Positions 1-64,000 of a stretch of DNA of 64,000 bases are shown one piece after another. The position numbers were made by a program, and so were the translations under genes. Positions within the stretch are counted from its first letter, which is position 1. Each line of letters starts with the position of its first letter. This DNA comes from Bordetella genomosp. 11 (GTDB taxonomy: Bacteria; Pseudomonadota; Gammaproteobacteria; Burkholderiales; Burkholderiaceae_B): NCBI RefSeq assembly GCF_002261215.1, contig NZ_NEVS01000004.1, positions 124,001 to 188,000 on the forward strand, written 5' to 3'. The notes under the pieces were generated by a model. That model was given only the letters and a program-made list of their open reading frames with translations, had not been told where the DNA came from and ran no database searches.

Positions 1-1
1 C

Positions 2-1300
2 TTCGCCGTGCAGCGCGCGCAGCATGGCGAGCAGCCGTACTGGATGGCGATCGCGCTGGCCGCGATGCTGGGGCAGATCGGCCTGCCGGGCGGCGGCTTC
101 GGCTTCGGCCACGGGTCCATGAACGGCGTGGGCAATCCGCGCATCGCGACGCCGGGACCGGAAATGCCCGTGGGGCGCAATCCCGCGGACATGTCGATAC
201 CGGTGGCGCGGCTGACCGAGATGCTCGAAAAGCCGGGCCAGCCGTATCCCTTCCAGGGCGAGACCCGGCATTATCCGGACATCGATTTCATTCATTGGGC
301 GGGCGGCAATCCCTTTCACCACCATCAGCAGTTGAACCGCCTGCTGGCGGCGTGGCGCGCCAAGCCACGCACCATCGTGGTCAACGAGATATGGTGGACC
401 CCGGTGGCCCGGCATGCCGATATCGTGCTGCCCATCACCACATCGCTGGAGCGCAACGATATCGGCGGCTCGTCGCGCGACCGCTATGCGCTGGCCATGC
501 ATCGCGCCATCGATCCGGTCGGCCTGGCCCGCAACGACCTGGACGTATTCGCCGATCTGGCCCACCGCCTGGGCTATGGCGAACGCTATACCGAAGGCCG
601 CGGCGAGATGGCGTGGATACGGCATATCTACGCGCGGTTCGCGCACACGCACGAGCAGGCCGGCGTCCCCCTGCCGGATTTCGAAACGTTCTGGCGACAG
701 GGCCACGTCAAGCTGCCGTCGCCCGGCCGCGACTTCATCCTCTTCGAGGACTTCCGCGCCGATCCGGCCGCCCATCCGCTACGCACGCCCAGCGGGCGCA
801 TCGAACTCTACAGCGAGACGCTGGCCGCCTACGGCTGCGCCGATTGCGGACCGCATCCGCGCTGGATGCCGCCGCGGGAATGGCTGGGCGCGGACAGCGT
901 GCGCGAGTATCCGTTGCACTTGTTGACGGTGCAGCCGGCCGATCGGCTGCACAGCCAGATGGATGCCGCGCCGCTGGCGCAGTCGAACAAGGTGGCCGGA
1001 CACGAAGCCGTGCGCATCCATCCGGATGACGCGCGCGCGCGCGGCCTGCGCGACGGCGATGTCGTGCGGCTGTTCAACGCGCGCGGCGCATGCCTGGCCG
1101 GGGCGCGGCTCGACGACGGGTTGCTGCCGGGCACCGTGGTCATGTCCACGGGCGCCTGGTTCGCGCCCGGCGCGCGCGAGGACGCACCGGAAACGGCGGG
1201 AACCGCCAATGTACTGACGCTGGACGTGGGTACGTCCACGCTGACGCAGGGACCCAACGCCATGAGCTGCCTGGTACAGGCAGAGCCCTGGCGGGAATAG
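2..1300 (+). CDS. Molybdopterin oxidoreductase, DMSO/biotin-sulfoxide reductase type (C-terminal part)
   Basis: The reading frame is open at the left edge, so this is only the last 430 or so residues of a larger enzyme (family members are usually about 750-800 aa). The visible part holds the end of the catalytic domain (WAGGNPFHHH and VVNEIWWTP-ARHADIVLP segments typical of bis-MGD enzymes) and, from about residue 290, the C-terminal molybdopterin-dinucleotide-binding beta-barrel (segment YPLHLLTVQPADRLHSQMD). The wording of these segments is closest to the BisC/TorA/DMSO reductase branch, which reduces S- or N-oxides. The Mo ligand and any twin-arginine signal lie outside the window, so substrate and location cannot be decided. 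It is followed after 28 bp by an M14-like deacylase on the same strand. Confidence 0.85.
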   Translation, partial: FAVQRAQHGEQPYWMAIALAAMLGQIGLPGGGFGFGHGSMNGVGNPRIATPGPEMPVGRNPADMSIPVARLTEMLEKPGQPYPFQGETRHYPDIDFIHWAGGNPFHHHQQLNRLLAAWRAKPRTIVVNEIWWTPVARHADIVLPITTSLERNDIGGSSRDRYALAMHRAIDPVGLARNDLDVFADLAHRLGYGERYTEGRGEMAWIRHIYARFAHTHEQAGVPLPDFETFWRQGHVKLPSPGRDFILFEDFRADPAAHPLRTPSGRIELYSETLAAYGCADCGPHPRWMPPREWLGADSVREYPLHLLTVQPADRLHSQMDAAPLAQSNKVAGHEAVRIHPDDARARGLRDGDVVRLFNARGACLAGARLDDGLLPGTVVMSTGAWFAPGAREDAPETAGTANVLTLDVGTSTLTQGPNAMSCLVQAEPWRE

Positions 1301-1328
1301 ACAATCGATTCAAGCAAGGAGCATCAAT

Positions 1329-2339
1329 ATGGGCATGATCGGAGAATTCCTGGCGGGCCGCGACGGCGGCGCCCGCCGTCACGGCGCGATCGCGGTCGGG
1401 TCGATGTCGTCGGGCATGGCGATCGAATTGCCATACGTCGCCGTGCGCGGCGCGCGGCCGGGCAAGACGCTGTGGCTGCACGGACAGGTGCATGGCGACG
1501 AAATCAACGGCATGGTCGCCGCGCTGCGATTCGCCGCGCGCCTGGACCCCGCATCCATGCGCGGCAACGTCGTGGTTACCCCGACCGGCAATCCGCATGC
1601 GCTGGACAGCCGGCGCAAGCGCAATCCCTACGACGACCTGGACCTGGACCAGTGCTACCCCGGCAACCCGCGCGGCCTGATTTCCGAAAGGCTGGCGCAT
1701 GCGCTGATCGAGGAAATCCGCGGCACCGCAGACCTGGTGATCAATCTGCACACGATGAATGCGCTGTTCGACTCCAAGCCCTATGCGGTGTACAAGCTGC
1801 ATCCGGATAGCGGCGTGTCCGAACGCGATCTGCTGCGCGCCATCGCGCTGTTCGAACCGCACGTCGCCTGCCGGATGGATGTGGGAGGCAAGGGCGAGCT
1901 GCCCGGCAATATCGCCGGCGCGCTGGATTACCAATGCCTGGCCGCGCGCATTCCCGCGTTCATGTTGGAACTGGGCGGTGGCAGCCGTTTCGAAGCGGCC
2001 TATGCGGCACTGGCGGAGCGCGGATTCGAACGGCTGGCCGTGCAGATGGGCATCCTGGACGGCGCGGCGGATGCGCCGGCCTCGGTGCGGCGCGTGACGC
2101 GCCGCGGCTGGATTACCTTCGATCGCGGCGGACTGTTCGTGCCGGAAGTCCAGGCCGGCGATACGCTATCGTCCGGCGACAAGCTGGGCGCGTCCATGGA
2201 TATACACGGCAAGCCGCTGGAAGACATCCGCCTGCCCGCCAATGGCATCATCATCGGTTTGCGCCGCGACCCTGTCGTCCATACCGGCGAGCGCGCGGCA
2301 TTCGTCGGCTACGAATGGGACGCCTACCGGCTGGAGTAG
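1329..2339 (+). CDS. Succinylglutamate desuccinylase/aspartoacylase-family zinc hydrolase
   Basis: 336 aa, ATG start preceded by AAGGAG. The AstE/AspA (M14-like) zinc site is visible: H55-x-x-E58 in the sequence HGDE, a second histidine at H141 (NLHTMN), and a candidate catalytic glutamate E214 in MLELGGG. A C-terminal beta domain (about residues 245-336) follows, as in the family. Members remove acyl groups from amino acids or related amides. The gene lies 28 bp behind the molybdoenzyme and probably shares its transcript, but nothing in the sequence fixes the substrate. A deacylase acting on the same compound as the reductase is a guess. Confidence 0.8.
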   Translation: MGMIGEFLAGRDGGARRHGAIAVGSMSSGMAIELPYVAVRGARPGKTLWLHGQVHGDEINGMVAALRFAARLDPASMRGNVVVTPTGNPHALDSRRKRNPYDDLDLDQCYPGNPRGLISERLAHALIEEIRGTADLVINLHTMNALFDSKPYAVYKLHPDSGVSERDLLRAIALFEPHVACRMDVGGKGELPGNIAGALDYQCLAARIPAFMLELGGGSRFEAAYAALAERGFERLAVQMGILDGAADAPASVRRVTRRGWITFDRGGLFVPEVQAGDTLSSGDKLGASMDIHGKPLEDIRLPANGIIIGLRRDPVVHTGERAAFVGYEWDAYRLE

Positions 2340-2393
2340 CGCGGCGACGGGCTGGCAGGCCCGTCGCCGGCTCGCCGGCCGGCGCGGGCGCGA

Positions 2394-3836
2394 TCAGCCC
2401 TCGATACCCAGCGCCTTGGCGACGCCGGCCGCATAGGCGGGGTCGGCCTTGGCGAAATGCCCCAGCTGGCGTCGCACGATCGGCTCGGGCACGCCCTGCA
2501 TGGCGGCGGCGATATTGCCGAAAAGCTGCTGTTTCTGGCTGTCGTTCATCAGCCGGAACAGGTTGCCCGCCTGCGTGTAGTCGTCGTTGCCTTCGCGGTG
2601 ATCGTAGCGATCGGCATCGCCCGTCAGCTTCAGCGGCGGTTCCTGTACCGATTTGTCCTGCACCGGCCCGCCGAAGGAGTTCGGCTCGTAGTTGACGCTG
2701 CCGCCGCCATTGCCGTCGAAACGCATCTCGCCGTCGCGCGCGTAGTTGTGCACGGGACAGCGCGGGCGGTTCACCGGCAACTGGTCGTGGTTGACGCCCA
2801 GGCGATAACGCGCCGCGTCGGCATACGAAAAAATGCGGAACTGCAGCATCTTGTCCGGGCTATGGCCGATGCCCGGCACGACATTGGCGGGCGAAAAACT
2901 GGACTGTTCGACTTCCGCGAAATAGTTTTCCGGGTTGCGGTTCAACTCCAGCACGCCCACTTCGACCAGCGGGTAATCCTTGTGCGGCCATACCTTGGTC
3001 AGATCGAACGGGTTGTACGGCGTTTTGTCCGCATCGGATTCGGGCATGATCTGCACATACATCGTCCAGCGCGGAAAGTCCTTGCGCTCGATGGCATCGT
3101 ACAGGTCGCGCTGGTGCGACTCGCGATCCTCGCCGATGACCTTGGCCGCGTGCTCGTTGGTCCAGTTCTCGATACCCTGCTGGCTTTTCAGGTGGAACTT
3201 GACCCAGAAGCGCTCGTTGCGCGCGTTGATGAAGCTATAGGTATGGCTGCCGAAGCCATGCATCTTGCGCAGGGACGAGGGCAGGCCGCGGTCGCTCATC
3301 AGGATGGTGACCTGGTGCAGGGACTCCGGCGACAGCGACCAGAAATCCCACATCGCGGTGGCGCTGCGCATATTGGTGCGCGGGTCGCGTTTCTGGGTAT
3401 GGATGAAATCCGGGAACTTGTAGGGATCGCGTACGAAGAAGACCGGCGTGTTGTTGCCGACCAGGTCCCAGTTGCCTTCTTCCGTATAGAACTTGATGGC
3501 GAAACCGCGCACGTCGCGCTCGGCATCGGCCGCGCCGCGTTCACCCGCCACGGTGGAAAAGCGCAGCAGCAGGGGCGTCTGGGCGCCTTTGCGCAAGGCC
3601 TTGGCCTTGGTGTATTGGCTGATGTCGTGCGTGACCGTCAGCGTGCCGTAGGCGGCGGAACCCTTGGCGTGCACCACGCGTTCGGGAATACGCTCGCGGT
3701 TGAAATGCGCATGTTTTTCGAATAGCTGAAAATCCTGTACCAGCAACGGGCCGCGCGGGCCGGCGGTCAGGGCGTTCTGGTTGTCGGGGACGGGGGCTCC
3801 CGCATCGGTGGTCAGGGTTTTGCGATCATCGGTCAT
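2394..3836 (-). CDS. katA: Monofunctional haem catalase, small-subunit clade
   Basis: 480 aa, the normal length for clade-3 catalases. The start is the ATG of MTDDRK, because upstream codons in the same open frame do not resemble catalase. Visible family signatures are the catalytic histidine H56 in [12 protein letters not shown], the VGNNTPVFF asparagine segment, and the proximal haem tyrosine in [14 protein letters not shown]. The enzyme breaks down hydrogen peroxide in the cytoplasm. It faces the preceding gene tail to tail, with about 54 bp between them. No OxyR site was identified upstream. Confidence 0.95.
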
Positions 3837-4012
3837 GGTGTAGGGCGCCTGTGTAACGGTGTCGGGCTCGACGGAGCCGCCGACGTAGCAGCAATGTATG
3901 CGCCTTTCGCCGCCGAAGAAACTCAATTTTTGTGAACAGGCATATAGGCATCGTCTATGAGGCGCCGGTACGCCCCATACCCACGCCGACGCGGCGCCGC
4001 GCGCCGGCCCCG

Positions 4013-5245
4013 CTAACCCCGGCCCGATGCCTTGCGCCTTAGCAGGTCCTGGAATGCCGCGAAAATGCGCCGCATGTAGGCGGGTTTGTACGGATATAGG
4101 TCTTCCGGATCCATCGCATGGACGATGCCGCAGGTATCGCCCTCGAACACGAGCAGCTGTCCGTCCGGCGTTTCGGCGCAATCCATGACGAAGTAATCGA
4201 GGCCGACCCGCCGATGGATATCGGCGAAGGCCGCGGCGTGGCGGCCGCCGAAGCCGGCGGCGAAGTCGCGCATCTGTTCGGCTTCTTCCGCGCGGTTGGC
4301 CGCGTTCTCCGCCATGTCGGCATTCAGGTAATGCACCATCCAGCGCGGCGAAATACCCAGGTGGCCCAGATAGGGCTGGCCTTCGATCAGCACGACGCGG
4401 TATTTGCGATAGCGGCCGTCCGCGCTGCGGTACTCGACGAATCGCGATAGATAGAAATCGTTCGCCTCGCTGCCGGCCAGGTATTGCGCCATGTCGGCCG
4501 CGCGATCGATCCTGGCCAGTCCGTTGCCGGCATGCGAATCGACCGGGCGCACCAGCACGGGATAGTCCACGCCGGGCAGGATATCGGCCGGCGTGGCATC
4601 GCCTTGCGCGATGGCGGCAATCGCGGCGCGTTCGACCCGCGCGATGTCCGGCACGACGACGCCCGCCGCGCCGCGCAGGACGGCGGACAGCCCGTCCCGC
4701 GAGGTATTCAGGACGTGTTCGGGCCGGTTCACCACGGGCTTGTGCCATTGCCCCACCGGCGCGGCCAATGCCTGGAGCAGCGGACGGTTGACGGCGGATT
4801 CGCCGATGGCCACCATCAGGACGTCGTGCTCGGGCAGCATGGCCGGTGCCGGCACGCCTTCGCCCACGTACAGGATGTCCAGCGAAATATCGGAATCGGC
4901 AATCAGGAATTCCAGCGGCGTGTTGGCAAGGAAATCGCCGCAGGACACCAGGGCCAGCAGTCGCAACGTCGCGGGCCCCGTGGCGGGCAGGTGATACAGC
5001 GGTTGCGCTTGTACCGCATGCCGCTGCAATGCCAGCGCGGTGTCGCGTTGACCCATCAGCAGCAGCGTCATGGAAAGATCCAGCGCGGCGTTGGCATCGC
5101 CAGGGTCCTGTTCGGCACGCGCCAGCAACTGCCGGCGCATTCCTTCCAGGTCGCCCTGCTGGAATGCCAGGGTGATCAGGCGGGCCTTGCCGATCAGCGC
5201 GGGGCGTTCGGTATTGCCGGCGGTGGGGGAGGCGATGTCGTTCAT
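4013..5245 (-). CDS. TPR-like N-terminus fused to an ATP-grasp (RimK-like) ligase domain
   Basis: 410 aa. Residues of about 15-85 form helical TPR-like repeats ([33 protein letters not shown]). The remainder reads as an ATP-grasp enzyme: a nucleotide-binding lysine/arginine region near [16 protein letters not shown] and a metal-binding strand [10 protein letters not shown] with an acidic pair. ATP-grasp enzymes join a carboxylate to an amine, sulfur or hydroxyl using ATP. The ATG overlaps the stop of the upstream PLP-decarboxylase gene (ATGA), so the two are translationally coupled, which suggests one pathway. No known pathway was recognised, and the substrate is unknown. The usual E-x-N metal motif appears as E-G-D, which may matter for activity. 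Confidence 0.7.
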
Positions 5246-6741
5246 GGTATGGGGTGGGGTTCGCGCTCGGACACGGTGGCGAGTCCGGCGCCGATACGCA
5301 GTACCGCGTCGCACAGGCGATCGACGTCGGCGGCGGAAGTGCGATGGTTGACGATGGCCGCGCGGATGGCCAGCTTGCCATGCACGCGCGTGGTGGAGGG
5401 CGCGGCGATGCCGGATTCCTGCACGGCCAGCACGATGTCCGCGTTCAGCCGGTCGCCGTCGCCGGCGTTGCCGGCCGGACGATAGCGGAAGCAGACGATG
5501 TTCAGCGCGACGGGCGCCAGCAATTCGAGTTCGGGTTCGGCTCGCACGCGGCGCGCCAGATGGCGCGCGACTTCGCAGGTACGCGCGATCGCCGCGCCCA
5601 GCCTGTCGGCGCCGTACACCGTCAGCGTGAACCAGGTCTTCAAGGCGCGAAAGCCGCGCGACAGGTCGGGGCCGTAGTCGCACGGCCACGGCGAATCCGC
5701 CGCCATGCCGCGGGTTTCCCGGCTCAGGTAGGCGACGCTGGCGTCGAACGCGGCGCGGTGCGTCTCGGCGTCCCGCACCAGGATGAAGCCCGCGTCGTAG
5801 GGCACCTGCCCCCACTTGTGAAAATCGAAGGCGATCGAATCGGCGCGCTCGATGCCGGCCAGCAAAGGGGCCAGGGCGGGCGACAGCATCGCCAGCGCGC
5901 CGAATGCGCCGTCCACATGGAACCACAGGCCTTCGTCGGCGGCGACCTCCGCCAGCGCGTCCAGCGGATCCACCGCTCCGACATCGACGGTGCCCGCGGT
6001 CCCGGCTATCAGGAAAGGCCGCAGGCCGGCCCGCCGGTCCGCGGCGATCGCCGCCCGCAAGGCGGAGACGTCCATGCGGAATTCATCGTCTACCGGTATC
6101 AGGCGCAATGCGTCAGATCCCAGGCCGGTGATGTCCATGGCCTGCGCGATGCAGTTGTGCGCGCAGGCCGACGTATAGGCGACCAGCCGTGTCTCTTGCG
6201 CGGCCACGCCGGCGCGCCGTACCGCGCGGCCCATCGCCGCCGCGCGCGCCACCAGCACGCCGACCAGATTGGCCATCGAGGTACCCGTGACGAACAGGCC
6301 GCTGGCCGTCTCGGGAAAGCCGAACAGCTCGCGCATCCAGCGCGTGATCTGCCGTTCCACTTCGACCGGGACCTGGTTGCGGCCGCCCAGGTTGGCGTTC
6401 AGGCCCGCCGCCAGGGTTTCGGCCAGCATGCCGATGGCGGTGCCGCCGCCATGTACCCAACCCATGAAGCCCGGATGGGCGTTGCCCACGGCATAGGGAA
6501 GGATGTCGCGCATGAAACGGTCGTGCGCCGCTTCCAGGCTGGACGGGGCGCGCGGCAAGGGGGCGTGGAAGCCGGCGCGTACCTCGGCCGGCGCCGCCTG
6601 CCAGACGGGACGCTCGCGCAGGGTTCCCAGGTAATCGAACATGTCGTCGAGCATCCGGTGGCCCTGGGCGCGCAGGGCCGTCCAGTCGTCGGGGTCCAGT
6701 GAACCGTCGGGCGAGGGCGGCGCGGCGGAGGAATAAGTCAT
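5242..6741 (-). CDS. PLP-dependent group II amino-acid decarboxylase (aromatic/glutamate type)
   Basis: 499 aa, about the length of DOPA/tryptophan/histidine decarboxylases. The PLP site is complete: stacking histidine H195 (SACAHNC), cofactor aspartate D277 (FHVDGAFG) and Schiff-base lysine K309 (DFHKWG). N-terminal decarboxylase segments ([12 protein letters not shown]) are present. The enzyme would convert an L-amino acid to its amine in the cytoplasm. Its stop codon overlaps the start of the TPR/ATP-grasp ligase gene. A multidrug-type exporter is transcribed divergently 235 bp away. Together these suggest an amine that is made, ligated and possibly exported. The substrate cannot be told from the visible residues. 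Confidence 0.85.
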
Positions 6742-6892
6742 GCGTGTCTGCTGGTTAGTGGCGCCAAGGCCGTGCCCGCATGGGGCGGGGCCGCAGGCAT
6801 GTTGCCACCGCCCGCCCCTGCGGGGATACCCGATCAGCGGGCGACTACCGGGCCATTTTGGCCTTTTGCCGGCAGCGAGCCGGCATGGGCGG

Positions 6893-6904
6893 TTGTATTT
6901 ACAA
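6893..6904. promoter_or_regulatory. Inverted repeat TTGTA-tt-TACAA in the decarboxylase/MFS divergent promoter region
   Basis: A perfect 5+2+5 inverted repeat lies in the only AT-rich patch of the 234-bp gap between the divergent genes. Its size and composition fit an operator for a TetR/MarR-type repressor, but no such regulator is encoded next to it. A GGCC-attt-tGGCC repeat lies about 40 bp to the left. Confidence 0.3.
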
Positions 6905-6975
6905 TTTCGGCCGGTCAGTAACCGCCGTGCCGCGCCATCCCCGGTGCATCGGCGCGGCGCCACGCAGGAGACGCC

Positions 6976-8433
6976 GTGAGCATCGCGAAGGACGAGGGGG
7001 CCGCCGGACGGGCGGACACACCGGCAAACGGGCAGGAACCAGGGGGCGGCCGGGGGGTCGCCTGGCTGGTGGCCGGAGCCTTCTTCATGGAAATGCTGGA
7101 TGCCACCGTCATCACCACCGCGTTGCCGGAAATGGCGCACAGCTTCGGCGTGCGGCCGGCGGATATGTCCATCGGCATGAGCGCCTACCTGCTGGCGCTG
7201 GCGGTTTTCATTCCGGTCAGCGGCTGGGTCGCGGACCGCTACGGGCCGCGGCGCGTATTCGGGTCCGCGCTGGCGCTGTTTACCGTAGCTTCGGTGCTGT
7301 GCGGCCTCTCGCAGTCCTTGGTGCAATTCACCGGAGCCCGCATCCTGCAGGGCCTGGGCGGCGCGATGATGGTGCCGGTCGGCCGCCTGGCGGTATTGCG
7401 CGTCACGCCCAGGCAGGACCTGGTGAAGGCGATCGCCATCATCACCTGGCCGGGGTTGGCGGCCCCCGTGATCGGGCCGCTGGTGGGCGGGATCGTGACC
7501 ACCGCCCTTAGCTGGCACTGGATTTTTTTCCTCAACGTGCCCTTGGGCCTGGCCGCGCTGGTCGCCAACGCCCGCCTGGTGCGTGGCGCCGCGGGCGGGC
7601 CGCGGCCCTTCGATGTCACGGGCTTCGTGCTGACCGGCGTTGGCTGCAGCGTGCTGATGTATGCGGTCGACCTGTGCGGCAAGCTGGACGTCGACCTGGG
7701 CACGGTCCTGGGCCTGCTGGTGCTGGCCGTGGTGTCGCTGGCCCTGGCGGCGCGCCACCTGCGCCGCGCGCCGCATCCGCTGGTGGACCTGTCACCCATG
7801 CGGTACCAGACTTTCGCGGTCACGATGTACGGCGGCTCCCTGTTTCGCGTCGCCATCGGCAGCGCGCCTTTCCTGCTGCCCTTGATGTTCCAGGTGGGCT
7901 TCGGCCTGTCGCCGGTGCAGGCAGGTTCGCTGATGCTGGCCCTGTTCGCGGGCAACCTGGCGATGAAGCCCGCCACAGGCTGGGTGATGCGAACCTATGG
8001 CTTCCGGCGCGTGCTGGTGGTCAACGGGCTGCTGGTGGCGGCGGGTTTCGCGCTGTGCGCCACCCTGGCCCCCGGCACCCCTGTCTGGTGGACGTCGGCC
8101 CTGCTGTTCTTCAGCGGCATGAGCCGGTCCATGCAATTCACGGCCCTGAATACCCTGGGGTTCGCCGACATTCCCAAGCCCGCCATGACGGGGGCGACAA
8201 CGCTGTTCAGCGCCTGCCAGCAGCTTAATGCCGGGCTGGGTATCGCTTTCGGCGCGGTGGCGCTGCGGGCCGCCGAATGGATGTCCGGCAACGGATCGGC
8301 GCCGCCGGGGCCCTTGCAGTTCCGGATCGCCCTGCTGCTGTCCGCGGCCTTGGCCGCGGTAGCGATCATCGACAGCGTCCGCCTGCCGGCCAACGCCGGC
8401 GCGGATATCAGCGGGCATCGGCGGCCGGCATGA
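6976..8433 (+). CDS. MFS drug/proton antiporter, DHA2 (14-TM, EmrB/QacA-like) family
   Basis: 485 aa with a GTG start six bases after CAGGAG. The DHA2 signatures are present: motif D1 in the first membrane helix (EMLDATVITTALP) and antiporter motif C (VIGPLVGG) in helix 5. Hydrophobic segments alternate along the protein in a pattern consistent with 14 helices. The first 30 or so residues are a hydrophilic glycine-rich extension. It would export a hydrophobic or cationic compound across the inner membrane. It is divergent from the decarboxylase/ligase pair, so it may export their product, though such transporters are also common multidrug pumps. Confidence 0.85.
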   Translation: MSIAKDEGAAGRADTPANGQEPGGGRGVAWLVAGAFFMEMLDATVITTALPEMAHSFGVRPADMSIGMSAYLLALAVFIPVSGWVADRYGPRRVFGSALALFTVASVLCGLSQSLVQFTGARILQGLGGAMMVPVGRLAVLRVTPRQDLVKAIAIITWPGLAAPVIGPLVGGIVTTALSWHWIFFLNVPLGLAALVANARLVRGAAGGPRPFDVTGFVLTGVGCSVLMYAVDLCGKLDVDLGTVLGLLVLAVVSLALAARHLRRAPHPLVDLSPMRYQTFAVTMYGGSLFRVAIGSAPFLLPLMFQVGFGLSPVQAGSLMLALFAGNLAMKPATGWVMRTYGFRRVLVVNGLLVAAGFALCATLAPGTPVWWTSALLFFSGMSRSMQFTALNTLGFADIPKPAMTGATTLFSACQQLNAGLGIAFGAVALRAAEWMSGNGSAPPGPLQFRIALLLSAALAAVAIIDSVRLPANAGADISGHRRPA

Positions 8434-8457
8434 GCCGGCCGCCTGCCGGTACCCGCG

Positions 8458-9210
8458 CTAATCGCCGTCTTCGCTGGCCGTGGCGCGGTCCTGTCCCGCT
8501 TCCAGGAAGCGCTTCAACCTGAGCAGGTCGTCGCGCGCCTGCACGCCCGGGGTGTCGCCCCAGAGCTTGGCCACGATACGCCCCAGCTCGCCGGCCGGCG
8601 GCTCGTAGGCGATGACGGCCTGGACCTCCGTGCCCAGGCCCACCACATCGCTGAAGCTCAACGATCCGGTATGCCGTATCGGCGATTCCGGCATGGATTC
8701 CCAGGCAATGCGGACGTTGGGCACGTCTTCGGTCACGACCGTATCCCATTCCAGCGTCTGGCCCAGCGGCGCCTCGATGGTCCAGTGGCTGTGGCGGTCG
8801 TCGACCACGTCCACCCGCTTGATATGCTGCATGAACTGCGCCAGGTTCTGGAATTGACGGCAGAACGCGTAAACCTCTTCGATAGGGCGCTGGACGACGA
8901 TGCGTTGCGAGGATGCCGCCGCCGTGCGCCAGCCTTGTTCGGCCGCGACCGTGCGCTCGTGCGGCGTCTTGGCCAGGCGGGCCTTGACCGCGCAGCGGCC
9001 GGACAGCCCCCGGCTTACCAGCGCGCCGCCCGCCAGGGCGGACAGCACGCCGAGGATGCCGCCCCGCCGCAGCCCGGCCAGTACCAGGGCGCCGCCGCCG
9101 ACGCCGGACAGCCAGCGTTCCTTTTCATTCAGGTTCACCGGTCCGATCGCCGGCTTGGCGGACAGGAACGCCAGCAACTGCGACACATTCTTGGACGTTG
9201 GGGATGCCAT
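8458..9210 (-). CDS. SRPBCC (polyketide-cyclase-like) protein with an N-terminal membrane segment
   Basis: 250 aa. Residues of about 25-75 form a glycine/alanine-rich hydrophobic hairpin (WLSGVGGGALVLAGLRRGGILGVLSALAGGALVSRGL), here described only by position and composition. This is followed by an SRPBCC ligand-binding domain at about 100-235 (RIVVQRPIEEVYAFCRQF, then WTIEAPLG and WESMPES). Proteins of this layout are frequent in stress-induced gene groups of proteobacteria; the ligand is unknown. It sits upstream of the histone-H1-like gene on the same strand. Confidence 0.75.
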   Translation of the reverse strand: MASPTSKNVSQLLAFLSAKPAIGPVNLNEKERWLSGVGGGALVLAGLRRGGILGVLSALAGGALVSRGLSGRCAVKARLAKTPHERTVAAEQGWRTAAASSQRIVVQRPIEEVYAFCRQFQNLAQFMQHIKRVDVVDDRHSHWTIEAPLGQTLEWDTVVTEDVPNVRIAWESMPESPIRHTGSLSFSDVVGLGTEVQAVIAYEPPAGELGRIVAKLWGDTPGVQARDDLLRLKRFLEAGQDRATASEDGD

Positions 9211-9228
9211 GTGTACCTCCGCGCGGGC

Positions 9229-9735
9229 TCAATGGGCGTGCTGGGCATGCCGGTTGGCCGCGCGTGTGCGCGCCGCCTTGCGGGCGGCGGCGGAGCGGCC
9301 CGCTGCGCCCTTGGTTTGCGCCGCCTTGCGCGCCGCCGCCGAACGATCGGCCGTGGTGCGCTTGCGGGCCGCGCTCTTGGCCTGGCCCGATAGCGCGCGG
9401 CTGGATGCGCCGGCCGTGCTTTCGCGCTTCAGGGCCCGGGTGGTGGCCGCGGAGCGCTTGGCGGATTTGGCGCCGCCTTTGTGCGCCTTGGCTTCATCCT
9501 GGCTGGCTTTTTTCTTGGTCGCCTTGGACGCGGTCGACTTGGTGGGAACCTTGACGCCGGCACGGCGCGCTTCGGACAGGCCGATGGCCACCGCCTGCTT
9601 GGCCGATCGCACGCCGTGCTTGCCTTCGCGGACATGTTCGACTTGCTCGCGGACGAATTCGCCGGCCTGGGTAGACGCCGACTTGCCTTGCTTCTTGTCG
9701 CGCTCCGCGCGAGCGAGGGTTTTGCGTTCGGGCAT
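9229..9735 (-). CDS. Lysine/alanine-rich histone-H1-like protein
   Basis: 168 aa, ATG preceded by GAGGTG. The first 60 residues are a short charged helical region (GEFVREQVEHVREGKHGVRSAKQAVAIGLSEARR), described in databases as a DUF6496-type segment. The rest is a low-complexity tail of repeated SAAARKAA / TRAL-type units very rich in Lys, Arg and Ala. That composition is typical of bacterial histone-H1-like, DNA-condensing proteins. Low-complexity tails make homology weak evidence, so DNA binding is inferred. Confidence 0.65.
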   Translation of the reverse strand: MPERKTLARAERDKKQGKSASTQAGEFVREQVEHVREGKHGVRSAKQAVAIGLSEARRAGVKVPTKSTASKATKKKASQDEAKAHKGGAKSAKRSAATTRALKRESTAGASSRALSGQAKSAARKRTTADRSAAARKAAQTKGAAGRSAAARKAARTRAANRHAQHAH

Positions 9736-9979
9736 GATCACCTCCATCTGAAACCGGGCTCGGAATGGGCCCGACAGGTGTGGCGTATGTGCAGCAAACC
9801 CCATGCCGGTCGGCGGCGTGCGCGGCGCTTCGGTGCCGCGCACGATATGGCCACGCACGCGACATGGACGCATGGACCGCCCGCCGCGACCTGGCCCGCG
9901 CACGACATTTGCGGACGAGGTGGGCCGGGCCGTCCGGTCCCGGCGCACCCGCCGCGCGCGGCAATCAAGGAGACTTCAC

Positions 9980-10195
9980 ATGGCCAATCACGTATACAAG
10001 CAGATCGAGCTGGTAGGCTCGTCGACCAGCTCCAGCGACGACGCGATTTCCCGCGCCATCGAGCGGGCATCCTCGACCCTGCGCAATATCGAATGGTTCG
10101 AGGTGACGAACGTGCGCGGGCACATCGAGCAGGGCAAGGTGGCGCACTGGCAGGTTTGCCTGAAGATCGGCATGCGTATCGAGGACGCGGACTGA
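9980..10195 (+). CDS. Dodecin flavin-storage protein
   Basis: 71 aa, ATG with AAGGAGA seven bases upstream. The whole protein matches the dodecin fold: HVYKQIELVGSS at the start, then AISRAIERASSTLRNIEWFEV and a final VCLKIGMRIED strand. The aromatic residue W in IEWFEV is the one that stacks on flavin in the family. Dodecins assemble as 12-mers that hold flavin or CoA. An upstream in-frame extension is not needed and has no ribosome site. Confidence 0.9.
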   Translation: MANHVYKQIELVGSSTSSSDDAISRAIERASSTLRNIEWFEVTNVRGHIEQGKVAHWQVCLKIGMRIEDAD

Positions 10196-10220
10196 CCGGG
10201 GCGATCCTCGCCCCGCATGC

Positions 10221-10766
10221 CTACGCCAGTTTTTCGACCCACGCGACATACCGGTCCACCCAACCCTGCAAAAAGGCGCGGGTGTCGGTATTCGCGATGG
10301 CGCCGTCGGCGTCGAAAAAGCCGTCTTTCATCTGCAGGAACACCTCGGGAAGCGTCAGCGCCATCGAGCCTTCCGCCGCCAGGATGTTGCGCAGATGCTG
10401 CTGGGCCAGCGCGGTGCCCGCATTGCTGGGCGAGATCCCGACGATGCCGCTGGGCTTGCCGGTCCAGACGTTCTGGCCGTAGGGGCGCGAGCCCCAGTCG
10501 ATGGCGTTCTTCAGCGCGGCCGGGATGGAGCGGTTGTGTTCCGGGGTGACGAACAACAAACCCTGCGATCGGCGAATCTGGTCCTTCAGCGCCAGGGGCG
10601 CGGCGGGCATGGCCTGGTCCAGATCCTGGTTGTATAAGGGCAGGTCCAGGTTGGCGTGGGTCAGCTTGAAATGCGGGGGCATCAGCTTTTCCATCGCGCG
10701 GGCCAGTTGCAGGTTGAACGAAGCCTTGCGCAGGCTGCCGACAAGGACGGTGATCTGGTAGTCCAT
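10221..10766 (-). CDS. NADPH-dependent FMN reductase (ChrR/azoreductase-like)
   Basis: 181 aa, full length for the family. A flavodoxin-like fold is indicated by LVGSLRKASFNLQLA near the N-terminus (FMN phosphate loop) and the signature PEHNRSIPAALKNAIDW around residues 75-90. Such enzymes reduce quinones, chromate or azo dyes with NAD(P)H. It is transcribed away from the sigma-54-preceded gene to its right. Confidence 0.88.
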   Translation of the reverse strand: MDYQITVLVGSLRKASFNLQLARAMEKLMPPHFKLTHANLDLPLYNQDLDQAMPAAPLALKDQIRRSQGLLFVTPEHNRSIPAALKNAIDWGSRPYGQNVWTGKPSGIVGISPSNAGTALAQQHLRNILAAEGSMALTLPEVFLQMKDGFFDADGAIANTDTRAFLQGWVDRYVAWVEKLA

Positions 10767-10865
10767 GGTTTTCGCTTCCTAGGCTTGGGTTGAAGAGGCA
10801 TGGCCAGTGTAGAGGCCGGGCGGGCGCCGGGCCGCAAACCGCGGTCCCGATGCCCGCTTTATTTG

Positions 10866-10882
10866 TGCACCGAGGCGGTGCA
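10866..10882. promoter_or_regulatory. Palindrome TGCACCG-agg-CGGTGCA (candidate activator site)
   Basis: A perfect 7+3+7 inverted repeat lies about 105 bp upstream of the sigma-54 promoter described next. That is the usual distance for an enhancer site of an RpoN-dependent activator. It lies about 100 bp upstream of the divergent FMN reductase start as well, so it could act on either gene. Confidence 0.45.
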
Positions 10883-10985
10883 TAACCCCAGGGTTTTCAC
10901 TAGGTCGGTGAATTGTGCAGTGCAAGATAGGCTCGGTCGATCCCGCTCGCTGCCATAGGCAAGGGGAGTTTATTGCGGCGCAAAA

Positions 10986-11002
10986 TTGGCACGCATATTG
11001 CT
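10986..11002 (+). promoter_or_regulatory. Consensus sigma-54 (-24/-12) promoter
   Basis: The sequence TTGGCACG-cata-TTGCT matches the RpoN consensus YTGGCACG-N4-TTGCW at every defined position. The expected start site is near 11013, about 39 bases before the ATG of the monooxygenase-fold gene, leaving room for its GAGGAG ribosome site. Confidence 0.7.
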
Positions 11003-11051
11003 CTTGAGATAACGCCAGTGCTGTATCTGGCTTGATCGAGGAGTAGTAGCC

Positions 11052-11633
11052 ATGTCCGCCCCCGCCGTTGCAATGCCGGCTCCCGTCACCATGCTGATCA
11101 CGCGACAGATCGCGCCGGAACGCTACAGCGATTTCCTGGCGTGGCTGCGCCAGGGGGAAATACTGGCTGCCGGCTTTCCTGGTTTCCTGGGTTCGGGCGT
11201 GCTGCAGCCGCCGGAAGGCGGAGACCAGTACCAGATCGTATTGCGCTTCCATGACGAACAGAGCCTGTCGCGCTGGGAGAACTCCCTGCCGCGACGGATG
11301 TGGCTGGAGCGCGGACGGGAGCTGGTGCGCGAAAGCCGCGTGCACCGGGCGACCGGGATGGACGCCTGGTTCGGCCCGCAAAAGAGCGCGCCGCCGCGCT
11401 GGAAGCAGGCCTTCAGCATCTGGGTGGTCTATTGCCCGTCGCTGCTGCTGTTCAACATTCTGTTCCAGGAGCAATTGGCGTCGCTCTCGCTGTTCTGGCG
11501 CGTGCTGGTGACGACGTCCACCATGAGTCCCATCCTGTCGTTTTTCCTGATCCCCTTCATCAGCCGTGTCCTGCATCGCTGGCTGCATCCGGGCACGGCG
11601 CGTCCTGCCGCGCGCAACGCGTTGAAAGCGTAA
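11052..11633 (+). CDS. Antibiotic-biosynthesis-monooxygenase (ABM) domain protein with C-terminal membrane helices
   Basis: 193 aa, ATG after GAGGAGTAGTAGCC. Residues of about 14-100 form an ABM alpha/beta barrel (TMLITRQIAPERYSDFLAWLR... GFLGSGVLQPP), followed by two hydrophobic helices at about 120-145 and 155-175. Proteins of this layout (ABM soluble domain tethered to the inner membrane) are widespread and unassigned. The gene lies behind a consensus sigma-54 promoter with a palindrome upstream, so expression probably depends on RpoN and an activator. Confidence 0.75.
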   Translation: MSAPAVAMPAPVTMLITRQIAPERYSDFLAWLRQGEILAAGFPGFLGSGVLQPPEGGDQYQIVLRFHDEQSLSRWENSLPRRMWLERGRELVRESRVHRATGMDAWFGPQKSAPPRWKQAFSIWVVYCPSLLLFNILFQEQLASLSLFWRVLVTTSTMSPILSFFLIPFISRVLHRWLHPGTARPAARNALKA

Positions 11634-11788
11634 AAGCGACCCGCTCCAGGATCCCGCGCCGCCGCGTCGCCGGCCTGCGCGGGATGCCGCCTCGGCGGCG
11701 CGGCAGGATAGGGCCATGCTCATCTGATAAAGTCCGGCAGGTTTTCGGCGGCGGTCGCCGCCTGCCAGGGATACACAGGAGCTACGGA

Positions 11789-12676
11789 ATGGTCACCAAC
11801 TTGTCCGGCCTCGGGGCCGTCCTCTCGCCCATGGTCGATATCGGCCTGCAGCTGATCTGGGGCGTGGTGATACTTGGGCTGGGCTGGTGGGCCGCCGGCC
11901 TGCTCGGCCGCTGGGTGCGCCGCCTGGCGCAGCGATCCGACCGGGTCGATCCCACGGTGGTGCCGATGTTCTGCACGACGGTGGTATGGTCGGTACGCAT
12001 CTTCACGGTGATAGCAGTGCTGGCGCAGTTCGGCGTGCAAACCGCCAGCATCATCGCGGTACTCGGCGCCGCCGGCCTGGCGGTCGGACTGGCCTTGCAG
12101 GGCACGCTGCAAAACATCGCGGCGGGGATCATGTTGCTGATGCTGCGGCCTATCCGCGCCGGCGAATATATCGCGCTGAGTTCCGGGAGCGAAGGCACCG
12201 TGGAGGAAGTCGGGCTGTTCCTGACGCGGCTGGTGCAGGGGGACGGCATTCACGTCACGTTGCCCAACAGTACGATCTGGAACGCCACCATCACCAACTA
12301 CAGCCGCAACGCGACGCGCCGTTTCGACATGGCGGTGGGCATCCGCTACGGCGACGACCTCGACCTTGCCATCGCCACGCTGCGCGACACGGTCAATGCC
12401 CACCCGCTGGCGCTGCAATCGCCCGCGCCGGACGTGCGGGTCTTCGAATACCGCGACAACGTCGTTGTCGTAAATACCCGGGTATGGGCGGAGACCGCGC
12501 GCTATTGGGAATTCCGCTGGGACCTGCTGCACAAGACCCGCCTGGCGCTGGACGCCGCCGGTTTGCGTCCGCCGGTGCCGGTGCGCGAAGTGACCTACGC
12601 GAATGTCGGCCAGGAAGCCGCGCCGGCGCAGCAGCCTGCCGTCAGTTCTGCTGCAGACGCGCCAGTTCGGCCTTGA
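11789..12676 (+). CDS. Small-conductance mechanosensitive ion channel (MscS family)
   Basis: 295 aa, similar to E. coli MscS. Three N-terminal membrane helices are seen, then the pore-lining helix with the Gly/Ala pattern GAAGLAVGLALQGTLQNIAAG, the beta domain, and a C-terminal domain with TLPNSTIWNATITNYSRN. It opens under membrane tension to release solutes. The ATG at 11789 gives the standard N-terminus, and longer open frame upstream is not conserved in character. The last 35 bp overlap the convergent IclR gene. Confidence 0.9.
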   Translation: MVTNLSGLGAVLSPMVDIGLQLIWGVVILGLGWWAAGLLGRWVRRLAQRSDRVDPTVVPMFCTTVVWSVRIFTVIAVLAQFGVQTASIIAVLGAAGLAVGLALQGTLQNIAAGIMLLMLRPIRAGEYIALSSGSEGTVEEVGLFLTRLVQGDGIHVTLPNSTIWNATITNYSRNATRRFDMAVGIRYGDDLDLAIATLRDTVNAHPLALQSPAPDVRVFEYRDNVVVVNTRVWAETARYWEFRWDLLHKTRLALDAAGLRPPVPVREVTYANVGQEAAPAQQPAVSSAADAPVRP

Positions 12677-13451
12677 TCCAGCCGGCGATTTCCCTTTGCC
12701 GTTGCGCCGGCATGCGGTCGATGATGGCGGTCACGCTGATGGCCAGCACCGGCAGCCCCTGCGCATCGAGCAGGGCGCATCCCACGCCCAACGCCCCGCG
12801 CACGGCATGATTGCCCACCACCGAATAGCCGCGCGCGCGGGTGTTCTCGATCAGGCGCAGCATTTCATGCGAGGTCATCCCGCCGTATTCGTCCAGGTGC
12901 GCGGCATTGCGGTCCACGATGCTGCGGGCTTCGTCGTCGGGAAGGGCGGCCAGTAGCGCCATGCCGCCGGAGCCCACTCCCAGCGGCTGGCGCTTGCCGG
13001 CATAGGTGGCAAGGATCTGGACCGGATAGCCGCCGATTTCGCGATGCAGGCTGACCGATTCGTCGCCCTCGCGCACCACGAGGAAGACGGCGTCGCCCGT
13101 CCGTTGCGCCAGCCGCCGCAGGGCCGGCAGCGTCTGCCGCAGCCTGGGATCGGCCTCCGGTACCCCCATTTCCTGCGTCAGTTGGGCGCGGTAGCGCTTG
13201 GTCCCCGGCACGGGCTGGGCCAGGCCGGCTTCCATCAACGCGGCCATCAACCGGTAGATCGTCGGACGCTGGATGCCGGTATAGCGCGCGAGGTCGGTGA
13301 CGCACAGTCCATCCGTGCCATGGTCGCGCAGCGCAGCCAGGACTTGCAGGCCGCGGCGCAAGGTGCGCGGCCCGGCGGCCTGGGGCGAGGCGTCTTCCGC
13401 GGCAGGCGCCAGGGGACGGCCGGCAGCGGGGGGGAGGGAAAGCTCAGGCAT
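12642..13451 (-). CDS. IclR-family transcriptional regulator
   Basis: 269 aa from the ATG of MPELSL. The winged-helix domain is at about 35-95 (LRRGLQVLAAL, LARYTGIQRPTIYRLMAALMEAGL) and the IclR effector domain follows (GSGGMALLAALPD, ARGYSVV, AISVTAII). IclR proteins usually control a divergent catabolic or transport gene. Here that is the Bug receptor gene 162 bp away, with three copies of a palindromic motif between. The 3' end overlaps mscS by 35 bp tail to tail. Confidence 0.88.
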   Translation of the reverse strand: MPELSLPPAAGRPLAPAAEDASPQAAGPRTLRRGLQVLAALRDHGTDGLCVTDLARYTGIQRPTIYRLMAALMEAGLAQPVPGTKRYRAQLTQEMGVPEADPRLRQTLPALRRLAQRTGDAVFLVVREGDESVSLHREIGGYPVQILATYAGKRQPLGVGSGGMALLAALPDDEARSIVDRNAAHLDEYGGMTSHEMLRLIENTRARGYSVVGNHAVRGALGVGCALLDAQGLPVLAISVTAIIDRMPAQRQREIAGWIKAELARLQQN

Positions 13452-13467
13452 AAAAGCAAAAATCAAA

Positions 13468-13597
13468 CGTCCGCGTGACGGACGAAATGGGCCATAGTTG
13501 TTGCAGCATGTTGCTCTAACGCGGACAATCCGCCCGAAAAACAATTCTAAGCGTCCACCACCCGGACGGCCTAATCGAAACGTCCATTACCTGGACA
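13468..13597. promoter_or_regulatory. Three copies of operator CGTCC-N7-GGAC(G/A)
   Basis: Copies lie at 13468-13484, 13552-13568 and 13581-13597, each with 5-bp arms and exactly seven bases between. The first is near the iclR start, and the third ends just before the GGAG of the Bug gene. An extra palindrome GCGGA-caa-TCCGC is at 13521-13533. The arrangement fits autoregulation by the divergent IclR protein plus control of the receptor gene. Confidence 0.6.
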
Positions 13598-13613
13598 CAT
13601 TGGAGTGAGACAG

Positions 13614-14600
13614 ATGAGTCAAAAGCTTGCCCTGTTCCGTCGTACCGCCGCCACGCTCGCGAGCGCGGCCGCCCTCTTTGCCGCCACCGCCCCCGCGCAG
13701 GCCGCCTACCCGGATAAGCCCGTGCGCATCGTTGTCGGCTTCAGCGCCGGCGGGACCACCGATGTGATCGCCCGCATTATGGCCAAGGAGCTGACGGAGT
13801 CGCTGCACCAGTCCTTCGTGATCGAAAACAAGCCCGGTGCCGGCAGCAATATCGGGACGGAATACGTCGCGCGCGCCACACCGGACGGCTACACCTTGTA
13901 CTTCGTCGCCGTCACCAGCGCCATCAACCAGACCCTGTATTCCAAGCTGAACTTCGATCTGGTGAAGGACTTCGCGCCCATCGCGCTGGCCGCCAAGGTG
14001 CCCAATGTGCTGGTGGTGAATCCGCAATTGCCGGTCAAGTCCGTCAAGGAACTGGTCGACTACGCCAAGGCCCATCCCGGCAAGCTGGCCTTCGCATCTT
14101 CCGGCAGCGGTACTTCCATCCACATGGCCGGCGAACTCTTCAAGCTGCAGGCCGGTGTCGATGTGCTGCACGTGCCCTACAAGGGCAGCGCGCCGGCACT
14201 CACCGACCTGATCGGCGGCCAGGTCCAGTTCATGTTCGACAACATGCCTTCATCGTGGCCCCACGTCCAATCCGGCAAGCTGCGCGCGCTGGCCGTGACG
14301 ACCAAGGAACGCTCGCCGACGGCGCCGAATCTGCCCACCATGGCGGAATCGGGGTTCCCCACCTTCGACGTCTCGTCGTGGTTCGGACTGATCGCGCCCA
14401 AGGGCACCCCCCCGGACGTGATCAAGACGCTGAACGCGGCGATGGTGAAGGCGCTGGACAAGCCTGAAGTGAAGGATGCATTCGACAAATTGGGCGCCGT
14501 GCCGTCCAAGACCACGCCGGAGCAGTTCGGCGAGTTCATCCAGTCGGAGGTCAAGACCTGGGCGACCGTGGTCAAGGCGTCGGGGGCGCGCGTCGACTGA
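13614..14600 (+). CDS. Bug-family periplasmic solute receptor (tripartite tricarboxylate transport type)
   Basis: 328 aa, ATG after TGGAGTGAG; a GTG nine bases earlier is less likely. A signal peptide ends near AQA-AYPDKPV. Bug hallmarks follow: PVRIVVGFSAGGTTDV, the beta-strand VIENKPGAGSNIG, and a C-terminal helical lobe. Such receptors bind small carboxylates for TctAB transporters or for signalling. No membrane subunits are nearby, so this is one of the orphan receptors common in Bordetella. Control is probably by the adjacent IclR protein. Confidence 0.9.
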   Translation: MSQKLALFRRTAATLASAAALFAATAPAQAAYPDKPVRIVVGFSAGGTTDVIARIMAKELTESLHQSFVIENKPGAGSNIGTEYVARATPDGYTLYFVAVTSAINQTLYSKLNFDLVKDFAPIALAAKVPNVLVVNPQLPVKSVKELVDYAKAHPGKLAFASSGSGTSIHMAGELFKLQAGVDVLHVPYKGSAPALTDLIGGQVQFMFDNMPSSWPHVQSGKLRALAVTTKERSPTAPNLPTMAESGFPTFDVSSWFGLIAPKGTPPDVIKTLNAAMVKALDKPEVKDAFDKLGAVPSKTTPEQFGEFIQSEVKTWATVVKASGARVD

Positions 14601-14657
14601 CAGGCGTTCCCTGCTGGCCGGCGGCGCCGCGCACGCGGCAGCCCCGGCGCGGCGGAA

Positions 14658-15461
14658 TCAGTCGCCGCGCCTGGCGCCGGCTGCCTTCAGCATGGCGGTA
14701 CACACCCCGCGCAGCATATCGACTTCATCCCGGGTCAGGGCGCTGCGGCTGAACAGGTGGCGCATGCGCGGCATCAGCTTCTTGGGATGTTTGGGATCCA
14801 GGAACTTCACGGCCACCAGGGCTTCTTCCCAATGCGTCAGCAGGGCGTGCACGGCTTCGACCGGCGCGGGCTCCGCCCCGGGATCGGGCGCCTGCGCCGT
14901 CGTGGCCGGCAGCAGGCTGCCTCCCTGCGCCGAGATCAAGGCATAGCGCAGCTCCCATGCCGCCAGCTGCAGGGCCTGCGCGACGTTCAGCGAACTGTAT
15001 TCGGGGTTGGCGGGGATATGGCAAATGCGGTGGCAGGCGGCGATCTGCGCATTGGTCAGCCCGGCCCGTTCCGTGCCCAGCACGATGGCCACGCTGCCGG
15101 CTTCGTGGCCGGCCAGGTGGCCGCGCGCCAGCTCCGCGGCCTGACGGATGTCGCAGGGCGGCGGCCCCAGGTCGCGCACCCGCGCCGTCAGCGCGAAGGC
15201 CAAAGTGACCGGCGCCAACGCGGATTCCAGCGTGTCGTGCACGGTGGCGGCGGCCAGCACGTCGCCGGCCCCGCTGGCCAGCGCCACCGCTTCCGGCTGC
15301 GCCACCATGTCTTCCAGCCGCGGCGCGACCAGCGCCAGGTCGGAAAAACCCATGGTTTTGATGGCCCGGGCGGCGCTGCCCACATTGCCCGGATGGCTGG
15401 GCTCGACCATCACGAAACGTACCCGCGCGAATGCCCGCTGGGGTGTTGATGCCTGAGTCAT
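14658..15461 (-). CDS. trmJ: tRNA (cytidine/uridine-32-2'-O)-methyltransferase
   Basis: 267 aa SPOUT-fold methyltransferase. The N-terminal motif VMVEPSHPGNVGSAARAIKTMG and the knot motifs VAIVLGTERAGLT and IPANPEYSSLNVAQA are those of TrmJ, which methylates position 32 of tRNA using SAM. A helical C-terminal extension (HWEEALVAVKFLDPKHPKKLMPRMRHLF) is also TrmJ-like. It is divergent from suhB with an 82-bp gap, the gene order seen in related genomes. Confidence 0.93.
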   Translation of the reverse strand: MTQASTPQRAFARVRFVMVEPSHPGNVGSAARAIKTMGFSDLALVAPRLEDMVAQPEAVALASGAGDVLAAATVHDTLESALAPVTLAFALTARVRDLGPPPCDIRQAAELARGHLAGHEAGSVAIVLGTERAGLTNAQIAACHRICHIPANPEYSSLNVAQALQLAAWELRYALISAQGGSLLPATTAQAPDPGAEPAPVEAVHALLTHWEEALVAVKFLDPKHPKKLMPRMRHLFSRSALTRDEVDMLRGVCTAMLKAAGARRGD

Positions 15462-15543
15462 TTAAAATGTCACGTTTGGCGCAGCGGAACCGGCCGTCCG
15501 GCAGGGCTTCCGACCGCGCATTAGCGGAATCGTACGGAATTTT

Positions 15544-16320
15544 ATGCACCCGATGCTCAACATCGCCATCAAGGCGGCCCGGCGTGCCGGCACCATCATC
15601 AATCGTGCCAGCCTCGACCTGGAAAGACTGAACGTGGCTCGAAAGGGGCCGCGGGATTATGTCACGGAAGTCGACCAGGCCGCCGAGACCTCCATCGTGG
15701 AAACGCTGCGCGCGGCCTACCCCGACCACGCCGTGGTGGGAGAGGAATACGGGTTGCAGGGCGACGAGCATGCTGAATTCCGCTGGATCATCGATCCCCT
15801 GGACGGCACCACCAATTTCATCCACGGCCTGCCCAACTATGCCGTATCGATCGCGCTGATGCAGCGCGGCCTGGCGGTGCAGGCGGTGATCTACGATCCC
15901 TCGCGCAACGAGATGTTCACCGCCAGCCGTGGCGGTGGCGCGTTCCTGAACGATCGCCGCGTCCGGGTCTCCGGCCGCACGCGATACCACGAGGCCTTGC
16001 TGGGCGCGCACTGGCCGGGCTCGGCCGGCCCGGACCAGGGGGGCGGCAAGTTCAAGCAGATGGCGCAGGGCAGCGCCGGCGTGCGCCGCATGGGCGCCAC
16101 CGTCCTGGACCTCGCCTACGTGGCCTGCGGCCGGCTGGACGGCTTCTGCGGTGTCGCGCTCAAGCCCTGGGACATGGCCGCGGGCAGCCTGCTGGTGCAA
16201 GAGGCCGGCGGCCTGGTGGCGGACTTCACCGGCGAGCAGGGCTGGCTGGAGTCGGGCAATGTCCTGGCCGCCAGTCCCAAGATCTTCACGCAGATGCTCG
16301 GCGTGCTCCAGGGGGCCTGA
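15544..16320 (+). CDS. suhB: Inositol-1-monophosphatase family protein SuhB
   Basis: 258 aa. The start MHPMLNIA matches E. coli SuhB closely and fixes the ATG. Metal-site motifs are DPLDGTTNFIHG (around residue 85) and WDMAAGSLLVQEAGG near the C-terminus. SuhB is a phosphatase and, in E. coli, an rRNA antitermination partner. Its promoter would lie in the 82-bp gap shared with trmJ. Confidence 0.93.
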   Translation: MHPMLNIAIKAARRAGTIINRASLDLERLNVARKGPRDYVTEVDQAAETSIVETLRAAYPDHAVVGEEYGLQGDEHAEFRWIIDPLDGTTNFIHGLPNYAVSIALMQRGLAVQAVIYDPSRNEMFTASRGGGAFLNDRRVRVSGRTRYHEALLGAHWPGSAGPDQGGGKFKQMAQGSAGVRRMGATVLDLAYVACGRLDGFCGVALKPWDMAAGSLLVQEAGGLVADFTGEQGWLESGNVLAASPKIFTQMLGVLQGA

Positions 16321-16698
16321 GCCCGCTCCCGAAGTGCCGCGCGCATCGTCTTCAGGCGCGACGCCGGCGGGCCGGCGGCGCTGGATCGGCGGCGTGCCCG
16401 GCCGGGGAAACCGTTCCGTGCGGCGCGTCGCGCGGTGATCCCTGAAAATGGTCAGACCCGTCGGGCCTGGCCTTGCGCGCGCGGGGCCAACTTGTGGGTA
16501 GGCCGGGGGAGAGGGGGCCGCGGGCACTCGGGCAGGGGGCCGATCGGGTCTGTGCACGTATTTCAGCGCCCGCGCGCCGAACTCGCCATCGCCCACAAGA
16601 ACTAAGGCGCGGACCGCTTGCCGGATCGGTTCTTGCGTGACCGGCGTGTTGCTACGTTTCCATGTACGATTACCGGTCCTTCACTGCTGGAGTTGCCA
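16321..16698. other. 378-bp gap between suhB and the terC-CBS gene, no gene seen
   Basis: No coding frame with sensible composition and no clear RNA structure was found. I looked for a manganese (yybP-ykoY) riboswitch, which often precedes TerC-type genes, and did not find its conserved core. Confidence 0.5.
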
Positions 16699-18288
16699 AT
16701 GGAGTGGCTGCTGGACCCCGCTGCCTGGGTCGGCTTGCTTACCCTCGTCATCCTCGAAATCGTTCTCGGGATCGACAACCTTATCTTCATAGCCATCCTG
16801 GCGGACAAGCTGCCGCCCGCGCAACGGGATCGCGCGCGCATCATGGGGCTGTCCATGGCGCTGGTCATGCGCCTGGTGCTGTTGTCCGTCATGTCCTGGC
16901 TGGTCACGCTGACCGAGCCGCTTTTTTCGTTGGGCCCGCTGCATCCCTCGGCACGCGACCTCATCTTGATGGTGGGCGGTTTCTTCCTGCTTTTCAAGGG
17001 GACCATGGAGCTGCACGAGCGCCTGGAAGGCGGGGTGCAGGTTACCTATGGGCCCCGCGTCTATGCCAGCTTCTGGGTGATCGTCACGCAAATCGTCGTG
17101 CTGGACGCCGTCTTCTCGCTGGACTCCATCATCACCGCCGTCGGCATGGTGGATCATCTGGGGGTGATGATGATGGCCGTCATCATCGCGATCGGCATCA
17201 TGCTGGTGGCCTCCAAGCCGCTGACACGCTTCGTCAACGCGCATCCCACGGTAGTGGTGCTGTGCCTGGGCTTCCTGTTGATGATCGGCTTTTCGCTGGT
17301 TGCAGAGGCCTTTGGCTTCAAGGTGCCCAAGGGCTATCTGTACGCCGCCATCGGTTTCTCGGTGCTGATCGAAGCATTGAACCAGGTGGCGCGGCGCAAT
17401 CTGCTCAAGCTGGACGCGCGGCGCCCGATGCGCGAACGCACCGCCGAAGGCGTGCTGCGCATGCTGGGCAAGCGTCCTCCCCAGCCCGCCATGGACGAGC
17501 CGGAGGCCGCGCAAACGCAGGAATACCAGGATGCGCCGGCCTTTGGCGTGGAGGAGCGCAACATGGTCAGCGGCGTGCTCACGCTGGCCGAGCGTTCCAT
17601 CCATTCCATCATGACGCCGCGCACGGACATCTCGTGGATCGATATCGAGGATGACGCGGCCACCATGCGCGCGCAGATCGAGGCCGCCCCGCACAGTTTC
17701 TTCCCGGTCTGCCGCGGCAGCCTGGACGAAGTCCTGGGCATCGGCCGCGCCAAGGAAATGATCGCCGACCTGATCACCGAAGGCAGCATACGCCGCAACC
17801 GCCTGCGCGATCCCATCATCGTCCACGAATCCATCGGCATCCTGCGCCTGATGGATACGCTCAAGCGGGCGCGCGGGCAGCTGGTGCTGGTGGCCGACGA
17901 GTTCGGCGCCATTGAAGGCCTGGTGACGCCCATGGACCTGTTCGAGGCCATCGCTGGCGAATTCCCGGACGAGGACGAGCTGCCGGACATCGTGCACGAG
18001 GGCGACGGCAAGTGGAAGATCGACGGCGCGGCGGATCTGCGGCATGTCGAGCAGGTGCTGGAAACCGACGGCCTGGTGGACGAGGCGCAGGATTACGCCA
18101 CACTGGCCGGCTATCTGCTGTCGCGCTTCGGCCATTTGCCGCAGCCCGGCGACAACTGCGAGTTCGTATCGCCGCATCAGCGCTACCGATTCGAAGTACT
18201 GCAATTGGACGGACGGCGTATAGCCTCCGTCGGGGTGGAGCGCCTACCCTTCGAGCTTTCGCCTGCCGACGAAGGCGCCACATCGTGA
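16699..18288 (+). CDS. TerC-family membrane protein fused to CBS and CorC/HlyC domains
   Basis: 529 aa. Residues 1-240 hold about seven membrane helices with the TerC metal motifs EIVLGIDN and [12 protein letters not shown] domains follow at about 305-430 ([44 protein letters not shown]). A transporter-associated CorC_HlyC domain is at about 440-520. Proteins of this build are tied to divalent metal efflux or homeostasis. The ATG at 16699 gives the proper first helix. uppP follows on the same strand 16 bp after. Confidence 0.88.
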
Positions 18289-18304
18289 TTCTCCGAGCCG
18301 CATC

Positions 18305-19171
18305 GTGACCGACTACACCCTGTACCTGATCAAGGCCTTCTTCCTGGGCATCATCGAGGGCCTGACCGAGTTCATTCCCGTATCCAGTACCGGGCACCTC
18401 ATCCTCTTCGGCGATTGGATCAACTTCCAGTCGAGTTCCGCCAAGGTTTTCGAAGTGGTCATCCAGTTCGGGTCCATCCTGGCCGTCATGTGGATCTTCC
18501 GGGAGCGCCTGTGGCGGCTGATCCACGGCACCTTCACCGGTGTGCGCAGCGAAATGATGTTCACGCGCAATCTGTTGGTGGCTTTCCTGCCGGCGGCGGT
18601 CATCGGCGCGATCTTCATCCACGCCATCAAGAGTTTGTTCTACCACCCCGGCGTGGTGGCGGTCACCCTGGTCCTGGGCGGGCTGGTCATGCTCTATGTG
18701 GAACGCCACACGCATCGCACGCGTGGGGCGGCCGCCGGGGCAGGCGGGGACGACAGCGCATCCGAGGCGCACGCGACGGCGCACCGGCTGGAAGACATCT
18801 CCTGGAAGCAGGCGCTGGGCGTGGGGGTGGCGCAATGCCTGGCGATGGTCCCGGGCGTATCGCGTTCGGGTTCCACCATCATCGGCGGCATGATCGCCGG
18901 CATCCAGCGCAAGACGGCGACGGAGTTCTCTTTCTTCCTGGCCATGCCGACGATGCTGGGCGCCGCGGTGTACGACTCCTACCGCAACATGAGCGTCCTC
19001 AGCCAGCACGACGTCGTGGGCATTGCGGTGGGCTTTATCGCGGCCTTCCTGAGCGCGCTGGTCGTCGTCCGCGCCGTGCTGCGCTTCGTGGCCAATCACA
19101 CGTATCGCGTCTTCGCGTGGTATCGCATCGCGCTGGGCATCCTGGTCGCGGCGGTGCTGTTCGCCCACTGA
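18305..19171 (+). CDS. uppP: Undecaprenyl-diphosphate phosphatase
   Basis: 288 aa with a GTG start. Both active-site signatures are present: EGLTEFIPVSSTGH at residues 18-31 and PGVSRSGST in the second half, set among about eight membrane helices. The enzyme recycles the C55 lipid carrier of peptidoglycan and O-antigen synthesis and gives bacitracin resistance. A Gly/Ala-rich acidic loop (about residues 138-155) is a minor insertion. It ends at a strong bidirectional terminator. Confidence 0.94.
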   Translation: MTDYTLYLIKAFFLGIIEGLTEFIPVSSTGHLILFGDWINFQSSSAKVFEVVIQFGSILAVMWIFRERLWRLIHGTFTGVRSEMMFTRNLLVAFLPAAVIGAIFIHAIKSLFYHPGVVAVTLVLGGLVMLYVERHTHRTRGAAAGAGGDDSASEAHATAHRLEDISWKQALGVGVAQCLAMVPGVSRSGSTIIGGMIAGIQRKTATEFSFFLAMPTMLGAAVYDSYRNMSVLSQHDVVGIAVGFIAAFLSALVVVRAVLRFVANHTYRVFAWYRIALGILVAAVLFAH

Positions 19172-19235
19172 CGCGGCGAGCCGCCGCGACGGCCCGTGCG
19201 GCCGTCACGGCCGCTTTCGCCAGCGCCGCACGCGC

Positions 19236-19267
19236 AAAAAAAAACCGGGAGGGTTCCCGGTTTTTTT
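19236..19267. terminator. Bidirectional intrinsic terminator between uppP and lpxH
   Basis: CCGGGA-gggt-TCCCGG stem flanked by a run of A on the left and seven T on the right. It can stop transcription of both convergent units. Confidence 0.9.
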
Positions 19268-19301
19268 CGACGAGGCGGGCGGCTATGGCCGGCGGCGGTC
19301 A

Positions 19302-20072
19302 TCAGGCGACTTCCAGATCGTAGAACTGCATCCCATCCCGGTCGATGGCCAGCCAGCCGCCACGGGGCGGGCGGGCGTGATCGCAGTCCCAGTCGGGCAG
19401 GACCCAGCGTTCGCGGCGCTTGCCCGCCACTTCCAGCACATGGCGGTCAGGCCGGTGCGTATGGCCATGCACCAGCGTCGCCACGCCGGTTTCGCGGAAC
19501 AGGGATTCGACCGCGTCCGGGTTCACATCCATGATGTCGGCCTGTTTCGCCTGCGTGGCGGCCTTGCTTTCGCCGCGCGCCTGTTGCGCCAGGGTCAAAC
19601 GTTCCGGAATGGATTTGCCCAGGAATTCCTTCTGCCACGCGGGGTCGCGCACCATGGCGCGGAACGCCTGGTAAGCCTGATCGTCCAGGCACAATTCGTC
19701 GCCGTGCGTCAGCAGGATCAGGCCGTAGTCCGTATCGAGCAGCGCGGGTTCCGGGAGCAGCCGCGCACCCACCGTTTCGGCAAGTTCGGTACCCATCAGG
19801 AAATCGCGGTTGCCGCGCCCCAGCCAGACGGGGATGGCGGCGGCCGTGGTTTTCAACGCCTGCAGGACCGACGCCAGCCAGGGCGGCGGCTGGCGGATGA
19901 CATCGTCGCCTATCCACGCGTCGAAGATATCCCCGGGCAGCAGCAGCGCCGATGCTTCGTCCGCCGCGGCCTCCAGGAAGCTCAGGAAGGCTTCGGTGGT
20001 GGCCGGCGCCGCCGGCCCCAAATGCATGTCCGAAGCGACCCAGATCGTTCCGGGCAGCGTGATCTTATTCAA
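19302..20072 (-). CDS. lpxH: UDP-2,3-diacylglucosamine diphosphatase
   Basis: 256 aa metallophosphatase of lipid A synthesis. The motifs are in order: [31 protein letters not shown] and HGHTHRP. No ATG precedes the first motif. The best start is TTG at 20072, which overlaps the end of the cyclophilin gene by 8 bp and gives the N-terminus [15 protein letters not shown] nine bases further in is the alternative. It is the last gene of a three-gene unit with the TPR protein and the cyclophilin. Confidence 0.9.
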
Positions 20073-20712
20073 CGACTTCGGCCTTCTCGATGATGACGTC
20101 CTGCGCGGGTACGTTCTGGTGGAAGCCGCTGTTGCCGGTCTTGACGGCCTTGATCTTGTCGATCGTGTCCGTGCCTTCGGTGACCTTGCCGAATACCGCA
20201 TAGCCCCAGCCGTTGGCGGTGGGCGCGGTGAAGTTCAGGAAGTCGTTGTCGGCGACGTTGACGAAGAACTGCGCGGTCGCCGATTGCGGATCGCTGGTAC
20301 GGGCCATGGCCACCGTGTACTTGTCGTTCTTCAGGCCGTTGTTGGCCTCGTTTTCCACGGGGGCGTGGGTTTGCTTTTGCTTCATGCCGGGCTCGAAGCC
20401 GCCGCCCTGGATCATGAAGCCGTCGATAACGCGATGAAAGACGGTGTTGTTATAGAAGCCTTCCTTGACGTAGGTCAGGAAGTTCGCCACCGTCTTGGGG
20501 GCCTTGTCGGCGTCCAGGGTGATGACAAAAGCGCCATAGTTGGTCGTCATTTTGACGCGGGGGGAAGCAGCCATGGAATGTTTACCTTCGGTGGTGTTGG
20601 TGGAGGCCGCGCCCGAGGGTGCGGCGCCGGCGGCCGCCGGCAGGATCGCGGCGAATGCCACGCCGCATGCCGCATAGCGCAGCACGCGCAGTACAGAAGC
20701 TGAAAACGTCAT
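20065..20712 (-). CDS. Cyclophilin-type peptidyl-prolyl isomerase with an N-terminal signal peptide
   Basis: 215 aa. Residues 1-32 look like a signal peptide (basic start, hydrophobic core, small residues before APSG). The cyclophilin domain begins at about residue 50 ([26 protein letters not shown]) with catalytic [13 protein letters not shown] and [14 protein letters not shown]. An internal ATG (MAASPRVKM) with an AAGG upstream would give a cytoplasmic PpiB-like form. The start overlaps the stop of the TPR gene (ATGA). Confidence 0.88.
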
Positions 20713-21404
20713 TGTTTGGTCGGTTCCTTCAACAGATTGTCGACGGCGCGCGCTTTGTTGCCGCTGCCGGTAACGCCGAGTTTGGCGGCTTCTCCATAGG
20801 ATCGCTTGGCCTGGAGCAACTGCACGTCGGCCATGTTGGCACGCGCGGCCGCGTAATTCGGGTCGGCCACCAGGGCGCTGCGCAGGGCCGTTTCGGCGCG
20901 GTCGATTTCACCGCGCTTGGCATAGATCACGGCCATGTTGTTCCAGGGTTCCGGCAGCTCCGGGTAGCGCGAAGTCATGTGTTCATAAATATCCAGCGCT
21001 TCCTGTTCGCGGCCCAGGGCGGCCAGGACGCGCGCGTGCTGGAATTCCAGCTGGACATCGGTGCCGCCCGGCGGGGGCGGGTTGGCGGTGTCGGCCAGGC
21101 GCTTTTCGATCATCGCCAGTGCCTGCTCGTTCCGGCCGGCGGTGATCAATTGCTCGATCTTGTCGGTGATCTGCGACGGCGTGGGTTGCAGGCGCGTGTC
21201 GACTCCGGGCTTGGCCGCTTCCAGCAGTCGTGCCAGCGCGTCCCAGCCGCCTTCGGGCGGCGGCTCGTCCAGCGTCGTTGCATTGCTGTTGCGGCCCGGG
21301 CCGCTCATGCCGCCGGGCATGCCCTGGGCCTGCGCCGCGCTTATGGGCAGCCACAATAGGACGGTGGCCAGCAGGGCCGGAAGGAGTCGTGTCTTGATGG
21401 TCAC
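20709..21404 (-). CDS. Exported TPR-repeat protein
   Basis: 231 aa with a GTG start. A signal peptide ([19 protein letters not shown]) is followed by a Gly/Met/Pro-rich linker and TPR-like repeats from about residue 75 to 215 ([60 protein letters not shown] as separate repeats). It is a protein-interaction scaffold in the periplasm or outer membrane. It is coupled to the downstream cyclophilin, which suggests an envelope-folding role. No enzyme motif is seen. Confidence 0.78.
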
Positions 21405-21536
21405 TAGGATTTCCAGTGTAAGCCAGTCCACGCGTCGTGCGCGCGCGGTCAGGCCGCTTGCTATACTTGACGACCGCCATTTTAGCCTTGGTTCAGTTTC
21501 GGGGCGGCAACCGCCGGTAAACGACGCGCTGCGCGA

Positions 21537-21642
21537 CCGGGCTGGGCAAGGGGTTAGGCAAGGGACTGGGCAAGGCGCGGGGCCATCGGTTGGGGCAACG
21601 GGCGGGACAAGGGCTGGGACACGGGGTGTGCAAGGGCAGGGC
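21537..21642 (+). repeat. G-rich tandem degenerate repeat (GGGCAAGGG-like) upstream of cysS
   Basis: About six degenerate copies of GGGCAAGGG lie at 21544, 21556, 21567, 21592, 21604 and 21628, the first three spaced 11-12 bp. The 408-bp gap 21405-21812 between the TPR gene and cysS contains no coding frame that I trust. The many runs of three or more G on the cysS-sense strand could form G-quadruplexes in its leader. Confidence 0.5.
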
Positions 21643-21812
21643 GAAAACCGCGGTAAAACCGCAGTGGAGCCGCGCCGGCTGCCCGCCGGACCGTCCCACG
21701 GCACCGCCGGCGTGGCAGGGATCTGCCGGCCCATCCCCGCGATCGCGCCCGTGCCAGGCGCGGGGACGCGGCGATGGCGGCGTCCCGATACCGGCTCATC
21801 ACTCTCATATTT

Positions 21813-23270
21813 ATGCTGCACATCTACGACACGCTATCGCGCACGAAAGTCCCTTTCAACCCCGTCGAAGCCGGCCGGGTGCGCATGTATGTGTGCGGCA
21901 TGACCGTCTACGATTACTGTCACCTGGGCCATGCCCGGATGCTGGTCGGTTTCGACGTCGTTCAGCGCTGGCTGCGCGCCAGCGGCCTGCGGGTCGATTA
22001 CGTGCGCAATATCACCGACATCGATGACAAGATCATCCGCCGCGCCGTGCAGACCAACCGCCGCATCGGCGAGGTAACCTCCTTCTTCATCGACGCCATG
22101 CATGCCGACGAGCGCGCGCTGGGCGTGCAGGCGCCGGATCACGAGCCGCGCGCCACCGCGCATATCGGCGACATGCTGGACATCATCGGCAAGCTCGAAG
22201 ACAAGGGCCTCGCCTACCGGGCCGATGACGGCGACGTCAATTTCGCGGTGCGTGGTTTTCCCGGCTACGGCAAGCTGTCCGGCAAGACGCTGGACGATCT
22301 GCGCGCCGGCGAGCGCGTGGCGGTCGCCGCCGGCAAGCGCGATCCGCTGGATTTCGTGCTCTGGAAGGCGGCCAAGACCGAGGAACCGGACGACACCAAA
22401 TGGCCGTCGCCCTACGGCATGGGCCGCCCGGGCTGGCATATCGAATGCTCCGCGATGAGCAAAAGCCTGCTGGGCCTGCCGCTCGATATCCACGGCGGGG
22501 GGCCGGACCTGAAATTCCCCCATCACGAAAACGAAATCGCGCAGACCGAAGGCGCTTTCGGCGGGGTGCTGGCCAATGTGTGGATGCATTGCGGTCCGCT
22601 CATGGTCGACGACGACAAGATGTCGAAGTCGCTGAACAACTTCCGCACCATCCGCCAGACCGTCGCCTCCGGCCCGCTGGACGACAGCAAGGCGGATTAC
22701 GCCTTCAACGCGCGCGAAGCGGAAATGCTGCGCTTCTTCATCGTGCGCAATCACTACCGCAGCCCCCAGAACTACACGCCGGACAACCTGAACGACGCGC
22801 AAAACGCCCTGGACCGCCTGTACCAGGCGCTGGCCAACGTGGCGCCCGACGATCAGGGCGTGGATTGGAACGAGCCACAGGCGCAGGCCTTCAAGGCCGC
22901 GATGGACGACGATTTCAATACTTCCGGCGCTGTCGCGGCGTTGTTCCAGCTGGCTGGCGACGCCAACCGCACCGGCAGCGCGCGCACGGCCGGGCAGTTG
23001 AAGGCCCTGGGCGCCATCCTGGGCCTGCTGCAGCATGACCCCCAGGCCTATCTGCGCACGCCCACCCGCTACAAGCAGGGCGCTCCGGCCGGCGCGGCCG
23101 CCTCGACCGTGATGGACGACCAGGCCATCCAGGGCCTCATCGACGCGCGCGCCGCCGCCAAGCGCGATCGCGATTTCGCCGAAGCCGACCGCATCCGCGG
23201 CGCGCTGCGCGAAGCCGGGATAGAGCTCGAAGACAAGCCGGGCGGCGTCACGAATTGGCGCCGGGTTTGA
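21813..23270 (+). CDS. cysS: Cysteinyl-tRNA synthetase
   Basis: 485 aa class I synthetase. The start [15 protein letters not shown] matches the usual CysS N-terminus. The HIGH-type motif is HLGHAR, the zinc site begins with the cysteine of [10 protein letters not shown] and includes [10 protein letters not shown], and the KMSKS motif is intact ([11 protein letters not shown]). The C-terminal DALR and anticodon region is normal. The G-rich leader upstream is unusual. Confidence 0.96.
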
Positions 23271-23293
23271 GCCGCATCCAGGAGCCGCCCGTC

Positions 23294-23932
23294 ATGCCGT
23301 CCGCCGATACCGCCGTCAGCAAGCCCCACTATTGGGAAGATGCCGTTTCCCATCTGGTGCGCCGCGACCGCATTCTGAAAAAACTCATTCCCCAGCATCC
23401 GGAAGTCTGGCTGACCCCGCTGGGCACGCCCTTCGTCACGCTGGCGCGTTCCATCGTCGGCCAGCAGATTTCCGTGAAAGCGGCCGAAGCCGCATGGCAG
23501 CGCTTCGTCCAGGCGACCGGGGCGCGGCCTTCGCCCACCGCGGTCCTGCGTGTCGGGGTGGAAGGGTTGCGCGAAGCCGGGCTGTCCAAGCGCAAGGCCG
23601 AGTACGTGCAGGATCTGGCGCTGCATTTCAGCGAGCGCCGCGTCCATCCGGACCGCTGGCCCCTGATGGAAGACGAGGCGGTCATCGACGAACTGGTCGC
23701 CATCCGGGGCATCAGCCGCTGGACGGCGGAAATGTTCCTGATCTTCAACCTCCAGCGGCCGGACGTCCTGCCGCTGGACGACCTGGGATTGCTCAAGGCG
23801 ATCTCGCTACACTATTTCAGCGGCGAACCTGTCTCTCGCTTCGAGGCGCGGGAAGTTTCGCTGGCCTGGCAACCCTGGCGTACCGTGGCAACCTGGTATC
23901 TGTGGCGCAGCCTGGACCCTCTGGCGGTCTAG
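23294..23932 (+). CDS. DNA-3-methyladenine glycosylase II-like (AlkA, HhH-GPD) protein
   Basis: 212 aa, ATG after AGGAG and 23 bp behind cysS. The HhH-GPD fold is visible: LARSIVGQQISVKAA, the hairpin LVAIRGISRWTAEMFLIF and the catalytic aspartate region LPLDDLGLLKAI. It removes alkylated bases in base-excision repair. It is a short form lacking the N-terminal domain of E. coli AlkA, as is common in Burkholderiales. Confidence 0.9.
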   Translation: MPSADTAVSKPHYWEDAVSHLVRRDRILKKLIPQHPEVWLTPLGTPFVTLARSIVGQQISVKAAEAAWQRFVQATGARPSPTAVLRVGVEGLREAGLSKRKAEYVQDLALHFSERRVHPDRWPLMEDEAVIDELVAIRGISRWTAEMFLIFNLQRPDVLPLDDLGLLKAISLHYFSGEPVSRFEAREVSLAWQPWRTVATWYLWRSLDPLAV

Positions 23933-23977
23933 GCCACGTCCCGATACCGCATGGCCCATCAACGGAACCACACCTAC

Positions 23978-24943
23978 ATGCGCAATACCTTCCTGGATTT
24001 CGAACAACCGCTGGCCGAGCTCGACAACAAGATCGAACAGCTGCGCTTCGTGCAAGCCGACTCGGCGGTCGACATCTCCGACGAAATCGCACGCCTGCAG
24101 CAGAAAAGCCAGGCCCTGGCCAAGGAAATCTACGGCAAACTGACGCCGTGGCAGACCGCATTGGTCGCGCGGCATCCGCAGCGTCCGTACACCATGGACT
24201 ATGTGCGGGAGATCTTCACCGATTTCCATGAACTGCACGGCGACCGCATGTTCGCCGACGATCAGTCCATCATCGGCGGCCTGGCCCGCTTCAATGGCAC
24301 GTCCTGCATGGTGATCGGCCACCAGAAGGGCCGCGACACCAAAGAGCGCGCGATGCGCAACTTCGGCATGCCGCGCCCCGAAGGCTATCGCAAGGCAATG
24401 CGCCTGATGCGCCTGGCGGAAAAATTCGGCATCCCGGTTTTCACCTTCGTCGATACCCCGGGCGCCTATCCCGGCATCGGCGCGGAAGAACGCGGGCAGT
24501 CCGAAGCCATCGGCCACAACCTGTACGCCATGGCGGAACTGCGCGTTCCCATCATCGCCACCATCATCGGTGAAGGCGGCTCCGGCGGCGCCCTGGCCAT
24601 TGCCGTAGGCAACGCGGTCCTCATGCTGCAGTACGCCACCTATTCCGTGATTTCCCCCGAAGGCTGCGCCTCCATCCTGTGGCGCAGCGCCGATAAGGCG
24701 CCGGAAGCCGCCGAAGCGCTGGGCATCACCGCGCCGCGCCTGAAAGACCTGGGCCTGATCGACCGCGTGGTCAACGAGCCCGTGGGCGGCGCGCATCGCG
24801 ATCCGCGCGTCATGGCCCGGCTGCTGCGCCGGTCCCTGGGCGATACCCTGCGCCAGCTGTCCGGCATGAGCGCCGACCAACTGGTCGAACAGCGCCTGCA
24901 ACGCGTCCTGGCGTACGGTCGCGTCCAGGAAGCGCGCACCTGA
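23978..24943 (+). CDS. accA: Acetyl-CoA carboxylase carboxyltransferase subunit alpha
   Basis: 321 aa, the family length. [22 protein letters not shown] is the usual N-terminus, so the ATG at 23978 is preferred over one 27 bases upstream. Crotonase-fold motifs include [16 protein letters not shown] and the oxyanion-hole segment [13 protein letters not shown]. It pairs with AccD to transfer the carboxyl group in fatty-acid synthesis. tilS starts 20 bp downstream. Confidence 0.96.
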
Positions 24944-24963
24944 ATTTCCCGGGACCGCGCGCC

Positions 24964-26031
24964 ATGGCCACCGGCGACGAATCCGACCCTGTTGGCCGCG
25001 GCAAGCCCGCATCCGGTCCCGAGGATGCGCGCATCGCGCTGATGCGTCCGCTGCGGCATGCGCTGTCGGCGGCCCGCGCGGAATCGATCCCCGTGGGCGT
25101 TGCCGTCAGCGGCGGCGCCGATTCCGTCATGCTGGCGGTCCATGCGGCCGAGGTGGCGCGGGATATGGGCGTCCCGCTGCATCTTCTGCATATCCACCAC
25201 GGCTTGTACGAACAGGCCGACGACTGGGCCGATGCCGTGCACCGGCTGGGCGAGGCGTTGCAATGTCCCGCGCACATCATGCGCGTCCAGGTGGCAGCCG
25301 GCGGCGGTACCGGCATCGAGGCCGCCGCGCGCCAGGCGCGCTACGCCGCGCTGGGGCAGGCGGCGGCGAGCCTGGGGCTGCGCCACATCCTGCTCGCCCA
25401 TCACCGCGACGACCAGGCGGAAACCGTCCTGCTGCGCCTGCTGCGCGGCGCCGGGCCGGAGGGGCTGGCGGCCATGTCGCCGTCCACGGCGCGGGACGGC
25501 CTTGTCTACCTGCGGCCCTGGCTGGATATCCCCCGCGGCCTGATCCGTGACGCCGCGGCGGCCTATGCGGCCCGGCACGGATGGATGCCGGTGCAGGATC
25601 CCTCCAATGCCGACGAACGCTATACCCGCGCCGCCCTGCGCAACCTGCTGGTGCCCGCCCTGGATGCGCGCTGGCCCGGCTGGCAGGCAATCGTCGCGCG
25701 CCATGCCCGCCTGGCGCGGGAAGCCGCGCAGATCCTGGACGAAGTCGCAAGCGCCGATTTCGCCGGGCTGGATCCCTCTGCCACGGGAGACAGCTTTTCC
25801 CTGGCGGCATGGCGATCCTTATCGGCCGCCCGGCAGGCCCACGTCCTGCGCTACTGGCTGGGACGGCAGGGCGCGCGCATGCCCACAGAGGCACGGCTGG
25901 CGGAGCTGCTCAAACAGTTGCGGCAACTGCATAGCCTGGGGCACGACCGCCAACTGGTCTGGAACCACGCCGGCCACCGCGTGCGCTGCATCCGGGGACG
26001 GGTCAGCATCGAGCCACGGGAAGCGGCCTGA
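24964..26031 (+). CDS. tilS: tRNA(Ile)-lysidine synthase
   Basis: 355 aa N-type ATP pyrophosphatase. The PP-loop is VSGGADSVML near residue 50, and HHRDDQAETVLLRLLRG follows. TilS changes C34 of tRNA-Ile(CAU) to lysidine. The C-terminal part is short but includes the substrate-binding helical region (RQAHVLRYWLGRQGARMPTEARLAELLKQL). It probably shares a transcript with accA. Confidence 0.92.
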   Translation: MATGDESDPVGRGKPASGPEDARIALMRPLRHALSAARAESIPVGVAVSGGADSVMLAVHAAEVARDMGVPLHLLHIHHGLYEQADDWADAVHRLGEALQCPAHIMRVQVAAGGGTGIEAAARQARYAALGQAAASLGLRHILLAHHRDDQAETVLLRLLRGAGPEGLAAMSPSTARDGLVYLRPWLDIPRGLIRDAAAAYAARHGWMPVQDPSNADERYTRAALRNLLVPALDARWPGWQAIVARHARLAREAAQILDEVASADFAGLDPSATGDSFSLAAWRSLSAARQAHVLRYWLGRQGARMPTEARLAELLKQLRQLHSLGHDRQLVWNHAGHRVRCIRGRVSIEPREAA

Positions 26032-26187
26032 GCGCCGCCTGCCGGGCAGGCGGGCCGGCTGCCGGCGGCTTGCCGAGGGCGGATCATGGGCGCCGCGCGG
26101 GCGCCGTCCAGCGCTTTTTCCACGGCACGCTAAAATAGCGGACTTTGCCTGCCGGGCATGACGGCAGATTTCCAGCCAGAGTACGAG

Positions 26188-27453
26188 ATGTCCCTGATCG
26201 TTCACAAATATGGCGGTACCTCGATGGGCTCGGTCGAGCGCATCAAGAACGTGGCGCGCCGCGTCGCGAAGTGGCATGCCGCCGGCCACAAAGTCGTGGT
26301 CGTGCCATCCGCCATGTCGGGCGAAACCAATCGCCTGCTGGGCCTGGCGCGGGAGATCGCCCCGCAGCCTGACGGCCGCGAACTGGACATGATTGCCGCC
26401 ACCGGCGAACAGGCGTCCAGCGGCCTACTGGCTATCGCGCTGCACGCCGAAGGCGTGGAAGCTCGCAGCTACGCCGGCTGGCAGGTGCCCGTCCGCACCG
26501 ACTCTGCCTACACCAAGGCCCGCATCACGTCGATCGACGATGCGCGCATCCGCGCCGACCTGGACGCCGGCCGTGTCGTGATCGTGACCGGGTTCCAGGG
26601 CGTCGATGACGAAGGGCACATCACCACGCTGGGTCGCGGCGGTTCCGATACCTCCGCCGTCGCCGTGGCCGCCGCCATCAAGGCCGACGAATGCCTGATC
26701 TACACCGACGTGGACGGCGTGTACACGACCGACCCGCGCGTCGTGCCGGAAGCGCGCCGCATGCCGGTGGTGTCCTTCGAGGAAATGCTGGAAATGGCCT
26801 CGCTGGGCTCCAAGGTCCTGCAGATCCGCTCCGTCGAGTTCGCCGGCAAGTATCGCGTTCCCACGCGCGTACTGTCCTCGCTGACCGACCCCATGATTCC
26901 GCTCGACGAGGAAATGCGCTCGGGCACGCTGATTACCTTTGAGGATGACGAAAAAATGGAAGCCGCCGTTGTCTCCGGCATCGCCTTCAGCCGCGACGAA
27001 GCCAAGATCACCCTGTTGGCCGTGCCGGACAAGCCGGGCGTCGCCTATTCCATCCTGGGCCCCGTCGCCGCCGCCAACATCGACGTCGACATGATCGTGC
27101 AGAACCAATCGGTCGCCGGCACGACGGACTTCTCCTTCACCGTCAACCGCAACGAATTCCTGCGCACCATCGACGTGCTCAAGCGCGACGTCATGCCCGC
27201 GGTGCACGCCCGCGAACTGGTCACGGACGACAAGGTCTGCAAGGTGTCCATCGTCGGCATCGGCATGCGCTCGCACGTCGGCGTCGCCAGCCTGATGTTC
27301 CAGACGCTGTCGAACGAAGGCATCAACATCCAGATGATCAGCACCAGCGAAATCAAGACCTCGGTGATCATCGACGACAAGTACATGGAACTGGCCGTGC
27401 GCTCGCTGCACAAGGCGTTCGGCCTGGACCAGGCGCCGGGCGAAAAGGCGTAA
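26188..27453 (+). CDS. lysC: Aspartate kinase
   Basis: 421 aa. The catalytic start is LIVHKYGGTSMGS, with SDTSAVAVAAAIKADECLIYTDVDGVYTTDPR further on. Two ACT domains (about 265-420) bind the feedback inhibitors, with the segment MIVQNQS and the C-terminal MISTSEIKTSVIIDD. It makes aspartyl phosphate for Lys, Met and Thr synthesis. The ATG at 26188 gives the standard N-terminus. Confidence 0.96.
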   Translation: MSLIVHKYGGTSMGSVERIKNVARRVAKWHAAGHKVVVVPSAMSGETNRLLGLAREIAPQPDGRELDMIAATGEQASSGLLAIALHAEGVEARSYAGWQVPVRTDSAYTKARITSIDDARIRADLDAGRVVIVTGFQGVDDEGHITTLGRGGSDTSAVAVAAAIKADECLIYTDVDGVYTTDPRVVPEARRMPVVSFEEMLEMASLGSKVLQIRSVEFAGKYRVPTRVLSSLTDPMIPLDEEMRSGTLITFEDDEKMEAAVVSGIAFSRDEAKITLLAVPDKPGVAYSILGPVAAANIDVDMIVQNQSVAGTTDFSFTVNRNEFLRTIDVLKRDVMPAVHARELVTDDKVCKVSIVGIGMRSHVGVASLMFQTLSNEGINIQMISTSEIKTSVIIDDKYMELAVRSLHKAFGLDQAPGEKA

Positions 27454-27545
27454 GGGTTAGTGTTGAAACCCTGCTGCCGCCCGGCGCTGTTGCGGCCGGA
27501 TGACAGCGAAACCGCGGTTCTTTATGCTAGAATCGCGAATTCTTC

Positions 27546-27638
27546 GGAGACGTGCCCGAGAGGCTGAAGGGGCTCCCCTGCTAAGGGAGTATGTGGCTAA
27601 AAACTGCATCGTGGGTTCGAATCCCACCGTCTCCGCCA
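27546..27638 (+). tRNA. tRNA-Ser (anticodon GCT)
   Basis: A 93-nt tRNA with encoded CCA. The acceptor stem GGAGACG pairs with CGTCTCC. The anticodon loop CTGCTAA sits between CTCCC and GGGAG, giving anticodon GCT at 27580-27582. A long variable arm typical of tRNA-Ser and a GGTTCGAATC T-loop are present. Its 3' end is the integration site of the element described next. Confidence 0.97.
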
Positions 27639-27705
27639 AGAGCTTGCACAGACTTGGCTCGCATTGCCCCAAAACCCGCACAGCGTAAGGCTCTGCGGGT
27701 TTTTT
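27625..27705 (+). repeat. Left copy of an 81-bp imperfect direct repeat (attL)
   Basis: It matches 33288-33368 at 73 of 81 positions with no gaps. The first 14 bp (tRNA 3' end with CCA) are identical and are the likely crossover core; the rest holds a terminator. Confidence 0.9.
27671..27705 (+). terminator. Intrinsic terminator behind tRNA-Ser
   Basis: AAAACCCGCA ... TGCGGGTTTT stem followed by T residues, directly downstream of the tRNA and inside the att repeat. Confidence 0.85.
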
Positions 27706-27828
27706 CTTGCCCCAGCCTGCCCCCTGGCAACCCTTGCCAGCCCACCGAATGTGAGGGTATTTTTGGGGGTACTTTGCGGTTTGGGGGTATCCCGGCCGAA
27801 AAAATACCCTCAATTCCAAGGGGCAAGG

Positions 27829-29103
27829 ATGGCGGGAGATGCCAAGCTCACTGAGATAAAACTCCGTACGGCCAAGGCGGGCGAGAAGAGCTACAAGCTC
27901 GCGGACGGCGGCGGCCTATACGTGCTCGTGGCGACTGATGGGACGCGCTACTGGCGCTACAACTATCGCTTCCACGGCGCCTACCGCACGATGTCCTTCG
28001 GTATCTATCCCGAGGTGTCTGCCAAGGCCGCACGAGAACAGCATCAAGATGCGCGGCTCAAGCTAGCCGCTGGCGTCGATCCGATGGCCGACCGCAAGCT
28101 GCAAAAGCTGACGGCACGCGAGGAGGCGGAACGGGATTTCGAAACCATCGCTCGGCAGATGTGGGCCGACCAGCGCGCCGCCGGGCGGTCAAAGGGGTAT
28201 GTCGACTCGGTGCTCGAAAAATTGGAAAAAGATGTGTTCCCGTGGATCGGCAAGCGACCGATAAGCCAAATTCAAGATCCGGAGATCCTGGCCATCTTGA
28301 ACCGCGTGGAGCAACGCGCCGCGGAGACGGCACGGCGGCTGCGCACAATCTGCGGGCAGGTCTTCCGTTACGCCATGGCGCGCGGTCACGCGAAACACGA
28401 TCCGACAGCGTCCATGCGCGGGGCCATCATTACCCGCAAGGGAAAGCACTTCGCAGCCATTACATCGCCCGACGAATTCGGCAAGCTGTTGCGCGCGATG
28501 CGTGGCTATTCGGGCGAGCTGGTCACGCGTTGTCTGCTGCAACTATCGCCGCTTGTGTTTCAGCGACCGAGTGAACTGCGGCAAGCGCGGTGGTCCGAGT
28601 TCGACCTCGTGGGGAATGCCTGGGGCACGCCCATGTGGGAAATCCCGGCGCAGCGTGTTGACGCGGAAGGCGACACCAAGATAACCCGCACGGGCTGGGA
28701 ATCCCACCTCGTGCCGCTCTCGCGCCAGGCTGTAGGTGTCCTGGAGGCGCTCAGACCCCTTACGGCGCACACGGGGCTTGTATTCAAGTCGCAGAGGGTA
28801 TCCGAACAGCCCTTATCCGATGGCGCGGTCCGGGCCGCAGTGAGGCGCCTTGGCTTCGCCGGAAAGATGACGGCGCACGGCTTTCGTGCCTCGGCTTGGA
28901 CGCTTGCGGCCGAACGGTTGCGCATCGACGAACGTATCCTGGAATTGCAGATCAGCCATAAGGTGTCTGATGCACTTGGCAGGGCATACAACCGCACGCA
29001 GTTCCTGGATGAGCGTGTAGCCTTTATGCAGTTATGGGCCGACTACCTGGATAAACTCGTGGCCGGCCCGGCAAACCCGCTCGAACTCGTCAAGGCCGCC
29101 TGA
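27829..29103 (+). CDS. P4-type tyrosine recombinase (integrase)
   Basis: 424 aa from the ATG of MAGDAKLTEIKLRTAK. It has the N-terminal DUF4102-like arm-binding domain (KLADGGGLYVLV, YRTMSFGIYPEVSAKAAR), a core-binding domain (about 105-195) and a catalytic domain with R246 (RPSEL), H350-x-x-R353 (HGFR), H377 (ISHK) and nucleophile Y387 (AYNRT), all intact. It should integrate and excise the element at tRNA-Ser. The gene points away from the tRNA, and its end overlaps the convergent AlpA-like gene by 14 bp. Confidence 0.93.
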   Translation: MAGDAKLTEIKLRTAKAGEKSYKLADGGGLYVLVATDGTRYWRYNYRFHGAYRTMSFGIYPEVSAKAAREQHQDARLKLAAGVDPMADRKLQKLTAREEAERDFETIARQMWADQRAAGRSKGYVDSVLEKLEKDVFPWIGKRPISQIQDPEILAILNRVEQRAAETARRLRTICGQVFRYAMARGHAKHDPTASMRGAIITRKGKHFAAITSPDEFGKLLRAMRGYSGELVTRCLLQLSPLVFQRPSELRQARWSEFDLVGNAWGTPMWEIPAQRVDAEGDTKITRTGWESHLVPLSRQAVGVLEALRPLTAHTGLVFKSQRVSEQPLSDGAVRAAVRRLGFAGKMTAHGFRASAWTLAAERLRIDERILELQISHKVSDALGRAYNRTQFLDERVAFMQLWADYLDKLVAGPANPLELVKAA

Positions 29104-29386
29104 CGGGCCGCTTCTTGGCCGCCGTGTATCCCGCTGGATTGGCGATCCAGGCCTGTACGTCCTCACCCCGGTATCTGGTGCAGCGTGAGCCCATAGGAAC
29201 GGGCTGCGGGGCCGTCCCGGCATTGACGCGGCGACGCCACGTTTCCCTTCCTACTCGTACGAATGGCGCGATCTCCTTCCACGAATAAAGTGCGCCGGCC
29301 AGCAGGGTGGTGGGTTGCGTCACAACCTTGGCGGCGCCAGCGCGGCTCACCGTATCGCCTTCTCGGGTCTTTTGCTTTCTGTTCAT
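29090..29386 (-). CDS. AlpA-like small helix-turn-helix protein (possible excisionase/regulator)
   Basis: 98 aa. Residues of about 35-85 form a MerR/excisionase-like winged helix (SWKEIAPFVRVGRETWRRRV ... SRCTRYRGEDVQAWI). AlpA-type proteins regulate P4-like integrases or act in excision. Its ATG overlaps the stop of the upstream 88-aa gene (ATGA), so it is the last gene of a small operon running towards the integrase. Confidence 0.65.
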   Translation of the reverse strand: MNRKQKTREGDTVSRAGAAKVVTQPTTLLAGALYSWKEIAPFVRVGRETWRRRVNAGTAPQPVPMGSRCTRYRGEDVQAWIANPAGYTAAKKRPVRRP

Positions 29387-29649
29387 TCTTCATCTCTATC
29401 GGCTGCGCACGCGCGTTTGAAGTCGCGTCGCGGATAAGTAGTCAGGGTGGAGTGTGGAGCGGGCAGCAGAGGGAGAGGCGGAGCGGCTGCAGGCGGCGGC
29501 ATCTGGTCGCCCTGCAGATGGGCGAGGGCTTCGGCTGTGATCTCAAGGCAGCGTGCCAGCAAAGGGTCTCGGAGCGCATCGGCCAGCGACACGCGGAGAT
29601 TTGCCTCGACGTACGCGCGCTCGATCTGCTCGGGGGTAGGCTTCGTCAC
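29383..29649 (-). CDS. Small hypothetical protein of the element
   Basis: 88 aa with a GTG start and a GGGGG stretch upstream. A helical N-terminus (PEQIERAYVEANLRVSLADALRDPLLARCLEITAEAL) is followed by a proline-rich linker and a basic end. I do not recognise it. It is coupled to the AlpA-like gene, and the stop of another open frame lies two bases before its start. Confidence 0.5.
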   Translation of the reverse strand: MTKPTPEQIERAYVEANLRVSLADALRDPLLARCLEITAEALAHLQGDQMPPPAAAPPLPLLPAPHSTLTTYPRRDFKRACAADRDEE

Positions 29650-29650
29650 G

Positions 29651-29878
29651 TCACACCCCCTTGCGGAAGACCCAGCAGTGCACCGTGCTGGCTCCGCTTG
29701 CGTTGGCGCGGATTCGGCTCTTGACCGTTTTTACTCCGACGAATTTGTGCCTGCGGCTGGTACGGAGAACCTTCTTGAGTTCGCGCAGGTTGGGGACTTG
29801 CTGGCGCCGGTTGACCGCTTCCTCGACGTATTGGTTCAGGTTGACAGCTATTTCGTCGTCATTGCAGCTGTGATTCAG
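29651..29878 (-). CDS. Possible small basic protein without a standard start codon
   Basis: An open frame of 79 codons (29651-29890) ends two bases before the next gene of this operon. It has convincing composition: DDEIAVNLNQYVEEAVNRR, LRELKKVLRTSRRHKF, then HCWVFRKGV. It has no ATG, GTG or TTG near its N-terminus. Only CTG (29878 is the outermost) could start it. A 4-codon ATG frame (MTTK stop) overlaps the start region out of frame. Either it uses CTG or the start has been lost. Confidence 0.35.
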   Translation of the reverse strand: MNHSCNDDEIAVNLNQYVEEAVNRRQQVPNLRELKKVLRTSRRHKFVGVKTVKSRIRANASGASTVHCWVFRKGV

Positions 29879-29900
29879 CTTGGGCGGCCGCTAGGGTTAA

Positions 29901-30103
29901 AACCTAACCGGATCTAACCTAAAATCTAACCACATTCTAATTCATTGATTTATAAGAATTTTTATTTCTCATGAGGTCAGGATGTATATACCTAACCTGG
30001 TTAGGGATTGGTTGGAAAAAAGTTAGGTTTTGAGAAATGGCCGAAACCCGCATGAATAAAGGCTCTCCGGGTGATTCCCTCATTTCGGTTAGGAAGGTTA
30101 GGT
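29901..30103. repeat. Cluster of eight GGTTAGG-like repeats (iteron- or operator-like)
   Basis: Reverse copies (CCTAACC or CTAACC) lie at 29901-29909, 29913-29920, 29925-29931 and 29991-29997. Forward copies lie at 29999-30005, 30021-30028, 30087-30093 and 30096-30103. Copies at 29991-30005 form a perfect palindrome CCTAACC-t-GGTTAGG. The stretch between 29932 and 29990 is very AT-rich. It lies between the minus-strand small-gene operon and the plus-strand 163-aa gene, so it may be an origin or a shared operator. Confidence 0.65.
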
Positions 30104-30183
30104 TTTTCCCGAGGCGTCCTGGCTTCCCCAACGGTACTTACGCGAAGCTATCATCGCAATGCAAAACCGCGCGGAGGATAACG

Positions 30184-30675
30184 ATGGAAGGCACGAGCGG
30201 AAAGGCGATAGTGAAGGCGGCCGCGGAGCGATGTGCATTCGAATCTTTTGTAAATCGTCTAGGGAACAGAGATTCATGGACAACGATAGAAAGCCGGCCA
30301 TCACCAGAACCGGACTTGCTGTGCCATCACGTTGATGAAGGATGCATCGCTTTCGAGCTTGTGCGCCTGATAGACCAGGACATAGCGGTTGCGATGACAG
30401 GCCGGCGTGGGCAGGTGGTCGTATTCAGTACCGAAGATCCAACTGCAAGGATCATTCGCTCGAAACTAAATAAGCACTATCGGACGGCCTATCCGGTGGA
30501 GTTGCTGGTGTGTTGGGAGCCGGCCATAATCACCCCGGACGATGTGATCGTGATTACCCTCCGCTCGGTTTGCGCCCAAGCGCCATCGCATCCCTTCAGA
30601 AGGATCTGGTATGCGGGCGAGCACGCTTGTTGGTACGTCTGGGGGCCAGGAGATGACATGGTGCGTGTCCCCTAA
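30184..30675 (+). CDS. Uncharacterised element-borne protein
   Basis: 163 aa from the ATG that follows GGAGG by six bases; a longer frame from 30037 crosses the repeat cluster and is less likely. The segment EPDLLCHHVDEGCIAFELVRL resembles the P-D ... E-x-V layout of PD-(D/E)xK nuclease folds but lacks a clear lysine. Later parts are YPVELLVCWEPAIITPDDV and RIWYAGEHACWYVWG. I do not recognise the family. It is transcribed alone, facing the ATPase gene. Confidence 0.55.
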   Translation: MEGTSGKAIVKAAAERCAFESFVNRLGNRDSWTTIESRPSPEPDLLCHHVDEGCIAFELVRLIDQDIAVAMTGRRGQVVVFSTEDPTARIIRSKLNKHYRTAYPVELLVCWEPAIITPDDVIVITLRSVCAQAPSHPFRRIWYAGEHACWYVWGPGDDMVRVP

Positions 30676-30790
30676 TGCAGTCCTCAACGTGGGCTACGAC
30701 CGCGGTGTCCTAGGCTGAACCACTTGGATTGTTCAACGACGCCGGAAGTGGTGCGGGTTGTTTGCTAATAGATGATCGCTTGGGCGGGAA

Positions 30791-30816
30791 AATTTAGGCC
30801 GCACCCCTATGTGCGG
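30791..30816 (-). terminator. Probable terminator behind the ATPase gene
   Basis: On the minus strand, CCGCAC-atAGGG-GTGCGG is followed by CCTAAATTTT, 20 bp after the stop codon. Confidence 0.5.
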
Positions 30817-30835
30817 CGGTGCGGAAGGGCTTAAG

Positions 30836-32767
30836 CTATTTTTTGAAGCGTGCCCGCGCGCCTAGGCTGCTAGGCGCTCTTCCACTATCTTGCGTCTTTG
30901 TTCCGTTTGCGTTGGACTGGCGATGGCGTTGTTGCTGTCGCGCCGTTGTGGTGGCTGCACGGTCATCCTGGTAAGGCTTTCGTCCGTCATCTCTATTGGT
31001 AAGCGCTACTTTGTGATCGGTCTTGGATCCACCCTGAATTTGTAGGGATGGGGCCGTTCCGCTGCGCTTGTCCGTCTGCTTGTTCGCCTTTCGGTGGCCG
31101 GGTCTCGCAAACCGTGCTTTTCTCGTGCGCTCAGGCTCTTTGGATCCAGGATGCTGCGCGTGGAGGCCAATATCCAATGCCTTCGAGATGCCGGGGTTGA
31201 CCCTCAGCAGGCCCGACATCTTTACTTTCGGTGCAATGTCGATTAGCGTCCGTTCACGATAGGCCCAGTGGTAGAAAGTAGCCTTCGGAGAGCGGGTGTC
31301 GCTCTTCTGGTCCTCCATTGCCTCGCTGTACCCAATCACATTGACGTCGTAGAAGAATTGGAGGAGGGCCTCGGCGTCTCGTAGGTATGTGGTGGCTTTC
31401 AAAGGTTCACCGTTGATCCACTTTTTGAACCTACGGAATGCTTCACAAAACTGCGAATATGTGAACTCGCTCCTCCCGTCGAGGTATTGAAAGAACTTTA
31501 GATAGGTCGCGAAGTCGCTTTGCTCCATATAGAAGGCGGCATAGTTCTTGACCTCACCCAATAAGTAGACGGCGTAGTCTTTGGTGAACAACGGGTGAGT
31601 CACGACCTCCGGAGCAAGGCGGCTGTCATCGCCCTTGTTCAGTTTCAACACTGATACTTGACGCGCCGTCTGTATGAATGTGAGGACATCCCTCGGCTTT
31701 TGGAACGAGGTGCGAAGAAAGCGACGGAATATAGTGTTGTCGTGCTGGGAGCTGAAGTAGTTGTCGGCCGCCTCGACTGGATTCACAGAGTCGACATGTC
31801 GGCCCTGTTGGCTGGCGAAATATCTTCCTGCGGCGCTGTACAACTTGGAGACGCGCATCTCCTTTTCCGTGGTGGACCAATCGAGCAGAACGGAGTTGTC
31901 TCGTAACCTCGAATTGGAGTTGTAGATATTCATCGAATGGAAGACGTCTGGCCGGAGCAGGAGAACAATCTTTAGTCGACCCTTGGAGTCTCTTATGTTG
32001 CCAAAGAAGTCGGAGTTCAAGTGCCAGGCAGCCTCGCCAAGGCCTTTGATGCACTCGATGTAGTCGATGTATGGCACGCTCTCCGGTCGGAAATCGATGC
32101 CGTCCATGAAAAGTGCAACGTTTTTCCCCACGCGAAGTTCTCCGATGGCCTTCTTGAGCTCCGACTCCTTCTGCAGAAGGTGGTGTCGAATTACTTCAAT
32201 TTCATCGGTGCGCTGGAAGGATTCTTCAACGCCGAAAGAGCCCACGTTTTAAGATCCAATACTGACCTTGTCCTTCGACTCACTAACGATCCGGAAGGCT
32301 ACCTCTACTTCTGGATTCAGTGCGTCGGCATTGAACTCAGAGATAAGCTTCTCGATAGCGGAAAACTTCCCTGTGATGTTGCCTAGAAAGCTTTTGCAGC
32401 GTTGCACAAGGACCTGGGACATCATCGTCAGCAGAATGGGACGCCAAATATTGGCATAGTCGCTGTACTCTAGCTTGCCCTGGCGCTTGAGCGCGATGAA
32501 ACGCTTGTACTGGCTCTCGGTCATTGTGGATAGCTTGCACTGCGTATCATTGATCGTATTGTTTTCCAGATACGTCGCGTAAGCCGTTTTTCCTGAGCCC
32601 TTTTCGCCCAATAGGTAGTAGGTCGCCGGATCGAGACATTTGTAGAGGTCTTCAGTCCTCAGAAACAATTGATTGAAGAAGTCCTTTTGGGGCCGAGTAC
32701 GATAGTTCTCCGCATCGTTGAACGGGTCTTGAAGCTCTCGCAATGGCTTCCAGTTGCTATCAGTCAC
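30836..32767 (-). pseudogene. P-loop ATPase (Sll1717/FunZ-like) interrupted by one in-frame TAA
   Basis: One continuous reading frame of 644 codons has a single TAA at codon 173 (32249-32251). The first part carries Walker A GEKGSGKT at about residue 54. The second part carries a Walker-B-like ALFMDGIDF and the family-like LLLRPDVFHSMN and FYHWAYRERTLIDI segments. The last 120 residues are a basic low-complexity tail. Layout and wording recall the Sll1717-type P-loop ATPases found in accessory regions, possibly defence-related; this is from memory. A GTG two codons after the stop could restart translation, but the ATP site would then be separated from the rest. Confidence 0.7.
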
Positions 32768-33287
32768 GTTCTTATCCTCTATGGCCCTGGGGGCCGATGC
32801 TTACCGAAGGTGCTTGCGTTTAATTGTTCGGATGAGATGAAAGGAGACACCACTCTGGTCACGAAGAAACCGCCCGAACATTGAAGTTGCCCGTCTGGTC
32901 GAACCAGCTTACTAGACCCTCCGGACCAAGGGCTTCACCCAGTCTCTGTCCATGTATTCTTTCAAACGTTGATAGAAGTCGATGGCTTTCACTTTTACGT
33001 GGATGTCGTCCTCGGGCAGTACTTCGACGCGCGCGAGCAATGTCCGCTAGTTAGCCTTTGCCCGGTAGTGGCCAGGGAAAAGATCCGCACGGTGACCCCT
33101 CGTATTCAATTGAGAACGCTATGTTATACCCTGTTACAGCTCGCGGCGCACCCGGGATATCGTTGAGGTGGTGAAGATCGCTAATACGTCGATCCGCCCG
33201 TCCCTGTGGGTATTGATGGGGGTATTTCAAGAATTCGCACAACCAAGAACTGAGCTTTATAGGCGTAGAGTGAGACTGTTCTGATGA
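32768..33287. other. Right end of the element, 520 bp with no intact gene
   Basis: No credible full-length frame on either strand. The only coding-like trace is the 42-residue remnant listed separately. The sequence is AT-richer than the chromosome. Confidence 0.5.
32912..33040 (-). pseudogene. Possible gene remnant (C-terminal 42 residues)
   Basis: A frame between two stops reads LLARVEVLPEDDIHVKVKAI, then DFYQRLKEYMDRDWVKPLVRRV. Its charged helical composition looks like a real protein C-terminus, but it has no start region or ribosome site. The parent family was not recognised. Confidence 0.3.
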
Positions 33288-33368
33288 CACCGTCTCCGCC
33301 ACCAGCTCGCACAGAGTTGGCCCGCATTGTCCTAAAACCCGCACAGCGTCAGGCTCTGCGGGTTTTTT
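33288..33368 (+). repeat. Right copy of the 81-bp direct repeat (attR)
   Basis: It begins with the 14-bp tRNA 3' end and ends in the same terminator hairpin (33334-33368) as the left copy. The eight mismatches all lie outside the 14-bp core. Confidence 0.9.
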
Positions 33369-33502
33369 GTTTCGCGCTGATTTCACGGCACCGAATTTCG
33401 CCGGAGTGCGATGCAGCCCGATAGGGCGTGTTTATCAAGGGCTGGCTGGCGGCATGTCTAGCCCCATGAGCGAGCAAGCCGATCGGTTGCTTTCCGCCTC
33501 TT

Positions 33503-34483
33503 CTAAAATCCGGTTGCACCTGCCTTGCTGTTGGTTTGCGGCGTTTCGCCATCTCCCAGCACCGTTCTTCTGTATTGGCCGGGCGCAACATCCATCACGC
33601 GTTTGAACGCATTGCTGAAGGCACTTTCGGACGCGTACCCAACCGTCGCTGCGGCCTCGGAAATTGAAGCGCCCGCCCGAAGTTCGCGTCGCGCCAGATA
33701 CATCCGCCATTGGGTCAAGTAAGCGAGAGGCGGAATGCCCATTATTTCGCGGAATCGAACCGCAAGCGATGTTCTCGACATCCCCGCTTTTCTTGCAAGC
33801 TCTTCCAGGCCCCAGTTGTGGGACGGCTCGCCATGAATGCTACTGAGCACAACGGCCAGCCGCTGATCACCAAAGCCTTTCAACCAGCCAGCATCGCCGT
33901 TTGACGCGTGAGCCAAATAGGCTCGCAATGTCTGAACGAACAATAATTGCGTTAGCCCCGCTATGACGACGGCACCGCCGGGGCGTCCTCCTTTCATTTC
34001 CGACACCAGTTGTTCAAGCAACCAGGAAAGCGGCTCGGCTTCGCCCATGGTTCCTCGCACATGGATGAGAGGCGGCAAACCGTTCAAGAGTAGCGATTGC
34101 CGATCGGCATCGACTTGTACCGTGCCGCCCAGCATGACGAAATCGCGGCCTTGCCCCAGCTGGAATTCACCGTCCTCATCTCTAACGAGGGGTGTGGTCG
34201 TTGCTCCCTGGATCAGGGGCGCGGCGCTAGCCAGGGTCAGAGTGCGTGTGCCATTGGTGATCAAGACATCGCCCGCGTCCACCCTGGCCGGCTCGGACAT
34301 GCCATCGATCAAATACCAGCAGCCTCCCTCTGTGACCGCGCAGAATTTGATCGCGTCCAGATTGGCGAAGCGGCGTGCCCACGTTCCGCCAGCTACGACT
34401 CGCCCAGACAAGCGACACCTCGCTTGAAGGAAGTTCAGCAGGTCTGACAGCGGATCGGCTAACAAAATTGAACTCTCGCGCAT
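33503..34483 (-). CDS. AraC-family regulator with N-terminal cupin domain
   Basis: 326 aa. The N-terminal half is an AraC-binding/cupin domain (CAVTEGGCWYLIDG, DAGDVLITNG). The C-terminal domain has both helix-turn-helices: WGLEELARKAGMSRTSLAVRFREIMGIPPLAYL and ISEAAATVGYASESAFSNAFKR. Such regulators usually switch a divergent oxidoreductase gene; here that is the aldo/keto reductase 102 bp away. It is the first gene outside the right att site. Confidence 0.9.
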   Translation of the reverse strand: MRESSILLADPLSDLLNFLQARCRLSGRVVAGGTWARRFANLDAIKFCAVTEGGCWYLIDGMSEPARVDAGDVLITNGTRTLTLASAAPLIQGATTTPLVRDEDGEFQLGQGRDFVMLGGTVQVDADRQSLLLNGLPPLIHVRGTMGEAEPLSWLLEQLVSEMKGGRPGGAVVIAGLTQLLFVQTLRAYLAHASNGDAGWLKGFGDQRLAVVLSSIHGEPSHNWGLEELARKAGMSRTSLAVRFREIMGIPPLAYLTQWRMYLARRELRAGASISEAAATVGYASESAFSNAFKRVMDVAPGQYRRTVLGDGETPQTNSKAGATGF

Positions 34484-34585
34484 AAAAATTGGACGGGTAC
34501 GACTTCTCCGTACATGACCAACACCCTACCATGCGTAGAGGCTATTCGTCATCGCCTGAATTTTCTGACCTGGACAGGAGAATCC

Positions 34586-35647
34586 ATGCCTCTCAATCAC
34601 TATGTCACGCTCGGCCGTTCGGGCTTGCGCGTGAGCCCGTATTGCCTTGGAACCATGACCTTCGGCGAAGACTTCGGTTGGGGCGCAAGCTCCGAAGAGT
34701 CGTTCGCCATGCTCGACGAGTATCGAAATCGCGGCGGTAACTTCGTGGATACGGCGAATATCTATACCGCCGGCCATTCCGAACGGATCATCGGCGACTA
34801 TCTCAAGCAGAACAAAGTCCGGCGCGACGAGATCGTGCTTGGCACGAAGTTCTATTGCAACCTTTTCCCGGGTGATCCGAACGGTGGCGGCGCCGGACGC
34901 AAGGCGCTCGTTCAGCAGTGCGAAGCCTCGTTGAACCGGCTCCGCAGCGACTACATCGACATCTACTGGCTGCACAACTGGGATCGGATGGCACCGATCG
35001 AGGAAACGTTGCGCGGCCTCGACGATCTCGTCACGGCCGGCAAGATCCGTTATGTCGGGTTCTCGGACATCCCCGCCTGGAAGACGGCCGAGGCCCAGAC
35101 GATCACCCGCTTTCGCGGATGGGCGCCGATCATCGCGCTGCAACTCGAATATTCGCTGCTGGAACGGACGAGCGAGGGCGAACTGTTTCCGATGGCGCAA
35201 GCGATGGGTATGGGCATCATGCCGTGGTCACCGCTCAAGAGCGGTTTCCTGAGCGGCAAGTTTCGGCGCGGCGGCACAGGCCAGATCGATACGAAGCGTA
35301 CGAGCATGGTCGGCGTGCCGGGCGAGGCCGACTACGACATCATCGAAGCCGTCGTGGAGCTTGCATCGGAGCTTGGCATCAGCCCCGCGTCGGTGGCGCT
35401 GGCGTGGGTCCGCTTGCAGGCTGGGGTCACATCCACCCTGATCGGTGCCAGGCGGCTGGATCAGCTCAAAGCCAATCTCGATTCTCTCGAAGTGACGTTG
35501 TCCGCCGAGCAGATCGGCAAACTCAGCCTGGTCTCCAAGCCGAAGCTGAATTTCCCGTCCGAGAACAACGAAACCCTGGCGCCGATGCTGGCCTTCTCCG
35601 GCATGACGGTCGATGGCCGAACCGTGCCGTCATTTTCCCGGGCCTGA
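34586..35647 (+). CDS. Aldo/keto reductase
   Basis: 353 aa, ATG after AGGAG. TIM-barrel AKR motifs: GTMTFG, NFVDTANIYTAGHSERIIG (catalytic Asp and Tyr), KFYCNL (Lys), YWLHNWD, and the NADPH-binding C-terminal GARRLDQLKANL. It reduces aldehydes or ketones with NAD(P)H. It is divergent from the AraC regulator and followed by an SDR after 66 bp, so the three likely form one inducible unit. Confidence 0.92.
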   Translation: MPLNHYVTLGRSGLRVSPYCLGTMTFGEDFGWGASSEESFAMLDEYRNRGGNFVDTANIYTAGHSERIIGDYLKQNKVRRDEIVLGTKFYCNLFPGDPNGGGAGRKALVQQCEASLNRLRSDYIDIYWLHNWDRMAPIEETLRGLDDLVTAGKIRYVGFSDIPAWKTAEAQTITRFRGWAPIIALQLEYSLLERTSEGELFPMAQAMGMGIMPWSPLKSGFLSGKFRRGGTGQIDTKRTSMVGVPGEADYDIIEAVVELASELGISPASVALAWVRLQAGVTSTLIGARRLDQLKANLDSLEVTLSAEQIGKLSLVSKPKLNFPSENNETLAPMLAFSGMTVDGRTVPSFSRA

Positions 35648-35713
35648 TGGAAGTGAGATACCGCGCCATCGCATGGGGCACCACGAACCTGGTTTGATCA
35701 AGGAAAAGAAGAT

Positions 35714-36730
35714 ATGGCAATGACTACAGCACAAGCACCCATCGGTTCAGGCTTTAGCCGCGCTTCCACGACCGCCGACGTCATCAAGGGCATCGATCTG
35801 GTCGGCAAGGTGGCTATCGTTACGGGAGGTTATTCGGGCCTCGGGCTTGAAGCGGCACGCTCGCTAGCGTCAGCCGGTGCGCGCATCATCGTGCCGGCGC
35901 GTGATGTCGAGCGCGCACGCAGGGCCGTCGCCGAAGTCGGTGGCGGCATGGAGGTTCAATCGATGGATCTCACCGATCCTCACTCGATCGATGACTTCGC
36001 ACGCGATTTCGTTGAAACGGGTCTGCCACTTCATCTACTCATCAACAACGCCGGCATCATGGCGCTGCCCGAGCTGAAGCGCGACGCACAAGGCAATGAG
36101 CTTCAGTTTTCCACCAACCACCTTGGCCATTTCAGGCTGGCTCTGCGACTTTGGCCGGCGCTCAAGCGCGCCGGTGGCGCGCGCGTCGTATCCGTCTCGT
36201 CCGCTGGGCATCGCTTCTCGCCGGTCGTCTTCAACGACATCAATTTCGAGCGCCGCGATTATGAGCCTTTCAAAGCCTACGGTCAGTCGAAGACCGCCAA
36301 CATTCTCTTCGCGGTTGGCCTCGATCGGCGAGGCAAGGACGAGGGCATTCGCGCATTCGCGCTCCATCCGGGTGGAATCGCGGGGACGAACCTCGGCACG
36401 CATGTGGGGGTGGAAATGCTGAAAAAGACCGGATTCGTCGACCAGAATGGTCGCCCGGTCATCGATCTGGCCCGTGACTTGAAATCGGTGCCGCAGGGCG
36501 CGGCCACCCATGTCTGGTGTGCGGTCAGTCCGCAACTCGAGGGTAAAGGCGGGGTGTTCTGCGCCGATTCCGATATCGCTCCGATTCTGCCAGATGGCAA
36601 CTCTTTCGGTCTGTCCGAAGATCGTGCCAATCGCGGCACTGGCGTCCTAGCCTATGCGGTCGACCCGGGCGCGGCCGAAGAACTCTGGCGCAGAAGCGAG
36701 GAAATCACCAACGTCTCCATCCAGGGCTAG
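35714..36730 (+). CDS. Short-chain dehydrogenase/reductase (retinol-dehydrogenase-like)
   Basis: 338 aa, ATG after AAGGAAAAGAAG. Rossmann motif TGGYSGLG near residue 37, NNAG, the catalytic serine in VSVSSAG, and Y-x-x-x-K in YGQSK. The long C-terminal part (HPGGIAGTNLG onward) is typical of this extended subgroup. The substrate is unknown; it probably shares the transcript of the aldo/keto reductase. Confidence 0.9.
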   Translation: MAMTTAQAPIGSGFSRASTTADVIKGIDLVGKVAIVTGGYSGLGLEAARSLASAGARIIVPARDVERARRAVAEVGGGMEVQSMDLTDPHSIDDFARDFVETGLPLHLLINNAGIMALPELKRDAQGNELQFSTNHLGHFRLALRLWPALKRAGGARVVSVSSAGHRFSPVVFNDINFERRDYEPFKAYGQSKTANILFAVGLDRRGKDEGIRAFALHPGGIAGTNLGTHVGVEMLKKTGFVDQNGRPVIDLARDLKSVPQGAATHVWCAVSPQLEGKGGVFCADSDIAPILPDGNSFGLSEDRANRGTGVLAYAVDPGAAEELWRRSEEITNVSIQG

Positions 36731-36776
36731 TCCCAATGTGACGAGGGTGCGCTGCCCCTCGGGAGCCACCGGTCTT

Positions 36777-36953
36777 ATGTACTTGATAACCGGTGCCGCT
36801 GGGATGAGCGGGCGGATGATAGTCAACGAGTGCGTGGCGCAAGACATTTCCATCAGGGCCCTGGTGCGCGATCGGGCGCGGAACCCGCGACCGGGCGGGC
36901 AAGCGGCTGACCGTACCGGACGCCCCTTCATCCGGTCGTACCGCAGCGTTTAA
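36777..36953 (+). pseudogene. Truncated NmrA-like NAD(P)-binding protein (N-terminal fragment)
   Basis: 58 codons. MYLITGAAGMSGRMIVNECVAQ then ISIRALVRDRARN is the classic start of an NmrA/SDR-a5 protein, normally about 290 aa. After residue 37 the similarity ends in a Gly/Arg-rich run and a stop. It faces the shortened GlxA-type gene 8 bp away, so both may have lost their 3' ends in one deletion. Confidence 0.6.
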
Positions 36954-36960
36954 GGTCACC

Positions 36961-37926
36961 TCACATCAAGTTGGCGAGGTCGGTCACCGGCAAACCCACT
37001 TGCCGCGCAAGTTCCTTCTTGGTCAACTTGCCGCTTGCCAGCAGCAGCCTGGCATTTTCCTGTCTCAAAGTCTTGAGCAGCTCCTGGGGCGGGACGCCGA
37101 AGTGCTGCTTGAATCTGCGCTGGAACGTCCGGCGCGACATGTTGCACCGATCGGCCATGTCATCCACGGTCCATGGCGAAGCCAGGCTCTTTTCCATGCT
37201 GCCGATGAGATCCCGGAATGGCGCGCTGGCACGGTCTTGCACGCGCAGGGTCTGGCTGTACTGGCGTTGGTCGCCGCTTCGCCTCAAATAGACAACCAGG
37301 CGTCGGGCAACACGCTGGGCAATCGCGATGCCGCAATCATGTTCGATCAAGGTCAGTGCCAGATCGATACCGGCAGTGACGCCGGCGGTCGTCCAGTATT
37401 TTCCGCTTTCGCAAAAGATACGTTCATCGACAACGTCCAGGTTTGGAAACGCCTGGCGAAGCCGGTCGGCGGTACGCCAATGCGTGGTGACGAGCCGTCC
37501 GTCCAGAAACCCGGCTGACGCCAGCAAAAACGCACCCGTGCAAACGCTGCAGGTTCGAGCCGTGATCAGGTCGCGGGCACGCAACCATTGCAGGATGACA
37601 GGATCTTGAGCAGCGCGATGCACACCGTCCCCACCCGGGACGATCAGCGTGTGCAGGCGAAATTCAGTTGCCGCGTCCAGCGTGTGGTCGACCAGGACCC
37701 GTAGGCCTCCGTCGGTGGTTTGCGCGGGCGTTTCGGGACCAAAGGTGGAAAGGCGATAACGCCCGTAGCCGAGTTCATCGTTGGCTGTCGTGAACGCCTG
37801 CCACGGCCCACTCAAATCAATCGGTTGAAACCCGGGGAACACGAGAAAGCCAATGTGAATTGGCGCAATTCCCGCTGCTTTTGGCGCATGTTCATTCACG
37901 AAGACCTCTACCTTGGAGACTTTCAA
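36961..37926 (-). CDS. GlxA-type AraC regulator with DJ-1/PfpI domain, C-terminus shortened
   Basis: 321 aa. The N-terminal DJ-1/PfpI domain (IGFLVFPGFQPIDLSGPWQAF, CSVCTGAFLLASAGFLDG) is followed by an AraC domain with one good helix-turn-helix (DDMADRCNMSRRTFQRRFKQHFGVPPQ). The second one stops at VGLPVTDLANLM, about 25-30 residues short of the family. The outermost start is TTG (37926), 11 bp from the divergent gene's ATG; a GTG at 37899 is the alternative. DNA binding may be weakened. Confidence 0.75.
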   Translation of the reverse strand: MKVSKVEVFVNEHAPKAAGIAPIHIGFLVFPGFQPIDLSGPWQAFTTANDELGYGRYRLSTFGPETPAQTTDGGLRVLVDHTLDAATEFRLHTLIVPGGDGVHRAAQDPVILQWLRARDLITARTCSVCTGAFLLASAGFLDGRLVTTHWRTADRLRQAFPNLDVVDERIFCESGKYWTTAGVTAGIDLALTLIEHDCGIAIAQRVARRLVVYLRRSGDQRQYSQTLRVQDRASAPFRDLIGSMEKSLASPWTVDDMADRCNMSRRTFQRRFKQHFGVPPQELLKTLRQENARLLLASGKLTKKELARQVGLPVTDLANLM

Positions 37927-37937
37927 GGGGTTCCTAT

Positions 37938-38615
37938 ATGCAAGTCAATTTTCTGCTCTTTCCCGCGCTCACTCAACTCGATTTGACCGGGCCGTACGAA
38001 GTTTTGGCTCGTGCGCCGGGCTTCGAGATCGATTTGGTCTCTCCATCCATGGAGCCAGTCCGATCCGACCGTGGCTTGACCATGCTTCCCACCGCAACGT
38101 TCGACAATGCCAAGCCCTGCGATCTATTGGTCGTTCCCGGTGGGCCGGGGACTGACGATGCCTTGGTGGATCAACGCTGGGTGGATTTCACTGCCCGCCA
38201 GGCTGCACAGGCCAGGTACATCTTCGGTATTTGCACCGGCTCGCTTCTGCTTGGAGCAGCCGGGTTGCTTCGTGGCAGGCGCGCAGCCTGCCACTGGCAG
38301 GCACGAGAGTTCTTGAGTGAATTCGGCGCCATTCCGGACGAATCCCGCATGTGCGTGGACGGCAACATCTTCACCTCTGGCGGTGTGACTTCCGGCATCG
38401 ATATGGCCATCAAGGTCGTTGCCATGATGCTCGGCGACGATACCGCGCAGCAAATCCAATTGCAGATCGAATACGACCCGGAGCCTCCCTTCGCAGGCGG
38501 CACGCCACGCACGTCTCCCGACTACATCGTCCAGCGCTGCCTGGATGCAACCCGCAAGCGCCACGCAATTCGTGCACAAGCCGTAGCCCAGGCCGCGCAA
38601 CGACTGGACACCTGA
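37938..38615 (+). CDS. DJ-1/PfpI-family protein, isonitrile-hydratase-like
   Basis: 225 aa from MQVNFLLFPALTQLDLTGPYEVL. The nucleophile elbow is GICTGS, with VVPGGPG before it and HWQAREFLSEFGA and TSGGVTSGIDMAI after; this pattern is that of InhA-type isonitrile hydratases, which convert isonitriles to N-formamides. It is divergent from a GlxA-type regulator that carries the same fold. A Bug receptor follows 19 bp downstream. Confidence 0.8.
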   Translation: MQVNFLLFPALTQLDLTGPYEVLARAPGFEIDLVSPSMEPVRSDRGLTMLPTATFDNAKPCDLLVVPGGPGTDDALVDQRWVDFTARQAAQARYIFGICTGSLLLGAAGLLRGRRAACHWQAREFLSEFGAIPDESRMCVDGNIFTSGGVTSGIDMAIKVVAMMLGDDTAQQIQLQIEYDPEPPFAGGTPRTSPDYIVQRCLDATRKRHAIRAQAVAQAAQRLDT

Positions 38616-38634
38616 GGCGAAGACGGAGCACATC

Positions 38635-39606
38635 ATGAAATTCCTGAAGAGAGGGCTCGCCGCATCGCTTGCGTTCTTTATCCTGGGGCCAGGCGTCGCC
38701 CATGCGGCTTTTCCGGATCATCCGATCACGCTGATCGTTCCCTACGCCGCGGGCGGTCCCATGGATAGGCTTGCGCGTCAACTCGCAGCCAAACTCATCC
38801 CGCAGCTTAACCAGCCGATCGTCATCCTTAACCGGGGCGGCGCGGGCGGCAACATCGGCGTGATAAGTGCCAAGCACGCCGCGCCGGATGGGTACACGCT
38901 ATTGTTGGACCACACCCATATGGCCACGGCACCGTCGCTCGATCGCAAGCTGGACTTCAACCCGTTGGGTGACTTCACCCCTTTGGGCATTTTCGTCGAG
39001 TCTCCACTCGTACTGATAGCCCGGCCTGGGATCCCTGTAGACAACAAAGATAACTTCCTGCGGTGGATGACGAGTCAAGCCCAGGTCAGTATGGCCAATG
39101 CGGGAACAGGCTCGGCGTCGTTCCTGTGCGGTTCGCTATTGCAGTCCCGGATGAAGAAAAGTATCACCATGGTTCCGTATCGGGGCACGGGTCCGGCCAT
39201 GATCGATCTTCTAAGTGGTCAGGTCGATCTTATGTGCGATTTGACTGCCAATGCCATTCCTCAAATCCAGGCAGGGAAGGTCAGGGCGATCGCTGTCACA
39301 GTCCCCCAGCCGCTGATTGGCACTGTCCTGGGAACCACGCCAACGATGCAGCAGTTCGGCATTCCCATCGCGCCGTTGACGGTCTGGTATGGACTTTACG
39401 CCCCGGCCAAAACGGATGATTCTGTCGTCCGGAAAATCTCAGAGGCACTCCGAACCGTGGTTCACGACCCTGAATTCCGCAAGGAACAGGCGGATGCGGG
39501 CCTTAATGTCATCACAGATGAACGACTCGCGCCGGACGGCCACCGTCATTTCCTTGAAGCGGAAATCAAGAGGTGGGGCGCTGTTATTCAAGACCCAGGC
39601 AATTGA
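38635..39606 (+). CDS. Bug-family periplasmic solute receptor
   Basis: 323 aa. A signal peptide ends near AHA-AFPDHPI. Bug motifs: ITLIVPYAAGGPMDRLAR, VILNRGGAGGNIG and the C-terminal EIKRWGAVI. It lies 19 bp behind the isonitrile-hydratase-like gene, so the ligand may be related to that enzyme's substrate. No TctA or TctB subunits are present. Confidence 0.88.
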   Translation: MKFLKRGLAASLAFFILGPGVAHAAFPDHPITLIVPYAAGGPMDRLARQLAAKLIPQLNQPIVILNRGGAGGNIGVISAKHAAPDGYTLLLDHTHMATAPSLDRKLDFNPLGDFTPLGIFVESPLVLIARPGIPVDNKDNFLRWMTSQAQVSMANAGTGSASFLCGSLLQSRMKKSITMVPYRGTGPAMIDLLSGQVDLMCDLTANAIPQIQAGKVRAIAVTVPQPLIGTVLGTTPTMQQFGIPIAPLTVWYGLYAPAKTDDSVVRKISEALRTVVHDPEFRKEQADAGLNVITDERLAPDGHRHFLEAEIKRWGAVIQDPGN

Positions 39607-39727
39607 TTCGGAAGGCCTTCGCCCGGCACCGGCTTCTTCAGCAAAGACAGATTTCAGGCGTTACCGAGGACCCACATCCGCTGTACAGCCCCCCGGATTG
39701 CCTGCCAACAGAACTCCAAGGGGCGGA

Positions 39728-40450
39728 TCATTCCACCGGGAAGTCGAAGTAGGTCCGCGGATAGGGTTCGTCGGCGAGCTGGAAGTGCCACCATTCCGTT
39801 TCTATCGGCTTGAACCCCGCCTGGACCATCAAGGTGCGCAGTAGCAGCCGGTTGGCTTTTTGCGCCGCCGACAGTGCCGCGTATGAGGGGTGGGACTGGC
39901 GGCCGAAGTAGTCGTACGGTGTGCCGAAATCCAGCGTTTCGCCCGGCACGCCGTCGATCGCCGCGATGACGACGTCCATGGCGCTGCCGCGGCTGTGGCT
40001 GGATCTTTGCGCCAGATAGCCTTCCTTGAACAGGTTCTGTTTGTCGACATCGGGATAGAACGAGGCTTTCATCCGCTCATCGCCCGGCGTCCCGGCCCAG
40101 GCGACGAAATCGTCCACGGCGCGCTGCGGACGATATGCGTCCAGGAATCGCAAGGTCAGGCCGTAGGGTTCCAGTTGGTCGGCCACCTGCATGGCTGCGC
40201 GCGCGGCCGCCTGCGTAAGCAGGCATTTGTTCGCGCCGTATCCCGCGACGGGCCGGCCGATGAAGTTATCGCTGCCGGCATACCGCATGTCGATCTGGAC
40301 GCGGCGCGGCTTGTCCCGTTGGCTGAATGCCGCGACATCGACGAAATCGGCCGGCCGGTCCCGCGTCGGTGGCACGGATGCCGCGCCGTCGCCAGCAATC
40401 GTGCGCAGCATGATCAGCGAAAGAAGGCTCGAAGGGCGAAACATAGGCAT
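39728..40450 (-). CDS. D-alanyl-D-alanine dipeptidase (VanX/DdpX family)
   Basis: 240 aa. The zinc site is complete: S-x-H-x-x-G-x-x-x-D in SSHSRGSAMD and E-x-x-H in EWWHF. The arginine of the specificity segment LRFLDAYRPQRAV is present. A weak hydrophobic N-terminus may be a signal peptide, which would fit a periplasmic DdpX/PcgL-type enzyme that recycles D-Ala-D-Ala rather than a vancomycin resistance enzyme. No vanH or vanA partners are nearby. Confidence 0.88.
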   Translation of the reverse strand: MPMFRPSSLLSLIMLRTIAGDGAASVPPTRDRPADFVDVAAFSQRDKPRRVQIDMRYAGSDNFIGRPVAGYGANKCLLTQAAARAAMQVADQLEPYGLTLRFLDAYRPQRAVDDFVAWAGTPGDERMKASFYPDVDKQNLFKEGYLAQRSSHSRGSAMDVVIAAIDGVPGETLDFGTPYDYFGRQSHPSYAALSAAQKANRLLLRTLMVQAGFKPIETEWWHFQLADEPYPRTYFDFPVE

Positions 40451-40781
40451 GTCAGGGTCTCTGCGATCTGGGGATTATAGGTATGACGGATGCCCTGCTC
40501 GTTTCGCTCGCGCCTTGTTGTGCGGACCGGATGCGGTCCTGTCCTTGGTGCCTGTCGGTGCCGTCGATATCCCGGCCGGTGGGCCATGCGGTCGGCCGGG
40601 CGGACGCACGGCGCGTCTTGTATTCCTGTCATCTCTGGCAAGCCGCGGTAACAGTAGCGTTTAATGCCGTGGTTCCAGTACGACAAAATCGCCCAGGAAA
40701 TTGGACTTTGGCCCGAGAGGGACGTATGGCGACGGCCACTTACTTGCGCATTGCTTTCAATGCGCGATAAGGAACCCTCAT
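40451..40781. other. 331-bp upstream region of the hook-protein-like gene
   Basis: No credible gene. Its right end contains the hairpin listed next. Codons continue upstream of 40782 in frame but without a ribosome site, so they are taken as non-coding. Confidence 0.5.
40746..40765 (+). promoter_or_regulatory. Perfect hairpin GCGCATTG-cttt-CAATGCGC just before a ribosome site
   Basis: An 8+4+8 perfect inverted repeat ends three bases before the AAGGA of the next gene. It could be a protein operator or an RNA hairpin that tunes initiation. Confidence 0.45.
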
Positions 40782-41816
40782 ATGTCTATTACCTCAGTCA
40801 ATTCCAATCCCGTTCACGCCTACGCCGGATACCAGGCCCCCACCGAGCCGCAGGGCGGCCAGCTCGGCGCGGCAGAGGCATTCGCCTCCTACGAGGCGCC
40901 CGCGACCTCTTCCGCCCAACCGGACATCGGCCGGGGCGCATTCCTATCCAATGGAATGTGCGGCACGCCGTCTTACGAGACCGTGCAGCTGCAGGAAAAA
41001 GTCGGGCTGATCAACAAGGCCCAACAAGAGGTGAAAACCCTGGTCAACCGTATGCGGCAGGACCCGACGCTGGGGCCGAAGTCCGACGCTGCCCAGCGTG
41101 TCGGAGCCTTGCAGGCCACCTACGACTTTGTGGTCTCCGAGACCAAGAAAAGCGGTCTCTACGACACCTTGCAGCAGGCTGCCGTACAGCGGCTGAAGGA
41201 TTCCGGCAACTACGAGGGCCTGATCAGCCAGGTACAGGAGAAGGAAGCGGCCATGGGCCGCACGCGCGATCGCGCCTGGGCCGAAAGCTGGATCGAAGGC
41301 CAGTTCGACTACGACCGCGTCGACGCCAATCATCAGGATGGCCAGCCCTATTTCGATTTGCGCGCGGTCGATGGAGAAGTCCGGGCCCTTCCCGGCAATA
41401 CGGGCGCCGGCGCCTTCTTCGGCTCCAAGGCAGACGTCTTTGCGCGTGGGGCATTCTCGATCGAATTCAGCGGGACCGCCAACCAGCCGCTCTATACGGT
41501 GGAAAACAGGATTACCGGCGAAAAGACCGCACCGCGAGCCTTCGATTCGCGCGGTACGGTGATAGAAGCGGACGGCCTGCGCGCCGAAATGTTCGGAACG
41601 CCGGCACCTGGCGATTCGTTCTCCATCTACAAACCCGCCCAAGGGTTCGGGCGGCCGTCCGAATATCAGGTCGGTTATCTCGATTCCCTTTATATGACCT
41701 CGGTGGAGAACCGCAAGGCGGATCTGTTCAACGCCCTGTTTGGCCCGGCCATTCGCGACGGCGACGCGAAGCAGCCTGGCAAGATCATCCGGGACTTCAT
41801 CTACACGCCGGTTTGA
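40782..41816 (+). CDS. Orphan protein with a flagellar hook-associated-protein-like beta segment
   Basis: 344 aa, ATG after AAGGA. Residues 1-60 are disordered and rich in Ser, Ala, Pro and Gln. Residues of about 65-165 are helical (YETVQLQEKVGLINKAQQEV, LYDTLQQAAVQRL). Residues of about 215-290 read like the D2 region of FlgK/FlgL proteins: FSIEFSGTANQPLYTVENR then MFGTPAPGDSFSIYKP. No flagellar genes are near and there is no signal peptide. A secreted structural or effector protein is possible; the function is unknown. Codon use and GC are lower than in the core genes. Confidence 0.55.
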   Translation: MSITSVNSNPVHAYAGYQAPTEPQGGQLGAAEAFASYEAPATSSAQPDIGRGAFLSNGMCGTPSYETVQLQEKVGLINKAQQEVKTLVNRMRQDPTLGPKSDAAQRVGALQATYDFVVSETKKSGLYDTLQQAAVQRLKDSGNYEGLISQVQEKEAAMGRTRDRAWAESWIEGQFDYDRVDANHQDGQPYFDLRAVDGEVRALPGNTGAGAFFGSKADVFARGAFSIEFSGTANQPLYTVENRITGEKTAPRAFDSRGTVIEADGLRAEMFGTPAPGDSFSIYKPAQGFGRPSEYQVGYLDSLYMTSVENRKADLFNALFGPAIRDGDAKQPGKIIRDFIYTPV

Positions 41817-41915
41817 TGTTCTCCAGCAACGCAGCCCTGGTCGGGTATTCCAGGCAAGCTCGCCACTTTGGGCATGACGGGCCGCCGAACATGGCTGCGT
41901 AAGGATATCCAGGCT

Positions 41916-41950
41916 AAAACCCGCACGGCATTGCGCCCTGCGGGTTTTTT
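41916..41950 (+). terminator. Intrinsic terminator
   Basis: AAAACCCGCA ... TGCGGGTTTT stem followed by three more T, 100 bp behind the hook-protein-like gene. Confidence 0.85.
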
Positions 41951-42015
41951 TGCGCCCCGGGCTGCTACCCGGGATTCCCTGGCCGGTCTCGCTGCACAAG
42001 ACCCGTAGCGATCGC

Positions 42016-42561
42016 CTAAGCCGGCAATACCTTGCTCATGACCACGCTGCGGTAGTTGGTGTGCTTCCATTGCGCGTACTCGATAAAGCGGTAGCCCCGC
42101 GACGAGTACCAGTGCCTGAGATGCGTGGCGGGTTCCGCCGTATCGAGGGCGATTTCACGCGCGCCGGATTTCCTGGCGCGCGTTTCGGCCAGGGCCATCA
42201 GGCGGTTGCCCAGCCCGGCTCCCTGGATCAGGGGATCCACGGCAAGTTGTGCCAGGCTGGCGATATCCGGCCGGTCCAGCCATGGGCTGCCACGCGTGCG
42301 GTCGGTGGGCTTGAAAAGCACGGTGCCGACGATCGCGCCATCCAGCACGGCCAGGTGGCATTCCCCCATGGCCATGCGTTGCCGGGTGATATCGGCGGTC
42401 TGGTCGACGGCCATGTAGCGCAGGCCCATGTCGCCGAGCCGCGCATAGGCGCGGTGCAGCAGGGCGGTCAGCTCGGCGGCGTCGCGATCGGGGGATGCCA
42501 GGCGGAAATCGATGGCGTCGGGAAGCGCGGGGCGGGACGTGCGCGTGGCGGGCATGTTCAT
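42016..42561 (-). CDS. GNAT-family N-acetyltransferase
   Basis: 181 aa. Acetyl-CoA-binding motif A is LAVDPLIQGAGLGNRLM around residues 107-123, followed by ALDTAEPATHLRHWYSSRGYRFIEY. The substrate is unknown. It is divergent from kdsA with a 59-bp gap. Confidence 0.85.
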   Translation of the reverse strand: MNMPATRTSRPALPDAIDFRLASPDRDAAELTALLHRAYARLGDMGLRYMAVDQTADITRQRMAMGECHLAVLDGAIVGTVLFKPTDRTRGSPWLDRPDIASLAQLAVDPLIQGAGLGNRLMALAETRARKSGAREIALDTAEPATHLRHWYSSRGYRFIEYAQWKHTNYRSVVMSKVLPA

Positions 42562-42590
42562 TTTCTTGAGGCCGGGCCGGGAGACTATGA

Positions 42591-43475
<885 letters not shown>

Positions 43476-43512
43476 GCGCGCGCCGCCTGGGAATGCCCGC
43501 GGCCGTGCGGGC

Positions 43513-44418
43513 TTATCGGGCGGCCTCCTCCATCTGCGCGGTCTCCTGGACGATCCATTCCTCGAAGGCCTTGATCATCGGCGTATCCTGCCGGCCCTTC
43601 GGGTAGGCCAGGTAGTAGGCGTTGGCGGTGTTTACCCGCAGCGCCAGGGGCGCCAGCAGGCGCCCGGTGCGCAGGTCGTCCTCTACAAAGGCGCGCTGCG
43701 CCATGACGATGCCCAGTTCGTCGGTGGCCGCCTGATAGGCCAGCGCGGAGTTCTCGAACTTCAGGCCGCTGTTGCCATCGATGGTCGTTACGTTGGCGGC
43801 GGCCAGCCAGTCCGGCCAGTCCGATGCGCGGTGCATGGAGCACAACAGGACGAAGCGCGAAAGATCCTCGGGCTCGCGCGGGGGAGGGGCGTTCCTGAAC
43901 AGGCCAGGGCTGCAGACCGGCAGCAGGATCTCTCCGAACAGCTTGCGGCAGACCGCCCCCGGGATCGGCGCCGGCCCGGAATGGATGCACAGGTCGACTT
44001 CGTCGCGATCGAATTCCACTTGCTGGTGCGAGGTCGTGATGTGCACGTCGATGTGGCGATACAGTGCGTGAAAGCGCGCCAGCCGGGGCACGAACCAGCG
44101 AATGGCGAATGTGGGCGGCAACTTGATGCGCAGGATGTTGTCGGTGGGCCGTGCCCGCAACTGCCGCGTCTGCGTTTCGATCAGGTCGAATGCGGCGCGC
44201 AGGGTTGCCGCATAGCTGGCGCCCTCGACCGTAGTTTCGATGCCATGGCGCAGGCGCAGGCACAGCTGGACGCCCAGCCAATCCTCCAACTGACTGACGT
44301 GGCGGCTGACGGCGCCCTGGGTGACGGATAGTTCCTGGGCGGCGCGGGTCAGGCTGCCGTTGCGCGCGGTGGCCTCGAAGGCCCGCAGCGCGTTCAGGGG
44401 AGGAAGGCGTCTGGCCAT
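43513..44418 (-). CDS. LysR-family regulator (GcvA-like)
   Basis: 301 aa from MARRLPPLNALRAFEATARNGSL, a typical GcvA-subgroup start; longer frames upstream are not needed. The helix-turn-helix is LTRAAQELSVTQGAVSRHVSQLE. The effector domain covers about 95-295. It is divergent from the LeuC-like gene and probably controls the 44.6-51.1 kb cluster. An inverted repeat TGAG-N5-CTCA (44425-44437) lies seven bases before its start. Confidence 0.9.
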   Translation of the reverse strand: MARRLPPLNALRAFEATARNGSLTRAAQELSVTQGAVSRHVSQLEDWLGVQLCLRLRHGIETTVEGASYAATLRAAFDLIETQTRQLRARPTDNILRIKLPPTFAIRWFVPRLARFHALYRHIDVHITTSHQQVEFDRDEVDLCIHSGPAPIPGAVCRKLFGEILLPVCSPGLFRNAPPPREPEDLSRFVLLCSMHRASDWPDWLAAANVTTIDGNSGLKFENSALAYQAATDELGIVMAQRAFVEDDLRTGRLLAPLALRVNTANAYYLAYPKGRQDTPMIKAFEEWIVQETAQMEEAAR

Positions 44419-44592
44419 GTGCTCTGAGTTTTTCTCAAGGGACCCTGCATAAATTTTGGTTTGAAGCGCCAGGGCTTGCATTTATCCTAACGCAAAATCT
44501 CCGCGAAGAATAAAGCGGAAAACCGCGCGGCAGGATCGCGCGGTGATGGATAAGCCGGGTTGCGCTGCAGCATCCCTGGAGGAGAAAAAATC

Positions 44593-46071
44593 ATGCCACG
44601 CATCGCTGGCGGCGACGCCGCCCGGCCGCGTTCGAAGGTCCAGGACACGCGGACCGGGGGCGACTCCCCGCGGACCGTCTTCGACAGGATCTGGGACGCG
44701 CATCTGATCGATCGGCTGGACGACGGCCGCGACCTGGTGTTCGTCGACCGCCACGTGCTGCAGGAAACCACCAGCGCCGTCGCTTTTGCCGGCCTGGCGC
44801 GCGAAGGCCGTACCGTGCGGCATCCCGAACTGACCATCGCCACGCAGGATCACATCGTTTCCACGCGGCCGGGACGCGACGAGGACAGCTACCCCGGCGG
44901 CCGCGAACTGCTGACGCTGATGCGCGCCAATGCCTTGCAAGGCCATATCCGCCATTTCGGCATCGAGGATCCGCGCCAGGGCATCGTCCACGTCATTGCG
45001 CCGGAACTGGGGTTCGCGCTGCCGGGCAGTATCCTGGCCTGCGGCGATAGCCATACATCGACGGCCGGCGGGCTGGGGGCCCTGGGGATCGGCGTCGGCA
45101 CCAGCGAGGTCGAGCATGTCCTCGCCACGCAGACCCTGGCATTGGCGCGACCCCGCAATATGCGGGTCCGGTTCCAGGGGCGGCCGGGCGCGGGCATCGC
45201 GGCCAAGGACCTGATCCTGCTGGCCATGGGCGCGCTGGGCGTGGCGGGCGGACGCGGCTGCGCCGTCGAGTATGCGGGCGATGCCGTGCGGGCGTTGCCG
45301 GTGGAAGGCCGCCTGACGCTGTGCAATATGTCCATCGAGCTGGGCGCGCGGCTGGGCCTGGTCGCGCCCGACGAGGCGACTTTCGAATACGTGCGGGGAC
45401 GCGAGTTCGCCCCCGCGGGTGTGGCGTTCGAGCAGGCCGTGCGGGCGTGGCGGGAGCTGCGCAGCGATGCCGATGCGGTTTTCGACCGCGATGTGGCGGT
45501 CGACTGCGCGGACATGGCGCCGCAGGTCACCTGGGGTACGACGCCGGCCCATGTCGGCGGCGTGGACGGCCGCGTTCCCGACCCCGCCGGCTATGCCGAC
45601 GCCAGGCAGCGCGAGAGTGTCGCGGCGGCGCTGGACTACATGGGCTTGACGCCCGGCATGCCGCTGGAAGGCATCCCCGTCGATGTTGCCTTTATCGGAT
45701 CCTGTACCAATTCCCGCCTGTCCGACCTGCAGGCCGCCGCCGCCGTCGTGCGGGGCCGGCGCGTCGCCCCGGGCGTGCGCGCGCTGGTGGTGCCGGGCTC
45801 CATGGCTGTCAAGCGCGAGGCCGAGGCGCTGGGCCTGCATCGCGTATTCCGCGACGCCGGGTTCGAATGGCGCGAGGCCGGCTGCTCCATGTGCGTCAGC
45901 ATCAACGATGACATGGTGCCCGCCGGCGCGCGCTGCATCGCCACCAGCAATCGCAATTTCGAGAACCGCCAGGGGCCGGCCAGCCGTACCCATCTGGCCA
46001 GCCCCGCCATGGTGGCGGCGGCCGCGCTGCGCGGGCATATCGCCGACGTGCGCAAGGAGATGCTCCTATGA
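44593..46071 (+). CDS. Aconitase-superfamily dehydratase, large subunit (LeuC-like)
   Basis: 492 aa. The three iron-sulfur cysteines are C371 (GSCTNS), C431 and C434 (GCSMC). Substrate-site segments CGDSHTSTAGGLGALGIGVGTSEVEHVLATQ and FNMSIEL-like CNMSIEL are present. The first 25 residues are an extra Arg/Gly-rich extension. It pairs with the small subunit downstream. The neighbours are not leucine genes, so hydration of a citraconate-, maleate- or dimethylmaleate-type acid is likelier than leucine synthesis. Confidence 0.88.
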   Translation: MPRIAGGDAARPRSKVQDTRTGGDSPRTVFDRIWDAHLIDRLDDGRDLVFVDRHVLQETTSAVAFAGLAREGRTVRHPELTIATQDHIVSTRPGRDEDSYPGGRELLTLMRANALQGHIRHFGIEDPRQGIVHVIAPELGFALPGSILACGDSHTSTAGGLGALGIGVGTSEVEHVLATQTLALARPRNMRVRFQGRPGAGIAAKDLILLAMGALGVAGGRGCAVEYAGDAVRALPVEGRLTLCNMSIELGARLGLVAPDEATFEYVRGREFAPAGVAFEQAVRAWRELRSDADAVFDRDVAVDCADMAPQVTWGTTPAHVGGVDGRVPDPAGYADARQRESVAAALDYMGLTPGMPLEGIPVDVAFIGSCTNSRLSDLQAAAAVVRGRRVAPGVRALVVPGSMAVKREAEALGLHRVFRDAGFEWREAGCSMCVSINDDMVPAGARCIATSNRNFENRQGPASRTHLASPAMVAAAALRGHIADVRKEMLL

Positions 46072-46147
46072 GACCGATCGCGCGTGTCCGCGCGTGTGCC
46101 CCGGGCAGGATGCATCCGGCGCATACGCGCGCGGGGGAGACGGCGGC

Positions 46148-46786
46148 ATGAGGCAACCCGTGCGCGAGATTGCGGGCGTCATGGCGGCGATGCCCATGGC
46201 CGACATCAATACCGACGCCATCATTCCGTCGGTATGGCTGCGTACCGCGACCGCCGACATGGGCAAGGGCCTGTTCGGCGGCTGGCGCTACGACGAACAG
46301 GACCGGGAGCGGCCGGACTTCATCCTGAACCGCGAGCCCTACCGTCGCGCCCGCGTCCTGCTGGCGGACGAGAATTTCGGTTGCGGGAGTTCCCGCGAAG
46401 CGGCGGTATGGGCGCTGGCGCAGTTCGGCATCGGCTGCGTGCTGGCGCCCAGCTTCGCCGATATCTTCTACGAGAACGCCTTCCGCAACGGCCTGGTGGC
46501 GGCCATCATCGACACCGGGGCCTATCGGGCATTGCGCGCCGCGGCGCAGGACCGCGCCGCGCCCACCTGCCGCGTCGATCTGGCGACGCTTACCGTTACC
46601 GGCCCGGACGGCGCGACGTATCCATTCTCCATCCCGGTCTCGCGCGCGCAGGCGCTGATGCGCGGTGACGACGAGATCGCCATGACCCTGTCCCGTTTGC
46701 CGGCCATCGAGGCGCACTATGAACGCCGGCGCGCCGAATCCGGCTGGCTGTTCCCCGCCGCGTTGCAAAGGAGTACCGCATCATGA
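46148..46786 (+). CDS. Aconitase-superfamily dehydratase, small subunit (LeuD-like)
   Basis: 212 aa, ATG after GGGGGAGA. Swivel-domain motifs: MADINTDAIIPSVWL and ENFGCGSSREAAVWAL, followed by FADIFYENAFRNGL. It completes the heterodimer with the preceding gene. Its stop overlaps the start of the lyase-fold gene (ATGA). Confidence 0.9.
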   Translation: MRQPVREIAGVMAAMPMADINTDAIIPSVWLRTATADMGKGLFGGWRYDEQDRERPDFILNREPYRRARVLLADENFGCGSSREAAVWALAQFGIGCVLAPSFADIFYENAFRNGLVAAIIDTGAYRALRAAAQDRAAPTCRVDLATLTVTGPDGATYPFSIPVSRAQALMRGDDEIAMTLSRLPAIEAHYERRRAESGWLFPAALQRSTAS

Positions 46787-47667
46787 CCCGTCCCAGCCTG
46801 CGCGACGCGCTCAAGCGCGAAACGCCGCTGATCACGCCGCTGGCGCACGACGCGTTGTCCGCGCGCCTGATAGAGCAGGCCGGCTTCCAGGCTTTCGCGG
46901 TGGGCGGTTCCGCCATGCTCGCGGCTCGGCATGCGTATCCCGACATCGGCCTGATCGGCCTGACCGATATGGCCGATGGCCTGCGCGACATCGCCGCCGC
47001 GTCGAGGCTGCCCTTCCTGGCCGATGCCGACGACGGCTATGGCGACGTCAAGAGCGTGGCGCGGCTGGTCGCGCAGTACGAGGCCATAGGCGTCAGCGGA
47101 TTCCTGCTGGAAGACCAGAGCCGCGACCACAAGCAGCAGCGCGCCGACAAGGCGGCCCTGGTGGTGGACGAGGCCGTCATCGAAGCCAAGCTCAAGGCCG
47201 CGATGCAGGCCCGCCGCAATCCCGAGACGTTCATCATCGGCCGCACCGATGCCTACGGTCCGCTGGGCCTGGATGCGGCGCTGCGGCGGGCCGAGCGCTT
47301 CCTGAAGCTGGGCGTGGATGGCGTGTTCATCGCCGGCCTGCGCCGCGAGGAAGACTATCGGCGGGTCGGCGCGGCCTTGAAGGGCGCCTATCTGTCGGCG
47401 GCCATGTTCGAGGGCGGCGACACGCCCTGGCTCAGCCCGGCCGAACTGGGCGCAATGGGATACACACAGGTGTCGTATCCGGCCAGCCTGATCCTGCGGG
47501 TGGTGCGGGCCTTGCGCGACGGCCTGAACGCGCTGCGGCGCCATGCCGACGGCACGGCGCCGCTCGTGCCCATGGCGGACGGCGCCGACGTGCGCCAGGC
47601 ACTGGACCGCGCGACCGACCTGGCAGGCTGGCGCGCGATCGAGGGTGGCCAGCCGCCCCATCCGTGA
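46783..47667 (+). CDS. Isocitrate-lyase/PEP-mutase superfamily enzyme
   Basis: 294 aa TIM-barrel protein of the ICL/PEPM superfamily: FLADADDGYGD (metal site), GFLLEDQSRDHKQ and IIGRTDAYG. The catalytic-loop motif K-x-C-G-(H) of isocitrate, methylisocitrate and dimethylmalate lyases is not present where it should follow EDQ; the loop reads SRDHKQQRADK. A lyase, hydrolase or oxaloacetate-decarboxylase-type reaction on a 2-hydroxy acid remains possible. It is translationally coupled to the LeuD-like gene. Confidence 0.82.
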   Translation: MTRPSLRDALKRETPLITPLAHDALSARLIEQAGFQAFAVGGSAMLAARHAYPDIGLIGLTDMADGLRDIAAASRLPFLADADDGYGDVKSVARLVAQYEAIGVSGFLLEDQSRDHKQQRADKAALVVDEAVIEAKLKAAMQARRNPETFIIGRTDAYGPLGLDAALRRAERFLKLGVDGVFIAGLRREEDYRRVGAALKGAYLSAAMFEGGDTPWLSPAELGAMGYTQVSYPASLILRVVRALRDGLNALRRHADGTAPLVPMADGADVRQALDRATDLAGWRAIEGGQPPHP

Positions 47668-47709
47668 CGTCACTATCCACGAAGCAAACCAAAAGAACCG
47701 GAGGAGACC

Positions 47710-48714
47710 ATGCAGAAACGATTCGACAGGACCGCGCTGATGCGGCGCGCCGGCGCGGCCTTGCTGGGCCTTGCCCTGGCGGGTGCCGCGCAGGCGGAGG
47801 ACATCGTCGTCAGCAACTACGGCGTTTCCGCCAATGGCATGCCGTTCGCGGTGGCCATGGCCAAGGGTTTCTTCAAGCAGGAGGGTGCCAACGTAACCGG
47901 CATCCTGACCTCCGCCGGCGGCGGTACCACGCTGCGCAATATGCTGGCCGGCAACGCGCCGTATGCGGAGGTGAATCCCAACGCCGTTATCGCCGCCGCG
48001 CAGCAGGGCGCCGACATCAAGATCGTCAGCGACAACGTCCTGACGGTGGCGGAGTTCGTGTGGGCGGTGAAGAAGGATGCGCCCATCCATTCGGTCAAGG
48101 ACCTGAAGGGCAAGAAGATGGGCTACACCAACCCCCGGTCCACCAGCCAGGCACTGGCCACGCTGGTGCTGCAATCCGGCGGGCTGAAGACGGAAGACGT
48201 CGAGCTGGTAAAGACCGGCGGCTTCGGCGAAGGCATTGCCGCGCTGGATACCGGGCTGGTGGATGCCACGCCGGTGCCGGAACCCCTATGGTCCAAGTAT
48301 CGCGACAAGTACCGCGCCATCGCCGTGGCCCAGGACATGCTGCCGCCTATCGCCAACGTCATCGGGATCGCCGCGGGTTCGGGCGTGTCGCCGGAACGCG
48401 AGGCCTTCATCAAGGGGGTGATCCGCGCGCGCCGTCTGGCGGTTGAATATATGGAGAAGCACCCCGACGAATCCGGCGACATCGTCGCCAAGGTGTACAA
48501 CCTGGAGCCGGCCGTCGCGCGCGCGGCCGTGCGCAATCTGGTCGCCAGCCGCACCAACGGCATCCCGTACTGGGGAGCCGGCGAGATCCATATGGACGGC
48601 CTGAAACGCGCGGTCGACGTACAGAAAATGGTGGGCGCCATCAAGGGCGATGTCGACCTGGACAAGCTGATCGACACGCGCTACCTGCCCGATGACCTGA
48701 AGAAGGTGAAGTAG
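47710..48714 (+). CDS. ABC transporter substrate-binding protein (NMT1/SsuA-type)
   Basis: 334 aa, ATG after GGAGGAGACC. A signal peptide ends at AAQA-EDIVVSNYG. The two-lobed NMT1 fold is suggested by FAVAMAKGFFKQEGANV, AGNAPYAEVNPNAVIAAAQQGADIKIV and the hinge DLKGKKMGYTNPRSTSQ. It would bind the small acid handled by the upstream enzymes; the ligand is unknown. Confidence 0.88.
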   Translation: MQKRFDRTALMRRAGAALLGLALAGAAQAEDIVVSNYGVSANGMPFAVAMAKGFFKQEGANVTGILTSAGGGTTLRNMLAGNAPYAEVNPNAVIAAAQQGADIKIVSDNVLTVAEFVWAVKKDAPIHSVKDLKGKKMGYTNPRSTSQALATLVLQSGGLKTEDVELVKTGGFGEGIAALDTGLVDATPVPEPLWSKYRDKYRAIAVAQDMLPPIANVIGIAAGSGVSPEREAFIKGVIRARRLAVEYMEKHPDESGDIVAKVYNLEPAVARAAVRNLVASRTNGIPYWGAGEIHMDGLKRAVDVQKMVGAIKGDVDLDKLIDTRYLPDDLKKVK

Positions 48715-48716
48715 CC

Positions 48717-49607
48717 ATGTCACGCGTCGCGCAAGTCTATCCGCATGCCATGCCCGGCCGGCGCGCCGGCGATCCCAGGACCGGCGCGCCGGCGGCCGCC
48801 CACGTTTCCATGCGCGGCGTGGACAAGCTGTTCGCGCGGCCGGGGGGCGGTCCCGACGATACGCTCCACGCGCTCGGACCGATAGACCTGGAGTTGCGCC
48901 AGGGCGAGTTCTTTGCCGTGGTGGGCCCGTCCGGCTGCGGCAAGAGCACGCTGCTGGAGCTCGTGGCGGGACTGTCCACGGCCACGCGCGGCGAGGTGGC
49001 CTTCGAGGGCGAGCCCATCGTCGGCCGCATTCCGGACGGCGTCGGCGTGGTGTTCCAGGAGGACGCGTCCTTTCCCTGGCTGACCGTGCGCGAGAACATT
49101 GCCTTCGGCCTGCGCCGCCAGCGCATCGAGGCCGCGGAAAAAGCGCGGCGCGTGGACCGCGCGCTGGCGATGATGGGGCTGGCGCCGTTCGCGGAAAGCT
49201 ATCCCGCCCAGCTGTCCGGCGGCATGCGCCAGCGTGTTTGCATCGCTCGCACGCTGGTGACAGAACCGCGCCTGATCCTGCTGGACGAACCCTTCGGCGC
49301 CCTGGACCAGCAGACCCGCCTGCTGATGGGGGACGAAGTCCTGAACCTCTGGCGCAAGACCGGCGCGACGGTGTTCCTGATTACCCACGCGCTGGACGAG
49401 GCGGCGATGCTGGCCGACCGGATCGGCGTCATGTCGGCCAGGCCGGGAAGATTGATCGATATCGTCGAAACCGGCTGGTCGCGCGATCGCGACAGCCGCA
49501 TCGTGCAGGACGAACGCTTCGGCGCCATCACGGCGCGGCTGTGGCGCGCGCTGCGCGAAGAGTCCATGAAATCGATAGGTGCCATGGCGCCCGGAGGACA
49601 ATCGTGA
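48717..49607 (+). CDS. ABC transporter ATP-binding protein (SsuB/TauB-type)
   Basis: 296 aa. Walker A GPSGCGKST, Q-loop VVFQEDASFPWLTV, signature LSGGMRQRVCIARTL, Walker B LILLDEPFGALD and the H-loop THALDEA are all intact. A disordered N-terminal stretch of about 30 residues precedes the domain. It starts two bases after the binding-protein stop. Confidence 0.93.
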   Translation: MSRVAQVYPHAMPGRRAGDPRTGAPAAAHVSMRGVDKLFARPGGGPDDTLHALGPIDLELRQGEFFAVVGPSGCGKSTLLELVAGLSTATRGEVAFEGEPIVGRIPDGVGVVFQEDASFPWLTVRENIAFGLRRQRIEAAEKARRVDRALAMMGLAPFAESYPAQLSGGMRQRVCIARTLVTEPRLILLDEPFGALDQQTRLLMGDEVLNLWRKTGATVFLITHALDEAAMLADRIGVMSARPGRLIDIVETGWSRDRDSRIVQDERFGAITARLWRALREESMKSIGAMAPGGQS

Positions 49608-50356
49608 AACGGGCCCGCGTCTGGCGCATCGCCATCCTGCTGGCTTGCGTGGCGCTGCTGGAAGCGCTTTGCCTGGCCGGCGTCATCGACAATCTGACCA
49701 TGCAGCCGCCCCATCGCATGATCGTGGACCTGGTCAACATGCTGGTGTCGGGTTCGTTGAACGGCGCCATCGCCAAGACGCTGGGCAATGCCGCCGTCGC
49801 GTTCATCGCCGCGGTGGCGCTGGGCGTATCGGGCGCCATCGTGATCCACCGGCTGCGTCGTGTGCGGGACACGCTGGAACCGCTGTTCGCCACGTACTAC
49901 GCCATTCCGGTGTTCGCCTTCTATCCGCTGCTGATCATCGTCTTCGGCCTGAATGCGGCGCCGCAGATATTCATCGGCGCGATGCTGGGCGTGGTGGCCG
50001 TGATCGTCAACACCCTGAACGGGCTGGACCGCGTGCCCGGCGTGCTGCTGAAGACGGCGCGCGTGCAGCACATGGGCGTGCGCGAAACCGCCTGGCGCAT
50101 CACGCTGCCCTATGCCGCGCCGTATATCCTGACCGGCGCGAAGCTGGCGGTGGCCTATTCGCTCATCGGCATCATCGGGGCGGAGTTCATCATGTCCAAC
50201 GGCGGCATGGGCTACGAAATCAGCTTCGCCTACAACAACTTCGACAACAAGACCATGTACCCGCTGATCCTGCTGATCCTGCTGGTGTCCGTGTCGATCA
50301 ATATGCTGTTTGCGCGCTGGGAGAAGGCGATCCTGGCGCGCAGGGGATTGCGATGA
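49604..50356 (+). CDS. ABC transporter permease 1 (SsuC/TauC-type)
   Basis: 250 aa with a GTG start that overlaps the ATPase stop (GTGA) and has GGAGGA upstream. It has about six membrane helices and the EAA-type loop ETAWRITLPYAAPYILTGAKLAVAYSLIGIIGAE. It is paired with the next permease, giving an asymmetric importer rather than the usual homodimer. Confidence 0.9.
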   Translation: MKRARVWRIAILLACVALLEALCLAGVIDNLTMQPPHRMIVDLVNMLVSGSLNGAIAKTLGNAAVAFIAAVALGVSGAIVIHRLRRVRDTLEPLFATYYAIPVFAFYPLLIIVFGLNAAPQIFIGAMLGVVAVIVNTLNGLDRVPGVLLKTARVQHMGVRETAWRITLPYAAPYILTGAKLAVAYSLIGIIGAEFIMSNGGMGYEISFAYNNFDNKTMYPLILLILLVSVSINMLFARWEKAILARRGLR

Positions 50357-51105
50357 ACCGCCGGCCCTCCATACTGCGCAATACCTTCACCCTGCTGGTC
50401 GTGGTAGTGGTCGCCTGGCAGATACTCTACTGGCTGGTGGGCGACGTGGCCCTGCGTTCCCCGGCGCAGACGCTGGAATTCGCGCTGCGCTTCGTGACCA
50501 CGGCGCAGTTCGGCGCGCACCTGGCCGAAACGGCACGGGCCTTCGGGATGGCGCTGGCGCTGGCGGTGATCATCGGCCTGGCGGTCGGCTTCGTGCTGGG
50601 CGGGCACCGCTTCCTGGGCGAAGTATTCGAGCCGATGCTGATCGCGCTGTATTCGATCCCGAAGATCACCCTGTACCCGATCCTGCTGCTGGCCTTCGGG
50701 CTGGGCATATCCTCCAAGGTGGCGTTCGGCACCATCCATGGAGTGATCCCCATCGCGCTCTTCACGGTCAACGCGGTGCGCAATGTACGCGCGGTACATC
50801 TGAAGACGGGCAGGGTCATGGGCCTGGCGCCGTGGGACATGGTCACGCGCATCATCTTCCCGTCCGCGTTGCCGGAAATCTTCGCCGGATTGCGCATCGG
50901 TTTCTCGCTGACGCTGATCGGCACCTTGCTGGGAGAAATGTTCGCTTCCCAGCGCGGACTGGGGTTTCTTTTGATGAGCGCCATCGGCCTGCACAACGTC
51001 GACCTGATCATGACCTTGACGGTGCTGCTGAGCCTGTTCGCCGGAACGGCCAGCGTGATCCTGCTGGCGATCAATCAACGGCTGCGGGCCAGGATGAGCG
51101 CCTAG
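50353..51105 (+). CDS. ABC transporter permease 2 (SsuC/TauC-type)
   Basis: 250 aa, ATG overlapping the stop of permease 1. The EAA loop is DMVTRIIFPSALPEIFAGLRIGFSLTLIGTLLGEMFAS. It has the same length as permease 1 but diverged sequence, so the pair is an old duplication. It ends the cluster that began at 44593. Confidence 0.9.
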   Translation: MNRRPSILRNTFTLLVVVVVAWQILYWLVGDVALRSPAQTLEFALRFVTTAQFGAHLAETARAFGMALALAVIIGLAVGFVLGGHRFLGEVFEPMLIALYSIPKITLYPILLLAFGLGISSKVAFGTIHGVIPIALFTVNAVRNVRAVHLKTGRVMGLAPWDMVTRIIFPSALPEIFAGLRIGFSLTLIGTLLGEMFASQRGLGFLLMSAIGLHNVDLIMTLTVLLSLFAGTASVILLAINQRLRARMSA

Positions 51106-51188
51106 GAACCTGCGGAAGCCCGTGCCCGCGGCGCGACGGACTGGGGCAATTTGTCCAGTCACCCGTGCGAAGATTCGCGGGTACACTA

Positions 51189-51204
51189 GAGAACGAATCT
51201 CATT
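51189..51204. promoter_or_regulatory. Fur-box-like sequence upstream of the DUF2946/TonB-receptor pair
   Basis: Read on the minus strand, AATGAGATTCGTTCTC differs at two positions from the form AATGAGAATCATTCTC expected for a Fur box. It lies eight bases upstream of the first start codon, next to a TACACT -10-like element. Confidence 0.4.
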
Positions 51205-51212
51205 TCGAAATC

Positions 51213-51686
51213 ATGGCCCGTCACCTTCGCCGACAATTGACCGCCTGGCTTGGCCTGCTCGCCATGTGCCTGATCGCGTTCGCGCCGACGGCAAGCCATT
51301 TCGTCCGTGCCGCACGGACCTTCGTTTTGCCCGTCTGCACGGTCGACGGCCAGGGTGAACACACGGTCAGCCTGTTTGCGGTCGACGCGCGCTCCGACGG
51401 TGCCGCCGCGACGGCGATGAACGGCATGAAAGACATGCCGGGCATGCGACACGGCGCGGCGGCGGGCGGCAGCGGCGGCCATGCCGATCATCGCTCGGGG
51501 CCCATGGACGATTGCGGTTATTGCGATCTGTTCAACCATGCGCCCGCGATATCCATGGTGCCGCCCGCGCCGCTCGCGCCGCTTTTGCTGCTGTTCGGCA
51601 CGCTCGTATTGCCGGTCCTGACGCGCTATACGCCGTTCGGCGCCTTCCCCTCGGGCCGCCCGCGCGCCCCGCCCGCCATTTCCTGA
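51213..51686 (+). CDS. DUF2946-family small exported protein with a metal-binding-like region
   Basis: 157 aa. The N-terminal hydrophobic segment (LTAWLGLLAMCLIAFAPTASHFV) looks like a signal or anchor. A His/Met-rich stretch (MNGMKDMPGMRHG, HADHRS) leads to the DUF2946 cysteine pair CGYC, then a second hydrophobic helix. Such proteins accompany TonB receptors and copper genes; metal handling is inferred. The TonB receptor follows 79 bp downstream. Confidence 0.75.
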   Translation: MARHLRRQLTAWLGLLAMCLIAFAPTASHFVRAARTFVLPVCTVDGQGEHTVSLFAVDARSDGAAATAMNGMKDMPGMRHGAAAGGSGGHADHRSGPMDDCGYCDLFNHAPAISMVPPAPLAPLLLLFGTLVLPVLTRYTPFGAFPSGRPRAPPAIS

Positions 51687-51765
51687 TCCCCGTCTCGCGA
51701 TCCGAATGCCGCCGCCTCGTGTCGGCGTGTGCGTTCGTCTTCCCATTTCGATATCAGGAAATCCG

Positions 51766-54207
51766 ATGTCCTATCCTGCCTTGCGGCGCGCGCTGTCGTG
51801 CGCGCGCCTGGCGGCGGGGCTGGCCGGTGGCGGCATCCTGCCGCTGCTGCTGCCCGCGCGCGCCTGCGCCGCCGATGCCACGCCCGCCTTGTCTCCCGCC
51901 GTCGGCGTGGCCCCCGATGCGCCATCCGCCTCTCCGCCGCAAGCCCCGCCTGGCGATGCGGCCGCCACCGTGCCTTCCGGACCGGCGCCCGGCAATCCGG
52001 CGCCATCCGTGCTTCCTACCGTCAGCGTGACCGCCGACGCCGGCGATGCGCCCGCCTTCGATCCCGACCTGCCGGCTTCGGTGGAGTCCGTCTCGCGCGA
52101 GCAGTTCGGAAACTGGAACGTCGTCAATAGCGAGGACACGCTGAAGTACCTGCCCAATCTGGCGGTGCGCAAACGCTTCATCGGCGACCAGAACTCCCTG
52201 ATCGCCGTGCGCGGCACCAGCAATAGCCAGAGCGCGCGCGGCCTGGTCTATGCCGATGGCCTGCTGTTGAGCAATCTGCTGGGCAACAGCTTTAGCTTCG
52301 CCCCGCGCTGGTCCATGGTCGCGCCCGACGAGATCGACCGCGTCGACGTCATCTACGGCCCTTATTCGGCGCTGTACCCGGGCAATTCGCTGGGCGCCAC
52401 CGTGCTGATGACCACGCGCATGCCCGAAGCCTTCGAAGCCCACGCGGACGTGAAGGGGTATACGCAGCACTTCGATCTGTTCGGCGTCGATCGCGACTTT
52501 ACGGGCGGCCAGAGCTCGGCTTCCTTCGGCGACCGGGTCGGCAAGTTGTCCTATCGCCTGGACGCAGGCCATCTGGAGAACACCAGCCAGCCGCTGCAGT
52601 TCGCCACGCTGCCGCGTTCGACCACGCCGGCCCGCGCGGGCGACACGCCCGTGACCGGCGCCCGCTTCTACGAGAATCAGACTGGCGCGCCCACCGTCGT
52701 ACTGGGCGTGAACGGCGAGGGCATCGAGCGCACCGTGGAAGACCAGTTCAAGCTCAAGCTGCGATACGACTTCACACCCACGCTGCAGGGTGGCGCGACG
52801 GTGGGCTATTGGCGCGATCGCTACCGCAGCGATACCTCGACCTTCCTGCGCGATCCCGCAGGGAACAAGGTCTACCAGGGCACGGTCGACATCGGCGGAT
52901 ACGAGTACGCGATCCCTGCATCCGCGCTGGCGCCCAGCCGCGGCGACAGCGAGAACTGGCTCTATGGCCTGTCCTTGAAAACACGCAATCCAAGCGGCTG
53001 GAACGGGGAAGCGATCGCTTCGTATTACGACGTCGCGCGCAATGTCGCCCGCAACGCCAGCCAGGGCGGCCCGGGAGATGGGCCGGGCACCGTCACCTAT
53101 GGCGATGGCACGGGATGGAAGACGCTGGACCTGCGGTCGACGTATACCCAGCCGGCATCGGCGGCGGGCCTGGCGGCCCACGACCTGGCGTTCGGCTACC
53201 ACGTGGACAGCTATTTTTCCGACAGCAGGACCTTCACGACGGACGATTGGTCGGATGGGAGCGCCGGTGCCTTCGCCAACGCCTTCAAGGGCAACACGCA
53301 GACGCAGGCCTGGTATGCCCAGGATGCGTGGCGTTTCCTTCCGCGCTGGAAATTCGTTTATGGGTTGCGCTACGAGGACTGGCGCGCCTATGGCGGCTCG
53401 CAGGCGGTGGGCGGCGTGCGTGCGTCGTACCCGAATGCCGATCAGCGCCATGCGTCGCCCAAGGCATCCTTGTCCTTCGATGCGACGGACGACCTGACGC
53501 TGCGGGCTTCCATCGGCCGCGCCTACCGCTTTCCGACCGTGGGGGAGTTGTTCCAGGGGAAGATCAACGGTTCGACGCTGATCAACAACAACCCGGACCT
53601 GCAGCCCGAAAACGACTTGTCCAAGGAGTTGACCGCGCAATGGACGGGCGACAGCGGCGTGTTGCGCGTGTCGCTGTTCCAGGACGATGTGGAAAACACC
53701 ATCTTCAGCCAGACCGACACCACGACGATTCCCAATGTGACCAGCTTCCAGAACATCGACAAAGTGCGCTCGCGCGGCGTCGAAACCGCTTACCAGGGGC
53801 AGGACGTCGGTGTCCGCGGGCTGGATCTCATCGCCAATCTCGCCTATACGCAGTCGAAGATACTGGCCAATTCGCAGAACCCGGCGTCCGTGGGCAAATA
53901 CTTCTATCGCATTCCCCTGTGGCGCGCTAACCTCGCCGCGACCTATCGCTTTGGCGACAAGGCCGCGCTGACCGGCGCGGTGCGCTATTCGGGACGCCAG
54001 TACAACACGCTGACCAACACCGACAGCAATCCGGATGTGTTCGGCGGCACCAGCACGTATACCGTCGTGGATGCCAAGTTCACCTACCGGTTGAATCGCT
54101 ATAGCGAGGTCAGCGTGGGCGTGGACAACCTGTTCGACGAAAGGTATTTCGTCTATCACCCGTATCCCGGGCGCACCTTGTACGTGGAAACCCGCCTGCA
54201 CCTATAG
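51766..54207 (+). CDS. TonB-dependent outer-membrane receptor
   Basis: 813 aa from MSYPALRR after AGGAA. A signal peptide ends near ACAADA. A Pro/Ala-rich linker precedes the TonB-box-like VLPTVSVTAD, the plug (LPNLAVRKRFIGDQNSLIAVRG, EIDRVDVIYGPYSALYPGNSLG) and a 22-strand barrel ending in VETRLHL with the C-terminal hydrophobic residue pattern. The ligand may be a metal complex or siderophore, given the DUF2946 neighbour and the Fur-like box. No transporter for the inner membrane is adjacent. Confidence 0.9.
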   Translation: MSYPALRRALSCARLAAGLAGGGILPLLLPARACAADATPALSPAVGVAPDAPSASPPQAPPGDAAATVPSGPAPGNPAPSVLPTVSVTADAGDAPAFDPDLPASVESVSREQFGNWNVVNSEDTLKYLPNLAVRKRFIGDQNSLIAVRGTSNSQSARGLVYADGLLLSNLLGNSFSFAPRWSMVAPDEIDRVDVIYGPYSALYPGNSLGATVLMTTRMPEAFEAHADVKGYTQHFDLFGVDRDFTGGQSSASFGDRVGKLSYRLDAGHLENTSQPLQFATLPRSTTPARAGDTPVTGARFYENQTGAPTVVLGVNGEGIERTVEDQFKLKLRYDFTPTLQGGATVGYWRDRYRSDTSTFLRDPAGNKVYQGTVDIGGYEYAIPASALAPSRGDSENWLYGLSLKTRNPSGWNGEAIASYYDVARNVARNASQGGPGDGPGTVTYGDGTGWKTLDLRSTYTQPASAAGLAAHDLAFGYHVDSYFSDSRTFTTDDWSDGSAGAFANAFKGNTQTQAWYAQDAWRFLPRWKFVYGLRYEDWRAYGGSQAVGGVRASYPNADQRHASPKASLSFDATDDLTLRASIGRAYRFPTVGELFQGKINGSTLINNNPDLQPENDLSKELTAQWTGDSGVLRVSLFQDDVENTIFSQTDTTTIPNVTSFQNIDKVRSRGVETAYQGQDVGVRGLDLIANLAYTQSKILANSQNPASVGKYFYRIPLWRANLAATYRFGDKAALTGAVRYSGRQYNTLTNTDSNPDVFGGTSTYTVVDAKFTYRLNRYSEVSVGVDNLFDERYFVYHPYPGRTLYVETRLHL

Positions 54208-54308
54208 CGGCGGCAGCGCGCCGCGCGCATGGCGGTCCCGCTTCGTCCGCGCCGTGGCCGTGCGGGGCGGGGCGAAGCCGGCTAGGGTATCCACCAATCC
54301 GTATTGCA

Positions 54309-54338
54309 TTGACAGCGGCACGTGGCAGTCCGGATAAT
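54309..54338 (+). promoter_or_regulatory. Sigma-70 promoter of the nitrilase-amiCR operon
   Basis: TTGACA at 54309-54314 and GATAAT at 54333-54338, 18 bp apart. This is the best sigma-70 match I noticed in the window. Transcription should begin near 54345, giving a leader of almost 200 nt before the nitrilase ATG. Confidence 0.7.
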
Positions 54339-54352
54339 TTGTCGCAGGTCCA

Positions 54353-54366
54353 GGACAATATTGTCC
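54353..54366. promoter_or_regulatory. 14-bp perfect palindrome GGACAATATTGTCC near +8
   Basis: It lies at the start of the transcript, where a repressor would block promoter clearance. The cognate regulator is not evident, and the operon itself encodes no classical DNA-binding repressor. Confidence 0.45.
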
Positions 54367-54374
54367 CGGGCCGA

Positions 54375-54413
54375 CGCAGCAGGATTGCTGCGCAAACACA
54401 GGCTATGAAAGCC
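54375..54413 (+). promoter_or_regulatory. Two leader hairpins, candidate ANTAR (AmiR) binding element
   Basis: Hairpin 1 (54375-54392) has a perfect 6-bp stem CGCAGC/GCTGCG and a hexaloop AGGAUU. Hairpin 2 (54401-54413) has stem GGCU/AGCC and loop AUGAA. The 3' arm of hairpin 2 is also the 5' arm of terminator 1, so the two cannot coexist, which is the ANTAR antitermination layout. Both loops begin A-x-G-A. The published consensus, as I remember it, has A at loop position 1 and G at 4, so the fit is not exact. Confidence 0.5.
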
Positions 54414-54450
54414 CTCGCATCGCGCTTCCAGCGTGGTCGAGGGCTTTTTT
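54411..54450 (+). terminator. Leader terminator 1 of the nitrilase operon
   Basis: GCCCTCG (54411-54417) pairs with CGAGGGC (54438-54444), followed by six T. It lies about 100 bp before the first gene. Confidence 0.8.
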
Positions 54451-54473
54451 ATTTCCGGGCCGCCGCAAGACTA

Positions 54474-54525
54474 TGCCTCCTTGCGGCAGCGAGCCGGCTT
54501 GCCGGCGCGGCGCGGAGGCATTTTT
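54474..54525 (+). terminator. Leader terminator 2 of the nitrilase operon
   Basis: TGCCTCC pairs with GGAGGCA around an inner GCCGGC-tt-GCCGGC hairpin, followed by TTTTT. It ends 16 bases before the nitrilase start codon, so the gene should be silent unless termination is overridden. Confidence 0.7.
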
Positions 54526-54541
54526 CGTTTCTGGAGTTTCC

Positions 54542-55432
54542 ATGTCGTCTTTGGCTTCCGCCGGCGAGCGCGTATTCCCGGACACCATCGTGGCCGCCGT
54601 GCAGATGGATTGCCGCATCGGGCAGAAGGACGCGAACGTGGCGCGCTCGCTGGCATTGATCGAGCAGGCCGCGGCGCGCGGCGCGGTCATTGTGGTGCTG
54701 CCCGAGCTGTGCAACACGGGCTATGTTTTCGACAGCCGCCCCGAGGCCTTCGCCCTGGCGGAAAGCGTGCCGGACGGCCCCACCGCCCAGGCCTGGATCG
54801 CGGCGGCGGCGCGCCTGGGCATCCATATCGTGGCGGGCATCACCGAGCGGGCGGGCGATCGCCTATACAACGCCGCGGCCGTCATCGGCCCGCGCGGCTA
54901 CCTGGGCACTTATCGCAAGCTGCATCTGTGGGGCGAGGAGAACCTGTTCTTCGAGCCCGGCGACCTGGGCTTGCCCGTCTTCGATACGGAGCATGGCCGG
55001 CTGGGCGTGGCGATCTGCTATGACGGGTGGTTTCCGGAGGTGTATCGCCTGCTCGCCCTGCAGGGCGTCGATATCGTCTGCATGCCGACCAACTGGGTGC
55101 CCATGCCGGGACAGGATCCGCGCCACCCCACCATGGCTAATACCCTGGCAATGGCCGCGGCCCATAGCAACGGCCTGAGCATCGTTTGCGCCGATCGCGT
55201 GGGTGTGGAGCGCGGCCAGCCGTTCCTGGGCCAGAGCCTGGTGGTCGGCGCGCAGGGCTGGCCGCTGGCCGGGCCGGGCTCTCCCGACCAGGAGGAAATC
55301 CTTTGCGCGGCGATCAACCTGAAGCGCTCGCGCGCCGCCCGCCATCTGAATCCCTACAACGTCGTGCTGCGCGACCGGCGCGACGATCTTTATCGACTCG
55401 TACCCGGGCCCGGGCAGACGCGTCCCGGCTAG
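54542..55432 (+). CDS. Nitrilase-superfamily carbon-nitrogen hydrolase
   Basis: 296 aa, ATG after GGAG. The catalytic triad is E55 (LPELCNTG), K126 (YRKLHLW) and C159 (AICYDGW). The subgroup looks like aliphatic-amide, carbamoyl or omega-amide hydrolases rather than true nitrilases, and it is shorter than AmiE amidases (about 346 aa). Being first in an operon with an amide-type importer and AmiC/AmiR, it probably hydrolyses the imported amide or nitrile to acid and ammonia. It is preceded by tandem terminators. Confidence 0.88.
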   Translation: MSSLASAGERVFPDTIVAAVQMDCRIGQKDANVARSLALIEQAAARGAVIVVLPELCNTGYVFDSRPEAFALAESVPDGPTAQAWIAAAARLGIHIVAGITERAGDRLYNAAAVIGPRGYLGTYRKLHLWGEENLFFEPGDLGLPVFDTEHGRLGVAICYDGWFPEVYRLLALQGVDIVCMPTNWVPMPGQDPRHPTMANTLAMAAAHSNGLSIVCADRVGVERGQPFLGQSLVVGAQGWPLAGPGSPDQEEILCAAINLKRSRAARHLNPYNVVLRDRRDDLYRLVPGPGQTRPG

Positions 55433-55455
55433 CGCGGTCCGCGCGCATCTCCGGT

Positions 55456-55483
55456 CCGTATCGCGCAATACGGCGCGATACGG
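55456..55483 (+). promoter_or_regulatory. Perfect intercistronic hairpin (11-bp stem, hexaloop AAUACG)
   Basis: CCGTATCGCGC pairs with GCGCGATACGG between the nitrilase and the binding-protein gene, with no T tract. It could protect the downstream mRNA from 3' decay and raise binding-protein output, or be another ANTAR-type site. Confidence 0.5.
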
Positions 55484-55536
55484 CGCGGTTCGCCGCCGCG
55501 TGGCGGTCCGACCTTATTTACTACACAGGACAGAAG

Positions 55537-56697
55537 ATGAAAACCACAGCTACTTTCCTTGCCCCCGCCGTCCTGGCCTGCGCCAGCCTGCTGGCCGTGG
55601 CCCAGGCCGCCGAACCGATCCGGATCGGCGTCGCCGTCGGCTTGTCCGGCGCCAACAGCGTGGTCGCGCCGGCGGCCGTGCAGTCCTCGCAATTGGCCGT
55701 CGACGAAATCAATGCGTCCGGCGGCATCCTGGGCCGCCAGGTGCAGCTGGAGATCGCCGATGACGGCTCCGGCGCCGTCGGCGCGCAGAAGGCTTTCGAT
55801 ACGCTGGTCTTCCAGAAGAAGGTCGACGCCGTGATCGGCATGGAAACCAGCGCGGCGCGCAGCGCCGGCCTGCCGGTGGTGGCGCGCGGCAAGACGCCGT
55901 ATATCTACACTTCGTTCTACGAAGGCCGCTCGTGCAGCAAGTGGCTGTATGTCAACGGATGGGTGCCGGAACAGCAGGTGGCCCCGGTGGTGGACTACTT
56001 TACCGGGCATGAGAAAGCCAAGACCTTCTTCCTTGTCGGCAGCGATTACTCGTTCGGCCGCGGCATGCTGGCCTTCACGCGCAAATACATCGAACAGAAG
56101 GGCGGCAAGGTCGTGGGCGAGGAATACCTGCCCATGGACGGCAGCGACTGGACGGCGGTGATTTCCAAGATCCGCGCCGCCAAGCCCGACGCGCTGATCA
56201 GTTCCACCGCGGGCGGCGCGCCCAATGTATCGCTGGCCAAGCAGCTGAAGGCGGCCGGCATCGCCATCCCGTACGGCAACCTGGCGATCGACGAAGGCAC
56301 GGCCAAGACCATGGGCGACGTGGCCTCGGGGATGTACCTGTCGGCGTCCTACCTGACCAGCATCGACAACGCCCAGAACAAGCGCTTCCTGGATGCCATG
56401 CACAAGAAGTTCGGCGCCGAGCTGAAGACGCCCAATGAACTGTCCGAGCCCCAGTACGAAGCCTTTTTCCTGTACAAGGCCGCGGTGGAAAAAGCCGGGA
56501 CGACGGATTCCGACAAGGTCATCCCGGCGCTGGCGCAAGTGTCGTACGACGGCCCGCGCGGACCGGTCAGCATGAACAAAAGCCGTCACGCCGCCCTGAA
56601 CATGCACCTGGGCCAGATCCAGGCGGATGGGTCGGTGAAAATCCTGCAAACCTTCACGGCGGTCGATCCGGGCCCGCAATGTCCCAACATCAAGTAA
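55537..56697 (+). CDS. Amide/branched-chain-type ABC transporter substrate-binding protein
   Basis: 386 aa, ATG after AGGACAGAAG. A signal peptide ends at AQA-AEPIRIG. The periplasmic type I fold is visible: IGVAVGLSGANSVVAPAAVQSSQLAVDEINASGGILG, and SFYEGRSCSKWLY. It shares its fold and the Y/F-Y-E-G pocket segment with the AmiC sensor encoded downstream (SFYEGFEY), so importer and sensor probably see related ligands. Confidence 0.9.
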   Translation: MKTTATFLAPAVLACASLLAVAQAAEPIRIGVAVGLSGANSVVAPAAVQSSQLAVDEINASGGILGRQVQLEIADDGSGAVGAQKAFDTLVFQKKVDAVIGMETSAARSAGLPVVARGKTPYIYTSFYEGRSCSKWLYVNGWVPEQQVAPVVDYFTGHEKAKTFFLVGSDYSFGRGMLAFTRKYIEQKGGKVVGEEYLPMDGSDWTAVISKIRAAKPDALISSTAGGAPNVSLAKQLKAAGIAIPYGNLAIDEGTAKTMGDVASGMYLSASYLTSIDNAQNKRFLDAMHKKFGAELKTPNELSEPQYEAFFLYKAAVEKAGTTDSDKVIPALAQVSYDGPRGPVSMNKSRHAALNMHLGQIQADGSVKILQTFTAVDPGPQCPNIK

Positions 56698-56748
56698 TGC
56701 GTCCGGCAGCCCGGAGGCGGATGGCGCAAGGCGCACTGGACCACTGAT

Positions 56749-57582
56749 ATGGACCTACTACTGGATGTGCTGACGACGGCGGCGATGCTGTTCGTGGTAA
56801 CGGCCGGGCTGATGGTGATTTTCGGCGTCATGAAGATCGTCAATTTCGCCCATGGCGCCTTGATTACCCTGGGCGGCTACGTCAGCTACGTCGTCACGCG
56901 GCTGGGCCTGGATCCGTGGCTGGCCTGGCCCCTGGCCGTGCTCTGCGGCATCGTGGCGGGGATGGCGGTGGAATGGCTGGTCGTGCGCCCGCTGTACCGG
57001 CGCCCGCTGGATGCGATCCTGGCGACCTGGGGACTGGGGATCGTCATCGGGCAATTGATCGTGCTGGCCTTCGGGCGCGAAGTGCAGTTCGCCGATGCGC
57101 CGCTGTCCGGCATCTGGACCGTGGCGGGTACCGGCTATTCGGCGTATCGCATCGTCCTGATTCCGGCGGCGCTGGCGCTGTGGGCATTGCTGGCCGGCCT
57201 GCTGAACGGCACACGCTTCGGCGTGCGCACCCGCGCCGTCATCATGAACGAACCGCTGGCCAGCGGACTGGGCATCAATGCCGCGCGCATCCGCTTCATT
57301 ACCTTCAGCCTGGGCGCGGGCCTGGGCACCCTGGGCGGCGCGCTGGTGACCCCGCTATCCAGCGTCGACCCCAATATGGGCGTCGGCTGGCTGATCAGCG
57401 CCTTCATGCTGGTGATGGTGGCGGGGCATTCGATCACGAGCCTGTTGCTGACCTGCCTGGTATTCGGCGCTTGCCAGGTATTGGTCAGCATCTATGTGAA
57501 CCCGGTCCTGGGCGGCCTGACCATTGCCGTGCTGGCGGCGCTGACCTTGCGCGTGCGGCCGAAGGGGTTTGCCCATGAGTGA
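56749..57582 (+). CDS. ABC transporter permease (LivH-like)
   Basis: 277 aa with about eight membrane helices. LivH-type motifs: VIFGVMKIVNFAHGALITLGGYVSYV and the cytoplasmic loop FGVRTRAVIMNEPLASGLGINAARI. It is the first permease half of the importer. Its last 8 bp overlap the next gene. Confidence 0.92.
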   Translation: MDLLLDVLTTAAMLFVVTAGLMVIFGVMKIVNFAHGALITLGGYVSYVVTRLGLDPWLAWPLAVLCGIVAGMAVEWLVVRPLYRRPLDAILATWGLGIVIGQLIVLAFGREVQFADAPLSGIWTVAGTGYSAYRIVLIPAALALWALLAGLLNGTRFGVRTRAVIMNEPLASGLGINAARIRFITFSLGAGLGTLGGALVTPLSSVDPNMGVGWLISAFMLVMVAGHSITSLLLTCLVFGACQVLVSIYVNPVLGGLTIAVLAALTLRVRPKGFAHE

Positions 57583-59401
57583 TGCAATGAGCGATCGTAC
57601 CGGCGCGCCCGCCACCCAGGCGGCGAGGTCGATGGCGTCCGGCAGGGGACTGGGCGCGCTGGCCGTCGCGGGACTGGTGCTGGTGGCCGCCGGGCCTTTC
57701 CTGTTCGACACCTATTTGCTGAACGTCCTGATCAAGGCGTACTTCTTCGCCATCGCCGCCCTGACCGTGGACCTGTTGTGGGGCTACACGGGGTATCTGA
57801 CCTTCGGCCAGTCGGCCTTCTTCGGCATGGGCGCGTATGCCGCGGGGCTGGCCTTTACGCACTACGGCTTTTCGCCGGGCGTGGTCGCGCTGGCGCTGCT
57901 GGCCGCGGTCGCCGCGACGGCGGTGGTGGCGGCCGTCGTGGGCTGGCTGTCGTTTTATCGCGGGGCGTCGCCGTTCTTCGCCACGGTGATATCGCTGGTA
58001 CTGCCCATCGTCCTGACCCAGCTGGTGCTGACCGGCGGGGAATGGACGGGCTCCAGCTCCGGCCTGACCGGCTACGACAGTTTCGATCTCTCGCTGGCTG
58101 GCTGGTACTGGGTCGCCGGAGCCGCCCTGGCGGTGGCCGCGGCGGCGGGGTGGCTGCTGGTGCGCAGCGATGGCGGCCGCGTCCTGACGGCCATCCGCGA
58201 CAACGAGACCCGCTGCGAATACCTGGGCCTGCGCGTATCGCGCGTGCGCATCCTGCTGCTGGTGGCGATGGCGGTCGTGGCGGGGCTGGCCGGATTCGGC
58301 TACGGCGCCTTCAGCGGCGTGGTGGCGCCGGAGCTGACCGGCTTCGTGCTGGGCACGGAACTGATCGTCTGGGTCGCGCTGGGCGGCAGGGGAACCTTGT
58401 GGGGGCCGCTGGTGGGCGCGGTGCTGATCAACGTGGCCAGTGCCTACCTGAGCGGCAGCATGCCCTTCGCCTGGCAGTTGATACTGGGCGTGGCATTCGT
58501 CGCTGTGATCCTGTTGCTGCCCCGCGGCCTGGTGCCGCTGTTGCTGCGCCCGTTCGGCCTGGGCCGGCTGGCACCGCGCATCCCCGTGCTGCAGGCGCGC
58601 GATGTCGGGCAGCCCGACCGGTCCGGCCCGCCGGCGCTGGCCATGCGCGACGTCAGCCGGCACTTCGGGTCCCTGCAGGTACTGCGCGGCATTACGCTGA
58701 CCGCGCGGGCCGGTGAGCTGGTGGGCCTGATCGGCCCCAACGGCGCGGGCAAGACCACCCTGATGCGGGCGCTGAGCGATGGCGCCGAGCGCAACGGCGG
58801 CACCATCGCCCTGTGCGGACACGACATCGGCCGGCAACCGCCGCAGGATTGTGTGCGCGACGGCCTGGGACGCAAGTTCCAGAACGCGAATATCTTCGAC
58901 ACCTTGACCGTCGCGGACAGCCTGCGCATCGCGGGGTCGCTGCATGACAGGCCGTCGCTGTGGCGGCGGTCGGATACGCTGCGGCTGCCGTCCTACGCGC
59001 TGGAGGTCCTGCGCGCGACGGAGGTCGATCGCAAGCTGGGCGAGGTCGCCCGCGACCTGTCGCATGGCGAGCAGCAGGCGCTCGAACTGGCCATGGTGCT
59101 GGCCCTGGCGCCGCGCATCGTGCTGCTGGATGAGCCGACGGCGGGCTTGAGCCGGCATGAACGCGCCCGTATCGGTGAAATCCTGGCTTCGCTGGCCCAT
59201 CGCCACGGCCTGTGCTGCCTGCTGGTGGAACACGACCTGGATTTCGTCGAGCAGGTCGCCACCCGCATCGTCGTCCTGCACCAGGGCGCCATTGTCATGG
59301 ACGGCAGCTTCGCCGGCGTCGTCGGGTCGGAACTGGTCAAGACGATCTACGCCGGCACGGGGCAGGGGGGTGCGATGGGCGACAAGGGGGGACACCAATG
59401 A
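57575..59401 (+). CDS. LivM-LivG fusion: ABC permease and ATPase in one chain
   Basis: 608 aa. Residues of about 30-335 are a LivM permease (YTGYLTFGQSAFFGMGAYAAGLAF, AIRDNETRCEYLGL). Residues of about 355-600 are a LivG ATPase with Walker A GPNGAGKTT, signature LSHGEQQALELAMVLAL, Walker B IVLLDEPTAGLS and H-loop EHDLDFVEQV. Usually these are two genes. The start is the ATG at 57575, overlapping livH. It would form the importer with the LivH- and LivF-like proteins. Confidence 0.92.
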   Translation: MSDAMSDRTGAPATQAARSMASGRGLGALAVAGLVLVAAGPFLFDTYLLNVLIKAYFFAIAALTVDLLWGYTGYLTFGQSAFFGMGAYAAGLAFTHYGFSPGVVALALLAAVAATAVVAAVVGWLSFYRGASPFFATVISLVLPIVLTQLVLTGGEWTGSSSGLTGYDSFDLSLAGWYWVAGAALAVAAAAGWLLVRSDGGRVLTAIRDNETRCEYLGLRVSRVRILLLVAMAVVAGLAGFGYGAFSGVVAPELTGFVLGTELIVWVALGGRGTLWGPLVGAVLINVASAYLSGSMPFAWQLILGVAFVAVILLLPRGLVPLLLRPFGLGRLAPRIPVLQARDVGQPDRSGPPALAMRDVSRHFGSLQVLRGITLTARAGELVGLIGPNGAGKTTLMRALSDGAERNGGTIALCGHDIGRQPPQDCVRDGLGRKFQNANIFDTLTVADSLRIAGSLHDRPSLWRRSDTLRLPSYALEVLRATEVDRKLGEVARDLSHGEQQALELAMVLALAPRIVLLDEPTAGLSRHERARIGEILASLAHRHGLCCLLVEHDLDFVEQVATRIVVLHQGAIVMDGSFAGVVGSELVKTIYAGTGQGGAMGDKGGHQ

Positions 59402-60099
59402 GTTTATTGAAACTCGATGGGGTGACCAGCGGGTACGGCGCCTCGGTCGTGCTGCGCGGCCTGTCGATGGAAATCGGCGCCGGCCAGGCGGTGGCCCTGC
59501 TGGGCAAGAACGGCATGGGCAAAAGCACCTTGCTGAAGACCGTCATGGGCTATCTGCCCAAGCAGTCCGGCACCGTGGCGCTGAACGGCGAGGACATCAC
59601 CCGGCTGGCGCCGCACCGGGTGGCGCGCAAGGGCGTGGCCTATGCCGCGCAGGAACAGGCCATCTTTACCGAACTGAGCGTGCGCGACAATCTGCGGCTG
59701 GGCCTGGCGCGGGAGGCGGACTTCCCCGAGCGGTTCGCCGCCATCGAGCCCCTCTTTCCGGTGTTCAAGGACAGGCTCCGGCAGCCCGCCGGCACGCTGT
59801 CGGGGGGCGAGCAGAAGATGCTGCTGGTGGCGCGCGCGCTGATGCTGCGTCCATCCGTTATCCTTCTGGACGAAATCACCGAGGGCCTGCAGCCTTCGGT
59901 GATCGACCGCCTGGCGCAAGCCCTGTTGTGGGAGCGCCAGGAAAATGGCACGACGATGCTGCTGATCGAACAGAATGTCGCCTTCGCGCTGCGTGTGGCC
60001 GACCGCTACCTGGTCCTGAAGCAGGGCGAGATCGTCGAAGAGGGCGACGCCCGCGATGGGGCGGCGGCCGAAACGATATTTGCCCATCTGCGTGTCTAA
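59398..60099 (+). CDS. ABC transporter ATPase (LivF-like)
   Basis: 233 aa, ATG overlapping the stop of the fusion gene. Walker A GKNGMGKST, signature LSGGEQKMLLVARAL, Walker B VILLDEITEGLQP and H-loop EQNVAFAL. The TEGLQP wording is typical of LivF/UrtE. It is the second ATPase of the importer. Confidence 0.93.
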   Translation: MSLLKLDGVTSGYGASVVLRGLSMEIGAGQAVALLGKNGMGKSTLLKTVMGYLPKQSGTVALNGEDITRLAPHRVARKGVAYAAQEQAIFTELSVRDNLRLGLAREADFPERFAAIEPLFPVFKDRLRQPAGTLSGGEQKMLLVARALMLRPSVILLDEITEGLQPSVIDRLAQALLWERQENGTTMLLIEQNVAFALRVADRYLVLKQGEIVEEGDARDGAAAETIFAHLRV

Positions 60100-60162
60100 G
60101 GCCTTGGGCCAGGCATCAGGCCTGGCCCAGGGTCCCGGCGCGCGGTGGGCCAGGATGGAACT

Positions 60163-61305
60163 ATGACTGCAACCAGGGGATCGTCGGCGGACTGGCGGAT
60201 CGGCATACTGTTTTCGCGGACCGGCGTGACGCGAGTCACCGGCTCGGAGCATTTCCTGGGCACCGCGCTGGCGGTCGAGGAAATCAACGAGGCGGGCGGC
60301 GTGCTGGACCGGCAGCTCGCCCCGGTCTGCTATGACCCGGCCAGCAACCCGGCGGAATACCGGCGCCTGGCCACGCAACTGATGGCGGACGATGACGTCA
60401 ATGTGATCTTCGGCTGCTCCACTTCGTCCAGCCGCAAGGCCGTCCTGCCGGTAGTGGAGCGCAATAACGGACTGTTGTGGTATTGCTCGTTCTATGAAGG
60501 TTTCGAGTATTCGCCCAACGTGGTCTACACGGGGGCGGTGCTCAACCAGAACGCCATGCAGCTGGCGGCCTACCTGCTGCAGCACAACGGTTCGCGGTTC
60601 TTCCTGGTCGGGTCCGACTATATCTATCCGCGCGAGTCCAATCGCGTGATGCGGGACATGGTCGAACAGCACGGCGGCGAAGTGCTGGACGAAGTCTACC
60701 TGCCGCTGACGGCCGGCCCCGCGGAAGTGGCGGAGGTCATCCGGGACATCCAGGCGGCCCAGCCGGAGGTGGTGTTTTCCACCGTGGTGGGCGATTCGGC
60801 CCGCACGCTGTACCGGCAATACGCCGAAAGCGGCCAGGATCCGCGCCGCGTTCCCATCGCCAGCCTGTCCATGGCGGAAGAAGAAATACGCCTGATCGGG
60901 CCTCGGCTCTGCGCCGGGCACATTACCGCCGCGACGTATTTCAATTCCCTGGACAACGAAAGCAATCGGCGCTTCACCGCCCTGTGGCGCGCGCGCTATG
61001 GCGACCGGCCCACCAGTACGTGGTCCGAATCCGCATACAACCAGGTCCACCTGTTCGCCCGCGCGCTGGAGCGCACCGGCAGCCTGGACCCGACCAAACT
61101 GGTGCGCACGGCCCATTCGGTGCGTTACGATTCGCCGGAAGGGCCGCTGGCCATCGATGCGGAAAACAATCACTGCCTGTTGACGCCGCGTATCGGCGTT
61201 TGCCGCGAGGACGGGCAGTTCGACGTCGTCTGGCAAGGGGCAGGTCCGGTCAGGCCGGATCCCTATCTGTCCACCTTCGGACTGGCCGAGTTCTGGCTGA
61301 AGTAA
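60163..61305 (+). CDS. amiC: Amide sensor and negative regulator AmiC
   Basis: 380 aa from MTATRGS after AGGATGGAACT. It has a periplasmic-binding-protein fold but no signal peptide, as expected for cytoplasmic AmiC. Family segments: WRIGILFSRTGVTRVTGSEHFLGTALAVEEINEAGG, CSTSSSRKAVLPVVE and CSFYEGFEYSPNVVYTG. In Pseudomonas aeruginosa AmiC holds AmiR inactive until an amide binds. It is adjacent to amiR (4-bp gap), supporting the same pairing. Confidence 0.93.
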   Translation: MTATRGSSADWRIGILFSRTGVTRVTGSEHFLGTALAVEEINEAGGVLDRQLAPVCYDPASNPAEYRRLATQLMADDDVNVIFGCSTSSSRKAVLPVVERNNGLLWYCSFYEGFEYSPNVVYTGAVLNQNAMQLAAYLLQHNGSRFFLVGSDYIYPRESNRVMRDMVEQHGGEVLDEVYLPLTAGPAEVAEVIRDIQAAQPEVVFSTVVGDSARTLYRQYAESGQDPRRVPIASLSMAEEEIRLIGPRLCAGHITAATYFNSLDNESNRRFTALWRARYGDRPTSTWSESAYNQVHLFARALERTGSLDPTKLVRTAHSVRYDSPEGPLAIDAENNHCLLTPRIGVCREDGQFDVVWQGAGPVRPDPYLSTFGLAEFWLK

Positions 61306-61309
61306 CGCG

Positions 61310-61918
61310 ATGAGCAGCATACGCCGCCTCTACGAAGATCTGCGCAGCATCAGCGTCGCGGTCGTGCATCCGCCCGGCGAGGATCGCGAACTGCTGATCG
61401 AGCAGCTCAAGCGCATCGGCTGCCGCCTGCAGGTGTTCTGGCCGTATTGCCAGGAGCCGCCGCGCGGCGCGGACGTGGTGTTCTTCCACCTGTCGCAGGA
61501 TATTCCCAGCGGCGGCATGTGGTGCGCCAGCGCGACGGAGGCGACGTTGATCGCCTTGTCTGACTACGAAAGCCCCACCACGCTGAAACTGTTGCTGGAC
61601 AGCAGCGCCCATGGCGTGCTGACCAAGCCCTTCCGGTCTTCCGGCGTATTGAGCACGCTGGTGCTGGCACGTTCGGCGCAGGGCTTCCAGCAGCGCCAGC
61701 AGGCCAAGATCCAGAAGCTGGAAGCCACCATCAAATCGCGGCGCCAGATCGACAAGGCCATCAAAGTGCTGGTGGACCACCAGGGCATGGACGAGATCAA
61801 GGCCTACGAGCACATGCGCGCCCGGGCGACCAGCCTGCGCGTGACGGTGGCCGAGGTGGCCTCGATGGTGATCGATGCCCAGGAAGTCATGGAGAAGCTG
61901 GGCCTGGGGCGGTCCTAG
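61310..61918 (+). CDS. amiR: ANTAR-domain transcription antiterminator AmiR
   Basis: 202 aa. The N-terminal pseudo-receiver domain lacks the usual phospho-acceptor pattern (SISVAVVHPPGEDRELL). A coiled-coil (QQRQQAKIQKLEATIKSRRQID) leads to a three-helix ANTAR domain (about 135-195: AIKVLVDHQGMDEIKAYEHMRARATSLRVTVAEVA). AmiR binds leader RNA and prevents termination when released by AmiC. The predicted target is the leader at 54375-54450. Confidence 0.94.
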   Translation: MSSIRRLYEDLRSISVAVVHPPGEDRELLIEQLKRIGCRLQVFWPYCQEPPRGADVVFFHLSQDIPSGGMWCASATEATLIALSDYESPTTLKLLLDSSAHGVLTKPFRSSGVLSTLVLARSAQGFQQRQQAKIQKLEATIKSRRQIDKAIKVLVDHQGMDEIKAYEHMRARATSLRVTVAEVASMVIDAQEVMEKLGLGRS

Positions 61919-61938
61919 CGGCCCAGCGGTCCAGCGGT

Positions 61939-62472
61939 CTAGGGCCCCATACCGCCCGCCAGCATGGCGCGCAGGTCCGCCTCGAACGCCTCGCGCACCG
62001 CCGCGGACGCATGGGCGCCGACCTGCAGGCGTGTGGCGCCCTGGCGCAGCCACAAGGTGTCGTCGGCGTCCTTGATCACGCGCAGTCCCTGCGCCGGCAG
62101 CAGATAGGTTTCATGCCGCAAACCCTGGTCTACCTCTACCCGGACCTCGCGCGCATCCGTCAACGTGACGGTTTCGCCGTCTATGGCGTGGCGGGCGTAC
62201 GCCAACGCCGCGGTGCCGACGGCGGCGAGCTCCAGGCCGCAGAAAACCGGCACCAGCCAGATGCCGCGTATCCAGCAGGCCAGCGCCACCAGCGTCGACA
62301 TCCCCATGAGCAGGCCGATGCCCGCCGCGTACTGCACCGGCCGCAACGCGCAGTTGCGCTTGAGGCGCCAGACCCGGGACCCGCGCGGCGGGCGCCATGG
62401 AAACGCCCAGCCGCCGGCTGCCGGCGGGGCTGCCGACGCCAGGTCGTCGGTGTTCAGGCTAAGGCGTCTCAT
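61939..62472 (-). CDS. DUF2244 membrane protein
   Basis: 177 aa from MRRLSLNTDDL. RNCALRPVQYAAGIG then two membrane helices and GLELAAVGTAALAYARHAIDGETV are typical DUF2244 wording. The soluble C-terminal part is beta-rich. These genes usually sit beside cytochrome oxidase genes, as here (ctaD 49 bp upstream on the same strand). A link to oxidase assembly is inferred from location only. Confidence 0.82.
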   Translation of the reverse strand: MRRLSLNTDDLASAAPPAAGGWAFPWRPPRGSRVWRLKRNCALRPVQYAAGIGLLMGMSTLVALACWIRGIWLVPVFCGLELAAVGTAALAYARHAIDGETVTLTDAREVRVEVDQGLRHETYLLPAQGLRVIKDADDTLWLRQGATRLQVGAHASAAVREAFEADLRAMLAGGMGP

Positions 62473-62521
62473 GCGGGTTTCCGTCCAGGCGCGAAAGGCC
62501 GTGGGCAAGCGGTATGCCCGT

Positions 62522-64000
62522 CTACTTTACTTCCGGCGGCGTTTCGAAGGTATGGAAGGGCGCCGGGGAGGGCACTGTCCACTCCAGTCCCGCCGCGCCT
62601 TCCCAGGGGCTGGCCGGTGCCCTGGCCCCTTTCCCGGCGAAGCAGCGCAGCACCGCATACAGGAAGATCAGCTGCGACAGGCCGAACCAGTACGCGCCGA
62701 TGGTGGCGATCTGGTGAAAGGTCGTGAACTGCGCGGCGTAGTCGACATAGCGGCGCGGCATGCCCGCCAGGCCCAGGAAATGCATGGGAAAGAAGGTCAG
62801 GTTGAACGAGATCATCGAGGACCAGAAGTGCAGCTTGCCCAGCTTCTCGCTGTACATGTAGCCGGTCCACTTCGGAATCCAGTAATAGGTGCCGGCGAAC
62901 AGCCCGAACAGCGAGCCGGCCACCAGGACGTAATGGAAGTGCGCCACCACGTAATAGGTGTCATGCACCTGGATGTCGATGGGCGCGATCGACAGGATCA
63001 GGCCGGTGAAGCCGCCTATCGTGAAGACGAAAATGAAGCCGATGGCGAACAGCATCGGGGTCTCGAAGCTGAGCTGTCCCCGCCACATCGTGGCCACCCA
63101 GTTGAACACCTTCACCCCGGTGGGGATGGAGATCAGCATGGTCGCGTACATGAAGTACAGCTGCCCGGTCACCGGCATGCCGGTGGCGAACATATGGTGC
63201 GCCCACACGATGAAGGACAGCACCGCGATCGCCGCCACGGCGTAGACCATGGATGCGTAGCCGAACAGCTGCTTGCGGGAGAACGTCGGGATGACGGCCG
63301 AGATGATCCCGAACGCCGGCAGGATCATGATGTAGACCTCCGGATGCCCGAAGAACCAGAACAGGTGCTGGTACAGGACCGGATCGCCGCCGGCGGCGGC
63401 GTTGAAGAAATCGGTGCCGAAGTGGCGGTCCGTCAGGACCATGGTGACGGTTGCCGCCAGCACCGGCATCACCCCCAGCAGCAGGAAGGCGGTGATCAGC
63501 CAGGTCCAGCAGAATAGCGGCATCTTCATCAGCGTCATGCCGGGCGCGCGCATGTTCAGGATGGTGACGATGATGTTGATCGCGCCCATAATGGACGAGG
63601 CGCCCATGATGTGCAGCGCGAAGATCGCCATATCCATGCCCGGGCCCATCTGGACCGACAGCGGGGCATACAGCGTCCACCCGGCTGCCGTCGCGCCGCC
63701 GGGCACGAAGAACGACGCGGTCAGCAGCACCGCGGCCATCGGCAGGATCCAGAAACTCAGGTTGTTCATCCGCGCGAACGCCATGTCGGCCGCGCCGATC
63801 TGCATCGGGATCATCCAGTTCGCGAAACCCACGAAGGCCGGCATGATCGCGCCGAACACCATCACCAGGCCGTGCATGGTGGTGAACTGGTTGAACAATT
63901 CGGGCTGGAAGAACTGGATGCCGGGCTCGAAGAGCTCGGTGCGCAGCAGCAGGGCGAGGACCCCGCCTTCCAGCAGCATGACGAACGAGAAAATCAGGTA
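62522..64000 (-). CDS. ctaD: Cytochrome c oxidase subunit I (3' part)
   Basis: The frame is open at the right edge; 492 residues of the C-terminal part are seen (full length about 530). Haem-copper ligands are present: HPEVYI (CuB histidine and cross-linked tyrosine), AHHMF (two CuB histidines) and HFHYVL (haem a3 and haem a histidines). The K-channel region [10 protein letters not shown] follows. It is the catalytic subunit of the aa3 oxidase in the inner membrane. Confidence 0.96.

Follow-up and report, generated by a model that had tools for sequence, protein, structure and literature searches.

The window, by which we mean the whole 64,000-nucleotide stretch of Bordetella genomosp. 11 DNA that was analysed, carries on its forward strand an operon in the order nitrilase-superfamily enzyme, UrtA-like binding protein, Urt-like transporter, AmiC and AmiR, which starts with the ATG at 54542 and ends at 61918 (Table 1). 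The scores of the enzyme and of the binding protein fall far below the NCBIfam equivalog cut-offs. An earlier note on this DNA had placed amiC and amiR at the end of the operon, and the Pfam search confirmed this: the product of 61310-61918, which adjoins amiC, consists of an AmiR_N pseudo-receiver (PF03861) followed by an ANTAR domain (PF21332), and a cognate ANTAR protein is thus encoded together with its target operon. The urtC permease and the urtD ATPase form a single 610-amino-acid frame (57569-59401) that begins with TTG or at an inner ATG. A gene for a TonB-dependent receptor (51706-54207), whose best NCBIfam match is a haem receptor family scored under the cut-off, lies directly upstream on the same strand, and a TonB-dependent receptor also lies upstream in the closest relative (L046).

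Table 1. Features of the leader and of the operon that follows it (positions of the window)
Feature	Position	Strand	Evidence
Sigma70-type promoter, −35 TTGACA 54309-54314, −10 GATAAT 54333-54338, spacer 18	54309..54338	+	11/12 matches
P0, RNA hairpin at the 5′ end, core GGAC-AATATT-GTCC 54353-54366	54347..54372	+	Folding, paired changes
P1, first ANTAR-type hairpin, stem CGCAGC/GCTGCG, loop AGGAUU	54375..54392	+	Folding, alignment, covariation
P2, second ANTAR-type hairpin, GGCU-AUGAA-AGCC	54401..54413	+	Folding, alignment
T1, intrinsic terminator, AGCCCTCG/CGAGGGCT stem and T6 tract	54410..54450	+	Folding, covariation; 27/27 aligned leaders
Insert, diverged dispersed-repeat copy absent from the other 26 leaders	54455..54526	+	Alignment, pattern search
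Anti-T2 hairpin, GCCGCAAG/CTTGCGGC, in the insert, holding the T2 5′ arm	54462..54487	+	Folding
T2, terminator-like ATGCCTCC/GGAGGCAT stem and T5, within the repeat copy	54473..54525	+	Folding
Shine-Dalgarno GGAG of the first gene	54533..54536	+	Sequence; similar GGAG precedes the start in relatives
Carbon-nitrogen hydrolase, nitrilase superfamily, first gene	54542..55432	+	Family profiles
UrtA-like binding protein and Urt-like ABC transporter (urtB, fused urtC-urtD, urtE)	55537..60099	+	Family profiles
AmiC-like ligand sensor	60145..61305	+	P. aeruginosa AmiC 1pea, 1.1e-89
AmiR-like ANTAR antiterminator	61310..61918	+	P. aeruginosa AmiR 1qo0, 7.1e-25

The strong promoter described in the earlier note is indeed present ahead of the first gene, and both its TTGACA and its GATAAT are kept in L046. 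It was the sole sigma70-like match in a scan of 51500-62600; the scan by itself proves nothing, since the shuffled region averages 1.8 matches at the same threshold. By eye, most of the leaders upstream of nit in L047-L065 have in common, ahead of the −10 box, a conserved TCCGGGAAA...CTTATTG-like block; the window differs from them in its TTGACA promoter.

In a folding test of the whole leader, none of 200 shuffles did as well (z of −5.15). The small elements that had been read from the letters were all recovered: the hexaloop hairpin with a 6-bp stem is P1, and the second small hairpin, whose 3′ arm doubles as the 5′ arm of the first terminator, is P2. The folding program also paired the outer A and U of the P1 loop, leaving a GGAU loop, and together P1 and P2 reached a z of −2.5, with 2 of 200 shuffles equally good. 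T1 (54410-54445 plus six T) was far stronger at −27.8 kcal/mol (z of −6.8), and none of 200 shuffles folded as well. Because the AGCC at 54410-54413 is both the 3′ arm of P2 and the start of T1, the two structures are mutually exclusive by sequence.

We then compared the leader with those of related clusters. What decided the choice of the 27 aligned leaders was the similarity of AmiR and not the leader itself. All of them precede the first gene of the operon in AmiC/AmiR clusters; they comprise the window, L046, Schauerella, Achromobacter aestuarii, Hylemonella, two Herbaspirillum, two Paraburkholderia plasmids and 18 others, the latter from genomes of the family of A. aestuarii. That family yielded 32 AmiR matches at an E value of 4.5e-84 or better, and leaders were sought at 22 of these and not at 10; two of the 22 loci are L001/L002, and L062 ends before the leader. 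P1, P2 and T1 were present in all 27 leaders. Pairing was kept through two-sided changes from GC to UA and from AU to GC in P1 and from CG to UA at two places in T1, and these four pairs changed on both sides, a number reached by 3 of 500 shuffles, reflect few events among related genomes. The count of further pair types in P1 and T1 was not above that of shuffles (280/500). For P1 and P2 alone, the covariation score of 0.075 beat the shuffles but two slid controls were no lower (0.076 and 0.075). P2 is almost invariant and consequently tells little by covariation, and in that part the MAFFT alignment misplaces both Paraburkholderia rows by one base. The earlier note had proposed to look for compensatory changes in the hairpins among relatives; these were found for P1 with T1, where the covariation score was 0.128 against a shuffled mean of 0.059 (0/500) and slid controls of at most 0.076, whereas P2 is without a double-sided change.

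A covariance model (R1) built from the P1-P2-T1 part of the 27-leader alignment found six clusters outside that alignment, namely two of Acidovorax (L003 and L005, 75.2 and 73.8 bits), L150-L152 (39.2, 37.9 and 35.2 bits) and a Rhizobium plasmid (L101, 32.8 bits), and all six carry amiC/amiR. These genes lie upstream of the leader in L101 and L150-L152 and downstream of it in the Acidovorax clusters, where the leader (L003:4107-4188, L005:4105-4186) is internal to the cluster, with the binding-protein gene on one side and urtB on the other. Every leader locus with visible neighbours has both amiC and amiR in the same cluster. A search of 399 genomes of the order with R1 gave 13 matches at an E value of 0.01 or better, among them L149, which is the leader of L002 and is in the model, and L150-L152, which are new and convincing on reading. 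By eye, the other nine resemble chance terminators, several of them lying just after tRNA-like sequences. R1 gave no match in Paracoccus L102, where a leader was expected; 54400-54490 of the window also drew a weak reverse-strand match of 18.5 bits. On the Rhizobium L101 and Paracoccus L102 plasmids, amiC-amiR precede a related nitrilase/Urt cluster, followed in Paracoccus by urease genes. Among 18 nitrilase-homologue loci (L066-L083) only L066, from the same genome as L004, gave an R1 match; this control is weak because the flanks are 1.5 kb or less and the leaders of G549, G301 and G427 lie on the same contig at a distance of about 5-7 kb.

Collectively, these data make it quite probable that 54309-54541 serves as the attenuator leader for an operon of amide/urea-type uptake and hydrolysis, controlled by the AmiC-AmiR pair of that operon, and that T2 came into this leader as an inserted repeat. 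By default, the strong T1 hairpin would form and transcription would stop. By analogy with the P. aeruginosa and EutV systems, ligand on AmiC would free AmiR, and the freed AmiR would bind P1 and P2. Bound P2 would then retain the AGCC arm that T1 needs, and the polymerase would read through. The antitermination by an ANTAR protein proposed in the earlier note is thus supported by the linkage to amiC/amiR, by the covariation of P1 and T1, by the exclusivity of P2 and T1 and by the R1 matches outside the model. An attenuator that senses a ligand directly or codes for a leader peptide, independently of AmiR, would agree with the Rfam search, in which no family covered the leader at the gathering score (best weak match, E value of 0.16) and no ANTAR RNA family matched it; nevertheless, the leader accompanies amiC/amiR even where the gene order differs, as in Rhizobium and Acidovorax, and P2 overlaps T1 as in known ANTAR leaders, so that we regard this reading as very unlikely.

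The loops depart from the published ANTAR motif, which is described in the parts of the sources available to us as two hexaloops with A at position 1 and G at position 4 (PMC3369931, PMC8934654). The P1 loop of the window, AGGAUU, has A1 and carries A in place of G4, and the P2 loop is AUGAA on a 4-bp stem or UAUGAAA on a 3-bp stem, neither of which is an A1/G4 hexaloop. Across the 27 leaders, A1 of P1 is invariant; at position 4, 12 leaders carry G and 15 carry A, and the loop measures 7 nt in 18. Textbook A1/G4 loops occur at P1 of Paraburkholderia (AACGAU) and of Rhizobium L101 and L150-L152 (AGGGCU); in the same three groups the P2 loop is a 6-nt UANGNA if only three pairs form, and the folding program closed both loops of these relatives to 4 nt. 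The occurrence of A1/G4 loops in these groups suggests that the ancestral P1 probably had G4, from which the clade of the window would have drifted. The suspicion, voiced in the earlier note, that recognition involves a variant loop was therefore borne out, with A for G at position 4 of P1 and a P2 loop of 5 or 7 nt.

The residue Met172 of EutV is described in the consulted part of one report as a possible plug that sets loop size (PMC8934654). At this position Thr is found in the AmiR of the window and in the aligned AmiR rows of 39% identity or more, and Met in L090, L010 and L015 (under 30% identity) and in 1qo0, 6wsh and 1s8n. A change from Met172 to Thr was rejected as the cause of the altered loops, since the AmiR proteins of Paraburkholderia and Rhizobium also have Thr and their P1 loops are A1/G4. 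In the window and its 26 relatives, two tandem small hairpins lie upstream of an intrinsic terminator, and the second overlaps its 5′ arm, as in ANTAR dual-hexaloop leaders. We class the leader as one that works like an ANTAR attenuator but does not strictly belong to the A1/G4 dual-hexaloop consensus.

A further hairpin, P0, lies ahead of P1 and was largely overlooked by the earlier note, which had seen a palindrome at about +8. This palindrome, GGACAATATTGTCC at 54353-54366, is the core of the longer hairpin at 54347-54372 (−15.2 kcal/mol, z of −4.0; 1 of 200 shuffles equally good), and P0 would span about +2 to +27 if transcription starts near 54345-54346. A hairpin was predicted in the 5′ segment after the promoter in all 27 leaders, with −10 boxes placed by eye or by pattern; compared with shuffles, z lay below −1 in 18 of these segments (mean of −1.5) and not in the other nine. 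In 22 leaders, all from the wider family of the window and giving 18 distinct rows, P0 has a 6-nt loop, and the P0 alignment consists of these 22, each picked for having a hexaloop hairpin of 4 bp close to its 5′ end, with L004, L006, L007, L099 and L100 omitted. All four core pairs were kept in the 18 distinct rows, three of them with two-sided changes and with one G-U and one U-G pair, although the full pairing is in part due to the selection of leaders for such a hairpin. Positions 1 and 4 of the loop are the best conserved (A1 in 17/18 and A4 in 16/18), position 6 is U in 14/18, and positions 2, 3 and 5 vary. In Paraburkholderia, Herbaspirillum, Hylemonella and Acidovorax a hairpin was predicted at the place of P0 with an unrelated sequence and mostly another loop.

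We infer from this recurrence that P0 is a structural part of the leader, most simply a protective stem-loop at the 5′ end. The conserved positions, 1 and 4, are also those of the loop on which ANTAR proteins depend, and G4 is replaced by A4 just as in P1 of the window and of Herbaspirillum. P0 could accordingly be a third AmiR-binding hairpin, which we hold to be rather unlikely; such a site fits only the 22 leaders, and a plain structural role fits all of them. If P0 did bind AmiR, the leader would be an array of three hairpins, recognised by a branch of AmiR proteins whose loop code has shifted, and AmiR could load on the RNA once it is out of the polymerase. The same element might instead act in the DNA, as the operator of a repressor, given that the 14-bp core is a perfect palindrome in the window just downstream of the promoter. 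Such an operator appears improbable, because the stem sequence differs between lineages and its pairing is kept, including the G-U and the U-G pair, and because the five other leaders and Acidovorax, with unrelated sequences, still have a predicted hairpin. As a recurring stem-loop, P0 adds to the published motif, in which it does not figure in the portions of the reports at hand.

The second terminator-like element tells a different story. As the earlier note had stated, the stem at 54473-54521 is followed by a T tract that ends 16 nt ahead of the ATG at 54542. Two terminators in series are not, however, a feature of the system, since T2 occurs in one of the 27 leaders and is absent from L046. 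Its fold reached a z of only −1.8, and 12 of 200 shuffles were equally good. T2 lies within about 72 extra bases (54455-54526) that only the window possesses, while in the other 26 leaders, which lack the repeat, no more than about 60 nt separate T1 from the Shine-Dalgarno sequence and the start codon. L046 and the 25 other leaders thus represent the empty site.

The insert resembles a dispersed repeat. Used as a query against 61 genomes, it gave matches at E values up to 1 in 55 of them, mostly short and GC-rich, and one long match of low E value (G130, 1.2e-4) led to the repeat, a unit of about 70-80 bp, often in tandem at about 80 bp, of the form GGGCCGCCCCAAG...CCCCCTTGGGGGGCAGC...GTGGGGGC. 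The insert matches the pattern GGGCCGCCCCAAG...CCCCCTTGGGG and aligns over the unit. Against a copy in the genome of the closest relative it scored 42 over nearly its full length (shuffled mean of 13.6, maximum of 24), and its alignment with 27 of the 30 copies examined (L119-L148) beat all 300 shuffles, whereas that with the remaining three did not. The pattern gave 58 matches in 6 of 14 genomes, 25 of them in G030 of the family of A. aestuarii, and the reversed pattern gave none; as the pattern was written to admit the copy of the window, and the 14 genomes include the already repeat-positive G130, G032 and G030, the weight rests on the alignment and the reversed control. A search of plasmids for T2 gave no match, and the 64-kb window holds one copy of the repeat.

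The repeat has two competing stems, one of CCCCAAGG with CCTTGGGG and one of GCCCCC with GTGGGGGC, which in the window correspond to the anti-T2 hairpin and to T2. The earlier note mentions neither the anti-T2 hairpin nor the derivation of 54455-54526 from a repeat. The predicted folds with the anti-T2 hairpin and with T2 are 1.3 kcal/mol apart (−34.6 and −33.3 kcal/mol), and the anti-T2 hairpin is complete before the 3′ arm of T2 is transcribed. T2 is thus probably weak, because the competing hairpin forms first and its fold is slightly more stable, and the apparent antiterminator of T2 is a property of the repeat, to which both stems belong. Judged from these sequences, T2 is most likely a repeat copy that landed in the leader, not a designed double lock, and it would probably act as a leaky, tolerated passenger rather than as a part of the switch. 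In the lineage of the window, the diverged copy would have been inserted between T1 and the ribosome site.

Two other accounts of T2 were weighed. T1 and T2 could be an attenuator of two steps by design, with both terminators relieved by AmiR or by a second factor and with a tighter off-state. The terminator shape of T2 with its T5 tract, as well as the antiterminator-like hairpin at 54462-54487 that takes up its 5′ arm, would suit such a device. Its distribution among the leaders, the origin of both hairpins in the repeat, the absence of an ANTAR-like loop from the insert by eye and a fold not clearly beyond shuffles leave this design little credence. The tighter off-state that the earlier note had deduced from two barriers is likewise not upheld: T2 is peculiar to one leader and aligns with a dispersed repeat, and its 5′ arm is taken up beforehand by a hairpin of nearly the same energy. 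Alternatively, T2 could stem from a tandem duplication of the P2-T1 segment, to which a weak similarity of T1 and T2 would point (score of 14, shuffled mean of 10.3). As 31 of 500 shuffles did as well and the alignment with the repeat spans nearly the whole insert, this origin was rejected and is hardly credible. The reading of T2 as an inserted repeat makes the leader a natural case in which a dispersed repeat drops a terminator-shaped element into an attenuator, and it warns against reading stacked terminators as design.

With this leader, a classical antitermination system of which few examples have been sampled is extended to an operon of the nitrilase/Urt type that occurs from Rhizobium to Burkholderiales. 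The natural loops of the leader violate the published A1/G4 hexaloop rule, with the amiC/amiR pair retained. A search of the open-licence literature found no account of the leader or of the dispersed repeat. AmiC and AmiR also have their place within the amidase operon of P. aeruginosa. Like the amiE leader of that operon, the leader of the window combines an AmiC sensor and an AmiR antiterminator with small hairpins ahead of an intrinsic terminator, whereas the operon itself encodes a nitrilase-superfamily enzyme and a Urt-like transporter. An aliphatic amidase scored over the cut-off in 13 of 369 genomes, and no P. aeruginosa-type amiE leader was seen by eye in the 250 bases upstream at 11 of these 13 loci. 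Reported, in the part of the source available, to have A1/G4 hexaloops (PMC3369931), the amiE leader is set apart by its description from that of the window, with A4 in P1 and a 5- or 7-nt loop in P2. The eut leaders of Enterococcus faecalis, which are ANTAR dual-hexaloop elements read by EutV, likewise have two hairpins in tandem, of which the second runs into the terminator, and an ANTAR protein; in contrast to them, the window has AmiC where eut has a histidine kinase, its loops are not both A1/G4 hexaloops, and its AmiR has Thr in place of the Met172 plug described in the excerpt consulted (PMC8934654). Finally, the Bor repeats of Bordetella, which the accessible part of their description gives as stem-loops of 26-30 bp (PMC1590033), resemble the repeat of the window in being short, dispersed and palindromic and in occurring in beta-proteobacteria; by that description they differ from its often tandem unit of about 70-80 bp, and the two might be related.
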